From contig NZ_BCTT01000008.1 in the NCBI RefSeq assembly GCF_001590905.1, positions 62,001 to 126,000 of the forward strand: 64,000 nt of DNA, read 5' to 3'. The notes under the pieces are model-generated. The model did not search any database. It was not told the DNA's origin and worked only from the letters and a program-made list of their open reading frames with translations. This stretch comes from Serratia grimesii NBRC 13537. Its GTDB lineage: Bacteria > Pseudomonadota > Gammaproteobacteria > Enterobacterales > Enterobacteriaceae. Shown here one piece after another: positions 1-64,000 of the stretch (positions are counted from its first letter, which is position 1; every line of letters begins with the position of its first letter). Made by a program: the position numbers and the translations under genes.

Positions 1-124
1 GCTGGCACACCGGTTGCTGGTGATGAAACAGGGCGAAGTGGTGGAAAGTGGCCTGACCGACCGGGTGCTGGACGATCCGCATCATCCCTATACCCAACTG
101 CTGGTTTCTTCGGTGCTGTCGTAA
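1..124 (+). CDS. phnK: C-P lyase system ATP-binding protein PhnK, C-terminal end (partial)
   Basis: Only the last 40 codons are in the window; the reading frame begins at base 2 and stops with TAA at 122-124. The visible tail (LLVMKQGEVVESGLTD, then DDPHHPYTQLL) is nearly identical to the end of E. coli PhnK, an ABC-type ATPase-fold protein that associates with the PhnGHIJ carbon-phosphorus lyase core. It lies 16 bp before phnL in the same direction, as in other phn operons. The Walker motifs lie upstream of the window and cannot be assessed. Confidence 0.93.
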   Translation, partial: LAHRLLVMKQGEVVESGLTDRVLDDPHHPYTQLLVSSVLS

Positions 125-140
125 CGCAAGGTGATAACAG

Positions 141-845
141 ATGACTATTCAAATCCGGGTTGAACACCTTAGTAAAACCTTTGTGCTCCACCAGCAGCAC
201 GGCACACAACTGCCGGTGCTACACGATGCCAACATGACCGTCAGCAGTGGCGAATGCGTGGTGCTGCACGGGCATTCCGGCAGCGGAAAATCGACTCTAT
301 TACGTTCGCTGTACGCTAACTACCTGCCCGACAGCGGCCATATTTGGGTCAATCATCAGGGGGAATGGCTGGACATGGTGCAGGCCGAAGCGCGCCAGAT
401 CCTGGCGGTTCGCCGCCATACCCTCGGCTGGGTCAGTCAATTTCTGCGGGTGATCCCGCGGATCAGCGCGCTGGACGTCGTGATGCAGCCGCTGCTGGAA
501 CAGGGCGTAAACCGCGCCGAATGCCGCGAACGCGCCGAGACGCTGCTCAATCAGCTCAACGTACCGCAGCGCCTGTGGCAGTTGGCCCCCTCCACCTTCT
601 CCGGTGGTGAACAACAACGGGTGAACATCGCGCGCGGCTTTATTGTCGACTACCCGATCCTGCTACTCGATGAGCCGACCGCGTCACTCGACAGCCGCAA
701 CAGCGCGGCAGTGGTCGGGCTGATCGAACAGGCTAAACAACGCGGCGCGGCGATCGTCGGTATTTTCCATGACGAAGGCGTCCGCCAACAGGTCGCCGAC
801 CGGTTATATGACATGCAGGCGCCACAGGCGCTGGAGATCCTCTGA
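141..845 (+). CDS. phnL: Phosphonate C-P lyase system protein PhnL
   Basis: A 234-residue ABC ATPase-fold protein. Walker A is GHSGSGKST at residues 44-52, the signature SGGEQQR lies near residue 155, and Walker B with D-loop ([11 protein letters not shown]) is near residue 175. PhnL acts with PhnI, PhnG and PhnH when the phosphonate is coupled to ATP to form the ribose 1-phosphonate 5-triphosphate, and it also associates with the C-P lyase core complex. Its length matches the E. coli protein. Its TGA shares one base with the phnM start, so translational coupling is likely. There is no membrane segment, consistent with a cytoplasmic catalytic role rather than transport. Confidence 0.96.
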
Positions 846-1981
846 TGATCATCAATAACGTTAAACTGGTGCTGGAAGATCAGATCGTAGAAGGATCGCT
901 GGAGGTAAGCGACGGTATTATTCGCAGCTTTGCCGATACGCCAAGCCAATTGCCACAAGCACTGAACGGCGAAGGCGGCTGGCTGCTGCCGGGGTTAATT
1001 GAACTGCACACCGATAACTTAGACAAGTTTTTCACCCCGCGCCCAAATGTCGACTGGCCAGCGCATTCGGCGATGAGCAGCCATGATGCACTGATGGTGG
1101 CCAACGGCATCACCACGGTGCTGGACGCGGTGGCGATAGGTGACGTACGTGACGGCGGTCATCGTCTGGAAAACCTGCAAAAAATGATCGACGCGGTGAT
1201 CCACAGCCAGCGCGCCGGGGTCAATCGCGCCGAACACCGGTTGCACCTGCGCTGCGAACTGCCCAACGAAAGTACCCTGCCGCTGTTCGAACAACTGATG
1301 GACAAACCCGGCGTGTCGCTGGTGTCGTTGATGGACCATTCACCGGGCCAGCGCCAGTTCGCCTCACGCGAAAAATACCGGGAGTATTATCAGGGCAAAT
1401 ATCATCTCAATGATCAGCAGATGAGCGAGTATGAAGAGCGGCAGGTCGAGCTTTCTGGCCGCTGGGCCACGCCGAATCGCGAAGCCATTGCCGCCCATTG
1501 TCGGGCGCGTAAAATTTCGCTCGCCAGCCACGACGATGCTACCGCCGCCCACGTCAACGAATCCTGCGCACTGGGTAGTGTGATTGCCGAATTCCCCACT
1601 ACCGAAGATGCTGCCCTTGCTTCGCACCAACAAGGATTGCAGGTGCTGATGGGCGCACCGAACATCGTGCGTGGCGGCTCACATTCCGGCAACGTTGCAG
1701 CGCACCATCTGGCGACGCTGGGGGTGCTAGATATCTTATCCTCAGATTATTACCCGGCCAGTCTATTGGATGCAGCATTTCGCATCGCCGCCGATGAGCG
1801 CAATGGCTATAACTTGCCGCAAGCGGTACAGATGATCACCCGCAACCCGGCCAGGGCGTTGGATTTGCAGGATCGCGGTACCATCGCCGAAGGATTACGC
1901 GCGGATCTGGTATTAGCACGGTCGCACGGCGAGCACATCTACGTGCAAAACGTGTGGCGCCAGGGCAAGCAGGTGTTCTGA
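845..1981 (+). CDS. phnM: Alpha-D-ribose 1-methylphosphonate 5-triphosphate diphosphatase PhnM
   Basis: A 378-residue amidohydrolase-superfamily protein. Metal-binding motifs characteristic of the family are visible: ELHTDNLDK near residue 55, MDHSPGQRQ near 163, ASHDD near 227 and SSDYYP near 300. In the C-P lyase pathway PhnM removes pyrophosphate from the ribose 1-alkylphosphonate 5-triphosphate, giving the 5-phosphate that PhnJ cleaves. The ATG at 845 overlaps the phnL stop by one base, and the TGA at 1979-1981 overlaps the phnN ATG by one base, so phnL-M-N form a tightly coupled unit. Length and motifs are normal and nothing appears missing. Confidence 0.96.
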
Positions 1982-2550
1982 TGGCGCATCTTATCTATCT
2001 GGTGGGGCCTTCCGGCTCGGGTAAAGACAGCCTGCTGGCTGCACTGCGTGCCGATGCTGATAACGCGCCGCTGGTCGCGCACCGCTATATCACCAGACCG
2101 GCAGACGCCGGCTGCGAGAACCATATTGCACTTAGCGAACCGGAGTTCCTGCGCCGCCGTGCCAAGGGGCTTTTTGCCCTCGACTGGCAAGCGCACCAAC
2201 ACCATTACGCCTTTGGGATCGAGGTGGATCTCTGGTTACTTCAGGGGATCGACGTGGTGGTCAATGGTTCGCGCGCCCACCTGCCGCAGGCGCAGCAGCG
2301 CTACGGTGTACAACTGCTGCCGGTGTGCCTGCAAGTCAGCACCGATATTCTGCGTCAGCGTCTACAGAACCGTGGACGTGAAAGTGCCGACCAGATCGAG
2401 CAGCGACTGGTACGGGCAGCGGAGTATCAACAGCATCTGCCCACCCATTGCCGTTTGTTGGATAACGACGGCAACCTCGATGACACTTTGGCAGCGCTTT
2501 TCGCGCTGCTTCCTTCATCCACAAAATACCCTCAGGACGCCATACTATGA
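1981..2550 (+). CDS. phnN: Ribose 1,5-bisphosphate phosphokinase PhnN
   Basis: A 189-residue guanylate-kinase-like protein with the P-loop [10 protein letters not shown] at residues 8-17. PhnN converts ribose 1,5-bisphosphate to PRPP, the last step of the C-P lyase pathway. The ATG at 1981 overlaps the phnM stop (TGATG) and gives the expected [10 protein letters not shown] start; an in-frame upstream start at 1954 would lie inside phnM and is not preferred. Its TGA at 2548-2550 lies within the ATGA that begins the next gene, a 4-base overlap. Confidence 0.95.
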
Positions 2551-3149
2551 GCGACTTTGCACAACCGAGAATCGGCGACAACGTAACCCTAACCCGCAGT
2601 CGACTCGGTCAGTATGTCCACCTGGCTGATGACGCGATTCTGGAAGAAGTGGAAATGGGCGACTATTCCTACACTGCCGGACATAACCAGATTTTCTACG
2701 CTACCATCGGCAAATTTGTGTCAATCGCCTCTTACGCACGCATCAATCCTGGCAACCACCCAACCTACCAACGCATCGCCCAACATCATTTCACCTACCG
2801 TGCTTCAGAGTACGATCTGGGTGAAGATGACGAGGCATTTTTCGACTGGCGACGTGAGCACCATGTGACCATAGGCCACGATGTGTGGATCGGCCATAAC
2901 GCCATCGTGATGCCCGGCGTCAGCATCGGCAACGGTGCGGTAATTGGTAGTGCCGCCGTGGTGACCAAGGATGTGGCCCCTTATGAGATTGTCGCCGGGG
3001 TGGCGGCCAAAAAGATCGGCATGCGTTTTGATGATGCACTGATTGAACGTATCGAACGTAGCCAGTGGTGGCATTGGGATCATCAGACGCTACAGCAACG
3101 GCTGGCAGATTTTCGCGACATTCATGCCTTTGCAGAAAAATATCTCTAG
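2547..3149 (+). CDS. Phosphonate-cluster hexapeptide-repeat acyltransferase
   Basis: A 200-residue left-handed beta-helix transferase. Hexapeptide turns are visible at the N-terminus and again around residues 108-150 ([18 protein letters not shown], then [14 protein letters not shown]), as in chloramphenicol/virginiamycin-type xenobiotic acetyltransferases. Members in phn operons are annotated as phosphonate-metabolism transferases of unproven substrate. E. coli instead carries a GNAT N-acetyltransferase, PhnO, between phnN and phnP, so this protein may play an equivalent role acting on aminophosphonates; that equivalence is my inference. It starts within the ATGA overlap with phnN and is followed by 84 bp before phnP. 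Confidence 0.85.
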
Positions 3150-3233
3150 AGCCTTATCAATCTTACCCAATGAATTTCACGTTGCAGCCAACAAGGCTGT
3201 GGCGTGAAAGGCAAAGAGGATGGGAGTGACGAC

Positions 3234-4016
3234 ATGCAACTGACGTTTCTCGGTACCGGCGGCGCGCAACAGATCCCCGTGTTTGGTTGCGATTGTTTAG
3301 TCTGTCAGCGGGCGCGACGCGAGCCTGCATTCAGGCGCAGACCTTGCAGCGCGATGCTTAAATTTCAGGGAGAAACGACCTTGCTGGATGCAGGATTACC
3401 GTCGTTAGAACGGCGCTTTTCGGCGGGGGAAATTCAACGTTTTTTACTGACACATTACCACATGGATCACGTACAGGGGTTATTTCCTTTGCGTTGGGGG
3501 TGCGGAAATTTCATCCCCGTGTACGGTCCGGCAGATGAACAGGGTTGCGATGATCTCTTTAAGCACCCCGGTATTCTGGCATTTCAACCTCCGTTCAAAC
3601 CTTTCGAAACCCTTGAGTTGGGAGGATTGCTCGTCACGCCGCTGCCTCTGCATCATTCGAAACTCACACTGGGTTATCTGATCCAGGCCGCAGGGAAATC
3701 GCTGGCCTACCTGACCGATACTGTCGGTTTGCCGCCGGATACCGACGCTTTCCTGCGCCAGGTACCGCTGGATTTGCTGATACTCGACTGTAGTCTGCCG
3801 CCCCAACCCCAGATGCCACGTAATCATAACGATTTAACCCGCGCGTTGGAGATTCAGCAGCGCCTGCAGCCAGGCCGCACTTTGCTTACGCATATCAGCC
3901 ATCATCTCGATCTGTGGCTGATGGATAACGAATTACCACTCGACCTGGAGCTGGCGTTCGATAATCTCAGTGTGCGCTGTGAAAGCAATGCAGCCGATCG
4001 GATTCCAATACCTTAA
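3234..4016 (+). CDS. phnP: Phosphoribosyl 1,2-cyclic phosphate phosphodiesterase PhnP
   Basis: A 260-residue metallo-beta-lactamase-fold protein with LTHYHMDHVQG near residue 75 (the HxHxDH metal site), further metal ligands around LTDTVG and ILDCS, and a terminal LLTHISHHLD. The cysteine cluster CDCLVC near residue 18 matches the structural zinc site of the E. coli enzyme. PhnP opens 5-phospho-ribosyl 1,2-cyclic phosphate to ribose 1,5-bisphosphate, the PhnN substrate. I chose the ATG at 3234 because GGGAG lies 7 bases upstream and the protein then begins MQLTFLGTGG as in the family; a GTG at 3204 would add ten residues. The 3' end overlaps the convergent yraR-like gene by 50 bp. Confidence 0.95.
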   Translation: MQLTFLGTGGAQQIPVFGCDCLVCQRARREPAFRRRPCSAMLKFQGETTLLDAGLPSLERRFSAGEIQRFLLTHYHMDHVQGLFPLRWGCGNFIPVYGPADEQGCDDLFKHPGILAFQPPFKPFETLELGGLLVTPLPLHHSKLTLGYLIQAAGKSLAYLTDTVGLPPDTDAFLRQVPLDLLILDCSLPPQPQMPRNHNDLTRALEIQQRLQPGRTLLTHISHHLDLWLMDNELPLDLELAFDNLSVRCESNAADRIPIP

Positions 4017-4605
4017 CGCCGCTGCCGGGGCTGAACGCCTGCTCCAACAGCGTTTGCGCCACGTCTTTTGCGGCAACTGCGCGCCATTTGCCGGGTAACA
4101 ATGTGAACAGTGGCGCGGTGATACGTTCAAGCAAACGTGGCGATGAACGCTCGCCCAACAACATCGATGGGCGCACCAACGTCAGTCGCGGCCAGTTTTG
4201 CTCACGCAATGCCTGCTCCATCTCCCCTTTAGTACGGTTATAGAGGAAGGTGGAACGGATATTCGCCCCTAGCGCACTGACAACGAGACAGTGCTGGGCG
4301 CCCAACCGCCGGCCGGTCAACGCGCTTTCGATCACCAGTGTGTAGTCGACGTAGTGGAAATTAGCATCGCTGCCTGCCTCACGTCGTGTGGTGCCTAAGC
4401 AACAGAAAACAATATCGACCGGCTGCTCCTGCTTTGTCAGTAGTGCGAACAGGTCATCACCCACGGGGTTGACTAATTTTCCATGCGCCGGCAGCGGCTT
4501 GCGCGTTGGCGCCACGATCGCCGTGACCTGCGGATCGGCCTGCAACAGGCGCAACAATTCGCGCCCCACCAACCCGGTAGCCCCTACAATGAATACCCGT
4601 GCCAT
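3967..4605 (-). CDS. yraR: NAD(P)-binding Rossmann-fold protein, YraR family
   Basis: A 212-residue short-chain dehydrogenase-like protein. The N-terminal GATGLVGRELL dinucleotide-binding motif, the central CCLGTTRREAGS and the YNRTKGEME segment match E. coli YraR closely over the whole length. No defined substrate is known; it belongs to the atypical NAD(P)H-binding family related to HTATIP2/CC3. It is convergent with phnP, and the last 50 bp of the two genes overlap, so each coding end is antisense to the other. The start is the ATG at 4605. Confidence 0.88.
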   Translation of the reverse strand: MARVFIVGATGLVGRELLRLLQADPQVTAIVAPTRKPLPAHGKLVNPVGDDLFALLTKQEQPVDIVFCCLGTTRREAGSDANFHYVDYTLVIESALTGRRLGAQHCLVVSALGANIRSTFLYNRTKGEMEQALREQNWPRLTLVRPSMLLGERSSPRLLERITAPLFTLLPGKWRAVAAKDVAQTLLEQAFSPGSGVKVLESDRLHCFHSAH

Positions 4606-4651
4606 ATACCCTCCTGCCGATTGATCACTCTGAAAAGTATAGTTTATTACG

Positions 4652-5092
4652 TCAGATCCGCGCCCAATGCAGTTTCTTGCCGAAGCCGAGGGTGTTGTCG
4701 GTCATTTTCACTTCTTGTAGAGCCAGCCGCCAAATCGGCGCTTTCATCATCTTGGCTATTGGAAAACGCTTGCAGTAACGCGCACGTGCCCGCATTTCTT
4801 CATCGCCGCTCAGCATCACCGCTTCAGCGCGATACTGTACGCCGCGGATCAACGCGATAGTCTTCGGCTTTGGTGCGATAGTGCCGACCACTCGGCTATT
4901 TTGCAGCATCAACTCGCCATGACGAGTGTGCGTTTCCGTCATCAGCCACAGCGCCATATTCTCGGCATCAAGCACGTAAAAACAGTTGGCGCACCACATG
5001 TCCATACCATTACCGGCGCAAAGCGTTAGCACATGCTGCTTACTGAGGAAATGTACGATCTGTTGTTGCTCTTCAGTCGTTTTCAACGTCAA
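4652..5092 (-). CDS. yhbP: YhbP family FMN-binding split-barrel protein (UPF0306)
   Basis: A 146-residue protein collinear with E. coli YhbP, a predicted pyridoxamine 5'-phosphate oxidase-like split barrel. Shared blocks include [53 protein letters not shown] and [12 protein letters not shown]. The biochemical role is unknown. It is transcribed away from the speF leader region and sits 46 bp upstream of yraR on the same strand, possibly cotranscribed. Confidence 0.9.
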
Positions 5093-5516
5093 TTCTCCCT
5101 TTCATCTCTCCTCATCTTACCTTGCGTTGTTGAGGAGGGTCACAAATAACGATAATGCCAGCAAAAATTAAAAACGAATATAAAAACACTAAACATGAAT
5201 TAATATTCCAAAACATCGTGAGTGTATTTATAACATTAAAAAAACAAAGCATCTTCATATGTGCATTATACAGCCAGTTTAGACGCAATTTTTTTGTCCA
5301 CTCTCTATCACCGGCAAGACATGATGCAAAAAATCCTTTTTTTTTATCAATCTATTTACATGCAAAAAATGGCATCACTCACTGTTTATGCACATCACTG
5401 AATAACAAGTGAATAATTATTTATCAATTGCCATATTTACGTGACTAACGTCACACATTTTAGTCTGAAGGGCGTTAAAATAGCGCCATCTTTTCACTCA
5501 GCAAGGTGGATTAGAA
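5093..5516. other. AT-rich intergenic region upstream of the speF leader
   Basis: No convincing gene lies in these 424 bp. The DNA is far more AT-rich than its neighbours, and an 85-codon frame (5155-5412) is low-complexity and looks like a by-product of composition. A small palindrome GTGAC-taac-GTCAC lies at 5441-5454, about 60 bp before the leader ORF, and could be a regulator site. The speF-potE promoter presumably lies between here and 5500, but no strong -35/-10 pair stands out. Confidence 0.6.
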
Positions 5517-5621
5517 ATGGAAAATAACAACCGAAAAATGGCACATATTAGGCGCACTACGCATATTATGATGATGGCTCATCGCAGCTGCTTTAGCTTT
5601 GCCTTCTTTAACTTCAGATAA
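5517..5621 (+). CDS. speFL: speFL leader peptide (ornithine-sensing, arrest peptide)
   Basis: A 34-codon ORF, ATG 5517 to TAA 5619-5621, with the Shine-Dalgarno-like AAGGTGG about 12 bases upstream. The peptide has the same length as E. coli SpeFL and shares MENN at the start, the central HIRRTTHIM, then AHR, and a Phe-rich tail ending FFN-x-R. In E. coli and Salmonella, ornithine binds the nascent SpeFL peptide in the ribosome exit tunnel. The stalled ribosome then prevents Rho-dependent termination before speF. The conserved arginine/histidine core and the position 276 bp upstream of speF support the same mechanism here. Confidence 0.95.
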   Translation: MENNNRKMAHIRRTTHIMMMAHRSCFSFAFFNFR

Positions 5622-5897
5622 CACCCCCTCTCGCTTTACCCAAAGCAGCCGATCACTATTACGTCTACATTATTTATCCTGAGAAATCAGGACGGATATG
5701 CACATCAATTTTTCAGTAAATCGTGCAAGTGAATAGCTGTATCGCGTAAACGCAGCATCAGAAAATACAATAGAGAGAACTCAGGCTGTGCTATTAAGCA
5801 CTGTCATGTTCTTCTCACACTTTTATTTTATATAAGGTAATCACAATAAGATCATTAATCTTGTTGCTGGAATACCTTTGTCTGAAGAATGATAAAA
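5622..5897 (+). promoter_or_regulatory. speF leader RNA: candidate Rho-entry region and hairpin
   Basis: The first 20 bases after the speFL stop are C-rich and G-poor (5622-5641), as expected for a Rho utilisation site exposed when ribosomes release from speFL. A perfect 6-bp hairpin with a GAAA loop (TCCTGA-gaaa-TCAGGA) lies at 5677-5692. The remainder to the speF start is AT-rich. The Rho role is inferred from the E. coli/Salmonella speFL-speF system. Confidence 0.6.
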
Positions 5898-8060
5898 ATG
5901 AATAAATTGAAAATTGCCGCCAATATCAAAACAGTAGGCTGTTTTGAAACCTCTCGTGAAATTGTCGATGTCCATCAGAGTGACTTCAATGATATTGCTG
6001 CCATCGTGCTGTCGGTAGAAGACGTCACTCAGGGTATGGTGGCACACCTCGAAGAGATCGGCTTGAATATTCCTCTGTTTGTCGCAGTTTGCTGCGAAGA
6101 AGAGTTGGACAACGCCATACTCCCAGCCCTGCATGGTGTATTTGAACTCTGTGGCAAAAATACCCAGTTCTATGGCAAACAGCTGGAAGCCGCAGCGGTA
6201 AAATATGAAAGTGAGTTGCTGCCACCATTCTTTAATACGCTCACGCAATATGTCGAGATGGGTAACGCGACCTTTGCTTGCCCAGGGCATCAGGGGGGCG
6301 AATTCTTCCGTAAACATCCGGCAGGACGCCAGTTCTTTGACTTCTTCGGCGAGACCCTTTTCCGTTCTGATATGTGCAACGCAGACGTGAAATTGGGGGA
6401 TTTATTGATTCATGAAGGCGCTCCCTGCGCAGCACAACAGCATGCCGCTAAAGTGTTTAACGCTGATAAAACCTATTTTGTTCTCAACGGTACATCTGCC
6501 TCAAACAAAGTAGCGACCAATGCCCTGCTGACACGCGGTGATTTGGTGCTATTTGACCGTAATAACCATAAATCCAACCATCATGGTGCGCTGATTCAGG
6601 CAGGCGCGACGCCGGTATATCTGGAAACCGCCCGCAATCCGTTCGGGTTCATCGGCGGAATCGACGCCCATTGCTTTGAAGAGCGCTATTTGCGCCAGCA
6701 GATCCGCGAAGTCGCCCCTGAACGCGCCAATGAAGCCAGACCTTTCCGTTTGGCGATCATTCAGTTGGGCACCTATGACGGCACCATTTATAACGCCCGT
6801 CAGGTAGTCGATAAAATTGGCCATCTGTGCGATTACATCCTGTTCGATTCGGCCTGGGTCGGCTATGAGCAATTCATTCCGATGATGAAAGACTGCTCGC
6901 CTTTGCTGCTTGAACTCAATGAAAACGATCCTGGGATCATTGTGACTCAGTCTGTCCATAAGCAGCAGGCCGGGTTCTCACAAACCTCGCAAATTCACAA
7001 GAAAGACAAGCATATCAAGGGGCAAGATCGTTACTGCAACCACAAACGCTTTAACAATGCCTTTATGCTGCATGCTTCCACCAGCCCATTCTACCCACTG
7101 TTTGCCGCACTGGACGTCAATGCCAAAATGCATGAAGGTAAGAGTGGTCAACGTCTGTGGAAAGAGTGCGTTCGCGTAGGCATTGAAGCGCGCAAAATGC
7201 TGCTGGACACCTGTAGCTTAATCAAACCTTTCGTACCGGACCAGATCGACGGCAAAGCCTGGCAATCTTATGACACCGAAGCAATGGCCAACGATTTGCG
7301 TTTCTTCAACTTTATTCCCGGCGAGAAATGGCACGCCTTTGAAGGCTATGCAGAGTCACAGTATTTTGTCGATCCATGCAAGTTACTACTCACCACGCCG
7401 GGTATTGATACGGCAAGTGGCAACTACAGCGATTTCGGTATTCCGGCGACTATCCTGGCCAACTATCTGCGCGAAAACGGCATCGTGCCGGAGAAATGCG
7501 ACCTCAATTCTATTTTGTTCTTGCTCACACCGGCCGAAGACATCGCCAAAATGCAGCATTTGGTGGCGCTTATTGCTCGTTTTGAAAAACATATCGAACA
7601 AGACTCTTTAATTAGCGAAGTCTTGCCTGCGGTTTATAAAAACAATCAGCAGCGTTATGAAAACTATACCCTTCGCCAACTCTGCCAAGAAATGCATGAC
7701 CTCTACGTAAGCTATGACGTTAAAGAACTGCAAAAAGAAATGTTCAGGAAAAGTTATTTCCCTCGCGTAACCATGAATCCACAAGATGCAAACACCGAGT
7801 TTGTTCGCGGCAATGTGGAATTGGTCTCATTGGCGAAAGCCGAAGGCAGAATTGCCGCTGAAGGTGCTTTGCCTTATCCCCCAGGTGTTTTGTGTGTAGT
7901 ACCTGGTGAAATTTGGGGTGGCGCTGCACAGCGTTATTTCCTGGCATTGGAAGAAGGCATCAATTTATTGCCTGGTTTCGCACCGGAATTACAAGGCGTG
8001 TATATCCAGAAAGATGAAGATGGCTGGAACCGCGCGTACGGTTATGTAATGAAAAATTAA
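5898..8060 (+). CDS. speF: Inducible ornithine decarboxylase SpeF
   Basis: A 720-residue PLP-dependent group III (prokaryotic Orn/Lys/Arg) decarboxylase, nearly collinear with E. coli SpeF. It has an N-terminal wing/flavodoxin-like domain (about 1-110), the PLP fold with CPGHQGGEFFRKHPAG near 128-143, HKSNHHG near 224, and the Schiff-base lysine K355 in QSVHKQQAGFSQTSQ, plus a C-terminal domain. It converts ornithine to putrescine and CO2, consuming a proton, and is typically induced at low pH. I prefer the ATG at 5898 over 5889 because GAAG lies about 10 bases upstream and the start MNKLKIA fits the family. potE follows 63 bp downstream. Confidence 0.97.
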   Translation: MNKLKIAANIKTVGCFETSREIVDVHQSDFNDIAAIVLSVEDVTQGMVAHLEEIGLNIPLFVAVCCEEELDNAILPALHGVFELCGKNTQFYGKQLEAAAVKYESELLPPFFNTLTQYVEMGNATFACPGHQGGEFFRKHPAGRQFFDFFGETLFRSDMCNADVKLGDLLIHEGAPCAAQQHAAKVFNADKTYFVLNGTSASNKVATNALLTRGDLVLFDRNNHKSNHHGALIQAGATPVYLETARNPFGFIGGIDAHCFEERYLRQQIREVAPERANEARPFRLAIIQLGTYDGTIYNARQVVDKIGHLCDYILFDSAWVGYEQFIPMMKDCSPLLLELNENDPGIIVTQSVHKQQAGFSQTSQIHKKDKHIKGQDRYCNHKRFNNAFMLHASTSPFYPLFAALDVNAKMHEGKSGQRLWKECVRVGIEARKMLLDTCSLIKPFVPDQIDGKAWQSYDTEAMANDLRFFNFIPGEKWHAFEGYAESQYFVDPCKLLLTTPGIDTASGNYSDFGIPATILANYLRENGIVPEKCDLNSILFLLTPAEDIAKMQHLVALIARFEKHIEQDSLISEVLPAVYKNNQQRYENYTLRQLCQEMHDLYVSYDVKELQKEMFRKSYFPRVTMNPQDANTEFVRGNVELVSLAKAEGRIAAEGALPYPPGVLCVVPGEIWGGAAQRYFLALEEGINLLPGFAPELQGVYIQKDEDGWNRAYGYVMKN

Positions 8061-8123
8061 ACACATTACAAGGCGGTGAATACCCTTCACCGCCCAGATC
8101 GCATTATAAAAGAGAGAATGATC

Positions 8124-9440
8124 ATGAGTAAGTCTAATAATAAAATGGGGGTCGTTCAGTTAACGATCCTAACCGCAGTGAACATGATGGGTTCTGGCAT
8201 AATTATGCTGCCAACCAAACTGGCCGAAGTAGGCACAATTTCCATCGTATCCTGGTTGGTCACTGCCATAGGTTCAATGGCGCTCGCTTATGCTTTTGCC
8301 AAATGCGGCATGTTCAGCCGAAAATCCGGCGGCATGGGCGGGTATGCCGAATACGCCTTCGGTAAATCAGGGAATTTCATGGCGAACTACACCTACGGTG
8401 TATCGTTGCTGATTGCCAATATCGCCATCGCTATTTCCGCCGTCGGCTACGGCACTGAACTGTTTGGCGCCAATCTAAGCCCATTAGGGATCTGTATCGC
8501 CACCATTGGTGTGCTGTGGCTGGCCACGGTCGCTAACTTCGGTGGTGCACGCATTACCGGCAGGATCAGCGGTATCACGGTCTGGGGCGTTATTATCCCG
8601 GTGGTGGGAATCTCGATCATCGGCTGGCACTGGTTCAGTGGCAGCGCCTATATCGCCGCCTGGAATCCGCATTCGGTGCCAACGTTTGAAGCCATTGGGG
8701 CTTCTATCTCCATGACACTGTGGGCCTTCCTGGGTCTTGAATCCGCCTGTGCCAATACTGACGTCGTGGAAAACCCTGAACGTAATGTTCCGATCGCCGT
8801 ACTCGGCGGTACTCTCAGTGCTGCGGTTATCTACATCGTTTCAACCAACGTCATTGCAGGTATCGTACCCAATATGGACCTGGCTAACTCGACCGCGCCT
8901 TTCGGGCTAGCGTTTTCACACATGTTCAACCCGACAGTCGGTAAGATCATCATGGCACTGATGATCATGTCCTGCGTCGGCTCACTACTGGGCTGGCAGT
9001 TCACCATTGCGCAGGTGTTCAAATCCTCTGCCGACAGCGGTTTCTTCCCGAAAATTTTCTCCAAACTCAGCAAGGCCGATGCTCCGGTTAAAGGTATGTT
9101 GACCATCGTGGTGATCCAGAGCGTGCTGTCTCTGATGACCATCAGCCCGTCGCTGAATAAGCAGTTCAACGTGTTGGTGAATCTGGCTGTGGTGACCAAT
9201 ATCATCCCTTACATCTTGTCGATGGCAGCGCTGATCATCATTCAGAAGGTGGCAAAAGTACCGGAGAACAAAGCGCGGATTGCCAATATCATCGCCGGTA
9301 TTGGGGCACTCTACAGCTTCTATGCACTCTACAGCTCCGGCGAAGAAGCCATGATGTGGGGCGCAATTGCCACCTTCCTCGGTTGGACGTTGTACGGTCT
9401 GGTTTCACCTCGTTTTGAAATGGCAGGGAAAAAAGGCTAG
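8124..9440 (+). CDS. potE: Putrescine-ornithine antiporter PotE
   Basis: A 438-residue APC-superfamily antiporter with about 12 hydrophobic segments. The conserved N-terminal stretch NMMGSGIIMLPTKLAEVGTI, the GGMGGYAEYAFGKSGNF loop and LESACANTDVVENPERNVP match E. coli PotE. It exchanges cytoplasmic putrescine for external ornithine, so it feeds and drains SpeF; together they form an acid-resistance and polyamine module. The ATG at 8124 is chosen because AGAGAG lies 7 bases upstream and the protein then begins MSKSNNKMGVV; earlier in-frame codons from 8076 add residues the family lacks. Confidence 0.97.
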   Translation: MSKSNNKMGVVQLTILTAVNMMGSGIIMLPTKLAEVGTISIVSWLVTAIGSMALAYAFAKCGMFSRKSGGMGGYAEYAFGKSGNFMANYTYGVSLLIANIAIAISAVGYGTELFGANLSPLGICIATIGVLWLATVANFGGARITGRISGITVWGVIIPVVGISIIGWHWFSGSAYIAAWNPHSVPTFEAIGASISMTLWAFLGLESACANTDVVENPERNVPIAVLGGTLSAAVIYIVSTNVIAGIVPNMDLANSTAPFGLAFSHMFNPTVGKIIMALMIMSCVGSLLGWQFTIAQVFKSSADSGFFPKIFSKLSKADAPVKGMLTIVVIQSVLSLMTISPSLNKQFNVLVNLAVVTNIIPYILSMAALIIIQKVAKVPENKARIANIIAGIGALYSFYALYSSGEEAMMWGAIATFLGWTLYGLVSPRFEMAGKKG

Positions 9441-9455
9441 CGGTAATAAGCCATG

Positions 9456-9514
9456 GGTGGTCGGGGATAGGATTACGACGGGGAACATGCCATCATAATC
9501 CGTCCCTGGCCACC
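9456..9514 (+). terminator. Long imperfect hairpin downstream of potE
   Basis: Arms 9456-9475 and 9496-9514 pair over about 17 of 20 positions (GGTGGTC...GGATTA against TAATCC...GGCCACC), with a 20-base loop. There is no T-run after it, so it is not a textbook intrinsic terminator. It sits between the potE stop and the leader-distal end of CRISPR1 and could end the speF-potE transcript or protect its 3' end. Confidence 0.45.
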
Positions 9515-9546
9515 AACGTTGCTGTATATCCTTGTCCAGAAAGGCT

Positions 9547-10654
9547 TCCCTATGCTGCCGGTGCGGCAGTGAACATTTACTTACTGGGTGCCAGGCGAAA
9601 TCATCATTTCTAAGCTGCCTGTACGGCAGTGAACATCAAGCCGCATAACTGCCCGACTTTGGCTAATTTCTAAGCTGCCTGTACGGCAGTGAACTGTTAT
9701 GCCGCAATCCAATTACCGCACTGATTTTTCTAAGCTGCCTGTACGGCAGTGAACTGGTTGGTACCCAGCAGATTTTTTTGATGTCTTTTCTAAGCTGCCT
9801 GTACGGCAGTGAACCACCCCATTCATGATACGCATGGTTACTGTGATTTCTAAGCTGCCTGTACGGCAGTGAACGTGACTCTGTGGCATCGCGTAGCGGT
9901 TGCACTTTTCTAAGCTGCCTGTACGGCAGTGAACAACAGGGCATCACAAAGATCATCATCAACGTGTTTCTAAGCTGCCTGTACGGCAGTGAACCAATGC
10001 TGTCGATATCAAGCGCCAACAATTTGTTTCTAAGCTGCCTGTACGGCAGTGAACATTTGCGACGCGGCTACAGTTACCGCGTTTTGTTTCTAAGCTGCCT
10101 GTACGGCAGTGAACGCTGTGATGTCAGTACACGCGGGCGCGCGGAATTTCTAAGCTGCCTGTACGGCAGTGAACGCTGTGCGTATGATCCCGAACAATCG
10201 CGCACTTTTCTAAGCTGCCTGTACGGCAGTGAACAACGTGCCGTTACCGTCACCGACGGCCATACGTTTCTAAGCTGCCTGTACGGCAGTGAACGCCGTG
10301 CTCTGCTTCCCATCGTGACGGGTCACTTTCTAAGCTGCCTGTACGGCAGTGAACCATTGGGCTTGTCAGTGTCAGTATTGGGGCCATTTCTAAGCTGCCT
10401 GTACGGCAGTGAACCTGTCGGCTTCTATACCACCGTATCTGGCCGATTTCTAAGCTGCCTGTACGGCAGTGAACGAACAGCACGACGCCAGTACGGTACG
10501 CATCCATTTCTAAGCTGCCTGTACGGCAGTGAACCTACTGCTCAGACCCTTGGTAACGTAATGTTATTTCTAAGCTGCCTGTACGGCAGTGAACAATTGT
10601 CCAGCCCCTGGAAGAGTGGCCAGATTTTTCTAAGCTGCCTGTACGGCAGTGAAC
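9547..10654 (-). CRISPR. CRISPR1, type I-F array, 19 repeats and 18 spacers
   Basis: Eighteen identical 28-bp repeats start every 60 bp from 9607 to 10627, and a nineteenth, degenerate copy (23/28) lies at 9547-9574. All spacers are 32 bp. Read on the minus strand the repeat begins GTTCACTGCC and ends CTTAGAAA, the classical I-F repeat with a 5-bp CTGCC/GGCAG stem around GTACA. Transcription is from right to left. The leader lies at 10655-10784, next to cas6f, and the degenerate repeat is at the far left, as expected for the oldest end. The crRNA handle CTTAGAAA and 3' hairpin follow from Cas6f cleavage after repeat base 20. I could not assign spacer targets. Confidence 0.98.
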
Positions 10655-10784
10655 TGTACGAAATAACCAGTAACAAACTGACTATTAAATAAAATATTGG
10701 TTATTTCATGCTTTAACCCAAATTTTCCAGGCATGGGGCAGAGATAATAAAATCAATAAGTTATCCCTGCCACAAAATATAGGG
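10655..10784 (-). promoter_or_regulatory. CRISPR1 leader
   Basis: A 130-bp AT-rich stretch between the last repeat and the cas6f stop. It shares two blocks with the CRISPR2 leader at matching distance: AAAATCAAT (plus strand 10749-10757, about 95 bp from the first repeat) and GCCACAAAATATAGGGT at 10769-10785, the last base of which is in the cas6f stop codon. These conserved blocks mark the promoter/integration side and fix the array direction. Confidence 0.8.
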
Positions 10785-11339
10785 TCAGAACCATGGCACC
10801 GTGGCTGATGGGCTTAAGCCATAGAAACTAAACTTTCCTTCCACCGGCGTTTTCCGCAATGCTCCCTGCTTTAGAAACAGGCGAAAACTTTGCCCCGAAG
10901 AGAGGCTTTTCAACGCAATAAACGCAAGTGAAGAGCGTTGTTCACTGGTCATCGGGATCTTTTCTCTGGCCTGTTCCTCAGTTAACCAACCTTTATTGAC
11001 CGACCTCCTTCGCAGGCGCTCTGCACTGCTCTTGACCTGAACCCGGCTGACCGTTCGGTATTGAGCGCCCGCTGGCACAGTCTGAATGGGGTCTACGCCG
11101 GTATAGTCGCGCAACCCTTTCAGCCAACCGCTTTCCTGAAGTTCCATCAGCGCCTTACCGCTACCGTGCAGCCGTAAAACAGCACCCGGCGTACGCTGCA
11201 TGTCTGGGAAGCTGACGCCGATATTCCCTTGAGCATAGGAAGCTAACGCCCGATGCAGCTTGGCGAATAGCGCAGCCATCAACATGGGTTCGCTGAACTC
11301 AGGATCGGGCAATACACGAATATCCTGATAATGATCCAT
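10785..11339 (-). CDS. cas6f: CRISPR endoribonuclease Cas6f/Csy4
   Basis: A 184-residue Cas6f. With the start at 11339 (AAGGGGG 6-7 bases upstream, 10 bp after the csy3 stop), His29 falls in LFAKLHRALASY, the same position as the catalytic His29 of Pseudomonas aeruginosa Csy4. The arginine-rich stretch RVQVKSSAERLRRRSVNKG near residues 97-115 corresponds to the RNA-groove helix. The enzyme binds the repeat hairpin, cuts at its 3' base and stays on the crRNA as the head of the Csy complex. It is the last gene of the csy unit. The longer frame from 11381 would overlap csy3 and is not preferred. Confidence 0.97.
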   Translation of the reverse strand: MDHYQDIRVLPDPEFSEPMLMAALFAKLHRALASYAQGNIGVSFPDMQRTPGAVLRLHGSGKALMELQESGWLKGLRDYTGVDPIQTVPAGAQYRTVSRVQVKSSAERLRRRSVNKGWLTEEQAREKIPMTSEQRSSLAFIALKSLSSGQSFRLFLKQGALRKTPVEGKFSFYGLSPSATVPWF

Positions 11340-11349
11340 GTTAGCCCCC

Positions 11350-12345
11350 TTATTCACCCTTCTCGCCAAACACGCCACCACGGATTAAAATCGCCATCAC
11401 ATAGTGCTGTTGCGCCACATCGGGGACTTTGCCTTTAGTGACCCAATTATCCAGCAAAGTGTAGAAATCCATTTTCTGTTTTGGCTGACGATAGGCTTGC
11501 CCACGGCTAGTCACCGAACCATAAGGTTCCACCGCGATCGGCCCCAATCCCAACGTTTCAGCTTCGGGATACCAGCTATCGATGGTACGCAGCGCGTTAC
11601 CAATTTTCTGTGAGTGCATGGCGGCAATATCATCGACCTGATATAACACTTTGCTTTTCTTGCTATTACTGTCCAATACCAATTCTTGCGAAGGGAAAAT
11701 TTCCTGTCCTTTGCCCAAACGCACTTCAGCATCGACGCTGAAGAAAGAGAAACTCTCCCCAGACAAGCCCTGCTCAATTTCCTTGGCCAGTTCAGCCAGT
11801 GCCTTATTCGGTTGGCTAAACTCACGCAAATTGTAATCAGTAGCGTTAAATTGCCAGGTCTTCTCTTTGCCTTTAACGGTAATAGTAATTTCGTCAGCGC
11901 CAACGCGATTGCGCCACAAGAAACGTCCGTTCGCCAGGTTTTCAGCATAGCGCCCGGCCAGTTCTTTGAACCCCTGCTCCTTGATATACCCCTGGATCAC
12001 TCGCGCTAATTCAGCCTGGTAATCCTGATCGTTACATACCGATGGCTGTGCCAGATTACCCAGTACACGCAGGGTAAAACTCACTTTCAAGGTATCGGCG
12101 TCAAACGGCAATGCCGCTACGTCCACCCGCTGCAAATTAGGCTTTTGAATTTCGGCGTCCAATTTAGCAGGATCGCTAGCGACAGCATTTTTTAAACGGT
12201 TAGAAATGGTGCCACGCACCGCTTTTTCTTGAATGGCAATCGGTGTCCATTCAGGTTGTTGCCAATTACCGGCGTACATGATGGCGTCCGAGTTTGCCAA
12301 TTTACGCTCAAATGCCAATACAGAAGCGGTCTTTACAGTAGCCAT
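11350..12345 (-). CDS. csy3: Type I-F Cascade backbone protein Csy3 (Cas7f1)
   Basis: A 331-residue Cas7-family protein, beginning [22 protein letters not shown], typical of Csy3. Six copies normally polymerise along a 32-nt spacer, each covering about 6 nt, and every sixth base is flipped out. The start has AAGGAT 8 bases upstream. It is preceded by csy2 (18-bp gap) and followed by cas6f. Length and key blocks ([23 protein letters not shown] near the C-terminus) look intact. Confidence 0.96.
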
Positions 12346-12363
12346 AGTTATTAATCCTTTAAA

Positions 12364-13287
12364 TTATTCTTCATCGTTAAATTCGTAGGTTTCCATCACG
12401 GCAGGTACGGCACTGCGACATAGGTAGTCATCGCCTTGATGATGGTATTGCCATAACAACTGATTCAGTTCGGTAATACGGTGCAAGCTGCGCCACTCGC
12501 CAATGCCGTAAACCGGCTCGGCGAAACGGAAAGGTGTTGAAGGATCGCGCGTTTTTGCTACCTCACCCGGTGCATATAGTGAAGAGATCCCCCGATAGCC
12601 GGTTTGCATTGGTACCAAATAACCCGAAGCCGGTTTCGGCACGTAACGCCATTGGGGATCTTGTTCGCTGGCGGGTTGATATTTTACTGCGGCAAAATCC
12701 AGCCAGGCGTCCAACAGTTCGGCCTGCGGGTTGCTCTCTTGCAGCGTTTGATAATGGTTGGCCAACAGCTCGCTACGATCGAGCAGAGCAAACCCGGGCA
12801 GTAAACGATGCATCAGCCTGCGCAAGTCCGCTGGCTTTTCAGGGGTGCCCATAACTTTGATCGTACCGATGTCGGTAATCACACCACCAGCCAAACGCTG
12901 AGCTGGGCACAGATCGGCGAGATATTTTTCCAGAGCTCTGGCGCCCTCATCGCCATTAGCGATGGCTCCATGACACTCGAGCAGCAAGGATACTGTCATG
13001 TGCATCCGGCCTTCTTCATTGAACGCCGCCGTTTTAGCCTCTTTGGTCAAGGGATTACGTGTTAACGCAAAAGCATAATCACGCCCGGAGGAATGAGCAT
13101 GCAGCTGATACTGATGACAAATGACGCCGCAGCCAGTCAGGGTCAAACCGTGGCTCTGCTGCAACTTGCGGGATAGCGCATGGGTATAACCGAGAAAATG
13201 GGTGATTGCCGGGAAACCATAGGTTAGGCCAGCGATGGCATTGGCGTTCTCAACCCGTACGTGACGCAGTACGATCAAAGCTCCCAT
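12364..13287 (-). CDS. csy2: Type I-F Cascade protein Csy2 (Cas5f1)
   Basis: A 307-residue Cas5-family protein. The N-terminus ([25 protein letters not shown]) and the [29 protein letters not shown] block are typical of Csy2. With Csy1 it forms the tail heterodimer that holds the 8-nt 5' handle of the crRNA and helps recognise the PAM. Its ATG lies inside the end of csy1 (13-bp overlap), with GGGAG about 8 bases upstream, so coupling is likely. Confidence 0.95.
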
Positions 13288-14639
13288 GAAAAATCTCCCT
13301 TAAACTCTGCTTCAAATTCACGCAGGCGACGTTTAAACAAGGGGGCAGTCGACCATTCGCGCCGTTCAACTTCACTGAATTTCATCTCTTCGCTTTTTAG
13401 CTGGTGATTGAGCCAAACGCCGAAATCCAGAGCGATTTCCTTTTTCCAGCCACCGCCTTCACGTTCAAAGCGGAAGTCCTCATCCTGCTTCATCCGCCAG
13501 GGATCAAGCCAAAGCTGTTGTGCGCGGGAAAGTTGGCACGCCTCACGCTGGCTCCAGCATTGCCATTCTTGCCGATTTTGAATGCCGGCCACATAACTAA
13601 ACAGAATATCGATAACCTCATCGACGTAGGCGCTACGCTGCTGACGGATCTCTACGTTATTCCCTGGAACCTTGTTAGCATCGCGCAGGTGCTGTTTTAG
13701 TTGCCATACCGCATCCCTCGCCAACGCGGAGAACTCTTTCCGCTCCTGAAAAATAGACTGTTGGTTTAACGGCAGCTTGCTGACGGTTAACCACACTGGC
13801 GCAGAACACGGCAGCAACCAGACGCGGCCACCGCGTACGCTGTTGAGATAGGAAATATTCTGTGGCTTGGTGCCCCCCATATTTAGCACTGCGGTTTTGG
13901 GGTAGATCACCCGAGGTTCTGGGTACCACTCACCGGCTTTTAGGGCCTGATAACACTCTTTGGCAGTATCGCTAAAGCGCACATCGCTGATGCGCTGGTG
14001 CACCGCCTGTGCTAACGAGGAGGAGAATAGCGGGCTAAGCAGATGGTATTCGTTCGGCCCAACCGGGAAATAAAGCTGTTTAGCCAGAGTATGGGAAGAA
14101 AGGTTTTTATTCACTAACACCTGTTTGAAACCCGCCATCCACAGTTCCAGTTGCTCTGGGTTTTCGGCTAACGCCGCTAGCGGAGTGCTATCGCCACGGC
14201 TTAAACACGCAATCAGCGATTCGCCTTCATATTCCAATTGCAGCAACTTCGCCACATCCAGCGCTGCGGCATTGCCCACGGCGTCGATAGCCGGTTGGGA
14301 TAAGCTTGCGCTCGAAAGTCGGTCTGTAGCATGTGACTCGCTATCCGCAGCAAAAATACTGCTGCCTTTGGCATCGCTGTGGGTAAATTTTAGGGCGTGA
14401 GTGACAAGACTGATTTGCCCTGCACGGCTGGCGGCGTCAGTCAGCCAATGGCGTGGAGTATAATTTCTCTCTAATTCTTGCCGCTGTTCCAAGGCGCTTT
14501 GCCTAGCAACCGCGATCTCTTCAGCCTCAGTCAGCCCCGCCAGCTTCTTCGCAAGATCCTTTTCCAGCGCTTCCAGCTTGGGCTGCTTGCGACTGGCGAT
14601 ATATTCTACGATCAACGCGGTTAATCCATTATCGGCCAT
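13275..14639 (-). CDS. csy1: Type I-F Cascade large subunit Csy1 (Cas8f1)
   Basis: A 454-residue Cas8f, the I-F large subunit that reads the CC/GG PAM and recruits Cas2-3. The N-terminus [27 protein letters not shown] and the late block [28 protein letters not shown] match the family. I place the start at the ATG at 14639, because AAGGAG lies 5 bases upstream. An in-frame ATG at 14690 overlaps the stop of the small upstream ORF (ATGA) and would add 17 residues without family support. That overlap nevertheless means the small ORF and csy1 are probably on one transcript and possibly coupled. Confidence 0.95.
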
Positions 14640-14686
14640 AAACACTCCTTGCCTCCCTGGCTCGACAAGAGAGCCAGCAGCTGCGG

Positions 14687-14845
14687 TCATTTGTTGATAT
14701 TGATAGTCAGGATTGATATCACCTTCGACTTACCGAGCGAGTCTGACTTGTTTCCATCGCTCTGAATCAGCGGGTTTATACAAACAATACATACAGTCAG
14801 CAGTTGAACGACTCTGCCAATTTTATCCGTCCATCCTTGTTTCAT
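14687..14845 (-). CDS. Unannotated 52-residue ORF upstream of csy1; candidate CreT-like toxin or leader peptide
   Basis: ATG at 14845 to TGA at 14689-14687, with a near-ideal Shine-Dalgarno GGAGG at 14857-14853, 7 bases from the start. The peptide starts MKQGWTDKIGRVVQLL, has an uncharged hydrophobic stretch at about residues 12-27 (VVQLLTVCIVCINPLI), a polar middle (QSDGNKSDSLGKSK) and a short hydrophobic tail. I recognise no family. It sits in the gap between cas2-3 and csy1 on the csy strand, and its promoter region contains the pseudo-spacer match described at 14889-14915. That is the layout of CRISPR-repressed small toxins (CreT), which are diverse in sequence. Alternatives are a leader peptide for csy1 or a chance ORF; the strong ribosome site argues against chance. 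Confidence 0.65.
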   Translation of the reverse strand: MKQGWTDKIGRVVQLLTVCIVCINPLIQSDGNKSDSLGKSKVISILTININK

Positions 14846-14888
14846 TTTGACACCTCCGCATGTTCGATAGGAGATAGCCTACGCCAAA

Positions 14889-14915
14889 ATTATCCTATGT
14901 TCTATAAATAATACG
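14889..14915 (+). promoter_or_regulatory. Pseudo-protospacer with CC PAM in the promoter region of the small ORF and csy operon
   Basis: CC at 14894-14895 is followed by TATGTTCTATA at 14896-14906, identical to the first 11 bases of the mini-CRISPR pseudo-spacer; over 20 bases 14 match. CC immediately 5' of the protospacer is the type I-F PAM. On the opposite strand, -10-like hexamers for the leftward transcript lie here (TATTAT at 14913-14908, GATAAT at 14894-14889), although no strong -35 is evident. A Csy complex bound here would cover the presumed promoter 50-70 bp upstream of the small ORF start. Confidence 0.75.
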
Positions 14916-14963
14916 GATGGAAAAGGAAATTCTAGCATTTGCTTTTTGAGGCGTTTACCATCA

Positions 14964-15039
14964 TCACACTGCTGAACAAGCAGCTTAGAAATATGTTCTA
15001 TAGATGTAAGAGTCAACTGCCGTACAGGCAGCGGCGCAC
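14964..15039 (+). ncRNA. Degenerate two-repeat mini-CRISPR; candidate crRNA-like regulator (CreA/CreR-like)
   Basis: Pseudo-repeat 1 (14964-14991) matches the array repeat at 22/28 positions. Its stem changes at repeat bases 10 and 16 (C to T, G to A) compensate, so CTGCT/AGCAG still pairs, and the 8-base handle CTTAGAAA is perfect. Pseudo-repeat 2 (15012-15039) matches at 21/28, with the whole stem-loop CTGCC-GTACA-GGCAG intact and the unneeded 3' end decayed. The 20-bp pseudo-spacer lies at 14992-15011. Cas6f cutting would release a 48-nt RNA with normal handle and hairpin. It reads on the plus strand, opposite to both arrays and all cas genes, and abuts the cas2-3 stop codon. Its promoter is not obvious; TAGCAT at 14933-14938 is a weak -10 candidate. 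Confidence 0.85.
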
Positions 15040-18000
15040 TCATTCGAGTGCGCCAAACACCCCTAACAGCGGGTGGAAATGCCATTGATCGGCCTTATCT
15101 TTCCTCAGATTAATTTCGCCAAATTTCTGGCTAACCTCTGTCAGTTCCATATCCAGCTTTTCGGCCAATCCTTGGTAAATGGCGCCATAGTCTGCGGTGA
15201 GCCAGGCGCCTACGCCTTCAGCAAAGGTCACTTCAACCTGACGGAAGTTATCGCTGGTTTTCCATTGGCCAGGGACAACATCCGGAAATTTAAAACACGG
15301 CGCATCCCCTTCGTCCGCTATCCACAGGTAGTGTGGTTCCTCCTCGGTAGACTGGCGAAATGGCGTCAAACGCTGTTGTTCACCGCACCAGGTTGCCTGT
15401 TTGCGCCACCAAAGCGCGGCGTAGTATTTATCAAGCTGCTTTCGCCCCTGTAAAACCGTTCGCAGACAGGCATGTTCAAGATCGACCAGATTATGGTGCT
15501 GCTTTAGTACCAATGCCTCCTGAACGCGCGGAATCGCACTGATCACTTTATATTGTTCAGGCGGTAATATTTCCGTCAGATCATGACTCTGTAGCTGGAT
15601 CTGATAGAACGTTGACTCAAACCCCGGCCGACAATAAGCCGGCTGGTTGCCTTTCAGCGCCTTAACGTTCTTTTGCAAAATATGCAGATTCGGATACTCG
15701 CAGGGTTGCTGCCGATGGCGTTGAATACGCCCTGCCAATTGGATCAGCGAGCGCATTGAGCTCGGTTCGGCAATCGCCCAATCGTAATCATGATCGCGCC
15801 CCACCTCCGCAACCGAGGTGGCCAGCACCACAAACAGATGGTGCTGCTGCGGATAATCCGTCAATGCGCGATCAATCTCCGCCATTTGCCACAGTGCGGC
15901 TTCAGAATAACGCGTCAAAGTTTCGTCCAACCGCTGTTCTATATACGAACGCATCGCCAACGGGTGCTGGCTGTGGTAAACGCAATAATGGATGCAGGTA
16001 TTGTCAGGCGCTGCCGTATTGAATAATCGCTGTGCTACTGCCACTAGCGGATTGATATTGGCCATACGGATCAACCCCAACGAGACGGTTTTACCCGTTG
16101 GGTGCTTTTGATGATGAAGTGAGTGTAATTGTTGCATCGACGCGAATAGCGTTTCCGAGACGCTATCCAATACCGCGCTTTCACGCAGGCCAGTTGGTTG
16201 AACCGCTACCAACTGTGCGCGACGCAGTACTGGCACATTCTGCAATTTACCCACCCGCCTGCCAACAAAGGCCTCATGCGCCGCCTTAAAGCCTTTGGCA
16301 TCCTGAATATCATGCTGCACGGCATCATGCTCATCAAACCAGGCACAACAAACATTCAATTGTGTGCCTGGCAGACCACACCCTTGTTGATAATCCGCTC
16401 GCCCGGATTTATAAGCATTGAACAGAGCCTGAACCAGCGCAGGCGGTAGGGTTGCAGAAGAAAGTAAAACGCGGGAACCCAACATTCCTGCCCAATTGAC
16501 CACTCGGCATAGCGCGGGAAGATCGGCAATATCAAAATCATCTGGCTCATCCAGCACTAAATCGGCGGTCAACAAACGCAGCATCGGCGCTATTTGCTTA
16601 CCACCGCGCACACCCTCCGTCGCACCAATCAGATGATCAATAGTAGTCACCAATACCGGTGCACTCAGTAATTTGTGCAATTTGTCGCTATCTTGTAGCC
16701 AACGGCTTAAACGTCCATCATCCAGACTGCCACCGTAACTGACATAATGATGCTCCGCGAACAGCTCATCTGCCGAAGCGCTGCCGGTGCCGCGCCGCTC
16801 CAATTTATCATTGTTGAGTTGATGTAATTGCCGCACCGCCGCAGAGCCAACCAACACCGCCAGATCGTCCTCTTCCAGAGTAAGCTTGGCTTTCAGCGCA
16901 TCGCCGGTTTGCAGCGTTAAGGTTCGTAGCCCTAATGCCACAGAAAAACGGCAACCTGCCTTCTCATCGGCCAAGCCATACATAATGCGGGCGTTGGCAA
17001 AAGTTTTGCCACAGCCGGTAGAGGCCATATTAACGCCAAAGAAACCCTGATTAACCGAACGTTCACGCACTGAATACGTGAGATCGTAGGCTTTATCCTG
17101 CCAACGAAACCTCTCGGTTTTACTGCGCTGTTTAAACCCTTTATGCCGCGTAATAGCCGGCAGCGTGGCTCGGATATGCGGTAAGCTACGTCCCAGCAAT
17201 AGTGCATTTTGCCCTACGCCGATATTGTGCTCGTCCAGTTGCTGCTTCAATTCACCGGTTTGGCGGTCAGTATTGGCATACACCCGATACCCGGTATCTT
17301 GCCAACCCACCGTTGGTGGTAAGGATGAGTAGTGATGGTCCGCTAACATCAGCACCAGACGTGCCATATGGCAGGTGAAGCGCTGCTCCAACACGCCAAA
17401 ATCCATCAATGAAGATTGTTGCAACGCTCGTTGAGCAAATTTATGCGCTTTTTCCCGCCAGATAATACTGCGCATCGGGGTGCCTTGAGGGAAAACCCAT
17501 ACCGCACGGCGTTCATCTGGTGTCCAGCCCTCAATCTGGTGGTTAGTCGAGTTCCAATCAGCGGTTAATTGCTGTGTCAACCAAGTGTCGATTGCCGACA
17601 ATTGGGGTGGATTGCCTTCAACACGCGTTGGGTAAGCCGGTAAACGGTGATGGGAAACGATCAACCAGGCAATGGTCGTTGCCAGCGGAGGTAATGATAT
17701 GAAAGGATTTATAAACTCATCGATGGCATCTTTGACCAGGCTTTCCAGCATCAGTTCTTCATCGTGCGCCTCAATCATTGCCAGGGCCGCGAGCCACTCC
17801 TTGTCGCTTCGTTTACCCACCCAGGCACAAAACAACCGCAATGAAACCCACTCATGGCGATAGGGCTGGAAGCTTTTCCCCACACCACGTAAACCGTTCT
17901 GGAATAACTGGTTGGCCTTGCCAAAGTCATGGAATAAACCCGCAATGGCCGCCAGTAAGCTGATACTTTCCAGATTATGCCATTGGTTTTCACTGTGGCT

Positions 18001-18297
18001 TTTCAAAATATCACGTTCAGTGGTATTAGTGGGTGCCGCACCTTCGGCATTAAAACGACGTTGATTGCCGACGATCCAGAGTAATTCCGTTTGATTAGCC
18101 CCTTTAATCCAGTGGCAAGCCACTGCCGTATTACGCCGGGCGCTTTTACGTAACAGTTTACGCAAGGTGTTCAAACCTTCGTAGGTGATGGCGGTTTGCC
18201 AGGTACGTTCGCCCTTGCGCTCGGCAAATTGATCTAATATTCGACGAGTTTCCGTTAAGGCACGTTTATTACACTGAGCAACCAAAAGAATATTCAC
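15040..18297 (-). CDS. cas3: Type I-F Cas2-Cas3 fusion (helicase-nuclease)
   Basis: A 1085-residue fusion. The first 95 or so residues are the Cas2 domain (MNILLVAQCNKRALTETRRILDQFAERKG). An HD nuclease domain follows, with H123-D124 in AGLFHDFGKANQLF and later conserved histidines. The superfamily 2 helicase has Walker A STGCGKTFANARIM, a DEAD-box-like LDEPDDFD, LLSSATLPP and ATSVAEVGRDHDYDW. The C-terminal domain follows. It nicks and degrades DNA at Csy-bound targets and, with Cas1, acquires spacers. It starts with GTG at 18297, overlapping the cas1 TGA (GTGA). The pseudo-repeat 2 hairpin begins directly after its stop. Confidence 0.97.
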   Translation of the reverse strand: MNILLVAQCNKRALTETRRILDQFAERKGERTWQTAITYEGLNTLRKLLRKSARRNTAVACHWIKGANQTELLWIVGNQRRFNAEGAAPTNTTERDILKSHSENQWHNLESISLLAAIAGLFHDFGKANQLFQNGLRGVGKSFQPYRHEWVSLRLFCAWVGKRSDKEWLAALAMIEAHDEELMLESLVKDAIDEFINPFISLPPLATTIAWLIVSHHRLPAYPTRVEGNPPQLSAIDTWLTQQLTADWNSTNHQIEGWTPDERRAVWVFPQGTPMRSIIWREKAHKFAQRALQQSSLMDFGVLEQRFTCHMARLVLMLADHHYSSLPPTVGWQDTGYRVYANTDRQTGELKQQLDEHNIGVGQNALLLGRSLPHIRATLPAITRHKGFKQRSKTERFRWQDKAYDLTYSVRERSVNQGFFGVNMASTGCGKTFANARIMYGLADEKAGCRFSVALGLRTLTLQTGDALKAKLTLEEDDLAVLVGSAAVRQLHQLNNDKLERRGTGSASADELFAEHHYVSYGGSLDDGRLSRWLQDSDKLHKLLSAPVLVTTIDHLIGATEGVRGGKQIAPMLRLLTADLVLDEPDDFDIADLPALCRVVNWAGMLGSRVLLSSATLPPALVQALFNAYKSGRADYQQGCGLPGTQLNVCCAWFDEHDAVQHDIQDAKGFKAAHEAFVGRRVGKLQNVPVLRRAQLVAVQPTGLRESAVLDSVSETLFASMQQLHSLHHQKHPTGKTVSLGLIRMANINPLVAVAQRLFNTAAPDNTCIHYCVYHSQHPLAMRSYIEQRLDETLTRYSEAALWQMAEIDRALTDYPQQHHLFVVLATSVAEVGRDHDYDWAIAEPSSMRSLIQLAGRIQRHRQQPCEYPNLHILQKNVKALKGNQPAYCRPGFESTFYQIQLQSHDLTEILPPEQYKVISAIPRVQEALVLKQHHNLVDLEHACLRTVLQGRKQLDKYYAALWWRKQATWCGEQQRLTPFRQSTEEEPHYLWIADEGDAPCFKFPDVVPGQWKTSDNFRQVEVTFAEGVGAWLTADYGAIYQGLAEKLDMELTEVSQKFGEINLRKDKADQWHFHPLLGVFGALE

Positions 18298-19274
18298 CGC
18301 CCCACCTGGCTTAACTGCTGGGCAGTCGTTTGCAGTGCCTCAATCATGACATCCAGAACATCTGCCTTTTGAAATCCATTAATACAGCGCTGGCGGAACT
18401 CTTGCTCCTCTTCCCCCTGCATCGCGGCAATAAACGCCTGCGGTAATACCAACGCGTCTTTGATCAGATCTGCGGCGTCAAATACCAGGCCACCGCGACG
18501 CGTTTTACCATGTAACACCGCTAACCCATGTGGCAACCTAATTACCCAGGTTGCCACGGCAGCCAAACCGTAGGCCAGGTAATTGCCGTGATCCAAAAAA
18601 CGGTTTGCAATATCTACACCACCACCGCGTTTGGCACGGGTAAAGTCACCGTATCCCACCGCCGTAGCAGCCAGCTTATATAAGGCTTTGGTCATCACCG
18701 CTTCTTGCGCGAGCAAGTCGGTACTATTACGGCATGCCGTCAGATTATTTTCATATTTATCCAGCAAGGCCAGCAAACGGTTTTCGTCTATGGCAAAACC
18801 GGTTTCCCGCTCCATTCTGGCGTTTAACCAGTGTTTTTTTATTTGCTCAATACGTACACGTTGAAAAGCTATCGCCGCAGCTAAGCGTTGGTTATCGTCA
18901 AACCAGAAGCTCACCCAATGTTGCAAATATTCTGTTGGCCGATATTCGCTTTGTGAGCATAACCAAGAAACGGCGACTTCCACTTCATTGCCCGCATATA
19001 AAGGTGTACCTGCACCACCACAGAAGCCAACCAAGACACCCGCTTTGGCAAACTCGCGCATTGCGGCTTGCGTAATTGAAGTGCCAGTTCCGAGCATGAC
19101 AACAGAAGTATTAGCAATGGGGATATTCCAATAAAGAGACTGTTTCCCTTCATCAGTAACATACTCAACTCGTCCGCCATTAACTAAAACACGGCAATAT
19201 TGCAGGTAATAAAGATTGGCTCTTTTGGAATGCAAGATTGTTTTTAAATCGGACGGCGAGAATGAGTCATTCAT
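18294..19274 (-). CDS. cas1: Type I-F CRISPR integrase Cas1
   Basis: A 326-residue Cas1f. FSPSDLKTILHSKRANLYYLQYCRVLVNGGRVEYV at the N-terminus and the C-terminal metal-site region around LPHGLAVLHGKTRRGGLVFDAADLIKDALVLPQAF are typical. With Cas2-3 it integrates new spacers at the array leaders. I start at the ATG at 19274 (MNDSFSPSDL), the family length; a TTG at 19316 would add 14 residues. The ribosome site is weak. cas1 is first of the cas1-cas2-3 pair, and an ERIC element lies 64 bp upstream. Confidence 0.96.
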   Translation of the reverse strand: MNDSFSPSDLKTILHSKRANLYYLQYCRVLVNGGRVEYVTDEGKQSLYWNIPIANTSVVMLGTGTSITQAAMREFAKAGVLVGFCGGAGTPLYAGNEVEVAVSWLCSQSEYRPTEYLQHWVSFWFDDNQRLAAAIAFQRVRIEQIKKHWLNARMERETGFAIDENRLLALLDKYENNLTACRNSTDLLAQEAVMTKALYKLAATAVGYGDFTRAKRGGGVDIANRFLDHGNYLAYGLAAVATWVIRLPHGLAVLHGKTRRGGLVFDAADLIKDALVLPQAFIAAMQGEEEQEFRQRCINGFQKADVLDVMIEALQTTAQQLSQVGR

Positions 19275-19337
19275 GTCTTGAATTATCCATAATTTAAATG
19301 ATTCGAGATTGGTCAATAGAGCGAATGCATCACCGAC

Positions 19338-19466
19338 TATACCCTATAGCTTTCAAGTTGCAGCTAGGCGACTAGCTCGCTCATCCCCAGGCGCTTACTC
19401 GAGTAAGTTACTGGGGTGAGAGCGAGTGCAGGTAACAACGCTGCGGCTTGAAAGATGACGGGTATA
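19338..19466. repeat. ERIC element (about 129 bp) upstream of cas1
   Basis: The element begins TATACCC and ends GGGTATA, with extended inverted arms (GCTTTCAAGTTGCAGC against GCTGCGGCTTGAAAG). The central part CCCCAGGCGCTTACT...AGTAAGTTACTGGGGTGAG carries the ERIC core palindrome. Such enterobacterial repetitive intergenic consensus units are non-autonomous, can form long RNA hairpins when transcribed, and often sit in untranslated regions. Here it lies between cas1 and higA and may be part of the cas1 leader. Confidence 0.85.
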
Positions 19467-19753
19467 ACTGAACAAGTTACGCTTTTATCATACCCAACAT
19501 GGAAAAACCGTTACTAACCGACAAAATATCATTATTGATGGGGAATTATGCTGCCTGTAACCCTGGTGCTTGATTAGCTTAGCACTGAGACTCAGGAACG
19601 ATATTTCGGCAACATACCCGCTAAGGAACAGGGCAGCTAAAAAGGAAATTCCAGACTGGACGAATGGGAACAGAAACGGCGCCACAGGCGCCGCCTCGTG
19701 ATTTCAATCATTAGGGTTTGGACAGGCAGGTCACCAGGAACCCTCCCTCCCCA
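19467..19753. other. Intergenic remainder between the ERIC element and higA
   Basis: No supported gene. A 65-codon frame on the minus strand (19685-19488) would start with GTG inside the higA terminator hairpin and has no ribosome site. A 10-base match to the CRISPR repeat core (GCTGCCTGTA, 19550-19559) lacks the other stem arm and is probably chance. Confidence 0.6.
19671..19692 (-). terminator. Intrinsic-type terminator of higBA
   Basis: A perfect 6-bp stem GGCGCC-aca-GGCGCC (19678-19692), followed on the minus strand by GTTTCTGTTCC. It lies about 60 bp after the higA stop. The T-tract is interrupted, so efficiency is uncertain. Confidence 0.55.
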
Positions 19754-20197
19754 TCAAATAAACAAATCAGCAGGGACATCAAAACGCGTCGCCAGCGCCT
19801 TGATGTGCTGTACAGTCAATGAGCGGCGACCGTTGAGAATGTTGCTGACATTGCTTTTAGATCCCAGCTCATCTTCCAGATCAGCGGCTTTTAAACCCTT
19901 CTGATCCATCAGGGTTCGCAACGCGGCGATCCCAGTAGGGATCTCCGCCACGCGACGGTTAAACGCCTCGAATTCCGGGACGCTGTTTTCATATTCTGTA
20001 ATTTTGGCCGCAAGCGGTTCAAAAAGCGGGTTGTTCAGCTCGTCACGATCGACAAGATATTCAATCAACTCAAGAGCTTTTTTATATTCAGCCTCGCTTT
20101 TATTACCCGTCATCAGAGGAATGCATTTCACCGCGTTGGCAAATGTCGCGATCATGCCTTCGGCACTGTCGGCGTCGATATGAGTGGCAACAGTCAT
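19754..20197 (-). CDS. higA: HigA family antitoxin with C-terminal HTH
   Basis: A 147-residue protein. The C-terminal half is a Xre/Cro-type helix-turn-helix (GLKAADLEDELGSKSNVSNILNGRRSLTVQHIKALATRFDVPADLF, about residues 100-146). The N-terminal region resembles the toxin-binding part of E. coli-type HigA. It neutralises HigB and represses the operon. The gene order toxin-antitoxin is typical of hig modules. The ATG overlaps the higB TGA (ATGA). The module sits between the cas genes and CRISPR2, where a plasmid-stability-like addiction pair could help retain the locus (inference). Confidence 0.9.
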   Translation of the reverse strand: MTVATHIDADSAEGMIATFANAVKCIPLMTGNKSEAEYKKALELIEYLVDRDELNNPLFEPLAAKITEYENSVPEFEAFNRRVAEIPTGIAALRTLMDQKGLKAADLEDELGSKSNVSNILNGRRSLTVQHIKALATRFDVPADLFI

Positions 20198-20505
20198 TCT
20201 TTATGCTCCCTATAATACTTTGTTAACTTGTCGTATTCGGCATGAGTCTCAATGTGCTTTACAAAAACCTTTTGCTTTTCAAAGTCAATGAAGGCCATCA
20301 GCCGCAACGTGTTCCCGGACACATCAATCACCCACCACTTTTTACGGTACTTGAAGTTATCCAGTGACGGGATCGCTCTTTTCATCTCATCCGGGCTGTT
20401 GAAGGTCTTTTTTTCCAGAACCCTCATCAGATCAAGAAGCGCCAACGCGCTATTAGGGTATTTCCCTGCAGCCTCATTAAAGGGCTGTCTACTGATCACA
20501 TGCAC
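20194..20505 (-). CDS. higB: HigB family ribosome-dependent mRNA interferase toxin
   Basis: A 103-residue toxin of the HigB branch of the RelE/ParE fold, collinear with E. coli HigB: MHVISRQPFNEAAGKYP, PSLDNFKYRKKWWVIDVSGNTLRLMAFIDFEKQKVFVKHIETHAEYDK. It cleaves translated mRNAs on the ribosome. I use the GTG at 20505, because GAGGG lies 7 bases upstream and the protein then begins MHVIS like the family. It is followed by higA with a 4-base overlap. Confidence 0.92.
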   Translation of the reverse strand: MHVISRQPFNEAAGKYPNSALALLDLMRVLEKKTFNSPDEMKRAIPSLDNFKYRKKWWVIDVSGNTLRLMAFIDFEKQKVFVKHIETHAEYDKLTKYYREHKE

Positions 20506-20530
20506 CGCGAATCCCTCGCTTATGTATTCA

Positions 20531-20578
20531 TCTTGAAAACACTGTAGCCCCTGACGGGGTTGTTTTCAAGTTGAAAAC
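20531..20578 (-). promoter_or_regulatory. higBA promoter and operator
   Basis: A perfect palindrome GTTTTCAA-G-TTGAAAAC lies at 20562-20578, and a third half-site CTTGAAAAC lies at 20532-20540. On the minus strand the -35 TTGAAA is embedded in the palindrome and is followed after exactly 17 bp by TACAGT as a -10. This arrangement fits autorepression by the HigA helix-turn-helix through blocked polymerase binding. Confidence 0.7.
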
Positions 20579-20673
20579 TAATATTCCCCACACCGTACAC
20601 GCTTTCATCTTCATTGCTCTCATGGTTTACGTGGCCGTTTGTTTGGGACCCACAACGCGTTGGATGTCCGCAC

Positions 20674-21242
20674 CGCTGTAGCTGCCTGTACGGCAGTGAA
20701 CCAGGCCAACGGCCAGGGCAGACGCTTGCAGCATTTCTAAGCTGCCTGTACGGCAGTGAACATCCAGCGCCTTGGCGGCCTTGATGCGCGCCCTTTCTAA
20801 GCTGCCTGTACGGCAGTGAACAAATCCTGGCTAACCGTGAGGCGCAGCCTGTCTTTCTAAGCTGCCTGTACGGCAGTGAACAGAACTCCGCGCCAAGCTG
20901 GCTATGCCGGTGCTTTCTAAGCTGCCTGTACGGCAGTGAACTTTGGGCAGATGTAAACCTGCTGATAACTCCGTTTCTAAGCTGCCTGTACGGCAGTGAA
21001 CTTACTGCTACATATCAGGCCGTCATATTAATATTTCTAAGCTGCCTGTACGGCAGTGAACTTAGAAATACCAGCGGGCGTAACTGTTAAGTATTTCTAA
21101 GCTGCCTGTACGGCAGTGAACCGATCCTATTGAGTGGGGGTATGGGCCAGAATTTTCTAAGCTGCCTGTACGGCAGTGAACTCGCCAGGTTCGCTATTGC
21201 CCCCGCTGCCGCCATTTCTAAGCTGCCTGTACGGCAGTGAAC
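20674..21242 (-). CRISPR. CRISPR2, type I-F array, 10 repeats and 9 spacers
   Basis: The repeat is identical to CRISPR1. Full repeats start at 20734, 20794, 20854, 20914, 20974, 21034, 21094, 21154 and 21215. A decayed copy lies at 20674-20701, with its left 8 bases diverged. Spacers are 32 bp except the leader-proximal one (21182-21214), which is 33 bp. As in CRISPR1, transcription is on the minus strand: the decayed repeat is at the left and the leader at the right. The array is about 1.4 kb upstream of cas1 and shares the csy machinery. Confidence 0.98.
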
Positions 21243-21372
21243 CGTTGAAGATTAGCGCTAATTGGCTGATTGTTGAAGAGTAACATCGCTATTTGGTCAA
21301 AAAGGCTTTTTTCACCCTCAGATTAAAGACATTAAAAATCAATGAATTAAATTAGGCCAGAAAAAAGGGTTC
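21243..21372 (-). promoter_or_regulatory. CRISPR2 leader
   Basis: It shares with the CRISPR1 leader the blocks AAAAATCAAT (21334-21343) and GCCAGAAAAAAGGGT (21356-21370) at nearly the same distance from the first repeat. A small palindrome ATTAGCGCTAAT lies close to the array. The leader abuts the yhbQ upstream region, so the two divergent promoters share this interval. Confidence 0.75.
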
Positions 21373-21425
21373 AGCGATGGGACCGGGTTGACTATAGTAA
21401 CGCTCAATTCTTTGCGGGAACTTAT

Positions 21426-21731
21426 ATGACCAACACCAGTATCTGGCACCTGTATATGTTGCGTATGCCCAGCGGCATGCTGTATACCGGCATTACTACC
21501 GACGTAACGCGGCGGCTGGCGCAGCATCAGGCGGGCAAAGGGGCCAAGGCGCTACGGGGTAAAGGCCAACTGGTGCTGGCTTTTCACTGTCAGGCGGGGG
21601 ATCGCTCAAAAGCATTGAGACTGGAATATCGGGTCAAGCAACTAAGCAAAACGCAAAAAGAGAGGCTGGTGAGCCACCCGCCTCTTTCATTGGATTATTT
21701 ACTGCCGGACGTTAACGCTAAAGCCGGTTAA
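21426..21731 (+). CDS. yhbQ: GIY-YIG nuclease superfamily protein YhbQ
   Basis: A 101-residue single-domain GIY-YIG protein. [34 protein letters not shown] carries the paired Tyr and the catalytic Arg, and [16 protein letters not shown] carries the conserved Glu. E. coli YhbQ has been reported to bind and cut DNA, but its cellular role is unsettled. Its 3' end overlaps the convergent yhbS by 14 bp. It marks the return from the CRISPR region to conserved yhb gene order. Confidence 0.93.
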
Positions 21732-22221
21732 ACGGCTCTGAGTACTCAACTAATCCGCTTACGTCGGTCAAGGCATCTTCCGCCAGTGGGTAAACCTGGA
21801 ACGCAGCCTCGGTATCTTGCCAGCGACACTTCAGACCGTAGGCGGCGGCAGGCTTAAAGCCAAATCGCCCGTAGTAAGCCGGTTCGCCCAGTACGACTAC
21901 CGCGGCATAACTAAACTCGTTAAGCGCATCCAGCCCTTCGTAAATCAGCTTTTCGCCCAACCCCTGTCGACGCAGACTTTCATCTACCGCCAGCGGAGCC
22001 AGACCGACCCATTGGCGATCTTCACCGGCCACATCCACTGGGCTGAACGCGGCATAACCCACGACACCGCCTTCATCGTCGGTGGCGACGATGCCTAACG
22101 TCAGCAAGCCATCTTCGCGCAATTGTTGCACCAGATCGGCCTCGTCATCACGCCCGAAAGCGCGACGCAGCAGAGCATCGATCCCCGCGGCATCTACCGG
22201 AATTTCTACGCGGATTAGCAT
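21718..22221 (-). CDS. yhbS: GNAT family acetyltransferase YhbS
   Basis: A 167-residue GNAT protein. Motif A is visible as [26 protein letters not shown] (acetyl-CoA loop RRQGLG near residue 86), then [23 protein letters not shown], typical of YhbS. The substrate is not firmly established. The start ATG lies inside the end of ubiT (7-bp overlap), so the two are cotranscribed. Confidence 0.9.
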
Positions 22222-22736
22222 GCTACCGGCACACGGGAAGTTTGCACCGTGCCCTCCTGCAGTCCTGCTTCCACAAATTCCGCCAGTTGCAGCAGACCCA
22301 CGCGCAATGGCATAGGCATGGCTTCCAGTTCGATGGCGTCCATCAGATTTTTTACATACAGGCCCAATTCGGTATCCCCTTCAATCTGCAGCCGACGCTG
22401 AAAGAACAGCGTATCCGGATCTTGCTTACGCGCCGCGATCAGAATCAGATCGTTGGCATCCCCGCTGAAGCTAACATCAGCCTCGGCGTGTTGGCTGACA
22501 ACCAGTTTGTCGTTTTCTACCGTCATAAACCAGTGTAGCGCCAGATCGCGAACTTCGATCTTTAACCAGCGCGACTCGAGAAACGCCAGATCGCCATCCG
22601 CTAACGCCTGACGGAACTGCCAGCCCAACACCTGTTCCAGAAGTTGACGCTGTAAAACAAACGGCGTGAATTTTAGCGGTACGCGCAGCAGCGACGGCCC
22701 CTGGCGCACAATGCGCGCTCGTAATTGTTCCAACAC
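22215..22736 (-). CDS. ubiT: Anaerobic ubiquinone biosynthesis accessory factor UbiT (YhbT)
   Basis: A 173-residue SCP2-domain protein, ortholog of E. coli YhbT/UbiT. The SCP2 fold is visible from about residue 45 (VRDLALHWFMTVENDKLVVSQHAEADVSFSGDANDLILIAARKQDPDTLFFQRRLQIEGDTELGL). UbiT binds lipids and organises oxygen-independent ubiquinone synthesis with UbiU and UbiV. It is divergent from ubiU across 257 bp, so the three genes likely respond together; a convincing FNR box is not evident by eye. Confidence 0.93.
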   Translation of the reverse strand: MLEQLRARIVRQGPSLLRVPLKFTPFVLQRQLLEQVLGWQFRQALADGDLAFLESRWLKIEVRDLALHWFMTVENDKLVVSQHAEADVSFSGDANDLILIAARKQDPDTLFFQRRLQIEGDTELGLYVKNLMDAIELEAMPMPLRVGLLQLAEFVEAGLQEGTVQTSRVPVAC

Positions 22737-22993
22737 TGTCGTTCACTCCTTTCAATACAGACTTGTGCTATTTTGCCACAATGACGCGCGGCTGAAGCGC
22801 TCTATATCAACAAATAGTGCATTTCACCGCCAGCTTTATCAATACGCCAGAAGCTGCCCCAAATCAAAGCCTGTTCATCGCGCTTTCACTAAAATTGCCT
22901 CCCGATTAGCGTTTGCCGGTTGAAAACGGACACCGGCAACCATTGTGACAGCCTACGCCCGCCACGGGTGTGCGGCTGAGTCAGGATAAATCT

Positions 22994-23989
22994 ATGGAGC
23001 TGCTTTGTCCCGCCGGTAATCTGCCGGCCCTGAAGGCCGCGGTAGATAACGGCGCCGACGCCGTGTATATCGGCCTGAAAGATGATACCAACGCGCGCCA
23101 CTTTGCCGGCCTCAACTTTACCGAGAAAAAGCTGCAGGAAGCGGTTGACTACGTGCACCGTCACAACCGTAAGCTGCATATTGCCATCAATACCTTCGCC
23201 CACCCGGACGGTTATGCCCGCTGGCAGCGCGCAGTAGACATGGCAGCACAGTTGGGCGCTGACGTGTTGATCTTGGCTGATTTGGCCATGCTGGAATATG
23301 CCGCCGAACGTTACCCACAGTTGGAACGTCATGTGTCAGTGCAAGCTTCTGCCACCAACGAAGAGGCAATCCGCTTTTATCAGCGCCATTTCGATGTCGG
23401 CCGGGTCGTACTGCCGCGCGTGTTATCGATGCATCAGGTCAAACAGTTGGCACGCACCAGCCTAGTACCGCTGGAAGTATTTGCCTTCGGCAGTCTATGC
23501 ATCATGGCCGAAGGACGCTGCTACCTCTCCTCTTATCTCACAGGAGAGTCGCCTAATACCGTCGGCGCCTGTTCACCGGCGCGCTATGTACGCTGGCAAC
23601 AAACCCCTCAAGGCATGGAGTCACGCCTGAATGGTGTGCTGATCGACCGTTATCGCGACGATGAGAATGCCGGCTACCCAACGCTGTGCAAGGGGCGCTA
23701 TTTGGTCGATGACGTGCGTTACCACGCGCTGGAAGAACCCACCAGCCTCAATACGCTGGAACTGCTGCCGGAACTGCTGGCTGCCAATATCGCGTCGGTG
23801 AAGATTGAAGGTCGTCAACGCAGTCCGGCCTATGTCAGTCAGGTCGCCCGCGTTTGGCGTCAGGCTATTGATCGCTGTCAAGCCGATCCCGCTGCCTATC
23901 AGGCCGATGCTGGCTGGATGGAAGCCCTTGGAGCGATGTCTGAAGGTACGCAAACGACGCTAGGCGCCTATCACCGCAAATGGCAGTAG
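22994..23989 (+). CDS. ubiU: Oxygen-independent ubiquinone hydroxylation protein UbiU (YhbU)
   Basis: A 331-residue U32-family protein. It starts MELLCPAGNLPALKAAVDNGADAVYIG, with AGGA about 8 bases upstream; a longer frame from 22970 is not supported by homologs. The cysteines that hold the 4Fe-4S cluster in this family are present (GSLCIMAEGRCYLSSYLTG, GACSPARY and TLCKGRY). UbiU and UbiV form a complex that hydroxylates ubiquinone precursors without oxygen. ubiV follows after 11 bp. Confidence 0.95.
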   Translation: MELLCPAGNLPALKAAVDNGADAVYIGLKDDTNARHFAGLNFTEKKLQEAVDYVHRHNRKLHIAINTFAHPDGYARWQRAVDMAAQLGADVLILADLAMLEYAAERYPQLERHVSVQASATNEEAIRFYQRHFDVGRVVLPRVLSMHQVKQLARTSLVPLEVFAFGSLCIMAEGRCYLSSYLTGESPNTVGACSPARYVRWQQTPQGMESRLNGVLIDRYRDDENAGYPTLCKGRYLVDDVRYHALEEPTSLNTLELLPELLAANIASVKIEGRQRSPAYVSQVARVWRQAIDRCQADPAAYQADAGWMEALGAMSEGTQTTLGAYHRKWQ

Positions 23990-24000
23990 CAGGAGGAAAC

Positions 24001-24879
24001 ATGAAATACGCATTAGGCCCGGTGCTGTACTACTGGCCGAAAACCGAGGTCGAAGATTTTTACCGACAAGCGGTGAATAGTAGTGCCGAGATTATTTATC
24101 TCGGCGAAAGTGTCTGTACCAAACGACGCGAGATGAAAGTAGGCGACTGGTTAGCGCTGGCACAAGAGATCGCCCACAGCGGTAAACAAGTGGTGCTCTC
24201 TACTCTGGCGCTATTGCAGGCACCGTCTGAGCTAAATGAACTGAAGCGTTATGTGGAGAACGGTGAATTCCTGATTGAAGCCAACGATTTGGGTAGCGTG
24301 AACATGGCGGCGGAGCGCGGCCTGCCGTTCGTCGCTGGTCATGCGCTGAACTGCTACAACGCCTACACTCTGCGCCTGCTGCACCGTCAGGGCATGATGC
24401 GCTGGTGTATGCCTGTCGAACTGTCACGTGACTGGCTGGCTAAGCTGCTGGAACAGTGCGATGAACTGGGCTTTCGCCAGCAGTTTGAGGTTGAAGTACT
24501 GAGCTATGGTCATCTGCCACTGGCCTATTCTGCACGCTGCTTTACCGCACGCTCGGAAGATCGCGCCAAGGATGAATGCGAAACCTGCTGCATCAAATAC
24601 CCACAAGGGCGAGTTATGCGTTCGCAAGAACAGCAGCAGGTGTTTGTACTCAATGGCATTCAGACCATGAGTGGTTACTGCTACAACCTGGGCAACGAAC
24701 TGGCCGGTATGCAAGGGTTGGTGGACATTGTGCGTCTTTCGCCACAGGGTTCCGAGACGCTGGCGCTGGTCGAGCACTTCCGTGCTAACGAACATGGTGC
24801 GCAGCCGTTAACGCTCACCGATCAGGCCGACTGCAACGGTTACTGGCGGCGGGTTGCCGGGCTGGAGTTGGTGCAGTAA
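24001..24879 (+). CDS. ubiV: Oxygen-independent ubiquinone hydroxylation protein UbiV (YhbV)
   Basis: A 292-residue U32-family partner of UbiU. It starts MKYALGPVLYYWPKTEVEDFY, with AGGAGGA 4 bases upstream. The cluster cysteines CFTARSEDRAKDECETCCIKYPQG are near residues 180-203, together with an early Cys in GESVCTKRREMK. It forms the functional heterodimer with UbiU. It ends 81 bp before roxA, which converges from the other strand. Confidence 0.95.
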   Translation: MKYALGPVLYYWPKTEVEDFYRQAVNSSAEIIYLGESVCTKRREMKVGDWLALAQEIAHSGKQVVLSTLALLQAPSELNELKRYVENGEFLIEANDLGSVNMAAERGLPFVAGHALNCYNAYTLRLLHRQGMMRWCMPVELSRDWLAKLLEQCDELGFRQQFEVEVLSYGHLPLAYSARCFTARSEDRAKDECETCCIKYPQGRVMRSQEQQQVFVLNGIQTMSGYCYNLGNELAGMQGLVDIVRLSPQGSETLALVEHFRANEHGAQPLTLTDQADCNGYWRRVAGLELVQ

Positions 24880-24960
24880 AAGGCAGTCAACGAAATTGGA
24901 GTCTAGTGCTGCAAGCCGGGTAAGCATAGTGCCACCCGGCAGTTAAGCAGGCAGCGGCGA

Positions 24961-26082
24961 CTACTCTTTAAAGAACCAGTAGCCCTGATTCATCAGCTCC
25001 GTCAGCTCATCCACAAATGCCGGGTTTTGCAACGCATCGCCTAATTCCGGCTTGCCCAGTTCGGTATAACGACACAGCGCATCGGCCGCATGTACATCCA
25101 CAGTGTCCAGGCGCTCACTGTTGATAAAGAAGCTATCGCCGATATGCAGCACACGCAAGCCACTCAAACGGGTCAGGGTTTCCCCCTCCATCAGCGCATT
25201 TAGCACCTCTTGTGCTTCATAGGGCGGCTCCGCCATAGCGATATCCAGCTCATGACGCGGCGTGGTGGCAAAGCGACCAAACCATTGCTTAAAGTCTTCC
25301 GGCTGGCTGATCATGTCGACCATCATTGAGCGTAGACGCTCAAGCTCATATTCTTCCACCCGCCCTGGATGTTCACGCACGGTTAAATCAGGATCGCTGT
25401 AGTGCGCACCGCCCAGATCATTTTCCAGCGCGTAGTCGGCAAAGCTGCTGATCAGGTCGCGGTCGTTTGGCCCACGGAAACCTACTGAATAGTTAAGCGC
25501 AGTTTCGTGGGTGAAACCGTCATGTGGGAAACCTGGCGGGATGTACAGGATGTCGCCCGGCTCCAAATCTTCATCAATGATCGGCTCGAACGGATCAACG
25601 TGCAGCAGTGCCGGATGCGGGCAGAACTGACGCATCGGTAAGGCATCACCTACTCGCCAGCGACGGCTGCCCATTCCCTGAATGATGAACACATCGTAAT
25701 TGTCGATGTGTGGCCCCACACCCCCACCCGGTACCGAGAAGGAAATCATCAGGTCATCCAGACGCCAGTCCGGCAAGACACGAAACGGGCGCACCAGCTC
25801 GGCTGAGGGCGCATGCCAATGGTTAACAGCTTGCGCCAGCAAGGACCAATCTGTTTCGCCAAGATCATCGAAATCTTCAAACGGACCGTGGCTGGCCTGC
25901 CATTGCCCCCCTGTCTGGCTGACCAGACGGCTGTCAACTTCCGGCTCCATCGCTAACCCTGCCAGTTCATCTGGCGTGATAGGGTCAACAAAGTTCGGGA
26001 AGGCATTTTTCAAAACCACAGGTTTTTTCTGCCAGTATTTCTCTAAAAACTCGGGCCAGTTCAGGTTCAGTTGGTAAGCCAT
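24961..26082 (-). CDS. roxA: 50S ribosomal protein L16 3-hydroxylase RoxA (YcfD)
   Basis: A 373-residue JmjC/cupin 2-oxoglutarate and Fe(II) oxygenase. The metal site is visible in the GGGVGPHIDNYDVFIIQGMGSRRW region (HxD near residue 125) and in the distal HETALNYSVGF histidine. It hydroxylates an arginine of ribosomal protein L16. I place the start at 26082 (MAYQLNLNWPEFLEKYWQKKPV), as in E. coli; the frame open to 26157 adds 25 unconserved residues. The ribosome site is weak. Confidence 0.93.
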   Translation of the reverse strand: MAYQLNLNWPEFLEKYWQKKPVVLKNAFPNFVDPITPDELAGLAMEPEVDSRLVSQTGGQWQASHGPFEDFDDLGETDWSLLAQAVNHWHAPSAELVRPFRVLPDWRLDDLMISFSVPGGGVGPHIDNYDVFIIQGMGSRRWRVGDALPMRQFCPHPALLHVDPFEPIIDEDLEPGDILYIPPGFPHDGFTHETALNYSVGFRGPNDRDLISSFADYALENDLGGAHYSDPDLTVREHPGRVEEYELERLRSMMVDMISQPEDFKQWFGRFATTPRHELDIAMAEPPYEAQEVLNALMEGETLTRLSGLRVLHIGDSFFINSERLDTVDVHAADALCRYTELGKPELGDALQNPAFVDELTELMNQGYWFFKE

Positions 26083-26184
26083 ACAATCACACCAGTAAGA
26101 GGATCCACGGGCGTGATTATGGGAGAACGCGGGCCTGCACACCTTGTTAAGGGTCAAGGAAACGGTGGCTTCAGGCCCTTTGAA

Positions 26185-27324
26185 TTAACTCGCCCGTTTG
26201 CGGAACAGGCTACGTAGCGCCACGCTGTTACGTACCAGTGCCACACCGATTCCCAACAGCGTATAAATGGCGCCCAGCACCAGTAGCATCGCCACATCGC
26301 CCCAGACTTCATTGAGCGACAGTCCCATTTGGTTGACCCCGGCAACGGCCTTGGTTGCCCAAGTGGAGGGAATACAGTAGGAAATCGCCCGCACCCAAGC
26401 TGGCATAGCCTGTAGCGGCCAGATAGTCCCTGAAAGATAAAATATCGGCGTGGTGATAAATGCCAGCGTCAGGTAGATCATCTCTACGCTGCGCAAGCAC
26501 TCAGTCACCAACTTGCCCAACCCCAGTACCGCCAACAAGAACGGGAAGGTCAGCAGCAAAATTTCCAGGATGCCCGCTGTCTGACGGTACCCCAATACCC
26601 ACGGCCACAGCACAAACAGCACGATCGACAAAAATAGCCAAATCGGTAACAACGCCGTCAGCCCGCCCAAATGAGCCGCCAACGGTGGCTTGCCGCCGGG
26701 TATGCTTTTCATGGCAATGCTGACGCGTACACAGGCAATCAATAACGAGTGCTGCAACAACATCACCAGCAGACCGGGGAAGATGATCGCCGCAAAGCTG
26801 ATGCCAGGGTTGAATACATCCAGCGTTTGCCCTTGTATCGGCGTCAGGATCACCTGCGCTTGCCGTTCGCTGAATCCGCTACGCAGCAGCAACCCATTGT
26901 TGTACTGATTCAGGAGCTGTTGGTAGGCCGCGACCACGTCCTGTTGGATCTGGCCGTTGGCCAGTCGGTTGGTGGCGTCTCCGTAAACCGGCACTACGAT
27001 GTTTTGGCCACTCAGGATCTTCTTCTCCAGATCCACCGGCATGATGATCACCGCGAACAGCTTGCGCCAACCGAGATCGAGCTTCGCCTGTTCAAGGCTA
27101 TCGTAGGTCACGATGGCAATTTTTGACGTGGCGTCCAGTTGGCGGATCAGTTGACGGCTGGCCGTGCTGTGATCCTGATCGATAACACCCACCGGCAAAT
27201 CCCACACCGTGCGGTTGGCATAGACCATGCTCATGACACACAGCGACAAGATCAGCATCAGCCACATCGGCCGCTCCAACATACCGAGCAGTACCCGAAT
27301 GAAGGTTTGCCAATAGATTTTCAT
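26185..27324 (-). CDS. ABC-2 type exporter permease, YhhJ-like (second permease)
   Basis: A 379-residue permease. One N-terminal membrane helix (residues about 13-34) is followed by a periplasmic domain of about 140 residues (VWDLPVGVIDQDHSTASRQLIRQLD...) and then five or six helices, with a LAFITTPIFYLSGTIWPLQAMPAWVRAI segment typical of ABC-2 exporters. It overlaps the preceding permease gene by 4 bases. Family members pair with an HlyD-type protein and export drugs or lipophilic compounds; the substrate is unknown. No ATPase gene lies in this cluster. Confidence 0.85.
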   Translation of the reverse strand: MKIYWQTFIRVLLGMLERPMWLMLILSLCVMSMVYANRTVWDLPVGVIDQDHSTASRQLIRQLDATSKIAIVTYDSLEQAKLDLGWRKLFAVIIMPVDLEKKILSGQNIVVPVYGDATNRLANGQIQQDVVAAYQQLLNQYNNGLLLRSGFSERQAQVILTPIQGQTLDVFNPGISFAAIIFPGLLVMLLQHSLLIACVRVSIAMKSIPGGKPPLAAHLGGLTALLPIWLFLSIVLFVLWPWVLGYRQTAGILEILLLTFPFLLAVLGLGKLVTECLRSVEMIYLTLAFITTPIFYLSGTIWPLQAMPAWVRAISYCIPSTWATKAVAGVNQMGLSLNEVWGDVAMLLVLGAIYTLLGIGVALVRNSVALRSLFRKRAS

Positions 27325-28475
27325 CCTGCGCCCCCCTCTTTCAGTAGCCGTGGCAACAGTCGGTTACGCACTAACAGTGCGGTCACCAGAGGATAGACCG
27401 ACAGCAACGCACAAACGCTGAAAATGGCGCTGGCCGGCACCTGACGCAGGAAAACGTCAAACATCGCGTACAGCGCATGAGTCAGCGGCTCGATATTGGA
27501 GATGATACGCGCAGGCAGCGGCATCGACAGTTCCGGTACCGCCATTCCCGAGAAGGTCAGCGCAATACTCACCAAAATAGCGATCAGGCTGTAAGCGGTG
27601 ATAGTACTGCTGGTGAAAGTAAACAACAGCAGGCCAATGCTTTGCGCTGCCATGACATAGAAAAAAGCGATCATCAGCATAAACAGTGGGTTGCCACTAA
27701 CACGAGCATCAAAAATACCGACTAACGCAGCAATCTCAACCATCAGCAGACTGGTGAAACAAAGGGTATAGGGTGCCAGTTTACCGAGCAGTGCCAGGCT
27801 AAACGGCCGGGCTTTTAATAGCGATTTACTGCGCGCCAACACGTAAATCATGCAGGTCACGACAAACAACTGCAGCAGATGGATGGTGGCAGCGAACTGC
27901 TGGTAATAGATATAGCTGCCGCTGGCATTGAATAAACTGCCATACGATAGCGTCACGTCCGCCAATGGCGGTAAGGTCTTACCCATTTCACCCGCGATAA
28001 TAGTACGGTAGTTGGCGTTAATTTCAGCCATCAACCCACTGAAATCTTGAGTGGAGTACAGCCCGGCACCGTAGAACAGTGCGTTGTAATACATCACCAC
28101 ACTCGGTTGCTTGCCCGCCAACGCATCAGCTTCAAAATCCGGCGGCACATACAACAACGCGTAATCCTGCGCACTACGCAGACGGTGCAGCGACTCACCC
28201 AATCCACCGTCATAGGCTTCAACATGGGCATGTGAGCCCGCATCCAGCCTCCGGGTCAACGACTTGGACAATGAGCTGTGATCGTTATCCACCACCGACA
28301 CCGGCAGATCCAACAAAGTACCTTCCGAAAAGTTGCTGCTGATCAGACCAAACAGCATCAACGGGAAGATCCAGCTTAGCCAGTGTACAACCGGGCTGCG
28401 AAAGGCCATGCGACATTCATTATCGAACGCGTGGCTGAAGCAGCGCCAACCTGCCCTTACTCTTTCCATAGCCAT
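27321..28475 (-). CDS. ABC-2 type exporter permease (first permease)
   Basis: A 384-residue permease with the same plan as its downstream neighbour: an N-terminal helix, a periplasmic domain (LLDLPVSVVDNDHSSLSKSLTRRLDAG...), then a C-terminal helical bundle including LIAILVSIALTFSGMAVPELSMPLPARIISNIEPLTHALYAMF. The two share the LPVxVxDxDHSxxSxxLxRxLDA signature, so they are paralogs that probably form a heterodimer. The start at 28475 overlaps the end of the HlyD-type gene; an ATG 6 bases later is possible. Confidence 0.85.
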   Translation of the reverse strand: MAMERVRAGWRCFSHAFDNECRMAFRSPVVHWLSWIFPLMLFGLISSNFSEGTLLDLPVSVVDNDHSSLSKSLTRRLDAGSHAHVEAYDGGLGESLHRLRSAQDYALLYVPPDFEADALAGKQPSVVMYYNALFYGAGLYSTQDFSGLMAEINANYRTIIAGEMGKTLPPLADVTLSYGSLFNASGSYIYYQQFAATIHLLQLFVVTCMIYVLARSKSLLKARPFSLALLGKLAPYTLCFTSLLMVEIAALVGIFDARVSGNPLFMLMIAFFYVMAAQSIGLLLFTFTSSTITAYSLIAILVSIALTFSGMAVPELSMPLPARIISNIEPLTHALYAMFDVFLRQVPASAIFSVCALLSVYPLVTALLVRNRLLPRLLKEGGAG

Positions 28476-29428
28476 AAGCTGCTCATCCCTGGGCGCAGGC
28501 CTTCCACCGGCTGTGACGGATACAAACGCACTTCGAAAGTTTTCAGATCGAAGTCACCGGTGGCTCGCGTGGCGCGTTTGGTTGCGTAATCACCCAGTGG
28601 GGCGATATAGCGTACTTCGGCTTCAATCATTTTGTCCTTCAGCGCCGGTACACGCATTTTGATCTTATCGCCCTTGCGTACGTGAGCCAAAATGTCTTCG
28701 CGCAGGTTGAACACGAAATAGGCGTCAGGTACACGGATCAACGTCAACAGTGGGCTACCGGCGTTTAACAGCTCCCCGACCTCTGCCGGGATAGGCCCCA
28801 CTTCGCCATCGACCGGTGCTAACACCTGCAAATCGTCCGTTTGTGCTTTGATTTGCAGCAGATTTTCTTCCGCTGCACGCAACGCCGCCGCATATTGTTG
28901 ACGCAGTTCGATACGGTCACCGTTGGTCCCTTCGTCCAGATTGGCCTTAGCCGCTTGCACCTGCTGGAAGGCGGTATCATGCGCACGGCGTGAGCTATCC
29001 AGCTCAGACTTCGAAATATACCCTTTGCCGGATACGCTCAGGTTGCGGTTGTAATCGTTCTGCGCATTACGGTATTGGGCTTCGGCCTGCGCCAGATTGG
29101 CACGCAAGTTACGAATGCTTTCTTCACGCGTACCATGCAACGACTGATCGAGCTGTGCCTTGGCTTCGTCCCGTGTCGCCTGCGCAGAGCGCAGTTGCGC
29201 CATCAGTTCTGGGCTGTCGAGCTGAATCATGACCTGCCCGACCTTGACGTCATCACCACGTTCCACCAAACGCTCTACTACCCGTCCCTTGGCCTTAGAC
29301 GCCACTATCACCTCGGGGGCATCCACTTCCCCTTGCAGCAGCAGGTCTTGATTATGGGCACGGAACAAAATCGCCATGGCGATCGCTACCACCATCAATA
29401 GCAGGGTAAACAATGTCTTTTTTTTCAT
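28457..29428 (-). CDS. HlyD family membrane fusion protein
   Basis: A 323-residue periplasmic adaptor. One N-terminal membrane anchor (residues 5-22) is followed by the split biotinyl-lipoyl domain (SKAKGRVVERLVERGDDVKVGQVMIQLDSPEL and LAPVDGEVGPIPAEVGELLNAGSPLLTLI), a long alpha-helical hairpin between them, and a beta-barrel. It would link the two ABC-2 permeases to an outer-membrane channel. The gene leads a three-gene unit (adaptor, permease, permease) with overlapping ends. Confidence 0.9.
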   Translation of the reverse strand: MKKKTLFTLLLMVVAIAMAILFRAHNQDLLLQGEVDAPEVIVASKAKGRVVERLVERGDDVKVGQVMIQLDSPELMAQLRSAQATRDEAKAQLDQSLHGTREESIRNLRANLAQAEAQYRNAQNDYNRNLSVSGKGYISKSELDSSRRAHDTAFQQVQAAKANLDEGTNGDRIELRQQYAAALRAAEENLLQIKAQTDDLQVLAPVDGEVGPIPAEVGELLNAGSPLLTLIRVPDAYFVFNLREDILAHVRKGDKIKMRVPALKDKMIEAEVRYIAPLGDYATKRATRATGDFDLKTFEVRLYPSQPVEGLRPGMSSLWLWKE

Positions 29429-29653
29429 TATCTCAGCTCCCTGAGCGGTAAGCGGCAGGCGGAAATCAACACGTCCATATTTTAATAAGCTCCCAAAAAA
29501 CCATTTTTATCATAAGGATATTACAAGCACATATATCCTCTTTTATAACTATAAATTGGATTATGCTTTTAACACTAAAAGCACATTCGGCTTTGTAGTT
29601 TGCAGATCCCTGCAATCGCCCTTTAAGCGATCAACTCTTTGATGGACGATGAC

Positions 29654-30667
29654 ATGACTGAAAAAACTGCGGTACCGGTTTCGGTACTGGATTTATCCCC
29701 CATCCCACAAGGGGCCAAACCGCGTGATGCGTTTCACGCCTCTTTAGATTTAGCACAACACGCCGAGAAATGGGATTATCAACGCTATTGGCTCGCTGAA
29801 CACCACAATATGACGGGTATCGGCAGCGCAGCAACGTCAGTGCTGCTGGGTTATCTGGCCGCTGGCACCAAAAGTATCCGCCTTGGTTCCGGCGGCGTAA
29901 TGCTGCCTAACCATTCGCCGCTGGTGATCGCCGAGCAATTCGGTACGCTGGAATCGCTGTACCCTGGACGTATCGATCTGGGCCTTGGTCGCGCGCCCGG
30001 CACCGATCAACGCACGATGATGGCACTTCGGCGCCATCTGTCCGGCGAAGTGGATAATTTCCCGCGCGACGTACAAGAACTGCAACATTACTTTTGTGAT
30101 GCGCAGCCAGGACAGGCGGTGCAGGCCGTCCCCGGGCAGGGATTACATGTGCCACTTTGGCTATTGGGTTCCAGCCTGTATAGCGCCCAGTTGGCAGCCC
30201 AGCTCGGCCTGCCATTTGCCTTCGCATCCCACTTTGCGCCGGAGATGCTGTTCCAGGCTCTGAACCTGTACCGCGACAACTTCAAGGCTTCAGAACAATG
30301 CCAGCAGCCGCATGCCATGGTATGCGTCAACGTGGTAGCTGCCGACAGCGATGCCGATGCGCGCTTCCTGTTCACCTCTATGCAGCAACAGTTTATTAAT
30401 CTGCGTCGCGGCTCGCCTGGTCCGTTGCCCGCACCAGTGGACAATATCCACGCGCTGTGGACCGCCGGTGAACAATACGGGGTCGATCAGGCGTTGCGCA
30501 TGTCGATTGTCGGTAATGAAAGCACTGTCCGTAACGGATTGCAGACATTGCTGCGCGAAACCGGAGCGGATGAAATCATGGTCAACGGCCAGATTTTTGA
30601 TCATCAGGCACGGCTACATTCGTTTGAGATTGTGGCCGCCGTCAAAGGCGATTTAGTGAAAGGATAA
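29654..30667 (+). CDS. yhbW: Luciferase-like monooxygenase YhbW
   Basis: A 337-residue bacterial luciferase-like flavin monooxygenase family protein, close to E. coli YhbW ([75 protein letters not shown]). The substrate is unknown. The start at 29654 gives [14 protein letters not shown] as in homologs; an ATG at 29642 adds four residues. It is divergent from the adaptor gene across 225 bp and ends at a terminator. Confidence 0.92.
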
Positions 30668-30674
30668 ACGCTTT

Positions 30675-30700
30675 GGGCGCCTTTACGGCGCCCTCATTTT
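30675..30700 (+). terminator. Intrinsic terminator of yhbW
   Basis: A perfect 7-bp stem GGGCGCC-tttac-GGCGCCC (30675-30693), followed by TCATTTT, 7 bp after the yhbW stop. Confidence 0.75.
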
Positions 30701-30701
30701 A

Positions 30702-30941
30702 TCAGCGCTGGATCAAATAGCGGATGGTCGGCCCGTCCTGTTGGATATCCAGCACCTTGTAGCCATGATTGCGTGCGTCGAGAGGAATGTTGTTGATCGA
30801 CTGCGGGCAATCGCTGATCACCTCCAGGATTTCCCCCGGCTTCAATTGCGGCATGGCTTCTAACGTCGCCACCGCCGGATAAGGACATGGCTCACCGAGC
30901 ATATCCAGCCGGTAATCTGGCACTATCGCCGTTTGCTTCAT
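30702..30941 (-). CDS. yedF: TusA-like sulfurtransferase fold protein YedF
   Basis: A 79-residue SirA/TusA-family protein. The conserved CPYP motif (GEPCPYPAVATLEAM, Cys19) is present. It is almost identical to E. coli YedF over its length. The pair with YedE suggests a role in sulfur or selenium relay or uptake. The start ATG overlaps the yedE stop by 4 bases, and the two are cotranscribed. Confidence 0.93.
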   Translation of the reverse strand: MKQTAIVPDYRLDMLGEPCPYPAVATLEAMPQLKPGEILEVISDCPQSINNIPLDARNHGYKVLDIQQDGPTIRYLIQR

Positions 30942-32152
30942 GACACACTCCTTAAATTAACCACCTGCGCGTCGGGCTTGGCGCGGAAAAAGCGTTTCTC
31001 CCACCACAGCATGGCGGCAAATGCCAACGCCAGCAGCAGGTAGGTCACCAGCAGACCGCCGATCGGGCCGAAGGTATCCAGTAAATTGACTTTGTCGTAA
31101 TTCGTTGCCAATGCCGGGGCCAAATCATCCCAATAGTAAGCCAACAGCGTGGCACCAATAATATTGCCAAGCCCAACCCACCAATAGTGAACTTGCCCTT
31201 CCACCGCGCGATACATCCAGCCGGTTTCACAGCCGCCAGCCAGCACGATGCCAAAGCCGAACAACAGGCCGCCCAGCACCGCATTCGGGCCAGCCCACAT
31301 GATTTTCGGCGCCACACCCAGCTGCACATAACTGAAAATACCAATGGCGCTGACCGCCATGCCGATAATGATCGCTTTTGCCATGTGGGTACGTCCGGTG
31401 ATCCACAAATCACGAAACGCCGAGGTAAAGCAGATCTGAGCTCGCTCAATCAACAGGCCAAAACCGATACCGAACAACATGGCAATACCCAGTTTCGGCG
31501 CATCAAATAACGTCCATAATGACCAGGCAATCGACAGGAAAAAAATCACCATCCCCAGACGGAATCGGCGACGAGCCTGTTCAGGCTTTTGCGTCAATGG
31601 CGCGGCAGCCTTCACTTTCTGTAATTTGATCGGAATGCGGAACAGGGGTAACAGCGTAAATTTAGCGCCAAAGTAAGATCCCGCAGCGGTTGCCAGCGCG
31701 AAGAACCAAGCGTGCAGTGAGAACTGAGGAATACCGGTAAAGAATGCAGCCAGATTGCAGCCCATCGCGAGACGCGCCCCAAAACCGGCGATGATACCGC
31801 CCAGCAACGCTTGTACAATGCGGATGCGATGCTGCGGCTGCCGCAGCTTGATGTTATTGGCCCACAGCGCCGCAGCGATACAGCCGGCAAACATACCGAT
31901 GATCATCCTGCCGTCAATGCGTTGCAGTGGCGTTCCCTCAAGGCCAATGACTTTGAAGTAACCCCATTGCTCAGGGTGGAAACCAAACCATTGCAATACA
32001 TGGCCGCCCCAACGGGTAAATTCCCCTGTTACTGCCCAGAAGGTGCCGGTCAAGCCGAAGTAATAGGTAGAAAGGATCCCCGCAGCAATCACCGCAGGTA
32101 AAGGTGCCCAAAAACGCACCAGATATTGAGACTTAAACTGCTGCCAACTCAT
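30938..32152 (-). CDS. yedE: YedE family sulfur/selenium transporter-like membrane protein
   Basis: A 404-residue integral membrane protein of the YeeE/YedE family, with about ten hydrophobic segments. The duplicated cysteine motifs typical of thiosulfate transporters are seen as RLAMGCNLAAFFTG and LAGGCETGWMYRAVEGQ. Members paired with YedF are annotated as selenium-metabolism proteins; related YeeE imports thiosulfate. The exact substrate here is uncertain. Confidence 0.9.
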   Translation of the reverse strand: MSWQQFKSQYLVRFWAPLPAVIAAGILSTYYFGLTGTFWAVTGEFTRWGGHVLQWFGFHPEQWGYFKVIGLEGTPLQRIDGRMIIGMFAGCIAAALWANNIKLRQPQHRIRIVQALLGGIIAGFGARLAMGCNLAAFFTGIPQFSLHAWFFALATAAGSYFGAKFTLLPLFRIPIKLQKVKAAAPLTQKPEQARRRFRLGMVIFFLSIAWSLWTLFDAPKLGIAMLFGIGFGLLIERAQICFTSAFRDLWITGRTHMAKAIIIGMAVSAIGIFSYVQLGVAPKIMWAGPNAVLGGLLFGFGIVLAGGCETGWMYRAVEGQVHYWWVGLGNIIGATLLAYYWDDLAPALATNYDKVNLLDTFGPIGGLLVTYLLLALAFAAMLWWEKRFFRAKPDAQVVNLRSVS

Positions 32153-32236
32153 GGCATCTCCCGTGCATAGTATCCATAAGAAAAAACCTTATAAATGATA
32201 CGCCATTTTCCCGCACTTAATGGTGAATTTCAGGCA

Positions 32237-32265
32237 TAAAAAAACCAGCCCGAAGGCTGGTTTTT
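32237..32265 (-). terminator. Intrinsic terminator of deaD
   Basis: A 9-bp stem AAACCAGCC-cgaa-GGCTGGTTT (32242-32263) with A/T tracts on both sides, usable in both directions. On the minus strand it follows the deaD stop by about 33 bp. Confidence 0.85.
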
Positions 32266-32298
32266 AGTCCGATCAACCGCGAACGGTTAAATCAGGCG

Positions 32299-34260
32299 TT
32301 ATGCATCACCGAAGCGACGACGTGGTGTAGCCGGAGCGGCGTCATCACGACGTGGTGCACGCTGACCATCACGGTTGAAGTTACCGCCACGACGCTCGCC
32401 ACCGTTGCCAGCAGGTGCAGCAGCACCGCCTTCACGACGATCACCGAAAGAACGACGACCTGGGTTTGCACCTTCACGACGTTCGCCGTTGAATGGACGA
32501 CCACCGCCACGACGCTCGCCGTTACCGGCAGAGGCAGGACGCTCACGACGCTCATGCGGCTGCGCATCGCCCAGCAGTTGCATGTTCATTGGCTTATTCA
32601 GGATGCGGGTACGGGTGAAGTGAGACAAGATCTCGCCCGGCATACCTTTTGGCAGCTCAATAGTAGAGTGGCCAGCGAACAGCTTGATGTTACCGATGTA
32701 ACGGCTGCTGATGTCGCCTTCGTTAGCGATCGCGCCAACGATATGACGAACTTCCACGCCATCATCACGGCCCACTTCAATGCGGTACAGCTGCATTTCG
32801 CCAACGTCACGACGCTCACGACGTGGACGCTCAGCGCCACCATCACGGCTGTCTGGACGTGCATCACGACGACGGTCGTTACCGCGATCGTCACGGTCGT
32901 TGAATTCACGACGTTGACGCGGTTTGAATACTGGATCCGGTGGCAGAATCAGAGGACGTTCACCCTGTGCCATTTTCAGCAGTGCTGCGGCCAGTGTTTC
33001 CATTTCCAGCTCTTCTTCGCCCGGCTGCAGTTTAGCCAGCAGGCCACGGTACATGTCCAGATCGCTGCTTTCCAGCTGTTGCTGTACTTTAGCGGCGAAC
33101 TTGGCCAGACGACGCTCACCCAGCAGTTCTGCATTTGGCAGTTCAACTTCTGGAATGGTCAGCTTCATGGTGCGTTCGATGTTACGCAGCAGACGACGTT
33201 CGCGGTTTTCTACGAACAGCAACGCACGGCCAGCACGACCTGCACGACCTGTACGGCCGATACGGTGAACGTAAGACTCTGAATCCATAGGGATGTCATA
33301 GTTCACAACCAGGCTGATACGCTCAACGTCCAGACCACGGGCAGCAACGTCAGTTGCGATCAGGATGTCCAGACGACCATCTTTCAAACGCTCCAGAGTC
33401 TGCTCACGCAGTGCCTGGTTCATGTCACCGTTCAGTGCTGCGCTGCTGTAACCACTGCGCTCCAGCGCTTCAGCCACTTCCAGGGTCGCGTTTTTGGTAC
33501 GAACGAAGATAATCGCCGCGTCAAAATCTTCTGCTTCCAGGAAACGCACCAGCGCTTCGTTTTTACGCATGCCCTGCACAGTCCAGTAGCTCTGGCTGAT
33601 GTCAGGACGAGTAGTGACGCTAGATTGGATACGCACTTCCTGCGGATCTTTCATGAAGCGACGGGTAATGCGACGGATAGCTTCCGGCATGGTTGCAGAG
33701 AACAGCGCGGTCTGATGTTCAGCCGGGATCTCCGCCATGATGGTTTCTACGTCTTCGATAAAGCCCATACGCAACATTTCGTCGGCTTCATCCAGCACCA
33801 AACCACTCAGGTTAGAGAGGTTCAGGGTGCCACGCTTCAGGTGATCCAGCAGACGGCCTGGAGTACCTACAACGATTTGCGGGCCCTGACGCAGAGCGCG
33901 CAGCTGCACGTCATAACGCTGGCCACCGTACAGGGCCACGACGTTAACGCCATGCATGTGTTTAGAGAAATCAGTCATTGCTTCTGCAACCTGAACCGCC
34001 AATTCGCGGGTCGGTGCCAGCACCAAGATTTGAGGTGCTTTCAGCTCAGCTTTCAGGTTGTGCAACAGTGGCAGCGAGAATGCTGCAGTTTTACCGCTAC
34101 CGGTCTGTGCCATGCCCAGCACATCACGGCCGTTCAACAGGTGAGGAATACACTCAGCCTGGATCGGTGACGGTTTTTCGTAGCCCAGATCGGTCAGGGC
34201 AGAAATGATCGGAGCAGACAGCCCCAGGTCAACAAAAGAGGTTTCAAGCTCAGTAGTCAT
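32299..34260 (-). CDS. deaD: ATP-dependent RNA helicase DeaD (CsdA)
   Basis: A 653-residue DEAD-box helicase. Q-motif, Walker A (AQTGSGKT), DEAD (VLDEADEML), SAT (LFSATMP) and [11 protein letters not shown] are all present. A dimerisation/RNA-binding domain follows ([29 protein letters not shown]), then an Arg/Gly-rich tail with repeated GERR units. It works in cold-shock ribosome assembly and mRNA decay. The start at 34260 (MTTELETSF) has GAGG upstream. The Gly/Arg tail carries a low-complexity repeat in the DNA (32300-32560) that creates many shadow frames. Confidence 0.97.
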
Positions 34261-34571
34261 GTACACGTGCCTCATTAATAATGGCAGCCAGTCTACATAA
34301 CTCGTCGAGAAAATTTTCAGTCATTTTCATTGAAAAGTGTGAACCGGCTCAAATTAGATTATAAAACGAACAAAAAAGCCCTCGCCCGTAAAGGCGATAA
34401 CTTTGGCGGTAAAACCAATGTCGTTCAGGCTGATTACCCTTCATCTTCCAAGCTGCCGCTGTTTTGGCTGCTCTCCCGCATCCTCGTCACTTAGTGAACT
34501 AAGCTCCCAGGGATTCGTTAGATTGCCGCCTTGCCGCAACTTGAAATCTTTTGGGTAGAGGTGTTCGTCAG
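34261..34571. other. nlpI-deaD intergenic region
   Basis: These 311 bp contain an ERIC-type element (34435-34557) and, on the minus strand, a short TCGCC-tttacg-GGCGA hairpin followed by GGGCTTTTTT (around 34376-34396), a plausible partial terminator after nlpI. The rest is the presumed 5' untranslated region of deaD, which is long in E. coli as well. No gene is seen. Confidence 0.6.
34435..34557. repeat. ERIC-like element (about 123 bp) between nlpI and deaD
   Basis: It begins TACCCTTCATCTTCCAAG and ends with a matching CTTGAAATCTTTTGGGTA, and it has a central CACTTAGTGAACTAAGCTCCCAGGG segment similar to the ERIC core. It is diverged from the copy upstream of cas1 but shares the terminal TACCC/GGGTA ends and length. 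Confidence 0.7.
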
Positions 34572-35456
34572 CTATTGCTGGTCCGATTCCGATAGGTCGT
34601 CTTGTTCTTGGCCCAACAGCGCCAATTCCAACAATGCATAGCGGTGCTCAACGAAGTTATGAACGTTGTTAGCAACCGTCAGTTTGAACAGCGCCGAAGC
34701 GGTGTCCTTGTCCCCCAGACTCAGGTAGTGTTTACCCAAATAGAAGTCAGTTTCACTGAGATGCTCAGCGAGCGAAGTGTTATCCGTTGCATCTGCCTTG
34801 AGGCGTTCCATCAGCGTTTTTTCGCTAATGTTGCCCAGGTAGAATTCGACAATATTCCATCCCCATTGCCCTCGGTTCGCTTTGTCATAACGCTGCTGGA
34901 GCGCTACGTCAGCCTTCTTGGGATCGATTTCTCTTTCCACAAGATACAGCCACAACGAACGGAAGGGATCGTTTGGGTCGTCTTGATAAAACGCCTGCAG
35001 ATCATCCTGCGCCAACGGGAAGCGGCCGCCATAATACAGTGCGATGCCCCGGTTTAAACGCGCGTAATTGTAAGTTGGATCAAGCTCTAGTACAGAATCA
35101 AACGCTTCATAGGCAGCATCAAAATTGCCTGCCTGCGTTAAGTAAATGCCCAGGTAGTTGAAAACTTCTGGCATATCAGGACGTATTGCTAGCGCTTGCG
35201 AAAAATCATTTCGCGCTAATGCACGTAGCCCGAGGCTATCATACAACACACCGCGCTCATATAAAAGCTGCGCACGCTCATCGTCCGTCAGTGCCCGGCT
35301 GGCAAGTATTTGTTCCATGCGCGCCAGGATCACTTCCTGCTGCAGAGTTGGCTGCAACGGGATCGCCAAAACTTCGTCTTTACGCCAATCATGGTTGCTG
35401 CATCCTGCCAGCATGAGTGCTGTCGCAACGTAACACCAGCGCAAGAAAGGCTTCAT
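34572..35456 (-). CDS. nlpI: Outer-membrane lipoprotein NlpI
   Basis: A 294-residue lipoprotein with signal peptide and lipobox LAGC (Cys19), then TPR repeats ([38 protein letters not shown] and the next unit). NlpI anchors peptidoglycan hydrolases and delivers MepS to the protease Prc. The start at 35456 has GGAGTGGGA upstream; the frame open to 35555 is unsupported. It follows pnp by 137 bp, as in E. coli. Confidence 0.96.
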
Positions 35457-35593
35457 TTCCCACTCCCGAAGACAAACATTGGATGAACGTCCTGTCATCC
35501 GTTTGCTAATACGCAAGCATCCTACCCGCGCGATACGAACAGCTCCCAACCCCATGGCGGGGAGCTGTAAATCTATCTATACAGTTTTTCTAC

Positions 35594-37711
35594 TTATTCT
35601 GCTTCAGGCGCAGGTGAACCTGCTTCTGGTGCTGTCGCTTCTTTGATGCTCAGACGCACACGGCCCTGACGGTCAACTTCCAGTACCTTAACCGGCACTT
35701 CCTGACCCATTTGCAGATAGTCGGTCACTTTCTCAACACGCTTGTCAGCGATTTGAGAGATGTGAACCAGACCTTCTTTACCGCCGCCGATCGCCACGAA
35801 TGCGCCGAAATCAACGATACGGGTAACTTTACCCTGGTAAATACGGCCTACTTCGATCTCCGCGGTGATCTCTTCGATGCGGCGAATAGCGAATTTCGCT
35901 TTCTCACCATCGGTAGCAGCAATTTTAACTGTACCATCATCTTCGATTTCGATGGTAGTACCGGTCTCTTCAGTCAGCGCACGGATGACAGAGCCGCCTT
36001 TACCAATCACGTCTTTGATCTTATCCGGGTTGATGCGGATAGTATGAATACGTGGTGCAAACTGAGAGATATCGCCACGCGGGGTGCTGATAGCCTGTTC
36101 CATCACGCCCAGGATGTGCAGACGCGCGCCCTTGGCTTGGTTCAGTGCCACCTGCATGATTTCGCGGGTGATGCCTTCAATTTTAATGTCCATCTGCAGC
36201 GCGGTGATACCGTCGCGGCTACCGGCCACTTTGAAGTCCATGTCGCCCAGGTGGTCTTCGTCACCCAGAATGTCGGACAGAACAACAAAGTTGTCTTGTT
36301 CTTTAACCAGGCCCATTGCGATACCCGCAACAGCAGCCTTGATTGGCACACCTGCGTCCATCAGCGCCAGAGAAGCGCCACAGACTGAAGCCATAGAAGA
36401 AGAACCGTTGGATTCGGTGATTTCAGAAACCACACGCACCGTGTACGGGAAATCTTCTGCTTTAGGCATCATAGCCAATACGCCACGTTTCGCCAGGCGA
36501 CCGTGACCAATTTCACGACGTTTAGGCGAACCTACCATCCCAGTCTCACCAACGGAGTACGGAGGGAAGTTGTAGTGGAACAGGAAGCTGTCGGTCTTCT
36601 CGCCCATCAGCTCATCCAGATTCTGTGCATCACGGGCAGTACCCAGCGTTGCAGTAACCAGAGCCTGAGTTTCACCACGGGTGAACAGCGCGGAACCATG
36701 GGTACGCGGCAGTACGCCAGTGCGCACGTCCAGACCACGAATCATGTCTTTTTCACGGCCATCGATACGTGGTTCGCCACGCAGTACACGGCTACGAACG
36801 ACGTTTTTCTCAACGCTACCCAGGATGTCCTGAATTTCAGACACGTCCAAAGTGTCGTCTTGCGCCAACAGCGTTTCAACAACGCTGCTCTTGATCGCAT
36901 CTACCTGAGCATAACGCTCTTGTTTTTCGGTGATGTGATAAGCGTCGCCCAGACGGGTTTCTGCCAGTTCTGCAACGCGTGTGTGCAGCGCTTCGTTGAT
37001 TGCAGGTGCCTGCCAGTCCCACTTAGGTTTGCCAGCTTCAGCAACCAGTGAATTGATGTTCTCGATAACAATCTGCTGTTGCTCATGGCCAAAGACCACA
37101 GCACCCAGCATCTGATCTTCGCTCAGAACGTCAGCTTCGGATTCAACCATCAGTACAGCACCAGCGGTACCGGCAACAACCAAGTCCAGGCTGCTTTCTT
37201 TCAGCTCGTCGGTAGTTGGGTTCAACACATACTGGTTGTTGATGTAGCCCACGCGCGCAGCACCGATTGGGCCGTTGAACGGAATACCGGACAGGCTCAA
37301 GGCTGCAGAAGCGCCAATCATCGCAACGATGTCTGGGTTAACTTGCGGGTTGACGGAAACAACGGTCGCGATCACCTGAACTTCGTTCAGGAAGCTGTCT
37401 GGGAACAGTGGACGGATCGGGCGGTCAATCAGACGTGAGGTCAGAGTTTCGCCTTCGCTCGGACGGCCTTCACGACGGAAGAAGCTGCCTGGGATACGAC
37501 CAGCAGCGTAGGTACGCTCCTGATAGTTAACCGTCAGTGGGAAGAAGCTCTGGCCTGGCTTGGCTTTTTTCTGGCCAACCACGGTAACGAATACGGCGGT
37601 GTCATCCATGCTCACCATAACAGCGGCAGTGGCCTGACGAGCCATCATACCCGTCTCAATAGTGACGGTATGCTGGCCATACTGGAATTTGCGAATGATC
37701 GGTGTCAGCAA
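35594..37711 (-). CDS. pnp: Polynucleotide phosphorylase
   Basis: A 705-residue PNPase with two RNase PH domains (catalytic copy around [18 protein letters not shown] and [20 protein letters not shown]), then KH ([20 protein letters not shown]) and S1 ([33 protein letters not shown]) domains. It degrades RNA 3' to 5' using phosphate and is part of the degradosome. The start codon is TTG at 37711, as in E. coli, with AAGGATATAATT upstream; a weak start fits its known autocontrol. Length and domains are normal. Confidence 0.97.
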
Positions 37712-37792
37712 AATTATATCCTTTGATTAGGCGCGCAATCGTATTGACGACTCGACACGCCAGTGACTCGACTTGCCTTCTCACTACATCCT

Positions 37793-37848
37793 CGCGACTA
37801 ATGACAATCCTTATCTCAAGCTTGAGACAAAGCCTCTCATTAGCCGCG
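37793..37848 (-). promoter_or_regulatory. pnp leader RNase III-type stem-loop
   Basis: A long hairpin in the rpsO-pnp interval: outer arms CGCG-a-CTAATGA and TCATTAG-c-CGCG, enclosing the perfect palindrome TCTCAAGCTTGAGA (37814-37827). In E. coli, RNase III cuts a leader stem here and PNPase then destabilises its own mRNA. The position 82-137 bases before the pnp start supports the same control. Confidence 0.75.
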
Positions 37849-37923
37849 CGAACCTCTGTAATGGAAGATCCTATTTGGAAACATCAGTAATACATTAACC
37901 TGATTTGCTTATGCTTCCTAGAA

Positions 37924-37949
37924 GAAAGGGGCCAAAATAGGCCCCTTTC
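37924..37949 (-). terminator. rpsO terminator
   Basis: A 10-bp stem GAAAGGGGCC/GGCCCCTTTC around a 6-base loop, about 18 bp after the rpsO stop, followed on the minus strand by TTCTTCTAGG. As in E. coli, partial read-through into pnp is expected. Confidence 0.8.
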
Positions 37950-37966
37950 CACTGAAACTCGCTAGA

Positions 37967-38236
37967 TTAGCGACGCAGACCCAGACGCTCGATCAGGCTG
38001 GTGTAACGTGCTACATCTTTACGCTTCAGGTAGTCCAGCAGCTTACGACGCTGAGAAACCATACGCAGCAGACCACGACGGCTGTGGTGATCTTTTTTGT
38101 GCTCTGAGAAGTGGCCTTGCAGATGGTTGATCTGCGCAGTCAACAGGGCAACCTGAACTTCGGAAGAACCGCTGTCGTTAGTACCACGACCGAAATCAGC
38201 TACGATTTTAGCTTTAGCTTCAACACTTAGAGACAT
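37967..38236 (-). CDS. rpsO: 30S ribosomal protein S15
   Basis: An 89-residue S15, nearly identical to E. coli ([46 protein letters not shown]). It binds the central domain of 16S rRNA. The ATG at 38236 (MSLSVEA) is chosen because GGAG lies 7-8 bases upstream; an ATG 6 bases earlier would add MT. A promoter precedes it at 38313-38341. Confidence 0.97.
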
Positions 38237-38312
38237 TGTCATACTCCAGAATTATAGATAATAAATACAGGCGCCGATCTCTAATTCAGCAACCCAATGC
38301 ATAAGCTGCGCC

Positions 38313-38341
38313 ATTCTACTCTTAGCGCAGTGCGATCGCAA
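38313..38341 (-). promoter_or_regulatory. rpsO promoter
   Basis: On the minus strand, -35 TTGCGA (38341-38336) and -10 TAGAAT (38318-38313) are separated by exactly 17 bp. The -10 matches 5 of 6 consensus bases. It lies between truB and rpsO, where E. coli also has its rpsO promoter. Confidence 0.75.
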
Positions 38342-38360
38342 GGCAGTGCGTTTTCTACCC

Positions 38361-39305
38361 TCAGTCGAAATATTCGACTACCAGGCGGCGCGGTGCCACA
38401 CGACCATCATCGGCAATGTCACCCACGCCGATAAATTTACGCTCTTCACCTTCCGTGATTCGCACCATGCCCGAGGCCGGTGCACCGGCAACCTGCACTG
38501 GCTGCCCCTGCTTAACGTAACCCGCAACAACGGGTAGCAGATTCACTTCCGGGTAGTTCTCTACCGGACTGTCCATCGGCATCAGCAGTGGATCGAGCAG
38601 TTCTGCCGGCGCAATGTCCTGCGCCTGCGCCTGCTCCAGCAATGCGTTCAGCTGCTCCAGCGTGACCATGCGTTCGGTCGGGTAGGTCGCCACCTGCAGA
38701 CGACGCAGGTAGATCACATGTGCACCACAACCCAACAGCTCACCGAGGTCATCGGTGATAGTGCGGATGTAAGTGCCTTTTGAGCAATGAATTTCCAGCT
38801 CCAGCTCATCCCCTTCCCAGCGAATAAACTGCAATTCATAAACGGTAATGCTGCGTGCTTCACGCGGGACTTCGATACCCTGGCGTGCATACTCATAGAG
38901 TTTCTTGCCTTGGTACTTCAGCGCCGAGTACATCGAAGGCACTTGCTTGATATCGCCACGGAAGCTTTCCAGTGCTACGTCGAGCTGTGCCTGGGTGAAA
39001 TTCACCGGCCGCTCTTGCACTATCTGACCATCGGCATCCGAGGTATCCGTACGCTGACCAAGACGGGCGATAACACGATAACGTTTATCGGAGTCGAGCA
39101 GGAACTGTGAAAACTTGGTCGCTTCACCGAGGCAAATTGGCAACATGCCGGTCGCCAGCGGATCGAGCGCGCCAGTGTGGCCCGCGCGGTTAGCGTTATA
39201 GAGGCGTTTTACTTTTTGCAGGGCGTCGTTGGATGACAAACCCTGCGATTTGTCCAGCAACAGGACACCGTGGATATCACGGCCGCGGCGACGAGGGCGA
39301 CTCAT
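38361..39305 (-). CDS. truB: tRNA pseudouridine(55) synthase TruB
   Basis: A 314-residue pseudouridine synthase. The catalytic Asp is in [25 protein letters not shown] (Asp48), and the [27 protein letters not shown] block and a C-terminal PUA domain follow. It makes pseudouridine 55 in tRNA. Its ATG overlaps the rbfA stop by one base. Confidence 0.97.
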
Positions 39306-39715
39306 TAAGCCTCCTCGTCATCGCCTGATGCGGAACGGCGTTCGACGTCCTTCTTCACTACATTGGTCACCAGGTTAGACATGCGCATGCCTTCAACCAG
39401 GGAGTTGTCGTAAGCGAAGGTCAGCTCTGGAACTACACGCAGGCGCATAGCTTTACCCAGCAGCGTGCGGATATAACCGGATGCGTCTTGCAATGCTTTG
39501 ATACCGTTAGGCACCAGTTCCGGATCGGCGTTTTCAGTCAACACGTTCAGGAAGGTGACATAAACTTTGGCGTAAGCCAAATCACGAGAAACTTCTACAC
39601 CAGAAACGGTAGCCATGCCGATACGCGGATCTTTGACTTCACGCTGCAGAATGATAGCAATCTCTTTTTGCATCTCTTGTGCCACGCGCTGACCGCGGCT
39701 GAATTCTTTTGCCAT
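39305..39715 (-). CDS. rbfA: Ribosome-binding factor A
   Basis: A 136-residue KH-fold protein ([31 protein letters not shown]) required for 16S 5' maturation and cold growth. The start at 39715 matches E. coli; the frame open to 39745 is not conserved. It lies between infB and truB in the nusA operon. Confidence 0.96.
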
Positions 39716-39783
39716 TTTGGATTCTCCAGACAAATCGGGGGGCACAAGGCCCCCCAGAACAGACTTAAGCAGATGTGCTAGCG

Positions 39784-42471
39784 TTAAGCGATGGTGCGTT
39801 GGATCTCGATGATTTCGAACACTTCGATCATGTCGCCGACGCGCACGTCGTTGTAGTTCTTAACGCCGATACCACATTCCATGCCGTTACGGACTTCGTT
39901 AACGTCATCTTTGAAGCGGCGCAGGGATTCCAGCTCGCCTTCATAGATAACCACGTTGTCGCGCAGAACGCGGATTGGGTTGTGACGTTTGATATTACCC
40001 TCGGTAACCATACAACCTGCAATGGCACCGAATTTAGGTGATTTGAACACGTCACGTACTTCGGCCAGGCCGATAATCTGCTGCTTGTACTCAGGCGCCA
40101 ACATACCGCTCATCGCCTGCTTCACTTCGTCGATCAGGTTATAGATCACGGAGTAGTAACGCAGATCCAGGCTTTCTGCTTCAATCACGCGGCGCGCAGA
40201 AGCGTCGGCACGGACGTTGAAGCCCAGGATGATAGCGTTAGAAGCAGCTGCCAGCGTTGCGTCGGTTTCAGTGATACCACCAACACCAGAGCCAACAATC
40301 TTCACTTTCACTTCGTCAGTAGAGAGTTTCAGCAGTGAATCCATAATGGCTTCACAAGAACCCTGTACGTCAGATTTCAGTACGATGTTCAGTTCAGAAA
40401 CTTCACCGTCGGTCATGTTCGCAAACATGTTTTCCAGTTTAGATTTCTGCTGACGTGCCAGTTTAACTTCGCGGAACTTGCCTTGACGGTACAGCGCAAC
40501 TTCACGCGCTTTCTTCTCGTCACGCACAACAGTCGCTTCATCACCGGCAGCAGGAACGCTGGACAGGCCCAGGATCTCAACCGGAATAGAAGGACCTGCA
40601 GAGGTCACTTCACGACCCAGTTCGTCACGCATCGCACGCACACGACCGTACTCAAAGCCACACAGAACGATATCGCCTTTATTCAGCGTACCTTCTTGTA
40701 CCAGTACGGTAGCAACCGGACCACGACCTTTATCCAGGAAGGATTCGATAACCACACCGCTGGCCATGCCGCTGCGTACTGCTTTCAGTTCGAGAACTTC
40801 AGACTGCAGCAGGATTGCGTTCAGCAGTTCGTCGATGCCAGTACCGGCTTTCGCAGATACGTGGACAAACTGTGCTTCGCCGCCCCACTCTTCCGGCATA
40901 ACGCCGTACTGGGACAGTTCCTGCTTAACGCGGTCTGGATCAGCTTCCGGCTTGTCAATTTTGTTCACTGCAACAACCAACGGCACCTGCGCTGCTTTCG
41001 CATGCTGGATAGCTTCGATGGTTTGCGGCATCACGCCGTCATCAGCAGCAACAACCAGAACAACGATGTCAGTCGCCTGAGCACCACGGGCACGCATTGA
41101 GGTAAACGCTGCGTGGCCTGGGGTATCCAGGAAGGTGATCATGCCGTTTTCGGTTTCTACGTGGTAAGCACCGATATGCTGGGTAATACCACCGGCCTCG
41201 CCTGCTGCCACCTTGGTGGAGCGGATGTAGTCCAGCAGAGAAGTTTTACCGTGGTCAACGTGGCCCATGATGGTCACGACTGGCGCACGTGGCTCAGCAG
41301 CGGCACCGGTATCACGGTCGCTCATCAGCGCTTCTTCCAGCTCGTTCTCACGACGCAGGATAACTTTGTGGCCCATCTCTTCGGCAACCAGCTGTGCGGT
41401 TTCCTGATCGATGACCTGGTTGATAGTCGCCATTGCGCCCAGTTTCATCATCGCTTTGATGACCTGAGAGCCTTTAACCGCCATCTTGTTAGCCAGTTCA
41501 GCTACGGTGATAGTTTCGCCGATCACAACGTCACGGTTAACCACCTGAGCCGGCTTGTTGAAGCCCTGTTGCAGAGTGCTTGGCTTACGCTTGCCTTTAC
41601 CACCACGGGTCACGGCGCGCGCTTCTTCACGGTCTGCTTTAGACTCGGAAAGTTTATTGCCTTTCTTCTGCTTGGTTGCTTTACCACCACGGGTACGGCT
41701 GCGGCGTTCGCCTTCAACTTTAGCGTCGTTTTCGTCTTCGGCAGCACGGGCGTGCTGGGAAGTGGTTACATGATAATCGGCAGTTTCAACCGCTGCGCTG
41801 GCTTTCTCAGCAGCAGCCCATTCTTCGCCTTTCTCTTCGGCCATGCGGCGCGCTTCTTCTGCGACACGTTTGGCGTCTTCTTCAACCTTACGTCGTACTT
41901 CCTCTTCCGCTTTACGTTTCAGTTCAGCGGCTTCGGCTTCACGGCGTGCTTTTTCTGCCTGAGCTGGCTTGGTCATTTCGTCGGTATGTTGATTCGTCAC
42001 TTTTTCTTTTTCCGCTGAATTACGCTTAGCAATCTCCGCGGCCTCACGTTTGGCTTGCTCTTCGGCTGCGCGCTTTGCTTCTGCTTCGCGTTTCGCCAGC
42101 TCTTCTGCTGCGCGCTGTGCCTGCTCTTCCGCTTCACGCTGTGCCTGCTCTGCCGCTTCAGCCTGTTGGGCTTCTGGCGTATCGCGATTTACATAAGTGC
42201 GTTTCTTGCGGACCTCGATTTGCACCGATTTACTTTTACCGCCGGTGCTCGGAATATTCAAGGTGCTGCGCGTTTTGCGCTGCAACGTGAGCTTACCCGG
42301 CGCACTACCGTGTTCACGGTTCAGGTGCGCCAGTAAGGCTTCTTTCTCATGTTGGGTTACAGAGTCTGTCTCAGACTTGTTAATCCCTGCATCAGCAAAC
42401 TGCTGTACCAGGCGATCAACTGGAGTCTGAATCTCTGCTGCCAGTGATTTTACGGTTACATCTGTCGTCAT
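39784..42471 (-). CDS. infB: Translation initiation factor IF-2
   Basis: An 895-residue IF-2. An N-terminal IF2N domain is followed by a long charged, Ala/Glu/Arg-rich coiled region (about residues 95-215), a second IF2N (about 320-370), the G domain ([43 protein letters not shown]) and domains II-IV. It places initiator tRNA on the 30S subunit. Encoding it close to the initiator tRNA gene is typical. Confidence 0.97.
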
Positions 42472-42495
42472 GCTGTTCCTTCCTGCTACAGTTTA

Positions 42496-44004
42496 TTACG
42501 CGTTGTCGCCAAACCAACAGATATTACGTGCGGCCATAATCAGCTCGCCGGCTTGCTCATCGCTAAGCCCTTCAATATCAGCCAGATCGTCAACACCCTG
42601 CTCGGCAAGATCTTCCAGCGTACAAACCCCACGCGCGGCCAGTTTAAAGGCCATGCTGCGCTCAAGACCCGGCAGGTTGAGCAAATCGTCAGCAGGTTTT
42701 TGGTCGCCCAGGCTTTCTTCTTGTGCCAGGGCCAGCGTGGTCAATGCAGCTTTGGCGCGATCGCGCAACGCTTCAACCATATCTTCATCCAGACCGTCGA
42801 TTTCCAGCAACTCTTTGATTGGCACGTAAGCCAACTCTTCCAGAGTAGAGAAGCCTTCTTCAACCAGTACGGTGGCGAAATCTTCGTCAATATCAAGATG
42901 TTTGGTGAAGGTATCAATGGCGGCATGAGCTTCGGCCTGGTGCTTGGCCTGCAGATCGTCCGCCGTCATCACGTTCAGTTCCCAACGGTCATCGTCACGA
43001 TGTTGTTTTAACAGCTGGGATGCCAAACGCACGTTTTGGCCATTACGGCCGATCGCCTGTGCCAGATTGCTGGCTTCAACGGCGATATCCATAGTGCAAT
43101 TATCTTCATCAACAACGATCGAGGCAACGTCTGCCGGCGCCATAGCGTTGATGACGAACTGCGCTGGGTTATCATCCCACAGGATGATGTCGATACGCTC
43201 ACCGCCGAGCTCACTCGAAACGGCCTGAACGCGCGCACCGCGCATACCGACGCAAGCACCGACAGGGTCGATACGCTTATCGTTGGTTTTCACTGCAATT
43301 TTTGCACGGGAGCCAGGATCACGGGCTGCCGCTTTAATTTCAATAACTTCTTCGCCGATTTCCGGTACTTCGATGCGGAACAGTTCTTTCAGCATCTCAG
43401 CGCTGGAGCGGCTGACAAACAGCTGTGCACCACGGGCTTCAGGACGAACAGCGTACAGGATGCCGCGGATGCGGTCGCCCGGACGGAAGTTTTCGCGTGG
43501 CAGCATGTCTTCACGACCAATCACTGCTTCAGCGTTGCTACCCAGATCCAGCGCAATGCTGTCACGGTTAACTTTTTTCACCACGCCGGTGACGATTTCA
43601 CCTTCGTGCTGGCGGAAAGCATCAACAACCATGGCGCGCTCAGCTTCGCGTACTTTCTGTACGATAACCTGTTTTGCGGTCTGAGTAGTGATACGGTCAA
43701 AGGTAACAGACTCAATCTGATCTTCGATGTACCCGCCCAGCTCAATGCCTGGCTCTTCATACTGTGCAGCTTCCAGCGTGATTTCACGCGTTGGCTGAGT
43801 CACTTCATCTACGGCGACCCAACGGCGGAAGGTATCGAAATCACCCGTTTTGCGATCAATGCTGACGCGAACTTCGATTTCCTGCTCGTATTTTTTCTTG
43901 GTGGCGGTGGCTAATGCGGTTTCCAGCGCTTCGAAAATCTTCTCACGCGGAAGGGATTTTTCATTGGAAACAGCTTCAACAACAGCCAGAATCTCTTTAT
44001 TCAT
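42496..44004 (-). CDS. nusA: Transcription termination/antitermination factor NusA
   Basis: A 502-residue NusA with N-terminal polymerase-binding domain, S1 ([20 protein letters not shown]), two KH domains ([34 protein letters not shown] and [25 protein letters not shown]) and two C-terminal acidic repeats. The start at 44004 ([16 protein letters not shown]) matches E. coli. It lies 24 bp upstream of infB. Confidence 0.97.
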
Positions 44005-44025
44005 CCTAGTTGCCTCATCCAAACT

Positions 44026-44478
44026 TTAAAAGTGGGGTACCAGGTTCGCTTTCTGGATATTGCTCAGCGCGAACACTTCATCTTTCCCTTCCACAGTAAC
44101 CGTGATCATCTCGCCATCGACAGACTTAATAATGCCCTGCCATTTGCGACGGTTCTGTACGGCCATGCGCAGGACCAGGCTGACTTCTTCACCGAGGAAA
44201 CGAGTATAGTGCTCTGCGGTGAACATCGGGCGATCAAGGCCAGGAGAGGAGACTTCCAAGTTGTAAGCGACTGTGATTGGCTCTTCAACGTCCAATACAG
44301 CGCTGACCTGGTGGCTGACATCAGCACAATCGTCAACATTGATGCCGTTTTCACTATCAATATAGATACGGAGCGTCGATTGGCGCGCACGAATAAATTC
44401 GATGCCTACAAGTTCAAAGCCCAACGCTTCTACCGGTGCCGAAAGCATCTCTGTTAATTTTTGCTCTAATGTGGACAA
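44026..44478 (-). CDS. rimP: Ribosome maturation factor RimP
   Basis: A 150-residue RimP, almost identical to E. coli ([52 protein letters not shown]). It is needed for 30S maturation. The start codon is TTG at 44478 (TTGTCCACA, giving MSTLEQKL), with a GGGGGTGGG ribosome site; an in-frame TTG at 44490 lies inside that site. Confidence 0.95.
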
Positions 44479-44495
44479 GCCCACCCCCAAGACAT

Positions 44496-44516
44496 AAAAA
44501 AAGGGCCTAATAGCCC
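44496..44516 (-). terminator. Weak terminator or attenuator just upstream of rimP
   Basis: Stem GGGC/GCCC around a 6-base loop (44503-44516), followed on the minus strand by seven T (44502-44496), which run straight into the rimP ribosome site. It is the second terminator after metY and is probably leaky so that rimP-nusA-infB are still transcribed. Confidence 0.6.
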
Positions 44517-44537
44517 AGTGATTCTGTTGCCAAATAA

Positions 44538-44560
44538 CAAAAAACCCCGAAAATTCGGGG
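44538..44560 (-). terminator. metY terminator
   Basis: The perfect palindrome CCCCGAAAATTCGGGG (44545-44560) is followed on the minus strand by a run of T at 44544-44538. It lies about 135 bp beyond the tRNA 3' end and separates the tRNA from the rimP operon, presumably with read-through. Confidence 0.8.
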
Positions 44561-44695
44561 CTTTATGCAACTGGACCCTGTTTGCCGCTAAGCGGCTTCG
44601 GTGCGACTTTCTAACAAGTGTCATTTTCAAATGTTGATCGAGAAAAGCGGAATTCAATCGAAAAGTGTATTTGAAAATAAACACTTAAAGGAAAG

Positions 44696-44772
<77 letters not shown>

Positions 44773-44832
44773 TCCGAAAACGTGGCAAATATTACGCCGA
44801 TAATCGCAAAATTGCAAGTTATCTCTGGGATT

Positions 44833-44919
44833 TGGTACCGAGGATGGGACTCGAACCCACAAGCCCGTTAGGGCACTACCACCTCAAGGTAGCGTGTCTA
44901 CCAATTCCACCACCTCGGT
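44833..44919 (-). tRNA. leuU: tRNA-Leu (anticodon GAG)
   Basis: An 87-nt class II tRNA with long variable arm and encoded CCA. The acceptor arms ACCGAGG and CCTCGGT pair fully. The D-arm GGTGGAATTGGTAGACAC and anticodon loop CTTGAGG read as leucine GAG. It lies between secG and metY, in the same order as E. coli leuU. Confidence 0.96.
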
Positions 44920-44997
44920 ACTGATTCTTACTGCTAACGGCTGTTATTTATATCGAGGTAACAACAACCGTTTTCAAACTCTGTTACTGCCTGGCGC

Positions 44998-45333
44998 TTA
45001 CTGCGGGATATCGCTGCTCGGCTTGGTTGGTGCTGCCGGCGCGGTAGTCTGCTCAGATTTCACTGGCTGACCCAAATTTTCCCACTCGCTGCCTTTCTTG
45101 CTCTGGTTGGTGCTCAGATTGCCCAGGATCAGACTGATGACGAAGAACAACGTCGCCAGCACAGCCGTCATGCGGGTCATGAAGTTGCCGGAACCACTCG
45201 AACCGAACAATGTGCCAGATGCACCTGCTCCGAATGAGGCTCCCATATCAGCGCCTTTACCTTGCTGCAGCATAATCAGAGCTACCAGCCCGATTGAGAT
45301 CAGCAGGAAAATTACCAGAAGAGCTTCGTACAT
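44998..45333 (-). CDS. secG: Preprotein translocase subunit SecG
   Basis: A 111-residue SecG with two membrane helices (residues 3-22 and about 52-72), the cytoplasmic loop QQGKGADMGASFGAGASGTLFG and a Ser/Ala/Pro-rich tail. It stimulates the SecYE channel during SecA cycling. It lies upstream of leuU, as in E. coli. Confidence 0.96.
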   Translation of the reverse strand: MYEALLVIFLLISIGLVALIMLQQGKGADMGASFGAGASGTLFGSSGSGNFMTRMTAVLATLFFVISLILGNLSTNQSKKGSEWENLGQPVKSEQTTAPAAPTKPSSDIPQ

Positions 45334-45583
45334 AGTTGTACCCGTATCCTTGCGGCTTCACCGCGTGCCAAATGCTTCACACCCCATAGGCTTCTTTTCT
45401 AATAAGAAGTCGCAGGCGTTATATCAAACTGCCCACTGAAGCGGGTGTGAATACTAACCAAAGGCGCCAAACCGCGCAAGGGCAATTTGCAGCCACCGGC
45501 GCGTTTGCAGAAAAAAACACCAATAAAATGCGCAGGCTGTGATTTCCGGGGGCGCTAAGTGCCCCGAACGCAGTAATGACCAA

Positions 45584-46921
45584 TTAACCTGCAGACTTCA
45601 CCGCGTCGGCAATACGATGCGCCAGCGCAGTCACCTGCTGCTCATCTTCGCCTTCTACCATCACGCGGATCAGTGGTTCAGTGCCAGATTTACGCAACAG
45701 GACGCGGCCACGACCAGCCAATTCAGTTTCAACCTGCTCGGTGACTTTGCGCACTTCCTCGGACTCCAGCGGATTGTGTTCACCGACAAAACGCACATTG
45801 ACCAGAATCTGTGGCAGCAATTTCATGCCGCTGCACAAATCATGCAGACTCATGCTATTGCGAACAATAGCGGTCAGCACCTGCAAACCGGCGACAATAC
45901 CGTCACCCGTAGTGGTTTTGTCCAGCAAGATCACGTGGCCAGAGTTTTCCGCGCCGATGCGCCAGCCCAGCTCCTGCAGCTTTTCGAGTACATAGCGGTC
46001 GCCTACTTTGGCGCGCGCAAACGGGATACCCAGCTGTTTCAGTGCCAGCTCCAGCCCCATGTTGCTCATCAACGTGCCGACGGCGCCACCGCGCAGTTGC
46101 CCCTGACGCAGCCCTTCACGGGCAATGATGTAGAGAATCTGGTCGCCATCAACCTTGTTGCCCAGGTGATCCACCATCATCACGCGGTCACCATCGCCAT
46201 CAAACGCCAGACCGACATGTGCCTTTTCCAACAGCACGCGTTCCTGCAATTGACGAACGTCTGTTGCGCCGCACTTTTCATTGATGTTCATGCCATCCGG
46301 CTCAACGCCGATAGCAATCACCGTGGCGCCCAGTTCGCGCAGAACACTCGGAGCAATGTGATAAGTCGCGCCGTTGGCGCAGTCCACCACAATTTTCAGG
46401 CCCTTCAGGCTCAGTTCACTCGGGAAGGTACCTTTACAGAACTCGATATAACGACCAGCGGCATCGATGATTCGGCTAGCCTTACCCAATTCTGAGGATT
46501 CTACACAGGTCAGCGGCTTTTCCATTTCGGCTTCAATAGCTTCTTCAACATGATCCGGCAGTTTCGCCCCGTCAATGGAGAAGAATTTAATGCCATTATC
46601 GTAAAACGGGTTATGCGATGCCGAGATCACAATACCGGCTTCTGCACGGAAGGTCCGCGTCAGATAGGCTACCGCCGGCGTCGGCATTGGGCCCGTGAAG
46701 GAGGCAGACAAACCTGCAGCGGCGAGACCCGCTTCCAACGCAGACTCCAGCATGTAGCCGGAAATGCGGGTATCTTTGCCGATGATAATTTTACGTGAAC
46801 CATGGCGTGCCAATACCTTACCCGCCGCCCAGCCAAGCTTCAGAACGAAATCAGGGGTAATCGGGCTATCACCGACCTTGCCACGAATGCCGTCAGTACC
46901 AAAATATTTGCGCTCGCTCAT
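45584..46921 (-). CDS. glmM: Phosphoglucosamine mutase GlmM
   Basis: A 445-residue alpha-D-phosphohexomutase. The phosphoserine loop is [13 protein letters not shown] (Ser102), the metal loop is FDGDGDR near residue 243, and the C-terminal [15 protein letters not shown] binds phosphate. It interconverts glucosamine 6- and 1-phosphate for peptidoglycan and LPS. The start at 46921 ([14 protein letters not shown]) is family-typical; the frame open to 47005 is unsupported. It is 7 bp from folP. Confidence 0.97.
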
Positions 46922-46928
46922 GTCTCTG

Positions 46929-47762
46929 TCATCCCTTAGCTGAAAGTGTTGCCTCGACGACACGCATCGCCTCGACGGTTTCTTTAACGTCATGCACTCT
47001 GACAATCTGTGCGCCCTGCATGGCGGCGATCACCGCACAGGCCACGCTGCCGATGACCCGCTGATCAGGCGGTACATTCAGCAGTTGTCCAATCATCGAC
47101 TTGCGCGACATCCCTACCAGTAACGGCAGGCCGAAGCGATGAAACTCTGACAATCTGGCCAGAAGCTGATAATTGTGCGCTAAATTCTTACCGAAACCGA
47201 ATCCTGGGTCGAGCAGCAATTTCTGATTTGTAATTCCGGCAGCATGACAACGCTCGATATGCCGTTGGAAAAATGCGTGCACATCGCCGATAAGGTCATC
47301 GTAGTGCGGCGCCTGCTGCATGGTGCGCGGTTCCCCTTGCATGTGCATCAGGCACACCGGCAGGCCACTTTCTGCCGCCGCCGCCAGCGCACCCGGCTCC
47401 TGCAAAGAGCGAACGTCGTTGATCAGATGCGCGCCCGCCTGAGCCGACTCACGGATCACCCCAGCTTTCGAGGTATCCACAGAGATAAAGACTTCAAAAC
47501 GCTGAGCAATCGCTTCGACTACCGGCACTACGCGTGCGATCTCTTCCTCTTCACTGACCTCTGCCGCCCCCGGTCTGGTCGACTCACCACCCACATCAAT
47601 CATGGTCGCACCGGCCGAAATCAGTGCATGTGCATGTAGCAACGCCTGATTGAGCTGGTTGTGCTTGCCGCCGTCAGAAAAAGAATCCGGAGTTACATTG
47701 AGGATCCCCATCACCCTTGGATGGGAAAGATCGAGAGTCATGTCTCGCACGGTTAGCTGCAT
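46929..47762 (-). CDS. folP: Dihydropteroate synthase
   Basis: A 277-residue TIM-barrel enzyme. [52 protein letters not shown] and VRVHDV are the pterin and pABA binding blocks, with the sulfonamide-target site intact. It joins pABA to the pterin pyrophosphate. It lies between ftsH and glmM, as in E. coli. Confidence 0.97.
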
Positions 47763-47814
47763 GGCTAATTCACCTTACTATTGCCTGATTGCCTGGTTTA
47801 CTGCCCACCGGGCA

Positions 47815-47840
47815 ATAAAAAACCCCGGCATGCCGGGGTT
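47815..47840 (-). terminator. ftsH terminator
   Basis: A 10-bp perfect palindrome AACCCCGGCATGCCGGGGTT (47821-47840), with six T following on the minus strand. It lies 22 bp after the ftsH stop and precedes folP. Confidence 0.8.
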
Positions 47841-47862
47841 CGATGTTATTACACAGCTAAAG

Positions 47863-49794
47863 TTACTTGTCTAGCTGTTCAGACATGGTATTGCCTGGGT
47901 TTGGCGTACGCGGCTCATCAACCGGCGTTGGGGCTTTTGGTGTGCCACCATTGTCGGAGTTGCTGCCTTTACCCGCATCGTCCCAACCCGCTGGCGGACG
48001 CACGTCTTTACGGTTCATCAGATCGTCGATCTGTGGCGCATCGATGGTTTCATACTTCATCAGGGCATCCTTCATTGAATGCAGGATGTCCATGTTTTCC
48101 ATCAATAACGCACGCGCACGGATGTAGTTGCGTTCGATCAGGGATTTAACTTCCTGGTCGATGATGCGCGCAGTTTCGTCAGACATGTGTTTAGCCTTGG
48201 CGACGGAACGGCCCAAGAACACTTCGCCCTCTTCTTCCGCATACAACAGTGGCCCCAGCTTCTCGGAGAAGCCCCATTGGGTCACCATATTGCGGGCAAT
48301 CGAGGTCGCCACTTTAATGTCGTTCGACGCACCGGTAGAGACTTTCTCTGGTCCGTAAATGATCTCTTCAGCCAAGCGACCGCCATACAGAGTAGAGATT
48401 TGGCTCTCCAGCTTCTGACGGCTGGCGCTAATCGCGTCCCCTTCCGGCAGGAAGAAGGTCACACCCAATGCACGGCCACGAGGAATAATGGTTACCTTGT
48501 GTACCGGATCGTGCTCAGGAACCAGACGGCCGATAATGGCGTGGCCTGCTTCGTGATACGCGGTTGACTCTTTCTGCGCTTCAGTCATCACCATGGAGCG
48601 ACGTTCCGCACCCATCATGATCTTGTCTTTGGCTTTTTCAAACTCAACCATCGACACGACTCGTTTATTGCCACGGGCAGCAAACAGTGCGGCTTCATTG
48701 ACCAGGTTAGCCAAATCAGCACCCGAGAAGCCCGGGGTACCACGTGCAAGCACAGAGGCATCAACATCTGGAGCCAATGGCACACGACGTGAATGCACCT
48801 TAAGGATCTGTTCACGACCACGTACGTCTGGCAAGCCAACAACCACCTGACGGTCGAAACGACCTGGACGCAGCAACGCTGGGTCAAGCACGTCTGGACG
48901 GTTAGTTGCAGCGATGACGATAATGCCTTCGTTGCCTTCAAAGCCGTCCATTTCAACCAGCATCTGGTTCAGCGTTTGTTCACGTTCATCGTGACCACCA
49001 CCCAGACCGGCGCCACGCTGGCGCCCGACGGCGTCGATTTCATCGATAAAGATGATGCATGGCGCTGCTTTTTTCGCCTGCTCGAACATGTCACGCACAC
49101 GAGAAGCACCAACACCGACAAACATTTCAACGAAGTCGGAACCGGAGATGGTGAAGAACGGCACTTTTGCCTCACCGGCGATAGCTTTCGCCAGCAGCGT
49201 TTTACCGGTCCCTGGAGGGCCAACCATCAGCACACCTTTAGGGATCTTACCGCCCAACTTCTGGAAACGGCTCGGCTCGCGCAGGTATTCAACCAGTTCG
49301 CTCACTTCCTCTTTTGCTTCGTCACAACCTGCAACGTCAGCAAACGTGGTTTTGATCTGGTCTTCGGTCAGCATGCGGGCCTTGCTCTTGCCAAAGGACA
49401 TCGCGCCCTTGCCGCCGCCGCCCTGCATTTGCCGCATGAAGAAGATCCAGACTCCGATCAGCAACAACATCGGGAACCATGAAATAAAGATAGAAGCCAG
49501 CAAACTCGGCTCTTCAGGCGGTTCACCAACAACTTTCACATTCTTGGTTAACAACGTATCCAACAGCTTAGGATCGTTGACAGGGATGTAGGTCGTGTAT
49601 TTGTTACTGTCTTTCTTGGTAACGTTAATTTCACGTCCGTTGATTCGCGCTTCGCGAACCTGATCTTGGGTCAGTTCGGACATGAAGGTAGAGTAATCCA
49701 CCCTACGGCCATTCGACTCGCTGGGCCCAAAGCTCTGGAATACAGACATCAACACTACCGCGATGACTAACCAGAGAATTAGGTTTTTCGCCAT
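47863..49794 (-). CDS. ftsH: ATP-dependent zinc metalloprotease FtsH
   Basis: A 643-residue membrane AAA protease: two N-terminal helices flanking a periplasmic domain, AAA module ([52 protein letters not shown]) and zinc protease motif HEAGH near residue 414. It degrades LpxC, RpoH and damaged membrane proteins. I start at the ATG at 49794 (MAKNLILW); an in-frame TTG at 49803 would add three residues. It is 47 bp downstream of rlmE in the same operon. Confidence 0.97.
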
Positions 49795-49850
49795 GTCACT
49801 CAAGGGATTAACCTCATATTACAACTGTGTTAACAAACAGCGTTAGGGTA

Positions 49851-50480
49851 CTACAGCTTGCGCCCTGTCGCTACAATGTACACTTCGCGCGAACGTGCGC
49901 GGGAAGCGTCTGGCTTACGAATCTTAACCTTCGTAAACAGGGAGCGAATTTCCCGTAGGTACTCGTCAAAACCATCTCCCTGGAACACCTTCACCAGGAA
50001 ACTTCCGCCTGGTGCGAGGACATCACGACACATTCCCAGTGCTAATTCCACCAGATACATCGATCTTGGAATATCGACGGCCGGAGTGCCACTCATATTC
50101 GGAGCCATGTCAGACATGACTACCTGAACCTTGCTTTCACCTACACGTTCCAACAGAGCCTTGAGCACCAGTTCATCACGAAAATCGCCCTGAAGGAAAT
50201 CGACGCCAACGATAGGATCCATTGGCAAAATATCACAGGCGATAATGCGGCCGGAACCGCCGATCTGGGTCACGACATATTGCGACCAACCGCCCGGTGC
50301 CGCACCTAAGTCCACTACGGTCATGCCGGGTTTAAACAGTTTGTCACTCTGCTGTATTTCATCAAGTTTAAACCAGGCGCGCGAACGCAGCCCTTTTTTC
50401 TGCGCCTGTTGCACATATTTATCGCTAAAGTGTTCTTGTAACCAGCGACTGGAGCTAGCAGAACGCTTTTTATTAGCCAT
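49851..50480 (-). CDS. rlmE: 23S rRNA (uridine2552-2'-O)-methyltransferase RlmE
   Basis: A 209-residue FtsJ-type methyltransferase. The SAM motif is [15 protein letters not shown] near residue 57, and the catalytic K-D-K-E residues are conserved ([32 protein letters not shown]). It modifies U2552 in the A-loop of the ribosome. The start at 50480 ([13 protein letters not shown]) agrees with E. coli; a TTG at 50492 is possible but unlikely. It is divergent from yhbY. Confidence 0.96.
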
Positions 50481-50624
50481 CTCGTTTTCCAACTATCATA
50501 AAAAGAGTCTTAATGTCAGGTTCGCTGCTCATGTAGACTCACACCGGTGAAGACCGATTTGGTGATATACATGAGATGGCGGTAGAATGTACCGTTTTCA
50601 ATCCCAACTTAAGCAAAAAAGACA

Positions 50625-50918
50625 ATGAATCTGAATAATAAACAAAAACAGCACCTGAAAGGCCTGGCGCATCCGTTAAAACCGGTTGTCATGCTGGGTA
50701 ATAACGGTCTCACCGAAGGGGTGCTGGCTGAAATTGAACAGGCTCTGGAACATCATGAGCTGATCAAGGTAAAAATCGCTGCTGAAGATCGCGAAACCAA
50801 AACCCTGATCGCCGACGCTATCGTGCGTGAAACGGGTGCCTGCAACGTACAAGTTATCGGCAGTACTCTTATTCTTTACCGCCCATCTAAAGAGCGCAAG
50901 ATCAGTCTACCGCGTTAA
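50625..50918 (+). CDS. yhbY: CRM-domain ribosome assembly RNA-binding protein YhbY
   Basis: A 97-residue single CRM domain (LNNKQKQHLKGLAHPLKPVVMLGNNGLTEGVLAEIEQALEHHELIKVKI), collinear with E. coli YhbY, which associates with pre-50S particles. It is divergent from rlmE, sharing 144 bp, and ends before a bidirectional terminator. Confidence 0.95.
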   Translation: MNLNNKQKQHLKGLAHPLKPVVMLGNNGLTEGVLAEIEQALEHHELIKVKIAAEDRETKTLIADAIVRETGACNVQVIGSTLILYRPSKERKISLPR

Positions 50919-50962
50919 TAAGCATTGGGTTAACGAAAAGGTGCCATGCACCTGATTCAGAT

Positions 50963-50985
50963 AAAAGGCCGCGTGCGGCCTTTTT
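50963..50985. terminator. Bidirectional terminator between yhbY and greA
   Basis: AAAAGGCCGC-gt-GCGGCCTTTTT: a strong stem with A and T tracts on both sides, between convergent yhbY and greA. Confidence 0.85.
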
Positions 50986-51032
50986 CCTTTCTTTACAAAA
51001 CCCTGGCGAATTTCTGAACGAATAGCGAATGT

Positions 51033-51509
51033 TCAGAGATATTCAACCTTCAAGATCTCATAATCGACATCGCCGCCCGGTGTTTTTATCACGACCACAT
51101 CGTCTTGTTCTTTACCGATCAAACCGCGCGCCATTGGAGAATTAACCGAAATCAGATTTTTCTTGAAATCGGCTTCATCGTCACCAACGATGCGGTAAGT
51201 CACTTCTTCTTCGCTATCCAGGTTCATCACCGAAACGGTGGAGCCAAAAATCACGCGGCCATTATTTGGCATCTTGGTGATGTCGATCACCTGCGCGTTC
51301 GACAACTTGGCTTCAATTTCCTGAATACGCCCTTCACAGAACCCTTGCTGCTCACGAGCGGCATGGTACTCTGCGTTTTCTTTCAAATCGCCGTGTTCAC
51401 GGGCGTCAGCGATATCCGCAATGATTTTCGGACGGCGCACGCCTTTCAAATATTCGAGCTCTTCGCGCAGTTTTTCAGCGCCAAACAAGGTCATCGGAAT
51501 CTGTTTCAT
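51033..51509 (-). CDS. greA: Transcription elongation factor GreA
   Basis: A 158-residue GreA. The N-terminal coiled-coil has the acidic tip ([35 protein letters not shown], with the D41/E44 pair), and a C-terminal FKBP-like domain follows. It stimulates transcript cleavage in backtracked polymerase. It is divergent from dacB. Confidence 0.97.
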
Positions 51510-51765
51510 CGTGTAAATACCTCTAAATCTTTCCTGTTCAAATAGCCGTCATCCTGACGTGTTCGTATGAAAAAACGGAGGGTACATGCCCGCCGCCTCC
51601 AGGCGATAAACAAAAGAAGCCTGACTCGGAACAGTTGCCCAAGTCAGGATCGATTTTGCATTTTGATACGCATTTTAGCGTAGAGTTCCTTGAGGGTCAT
51701 CGTTTACTTTTTCCCTGAATGCACCGTAGTATGACGGCACGTTATCCAGCTGTTATACCGAGATT

Positions 51766-53199
51766 ATGCGTTTTTCACGAATTGTCAGTGCATTGGCTTG
51801 CGCATTTGTTCTAAATGCGAATGCGGCCCCGGTTGAAGATTACACACAATATTTGCCTGATGGGGCCAACCTTGCCCTGGTAGTTCAGAAGATCGGCGCC
51901 GATACGCCGACCATCGATTATCATTCACAGCAAATGGCGTTACCGGCCAGTACCCAAAAAGTACTGACCGCGCTGGCTGCATTATTGCAGCTCGGCCCCG
52001 ATTACCGCTTCACGACCACGCTGGAGAGCCAAGGTGATATCAGCGACGGCGTACTGCGCGGCAATTTGATTGCTCGCTTCAGCGGCGATCCGACCTTTAA
52101 GCGCCAGAGTCTGCGCAATATGGTCGCCATCCTGAAAAAGCAGGGTGTGCGCCAAATTACCGGTGATGTGCTGGTCGATACGTCAGTATTCGCCAGCCAT
52201 GATAAAGCCCCTGGTTGGCCGTGGAACGACCTGACGCAGTGTTTTAGCGCACCGCCGGCAGCCGCGATTGTCGACCGAAACTGTTTCTCGGTGTCGCTGT
52301 ACAGCGCGCCAAATCCGGGCGATATGGCTTTTATTCGCGTGGCCTCTTATTACCCGGTCAATATGTTCAGCCAGGTTCGTACACTGGCTAAAGGGTCGCC
52401 AGACGCTCAATACTGTGAGCTGGATGTTGTACCCGGTGAGCTAAATCGCTTTACTCTGACCGGCTGCCTGACCCAACGTAGCGATCCACTGCCGTTGGCC
52501 TTCGCCATCCAGGATGGCGCCAGCTATGCCGGAGCCATCCTGAAAGATGAGCTGACACAGGCTGGCATACAGATCGACGGTCACCTGAAGCGCCAGACCC
52601 AGCCGGGCCTTAAAGGGACCGTGATCGCACAAGCGCAGTCGGCACCACTACACGAACTACTGAAGATCATGCTGAAGAAGTCGGACAACATGATCGCCGA
52701 TACCGTGTTCCGGACGATCGGGCATGAACGCTTTGGTGTCCCAGGAACCTGGCGTGCCGGTGCTGATGCTGTACGTCAGGTACTTCGTCAGAAAGCCGGT
52801 GTCGATTTGGGCAACAGCATCGTGGTGGACGGTTCAGGCCTGTCACGCCATAACCTGCTGGCCCCAGCGACCATGATGCAGGCACTTCAGTACATTGCGC
52901 AGCATGACAATGAGCTGAACTTTATTTCGATGCTGCCGCTGTCGGGCTACGACGGTACCCTGCGCTACCGCGGCGGGTTACACGAAGCCGGTGTTGACGG
53001 TAAGGTTTCTGCAAAAACCGGTGCGCTGCAAGGCGTATATAATCTGGCCGGGTTTATTACGACCGCCAGCGGTCAGCGCTTTGCATTCGTACAGTATCTG
53101 TCAGGTTATGCCGTACCGCCGGAAGATCAAAAACAGCGCCGCGCTCCGCTGGTGCGTTTTGAAAGCCGCCTGTACCGGGATATTTATCAGAATAACTGA
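51766..53199 (+). CDS. dacB: D-alanyl-D-alanine carboxypeptidase/endopeptidase DacB (PBP4)
   Basis: A 477-residue class C penicillin-binding protein with a signal peptide (residues 1-20, ANA cleavage). The active-site SxxK is S62-TQ-K65, SDN is in LLKIMLKKSDNMIAD, and KTG is in VSAKTGALQG. It trims and opens peptidoglycan cross-links in the periplasm. It is followed after 8 bp by pmrA, so the three genes may form a unit. Confidence 0.96.
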   Translation: MRFSRIVSALACAFVLNANAAPVEDYTQYLPDGANLALVVQKIGADTPTIDYHSQQMALPASTQKVLTALAALLQLGPDYRFTTTLESQGDISDGVLRGNLIARFSGDPTFKRQSLRNMVAILKKQGVRQITGDVLVDTSVFASHDKAPGWPWNDLTQCFSAPPAAAIVDRNCFSVSLYSAPNPGDMAFIRVASYYPVNMFSQVRTLAKGSPDAQYCELDVVPGELNRFTLTGCLTQRSDPLPLAFAIQDGASYAGAILKDELTQAGIQIDGHLKRQTQPGLKGTVIAQAQSAPLHELLKIMLKKSDNMIADTVFRTIGHERFGVPGTWRAGADAVRQVLRQKAGVDLGNSIVVDGSGLSRHNLLAPATMMQALQYIAQHDNELNFISMLPLSGYDGTLRYRGGLHEAGVDGKVSAKTGALQGVYNLAGFITTASGQRFAFVQYLSGYAVPPEDQKQRRAPLVRFESRLYRDIYQNN

Positions 53200-53207
53200 G
53201 GATAATG

Positions 53208-53870
53208 ATGAAACTGCTGATTGTGGAAGACGATGAGCTCCTGCAACAAGGATTGTCGCTGGCATTAGCTGGGGAAGGCTATGCCTGCGACTGCGCCGCC
53301 ACGGCGGCGGAAGCCAGCGCCCTGCTCATCACTAGCCAGTACAGCATGATCATCCTCGATTTGGGCCTGCCTGACATGGATGGCGCCAGCCTGCTGCGGC
53401 AGTGGCGCCGTCAACAAGTCGACTTACCGGTACTCATCCTTACGGCTCGCGATGCCCTTGAAGACCGTGTAGATGGGCTAGACGCCGGTGCTGACGATTA
53501 TCTGGTGAAGCCCTTCGCATTGGTTGAACTGCAAGCGCGTGTACGTGCCCTTATTCGTCGCTATCAGGGCCACAGTGACAATCTTATGCAGTTGGATGAT
53601 CTCCAGCTCAATCTTTCCAGCCAACAGGTGTATGTTCAGCAGCAACCGGTGGAAGTCACACCGAAAGAATTTGCCATCCTGTCACGCCTGATGATGCGCG
53701 CCGGCCAAACGGTCAATCGCGAATTGTTACAGCAGGATCTTTATACCTGGCAGGATGATTTGGGCTCTAACACGCTAGAAGTTCATATTCATAACCTGCG
53801 CCGCAAATTAGGTAAGGACCGTATCCGTACCGTGCGTGGTATCGGCTACCGCCTGGAGTCTTCATCATGA
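53208..53870 (+). CDS. pmrA: Response regulator PmrA (BasR)
   Basis: A 220-residue OmpR/PhoB-type regulator with receiver acidic pocket and phospho-Asp51 (IILDLGLPDMDG), Thr/Lys switch residues (LTARD, VKPF), and a winged-helix domain (PKEFAILSRLMMRAGQTVNRELL...NTLEVHIHNLRRKLG). By family and linkage it is PmrA, which controls lipid A modification and polymyxin resistance. GAGG lies 6 bases before the ATG at 53208; an adjacent ATG at 53205 is less well spaced. It overlaps pmrB by 4 bases. Confidence 0.9.
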   Translation: MKLLIVEDDELLQQGLSLALAGEGYACDCAATAAEASALLITSQYSMIILDLGLPDMDGASLLRQWRRQQVDLPVLILTARDALEDRVDGLDAGADDYLVKPFALVELQARVRALIRRYQGHSDNLMQLDDLQLNLSSQQVYVQQQPVEVTPKEFAILSRLMMRAGQTVNRELLQQDLYTWQDDLGSNTLEVHIHNLRRKLGKDRIRTVRGIGYRLESSS

Positions 53871-54931
53871 TCAGCATGCGCCGCCGTCTGTTACTGATGC
53901 TGGCGCTGATCCTTTTGGTCACCCAGCTCATTAGCGCCTTTTGGCTCTGGCACGAAAGTCAGGAGCAAATCAGCTTCCTGGTAGATGAAACCTTGTCGGC
54001 TAAAGTTCGCACCGAACGTGTCGATACGGAGATCGCCGAAGCCATAGCCTCGCTACTTGCTCCTTCGTTAATCATGATGATAGTCACTCTGCTGGCCTCA
54101 TTTTGGGCTATCAGTTGGATTATCCGACCACTTAATCAACTCCAGGAACGACTGGAGAAGCGTTCCGCCGATAACCTGACACCACTCCCGCTCAACAGTG
54201 ACAGTCTTGAAATGATGGCGGTTACCACCACACTCAACCAACTGTTCTCACGACTAGATAACACTATCCAGCAAGAACGGCTTTTTACTGCCGATGCCGC
54301 ACACGAACTGCGCACGCCGCTGGCGGGGATCCGGCTGCATCTGGAACTCATGGAAAAACAGGGTATTCCGCAAAGCGGTCCGTTAATTGCCCGCATTGAC
54401 CAACTGATGCACACCGTCGAACAATTACTGATGCTCGCGCGCGCCGGACAAGATTTTGCCAGCGGCCACTACCAACAGTTCGACTGGGTAAACAACGTAA
54501 TCCAACCCCTGCAGGAAGAGCTCGAAGAATTGGTCGCACAGCGTGAACAAAAACTGCAATGGCAGCTGCCTGAAACCGCGCCGGTTCACGGTGACCCAGT
54601 ACTGTTGCGCCTCTTGCTGCGTAATTTGGTGGAAAATGCCCATCGTTACAGCCCAAAAGGCAGCAACATTCGGGTACAACTTGCCGCGCAGAAACACGGT
54701 TATTTGCTACAAGTGATTGATGAAGGTCCCGGCATTAAAGAGAAAATGGTGGGCGAGCTCACCCAGGCGTTTCGTCGTATGGACCAGCGGTACGGCGGCA
54801 GTGGATTGGGGCTAAATATAGTGACCCGTATCGTACAACTGCATCAAGGACGCTTGACGATGGAAAACCGTCAGGATAGCAGTGGGCTAAATGCCCAATG
54901 CTGGCTACCGGAAAACGTGCTGAACAAGTAA
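53867..54931 (+). CDS. pmrB: Sensor histidine kinase PmrB (BasS)
   Basis: A 354-residue sensor. Two helices (about 8-27 and 61-85) flank a short periplasmic loop that carries two ExxE motifs, E30-xx-E33 and E55-xx-E58. In Salmonella PmrB, paired ExxE motifs bind Fe(III), so iron sensing is plausible. Then come HAMP, the dimerisation helix with phospho-acceptor His146 (AADAAHELRTPL), and N, G1 and G2 boxes (NLVENAHRY, DEGPGI, GGSGLGLNI). It starts within the pmrA stop (ATGA). Confidence 0.9.
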   Translation: MISMRRRLLLMLALILLVTQLISAFWLWHESQEQISFLVDETLSAKVRTERVDTEIAEAIASLLAPSLIMMIVTLLASFWAISWIIRPLNQLQERLEKRSADNLTPLPLNSDSLEMMAVTTTLNQLFSRLDNTIQQERLFTADAAHELRTPLAGIRLHLELMEKQGIPQSGPLIARIDQLMHTVEQLLMLARAGQDFASGHYQQFDWVNNVIQPLQEELEELVAQREQKLQWQLPETAPVHGDPVLLRLLLRNLVENAHRYSPKGSNIRVQLAAQKHGYLLQVIDEGPGIKEKMVGELTQAFRRMDQRYGGSGLGLNIVTRIVQLHQGRLTMENRQDSSGLNAQCWLPENVLNK

Positions 54932-54942
54932 CGTCGATAAAA

Positions 54943-54968
54943 AAGGGCCCAGTGTTAACTGAGCCCTT
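54943..54968. terminator. Bidirectional terminator between pmrB and cgtA
   Basis: An 11-base arm pair AAGGGCCCAGT/ACTGAGCCCTT with one mismatch and a GTTA loop, preceded by an A-run and followed by TCTCTTC, between convergent pmrB and cgtA. Confidence 0.8.
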
Positions 54969-54980
54969 CTCTTCACAAGA

Positions 54981-56153
<1,173 letters not shown>

Positions 56154-56169
56154 TTACCGTCTCCGTAAA

Positions 56170-57141
56170 TCATTCACCGGGCTGCTTCAAAGGAGCAACC
56201 AGGCGGGTTTCTGCCCGTCGCGGCCACCAACGGTGACCTATTGCGGAAAACATGGCGCCCGCTACCACCACGAAAGCACCGACATAGCCAACGACATTTA
56301 ATGTCGGGGCGGCGAATACGTGTGGCCAAGCCAACGCCAATAAATCTGAAAAAAGCAGGGTAAACAGCGGTGTCAGCGTCACTAACGCACTCACCTGCGC
56401 CGCCTGCCAGCGCGCCATTGCTTCCGCCAGCGCACCATAGCCAATCAGCGTGTTGGCGCCACAGAACAGCAAGCAGGCTAATTGCCAGCCGCTGAGCTGA
56501 AAAATCACCTCTGGCTTAGCCAGAGGAAATAAGGCTATTGCACATAAAGTGTACAACATTACCAGTATTTGCGGCGAGGCTAATCGGCGCAGCAACACTT
56601 TCTGCGCAACGCCATAAGTGACCCACACCATCGCCGCACACACGCCCAGCAGCACCCCAAGGGTGTAATCTGTCAGGCGAGTGAAAATCTCAATCAGGCT
56701 GACGTTAAAAAATAACAACAACCCAAAAATCAGCATCAACGCGCCTATCACCTGAGTGATGCGCATGCGCTCTTTTAAAATCAGTACGCTGGCAAACATC
56801 ATGCCGACCGGTGACAGTTGGCCGATCACCTGCGATGCTGTCGGGCTGAGATACTGCAGCGAAGAGCTGAAGAAAATGAAGTTCCCCAGCAGGCCCGCTG
56901 TAGCGATAGCCAGAATCAGCAACCAGCGCGGTTGACGAAACAGGGTCACTGGCGGCAGCCTGCCGCGCACGGCTAAAATAAGACCCAGCCCAAGCGCAGC
57001 AATGGTAAAGCGATACCAAACGATGGTAAACGGCTCCATCACTACCAGCACTTCTTTCATCGCAATTGGCAATGCGCCCCAGCAAACCGCTGTAGTCACC
57101 GCCAGAGAAATGCCAATTCCGACCTGCTGTTTCGTTTCCAT
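56170..57141 (-). CDS. yhbE: DMT/EamA family transporter YhbE
   Basis: A 323-residue protein with ten hydrophobic segments in two EamA repeats (about 10-140 and 155-300), orthologous by position to E. coli yhbE between rpmA and cgtA. The substrate is unknown. It sits 16 bp before cgtA, likely cotranscribed. Confidence 0.9.
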   Translation of the reverse strand: METKQQVGIGISLAVTTAVCWGALPIAMKEVLVVMEPFTIVWYRFTIAALGLGLILAVRGRLPPVTLFRQPRWLLILAIATAGLLGNFIFFSSSLQYLSPTASQVIGQLSPVGMMFASVLILKERMRITQVIGALMLIFGLLLFFNVSLIEIFTRLTDYTLGVLLGVCAAMVWVTYGVAQKVLLRRLASPQILVMLYTLCAIALFPLAKPEVIFQLSGWQLACLLFCGANTLIGYGALAEAMARWQAAQVSALVTLTPLFTLLFSDLLALAWPHVFAAPTLNVVGYVGAFVVVAGAMFSAIGHRWWPRRAETRLVAPLKQPGE

Positions 57142-57199
57142 CTTACCTTTGCCAGCGCTAACGGGTCTGCATGCAAGCAGCCCAACACCCTAGAATGTA

Positions 57200-57227
57200 A
57201 AAAGCCCCGCAACGAATTGCGGGGCTT
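57200..57227 (-). terminator. Terminator after rpmA
   Basis: An 11-bp stem AAGCCCCGCAA-cgaa-TTGCGGGGCTT (57202-57227), with T following on the minus strand, 26 bp after the rpmA stop. Confidence 0.8.
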
Positions 57228-57253
57228 ACATCTATTTAGTAAGGCTCGAAAAA

Positions 57254-57523
<270 letters not shown>

Positions 57524-57528
57524 CTAAC

Positions 57529-57915
<387 letters not shown>

Positions 57916-58109
57916 CTACGCAATAATCCCGCATATGACAAGAGCAGAATAAGACCAGAAGCAGAAAAAAGAAGAAAAAAAGCACAGTTTCTTTCATGGC
58001 GTTTATCTGAACCGTTTTTCAAGTACAATCAGGGGGACAGTTACCGCCATGTACCGATGTGAGCAGCGATCTCAACGCGGTGAAGAGAAACACAGCTGAA
58101 AAAAATACA

Positions 58110-59081
58110 ATGAACCTAGAGCAAATTACCGAGTTAACCGCGCAAGATATGGCGGCCGTGAACGCAACAATTCTCGAACAGCTGAATTCTGATGTCACGC
58201 TCATCAATCAGCTTGGCTATTACATTATCAGTGGTGGCGGTAAGCGCATCCGCCCGATGATCGCCGTTCTGGCGGCCCGGGCTTTGCATTATCAGGGTGA
58301 TAAACACATTACCGTTGCTGCGCTGATCGAATTCATTCACACCGCCACCTTGCTACATGATGACGTGGTGGACGAATCCGACATGCGTCGCGGCAAGGCA
58401 ACAGCCAATGCCGCCTTCGGCAATGCCGCCAGTGTGTTGGTAGGCGACTTCATCTATACACGTGCTTTTCAGATGATGACGAGCCTGGAATCTCTCCGCG
58501 TGTTGGCGCTGATGTCCGAAGCCGTTAACGTCATTGCAGAAGGCGAAGTACTGCAGTTAATGAACGTGAACGATCCGGATATCACCGAAGAAAGCTACAT
58601 GCGGGTGATCTACAGCAAAACCGCACGCCTGTTTGAAGCAGCAGCGCAATCTTCGGCAATCCTCTCAGACGCAAGCGTTGCAGAAGAAAAAGCACTGCAG
58701 GATTACGGTCGCTATCTTGGTACCGCCTTCCAGCTGATCGACGATCTGCTCGATTACAGCGCCGATGGCAGCACCCTGGGTAAAAATACCGGTGACGATC
58801 TCAACGAAGGGAAGCCGACATTGCCGTTGCTGCACGCCATGCATAATAGTGAAGGCGAGCAGAAAGCCATGATCCGCGGTGCAATTGAACAAGGCAACGG
58901 CCGTCATTTGCTGGAACCCGTACTAAAAGCCATGCAGCAATGCGGCTCGCTGGAATACACGCGCCAGCGCGCGGAGGAAGAAGCCGACAAGGCCATTGCC
59001 GCACTGCAGGTCCTGCCAGAATCATCCCATCGCACCGCGCTGGAAGGATTGGCACACCTTGCGGTTCAACGTGATTTTTAA
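58110..59081 (+). CDS. ispB: Octaprenyl diphosphate synthase IspB
   Basis: A 323-residue trans-prenyl synthase with both aspartate-rich motifs (LLHDDVVDESDMRRG, near residue 84, and QLIDDLLDYSAD, near 210), GGGKRIRPM and GDFIYTRAFQMM. It builds the C40 side chain of ubiquinone and menaquinone. The start at 58110 (MNLEQITELTAQDM) agrees with E. coli; a GTG at 58059 is not preferred. Confidence 0.97.
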   Translation: MNLEQITELTAQDMAAVNATILEQLNSDVTLINQLGYYIISGGGKRIRPMIAVLAARALHYQGDKHITVAALIEFIHTATLLHDDVVDESDMRRGKATANAAFGNAASVLVGDFIYTRAFQMMTSLESLRVLALMSEAVNVIAEGEVLQLMNVNDPDITEESYMRVIYSKTARLFEAAAQSSAILSDASVAEEKALQDYGRYLGTAFQLIDDLLDYSADGSTLGKNTGDDLNEGKPTLPLLHAMHNSEGEQKAMIRGAIEQGNGRHLLEPVLKAMQQCGSLEYTRQRAEEEADKAIAALQVLPESSHRTALEGLAHLAVQRDF

Positions 59082-59129
59082 GAAACAATAAACATCTGCT
59101 GTTTCCACAGACCCGCTCTGCGGGTCTGC

Positions 59130-59486
59130 TCATTTCTCCGGTAAGATTCTCGCCAACAGGCCACCGATCCCTTCACGCATCAAGAACGTCAATACTTTCT
59201 CACGCTCGCTCTCTGTCAGGTGATAGAAATACTCAATCCACACCGTAAGTGGATCCTGACGTTCAACGTCATAATGCGCAGAGTCTTCTTTCAATATCAG
59301 AAGATTACGTGTGTTATTCGGCAAGCTGTCGATATGATATTCCAGCGCCTTGCCTTGTACGCCTTTACGGCGTCGGCTGGTCCAGCCTTCACGGCGCGCC
59401 ATCAAATTTATTCCCTGTGGTGAGGAAGGTAACCCTGCCACGCCTGTCAGTTCCTTGGCGGCAAACCACTCTTTTTTCATAGCCAT
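59130..59486 (-). CDS. Mu-type HTH DNA-binding protein
   Basis: A 118-residue protein beginning MAMKKEWFAAKELTGVAGLPSSPQGINLMARREGWTSRRRKGVQGKALEYHIDSLP, the winged-helix Mu-type domain found at the N-termini of Mu repressor and MuA transposase. The C-terminal half (YFYHLTESEREKVLTFLMREGIGGLLARI) may mediate oligomerisation. No transposase catalytic domain follows. It is divergent from sfsB, another phage-derived regulator type, over a shared operator region, so it is probably a domesticated regulator. The start is 59486; 59480 or 59507 are possible. Confidence 0.75.
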   Translation of the reverse strand: MAMKKEWFAAKELTGVAGLPSSPQGINLMARREGWTSRRRKGVQGKALEYHIDSLPNNTRNLLILKEDSAHYDVERQDPLTVWIEYFYHLTESEREKVLTFLMREGIGGLLARILPEK

Positions 59487-59661
59487 GATCTCTGGGAAAG
59501 TTGGCAAATATCTTTTTTTGGAAACTATTGGGGTATTTTTTTAGAAACTTAGTGGTATGCTAGTTTCCGCATAAGCGATTCATGTTGTTTAAACGATTAA
59601 TCTTGACCTGTTAGTTATACCACTAACAGAACTTTCGCTAATCAAAAAAAGGAATGCAAAC
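59487..59661. promoter_or_regulatory. Shared operator region between the Mu-type HTH gene and sfsB
   Basis: TTAGTGGTAT at 59549-59558 and its exact inverse ATACCACTAA at 59617-59626 are 58 bp apart; the second lies within the palindrome GTTAGT-tatacc-ACTAAC. GAAACT recurs at 59521 and 59544 and inverted as AGTTTC at 59562-59567. The clustered inverted repeats in a divergent promoter suggest cross- or auto-regulation by the two flanking DNA-binding proteins. Confidence 0.55.
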
Positions 59662-59922
59662 ATGAACTCAGAGAACAAGGACTGGCACCCGGCGGATATC
59701 ATTGCGGCTTTACGTAAGAAGGGGACAACACTGGCAGCGGTATCGCGCAAAGCGGGGCTTAGCTCATCAACATTGGCAAATGCATTGTCACGCCCCTGGC
59801 CAAAAGGGGAATGGTTAATTGCCGAAAGTCTCGACATACACCCTGCAGAGATCTGGCCAAGCCGTTATTTCGATCCACATACCCATAATCTGCTGGATCG
59901 AAAAGCGCGCATTCGGTCATAA
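59662..59922 (+). CDS. sfsB: Ner-like DNA-binding regulator SfsB (Nlp)
   Basis: An 86-residue protein of the Mu Ner family (DWHPADIIAALRKKGTTLAAVSRKAGLSSSTLANALSRPWPKGEWLIAESLDIHPAEIWPSRY), collinear with E. coli SfsB/Nlp downstream of ispB. In E. coli it can activate maltose genes when overproduced. Its ribosome site is AAAAAGGAATG upstream. Confidence 0.92.
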   Translation: MNSENKDWHPADIIAALRKKGTTLAAVSRKAGLSSSTLANALSRPWPKGEWLIAESLDIHPAEIWPSRYFDPHTHNLLDRKARIRS

Positions 59923-59932
59923 CCGCAGGCAT

Positions 59933-59961
59933 AAAAAAACCGCCGGAACCTTGTCCGGCGG
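59933..59961 (-). terminator. mdh terminator
   Basis: An 8-bp stem CCGCCGGA/TCCGGCGG (59940-59961), followed on the minus strand by seven T, 30 bp after the mdh stop. Confidence 0.85.
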
Positions 59962-59990
59962 CTTATGCATACTCTTACGTCGTTGGTTGA

Positions 59991-61865
<1,875 letters not shown>

Positions 61866-61870
61866 TGCTT

Positions 61871-61918
61871 AACGCTAACAAAATGCGGCTAGCCGTCGCG
61901 TTTTGTTAGCGTTTCTTT
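61871..61918 (+). terminator. argR terminator
   Basis: A perfect 13-bp stem AACGCTAACAAAA/TTTTGTTAGCGTT (61871-61913), with an inner CG-rich part and then TCTTT, 5 bp after the argR stop. Confidence 0.85.
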
Positions 61919-62270
61919 AACCCTATCCTTACGTTCCCTTCATCCCCTACCACGTATAACTCTAGATTTCCTTCGCGCCACAACACTTTTCAATGACATT
62001 TCTGTGTAGCCAGTGATAGCTACTGCAATCTTCCGCACTTTTGGTCAAAAGAACTTACCTTATTGAAATTACATAAATTTAACATCAAAAGATCGTTTTA
62101 TAACCTGTTTTTATTCCTTTTAGTTATAAAAAATGAGTGACTCCATAATAAAGTTTCACTAGAAACTGTTAGCTAACTATTAATTTTTAGCGTTACTAGA
62201 TGTATACTCATTTCCGTGACGTAAATCACAGTTCACTGGAACTGATAAAAGAATACGATGAGGTCAAACC
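61919..62270 (+). promoter_or_regulatory. Upstream region of the yhcN pair with a CRP-like site
   Basis: No gene in these 352 AT-rich bases. TATACT at 62203-62208 is a likely -10. CGTGA-cgtaaa-TCACA at 62215-62230 matches 9 of 10 CRP consensus bases. As it lies downstream of the -10, it would more likely repress than activate if CRP binds. Confidence 0.5.
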
Positions 62271-62534
62271 ATGAAAATTAAAGCTACCATTGCAACCATG
62301 AGCGTTCTGTCCATGCTTTCTTTCGGCGCATTTGCAGCACAATCTGTTGATGCAAGCCAAGCAGAAAAAATGCAGGCTGCAGGCACAATTACCGTTAGCG
62401 GCGTAGCCGGTGCACCTTCCGACATCCGTCAGGCACTGTCTGAGAAAGCCGATGCCAAAGGGGCAACCGCTTACCGTGTAATTGAAGCGCGTAACGAAGG
62501 CAACTTCCACGCTACCGCAGAAATTTATAAATAA
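62271..62534 (+). CDS. yhcN: YhcN/BhsA/McbA family secreted stress protein, copy 1
   Basis: An 87-residue DUF1471 protein with a signal peptide (about 1-22, SFGAFA). The mature part VDASQAEKMQAAGTITVSGVAGAPSDIRQALSEKADAKGATAYRVIEARNEGNFHATAEIYK is the classic YhcN-type domain. Periplasmic homologs affect acid, peroxide and biofilm responses. A second copy follows after 123 bp. Confidence 0.92.
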   Translation: MKIKATIATMSVLSMLSFGAFAAQSVDASQAEKMQAAGTITVSGVAGAPSDIRQALSEKADAKGATAYRVIEARNEGNFHATAEIYK

Positions 62535-62657
62535 GTACAAGGCGTTACCCGGAAACGGGCAATAGAACTCTGGAACCCAGTACCCCGATAACAGCCTTCA
62601 AGTATAAAAACGCTGAAAAAGCCCTTCCAGGCGGTTATCGCAACAGGACTTAATATC

Positions 62658-62921
62658 ATGAGCATGAAAACTACCCTCGTCGCACTCAGCCTGCTGTCAG
62701 TTGTTTCCTTCGGTGCTTCTGCCGCTGCGTTAATCACAAATGACCAGGCCAATAATCTTCAGTCTGCCGGTACCATTACCGTCAGCGGCATTACCGGCGC
62801 GCCTTCCGATATTCGTCAGGCACTGTCTGACAAGGCTGACAAACAAGGCGCTAAAGCCTACCGCGTGATCGAAGCCTACGAAAACGGCAACTGGCATGCG
62901 ACTGCCGAAATCTATAAATAA
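62658..62921 (+). CDS. YhcN/BhsA/McbA family secreted stress protein, copy 2
   Basis: An 87-residue paralog of the preceding gene: signal peptide ending SFGASAAA, mature domain with TITVSGITGAPSDIRQALSDKADKQGAKAYRVIEAYENGNWHATAEIYK, most positions identical. AGGA lies 9 bases before the ATG at 62658; an ATG 6 bases later is possible. The spacing suggests a tandem duplication within one transcript, ended by the terminator at 63037-63060. Confidence 0.92.
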   Translation: MSMKTTLVALSLLSVVSFGASAAALITNDQANNLQSAGTITVSGITGAPSDIRQALSDKADKQGAKAYRVIEAYENGNWHATAEIYK

Positions 62922-63036
62922 CAATTCAGAGGACATGCTTACCGAACTGATTACCCTCGTCACTGCCACTGCCGAGTTCTGTCGTAAGCACTGATTCCCT
63001 GAAGAAGCTTCGTCGTCCTATCCGACGAACCCCGTT

Positions 63037-63060
63037 GCCCTCGCTCGCGAGGGCTTTTTT
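63037..63060 (+). terminator. Terminator of the yhcN pair
   Basis: A 7-bp stem GCCCTCG-ctcg-CGAGGGC followed by six T. Confidence 0.85.
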
Positions 63061-63065
63061 ATGCG

Positions 63066-63090
63066 CAAAAAAGGGCCGCTGCCGGCCCTT
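63066..63090 (-). terminator. mpl terminator
   Basis: An 8-bp stem AAGGGCCG-ctgc-CGGCCCTT (63071-63090), with a T-run on the minus strand, 30 bp after the mpl stop. Confidence 0.8.
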
Positions 63091-63119
63091 AGAAAGGTTT
63101 TTAACGCCACCCTATATTA

Positions 63120-64000
63120 TCAATAGGTGACTTTCGGTTCCGACTTGTGAGCCAGAGCCTCCAACAGGCGATCGTGGATACCGCCGAAACCGCCGTTACT
63201 CATCACCAGAATATGGTCACCCGGCTGGGCCGTTTTCACAATCATCTCTACCAACGTGTCGAGATCGGCACTCCAATGGGCTGGCTGCACGCAGGCTTCG
63301 GCCACTTCCGCCACCTGCCAGGGGATATGGTGCGGCTGGAACAGGAATACTTCATCGGCACGGCCCAGCGACGGGGCCAGGTCGTTCTTGCTGATGCCCA
63401 TTTTCATGGTATTGGAACGGGGCTCAAGCACGGCAAGAATTCGGGCAGTACCGCCGACCTTGCCACGCAGCGCGGCCAGGGTCGCCAAGATAGCCGTTGG
63501 GTGATGGGCAAAGTCATCATAGACCGTCACACCATGGGCTTCACCACGTAATTCCAGACGGCGGCGCGCATTGACGAAATCACCGAGCGCACGGCAAGCA
63601 TCCGCAGGCATCACACCAACATGGCGCGTAGCGGCAATGGCCATTAAACCATTATGCATGTTGTGTTCACCCACCAGCGACCACTTAACTTCCCCCACCT
63701 GCTCACCATTAAGGAATACCGCATAATGGCTGGCGTCCGGTGTTAGCTTCTGTGCACGCCATGCGCCTTCTTCCCCGACCAGCTCCTGCTCGCTCCAGCA
63801 GCCCATCGCCATCACCTGTTTCAAGTGATTGTCGTTGTCAGGCAAAATAATTTTGCCCTTGCCTGGCACCAAACGCACTAAATGATGGAACTGTTTCTGG
63901 ATTGCTTTCAGATCATCGAAGATATCGGCATGATCAAACTCCAGATTATTCATGATCAGCGTACGTGGGCTGTAATGCACAAACTTGGAACGCTTGTCGA
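63120..64000 (-). CDS. mpl: UDP-N-acetylmuramate:L-alanyl-gamma-D-glutamyl-meso-diaminopimelate ligase Mpl, C-terminal part (partial)
   Basis: The reading frame enters from the right edge, so only about the last 293 residues are present. GEHNMHNGLMAIAATRHVGV, ARRRLELRGEAHGVTVYDDFAHHPTAILATLAALR, VLEPRSNTMKMGISKNDLAPSLGRADEVFL and ILVMSNGGFGGIHDRLL are Mpl/Mur-ligase central and C-terminal domain blocks. Mpl recycles the murein tripeptide. The ATP-binding P-loop lies outside the window. Confidence 0.95.
   Translation of the reverse strand, partial: DKRSKFVHYSPRTLIMNNLEFDHADIFDDLKAIQKQFHHLVRLVPGKGKIILPDNDNHLKQVMAMGCWSEQELVGEEGAWRAQKLTPDASHYAVFLNGEQVGEVKWSLVGEHNMHNGLMAIAATRHVGVMPADACRALGDFVNARRRLELRGEAHGVTVYDDFAHHPTAILATLAALRGKVGGTARILAVLEPRSNTMKMGISKNDLAPSLGRADEVFLFQPHHIPWQVAEVAEACVQPAHWSADLDTLVEMIVKTAQPGDHILVMSNGGFGGIHDRLLEALAHKSEPKVTY

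Follow-up and report, generated by a model that had tools for sequence, protein, structure and literature searches.

Organization of the type I-F locus

The 64-kb stretch of Serratia DNA analyzed here, referred to throughout as the window, carries a type I-F CRISPR-Cas locus whose cas genes all read from the minus strand: cas6f/csy4 (10785..11381), the presumed processor of the guide RNA described below, csy3 (11350..12345), csy2 (12364..13287), csy1 (cas8f; 13275..14639), cas2-3 (cas3f; 15040..18297), and cas1f (18294..19316). The start of csy1 was set at Met18 of a longer ORF, at position 14639, which is the start of many homologues and has AAGGAG upstream. The two CRISPR arrays, array 1 at 9547..10654 and array 2 at 20674..21242, have the minus strand as their crRNA strand and are built of 28-nt repeats at 60-nt spacing with 32-nt spacers; one spacing in array 2 measures 61 nt instead of 60 nt. 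Degenerate end repeats at 9547-9574 (23/28) and 20674-20701 (22/28) represent ordinary trailer-end decay. Between cas1 and array 2, at 19754-20505 on the minus strand, lie genes for a HigB-like toxin (PF09907) and for an HTH protein that is a HigA-like antitoxin by position; these would be a second toxin-antitoxin pair of the CRISPR locus, in addition to the candidate discussed below. The gap between cas2-3 and csy1 holds a two-repeat mini-CRISPR, a site matching its pseudo-spacer, and a small ORF, to which we refer as the cassette.

A two-repeat mini-CRISPR between cas2-3 and csy1

On the plus strand of this gap, two diverged repeats, psiR1 (14964..14991; 22/28) and psiR2 (15012..15039; 21/28), enclose a 20-nt pseudo-spacer or guide (14992..15011). 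This arrangement, on the strand opposite to the arrays and all cas genes, had been proposed in a preliminary description of the locus and was borne out by a repeat scan of the whole window: on the plus strand only 14964 and 15012 match the 28-nt repeat at 19/28 or better, while all 29 minus-orientation sites at that level lie inside the two arrays, and the random expectation of a match of at least 21/28 is 0.005 per 64 kb, both strands included. Also as described earlier, and read directly in the sequence, psiR1 keeps its hairpin (CTGCT-GAACA-AGCAG) through the paired change of C10/G16 to T10/A16 and has an intact handle, CTTAGAAA, at 14984-14991, and psiR2 has a perfect Cas6f-type hairpin (CTGCC-GTACA-GGCAG). 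Against the Rfam model CRISPR-DR4, psiR1 scored 30.5 bits (E 7.5e-5) and psiR2 20 bits (E 0.13), neither reaching the gathering score of 35 bits. The predicted mature product is a CreA/CreR-like RNA of 48 nt (14984..15031, plus strand), made up of an 8-nt handle, the 20-nt guide, and a 20-nt 3' handle. The element thus departs from a canonical array in its repeats (22/28 and 21/28) and in its 20-nt spacer, as against 32 nt in the arrays, and has the architecture of a CreA guide gene, namely two degenerate repeats with Cas6-type hairpins around a short spacer, within a cas locus and outside its arrays.

The 3' part of psiR2, earlier regarded as dispensable and decayed, turned out otherwise: its GGCGCAC lies in one arm of a conserved hairpin, the partner of which is the 3' end of cas2-3. 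This hairpin, GGCGCACTC-ATTC-GAGTGCGCC (15033..15054, plus strand), directly follows the psiR2 stem, has the last codons of cas2-3 as one arm, and contains the cas2-3 stop codon. The fold of 14950-15066, to which these 9 base pairs contribute, has a z-score of -5.5. Of 18 cassettes inspected, 15 have eight to nine pairs; their stems come in four versions, with compensatory changes on the two sides. The hairpin is broken in locus L078 and in two of three Escherichia coli loci. The cas3-coding arm is also present in Serratia loci devoid of the cassette, and the other arm arrives with it.

A predicted PAM-flanked target in the same gap

The first 11 nt of the guide, TATGTTCTATA, recur once within the 64-kb window, at 14896-14906, where they follow CC, the type I-F PAM (14894-14895); CC plus these 11 nt occur once in the 5,072,299-base genome. 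The predicted target (14894..14915, plus strand) is identical to the guide at 14 of 20 positions, namely the seed (positions 1-11, 11/11) and positions 13, 14, and 18, with a mismatch at position 12. Some 1e-5 such matches would be expected by chance per 350-nt gap, both strands counted, and a spacer partly matching a nearby PAM-flanked site is a feature of CreA. We consider it very likely, judging from this match and from the survey below, that the guide acts on the CC-flanked site at 14894-14915. Neither this site nor the small ORF at 14687-14845 had been noticed in the preliminary description, and the two together hold the key to what the element does.

No convincing sigma-70 promoter for the small ORF was found by scanning the window gap, and scores were weak in relatives, so that an overlap of target and promoter stays unsupported there. 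In a weighted scan, many shuffled sequences scored as well as the best sites in most cassettes; a -35-like hexamer just past the PAM recurs in L002, L154, L009, L011, L028, and L038.

Guides and targets across csy1 loci

The region before csy1 was compared in 142 loci, 133 of them distinct by that sequence. They were drawn from a contig scan (37 loci), from whole-genome samples in which csy1 was matched in 47/295 genomes of the family, 2/30 of the genus, 60/394 of the order, and 34/369 of the class, and from 20 extra regions of our own choosing among the remaining matches; the set is a subset of csy1-matching genomes, and at least 142 such loci exist. Gap length was measured to the start of the csy1 alignment, which somewhat overestimates it in distant loci. 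Elements were detected by a stem of at least 4/5 pairs, a handle of at least 7/8, and a second hairpin 8-40 nt on. The strict version of the detector returned 34 loci and the relaxed version 40 loci with 41 elements; these counts are lower bounds, because the guides of L078 and L132, visible by eye and in the alignment, escape the relaxed detector, and they do not include the E. coli and later Pectobacterium loci. The gap was shorter than 150 nt in 62 of the 117 loci with cas3 upstream, and none of these 62 contained an element, detection being impossible by construction in gaps shorter than an element. Elements were present in 21/42 gaps of 150-600 nt, in 10/13 above 600 nt, and in 9/16 loci where cas3 was not upstream.

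The 133 loci contained 39 elements with distinct 11-nt seeds. Scored over guide positions 1-5 and 7-11, a CC-flanked target is present within the element's own gap for 36 of the 39, at a seed of at least 8/10 (24 at 10/10), against a mean of 3.05 and a maximum of 12 in 10,000 random spacer-gap pairings. When no PAM was required, the best match of 39 of the 41 elements reached a seed of at least 9/10, and CC stood in front of 36 of these 39 (two had CT, one AA). Failures of the target test were L036 (AA), L087 (seed 10 but CT), and one of two elements in L141, the other of which passes at 8/10 only, with a better CT match, and may be a chance hit. Identity was 35-36/36 at guide positions 1-5, 32-35/36 at 7-11, and 21-29 of 29-35 at 13-17, and dropped at positions 6 (12/36), 12 (9/36), and 18 (8/29); selection of the best matches by seed inflates the seed figures, while positions 6, 12, 18, and 13-17 played no part in it. 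Type I effectors leave every sixth guide base unpaired, and the 6/12/18 mismatch pattern is therefore a prediction of use by the Csy complex and not of decay. Guides and targets also differ together: Pectobacterium loci L002 and L155 share a small-ORF family but their guides are unrelated, and either guide matches the target of its own locus (9/10 in both); where L078 and L132 differ at guide position 5, their targets differ alike.

The cross-species comparison suggested at the outset thus gave a positive answer for guide, target, PAM, and periodicity; the persistence of stem and handle carries no weight, since hairpins and handle are what the detector requires, a circularity from which the seed, PAM, and periodicity results are independent. 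The earlier contention that selection for a crRNA-like RNA, as opposed to random decay, has shaped the element is upheld by the CC-flanked own-gap targets and the 6/12/18 mismatches across the 133 loci, with processing by Cas6f as the presumed route. On these patterns the mini-CRISPR is real and not a product of decay, and it is a CreA/CreR-type guide for the Csy complex.

A small hydrophobic ORF downstream of the target

The csy1 strand carries, between the target and csy1, an unannotated small ORF (14687..14845, minus strand) of 52 codons plus stop, a candidate toxin gene with a hydrophobic N-terminal segment and a GGAGG Shine-Dalgarno sequence (14853-14857). It begins 48 nt from the PAM and ends 47 nt before csy1, and hence has the layout of CreTA, with a small gene just downstream of the target, reading away from the guide gene. 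The window has, in all frames, 258 ORFs of 40-75 aa; 9 of them are as hydrophobic, and the small ORF alone among these 9 has a 5-nt Shine-Dalgarno sequence.

ORFs of 49-58 aa occupy the same place in L001, L002, L003, L009, L011, L020, L028, L035, L038, L045, L155, and L163, while L078 and L132 apparently have, by eye, only hydrophobic frames of 27 and 20 codons. Identity between the window ORF and its relatives does not exceed 33%. Its best single-pass matches among 1,401 gap ORFs were L045 (E 0.001), a remnant in L005 (0.005), and L002 (0.013), and in an iterated search L045, L002, L005, and L011 joined it at 2e-16 or better. L009 and L035 group with L002, L001 and L003 form a second group, and for the ORFs of L020, L028, and L038 the likeness to the others is limited to size, location, and a hydrophobic beginning. 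Values of dN/dS, which come from Pectobacterium and Brenneria relatives and not from Serratia, were 0.20, 0.28, and 0.26 in the group related to the window ORF (L002/L154/L155) and 0.30, 0.23, and 0.31 in the second group (L001/L163/L003).

A profile of six family members matched 10 of the 295 family genomes at E 0.01. Five matches, all beside csy1, reached 2e-10 or better, and the remaining five were weak (E 0.003-0.008); since four of the five strong matches are members of the query and the fifth is the L005 remnant, the search shows absence elsewhere rather than independent recurrence, and nothing convincing was found away from csy1 loci in the 295 genomes. A search of plasmids with the L002 peptide gave no homologue at E 0.05. 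The window ORF had no match at E 1 in Pfam, NCBIfam, or PHROGs, and six relatives had only weak matches below cut-off, none of them to KilA-N. An identity with CreP was rejected for want of any KilA-N match; the best of the weak ones was SecY2 for the L009 peptide (E 0.0096), far below cut-off. An AlphaFold2 prediction for the peptide with six relatives, giving helices at 4-31 and 36-51, was uninformative (mean pLDDT 62, pTM 0.28).

Gain, loss, and variants of the cassette

In S. quinivorans, a near relative (L032, with its duplicate L031; csy1 94% identical), about 30 nt stand in place of the cassette, and within Pectobacterium it is present in 5 of 14 csy1 loci. As these loci compare, the parts of the cassette come and go together. 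In L005, the C-terminal part of the small ORF directly follows cas3, and its N-terminus, start region, target, and any detectable guide are gone; this single case fits the expectation that the ORF cannot stay intact without the guide.

Matches to csy1 came from 200 E. coli genomes among 5,426, and three of the loci were opened (STEC299, NGF1, and UTI89; L165-L167). Each has a 329-nt gap between cas3f and csy1 with a guide and a CC-flanked target at seed 10/10, and none of the three gaps has a clear hydrophobic ORF, which counts against a toxin in all members. These gaps have no annotated features; csy2 of UTI89 is annotated with an internal stop and cas3f of STEC299 as incomplete. In the 194-nt gap of L068 (Marinobacterium), which has no small ORF, the guide matches a CC-flanked site at the csy1 start at 17/17 counted positions, and by this match L068 is likely to be a type I-F CreR. 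Taken with the E. coli gaps, it suggests that type I-F probably holds both CreTA and CreR kinds.

A further variant occurs in genus g194 (L079, L081, L086, L088, and L091), where the guide element lies on the csy1 strand and has its own CC-flanked target, in a cas3-csy1 gap of about 800 nt where measured. A gap protein of 106-107 aa and no clear family is encoded in L079, L086, L088, and L091, with a shorter frame in L081; it is possibly a different guarded protein.

Proposed mechanism and alternative explanations

The reading that we favor, with a probability of roughly 0.7, is that of a CreTA-like toxin-antitoxin cassette guarded by CRISPR, with a possible second role in adjusting csy expression. 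A plus-strand transcript would be cut by Cas6f at both hairpins to give the 48-nt crRNA-like RNA, which would load the Csy complex and direct it to 14894-14915 through the 11-nt seed and partial further pairing. The limited pairing is not expected to license Cas3 cleavage, and by analogy with known CreA the bound complex would instead block RNA polymerase, and with it minus-strand transcription of the small ORF and possibly of csy1 behind it. When Csy is lost or blocked by an anti-CRISPR, the small membrane peptide would most likely harm the cell, which would thereby depend on its own I-F system; since csy1 is downstream and reads the same way, more Csy may also be made upon de-repression.

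A simpler explanation, which we regard as unlikely while giving it some weight, is autorepression of the CreR kind only: the guide would send Csy to the csy1 promoter region to limit cas expression, and the ORF would be a harmless leader peptide. Target, ORF, and csy1 do all read one way, with the ORF ending close before csy1, and autorepression by CreR has been reported, for types I-B, I-E, and V-A as listed in PMC13131331 and for type I and V-A in general according to the review PMC12737573. The L068 target at the csy1 start, where there is no room for a small ORF, and the E. coli gaps that retain guide and target alone agree with it as well. In the window, the small ORF sits between target and csy1, and read-through into csy1 is possible. 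Across 12 cassettes, however (leaving aside L078, L132, and L020, the target of which is on the other strand, and with L154 standing for L045), the ORF lies 48-70 nt from the PAM in 11 and 10 nt from it in L035, whereas the distance from PAM to csy1 varies from 205 to 621 nt, L011 having about 350 extra bases between ORF and csy1; a distance so steady on one side and so variable on the other ties the target to the ORF. The ORFs of related cassettes also evolve as protein, and their family was not convincingly found outside the gap in 295 genomes. The small ORF is, in our estimation, probably the main regulated gene, and we incline towards its product being toxic.

Rather improbable is a CreA that guards an RNA toxin, in which, following the pattern of Acinetobacter and haloarchaea, the RNA of the small transcript would itself do the harm and the ORF would be incidental. 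The gap, the divergent layout, the 20-nt guide, and the CC PAM are all as in the Acinetobacter creTA, where a conserved mini-ORF of 33 bp proved to have no role as protein (PMC10097628); a conserved ORF can therefore be a misleading sign. Against this stand the 49-58 codons of the present ORFs, their hydrophobic N-terminus, and dN/dS of 0.20-0.31 where measured, together with the requirement for translation of the Citrobacter rodentium I-E toxin (PMC12055562).

The view that an old array of two repeats has decayed at random and does nothing today would account for the loss of 6-7 of 28 positions in both repeats and for the absence of the cassette from S. quinivorans. It was rejected as highly implausible in view of a CC-flanked seed match that is unique in the genome and of the guide-target matches, co-differences, and 6/12/18 periodicity across 36 elements. 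Scarcely credible, finally, is the idea of a phage-type RNA anti-CRISPR (Racr) that was captured, or of an immune spacer that targets the cell's own DNA, for although phages carry solitary repeat-like elements as Racrs (PMC10651486), the present element has two repeats and a 20-nt guide with partial pairing, as opposed to the 32-nt array spacers, and matches an adjacent CC-flanked site, as do such elements in the cas3-csy1 gap of many loci.

An extended form of the CreTA-like reading, which we put forward tentatively and do not favor as yet, would see in these loci a widespread new family of CRISPR-guarded membrane-peptide toxins of type I-F in Enterobacterales, with one transcript encoding a death peptide followed by csy1-csy2-csy3-cas6f, such that loss or inhibition of Csy would at once raise a lethal alarm and start the rebuilding of the complex.

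Novelty and implications

The preliminary description had held the locus to be undescribed. This no longer applies to the kind of locus, for which there are precedents in Acinetobacter, with an I-F creTA between cas3 and csy1 (PMC10097628), and in C. rodentium, with a type I-E system; the target, the peptide, and the breadth of occurrence are new. A 0.4-kb cas3/cas8f1 gap in Serratia, "I-F1 unique locus 1", has been described as an architecture (PMC9981886), and going by that description, as opposed to its sequence, it is probably the same kind of locus as in the window; the words CreTA, antitoxin, mini-CRISPR, and crRNA-like are absent from the main text of that paper. No description of an I-F creA or creR in Serratia, Pectobacterium, or E. 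coli was found in the literature covered, in which CreR and CrePA were represented by reviews. What the comparison of loci supports is an Enterobacterales I-F cassette with a previously unrecognized hydrophobic peptide.

These results explain a recurrent gap in I-F loci and, with nothing but sequence, show self-regulating guide RNAs to be common in such loci; they also expose small peptides that Pfam, NCBIfam, and PHROGs fail to recognize above their cut-offs. Should the peptide be toxic, many I-F systems would hold their own alarm against loss and anti-CRISPRs, with a bearing on CRISPR persistence, on the evolution of phage anti-CRISPRs, and on the deletion or editing of I-F genes. The presence of guide and target in all three E. 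coli I-F loci opened brings laboratory tests within reach.

Comparison with known systems

The closest counterpart is the I-F creTA of Acinetobacter sp. WCHA45, situated in the cas3-csy1 gap, whose CreA was sequenced as 8+20+20 nt and whose CreT is a bactericidal RNA (PMC10097628). The Serratia cassette resembles it in its position, its two degenerate repeats, its 20-nt guide and CC PAM, and in a target placed between the guide gene and a divergent small ORF with a Shine-Dalgarno sequence; the 8+20+20-nt guide RNA, sequenced in Acinetobacter, is predicted in Serratia. It differs in a 52-codon hydrophobic ORF, whose relatives are under protein-level selection, as against an RNA toxin with a 33-bp mini-ORF. 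Pairing is also weaker in the Serratia window (14/20) than in Acinetobacter CreA, where it is 17/20 and positions 13-17 are needed (PMC10097628), a difference that counts against the CreTA reading.

The I-E CreTA of C. rodentium lies between cas3 and casA and combines a putative guide with a 96-bp toxin ORF that is translated (PMC12055562). It shares with the window the gap between cas3 and a cas8-family gene, a guide on the opposite strand, and a PAM-flanked target just upstream of a small ORF, and differs in being of type I-E and in an ORF reported to have no homologues (PMC12055562), being set beside the window family by description only. With CrePA the cassette would share a guide-repressed protein toxin; CreP typically carries a KilA-N domain (review PMC12737573), whereas the window ORF has neither KilA-N nor any Pfam, NCBIfam, or PHROGs match. 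Like CreR mini-CRISPRs, the Serratia element has a predicted crRNA-like guide with limited pairing near a cas promoter, and unlike them it has a toxin-like ORF between target and cas gene. By its sequence features the window element belongs with the CreA guides, and the cassette is a candidate member of CreTA proper.
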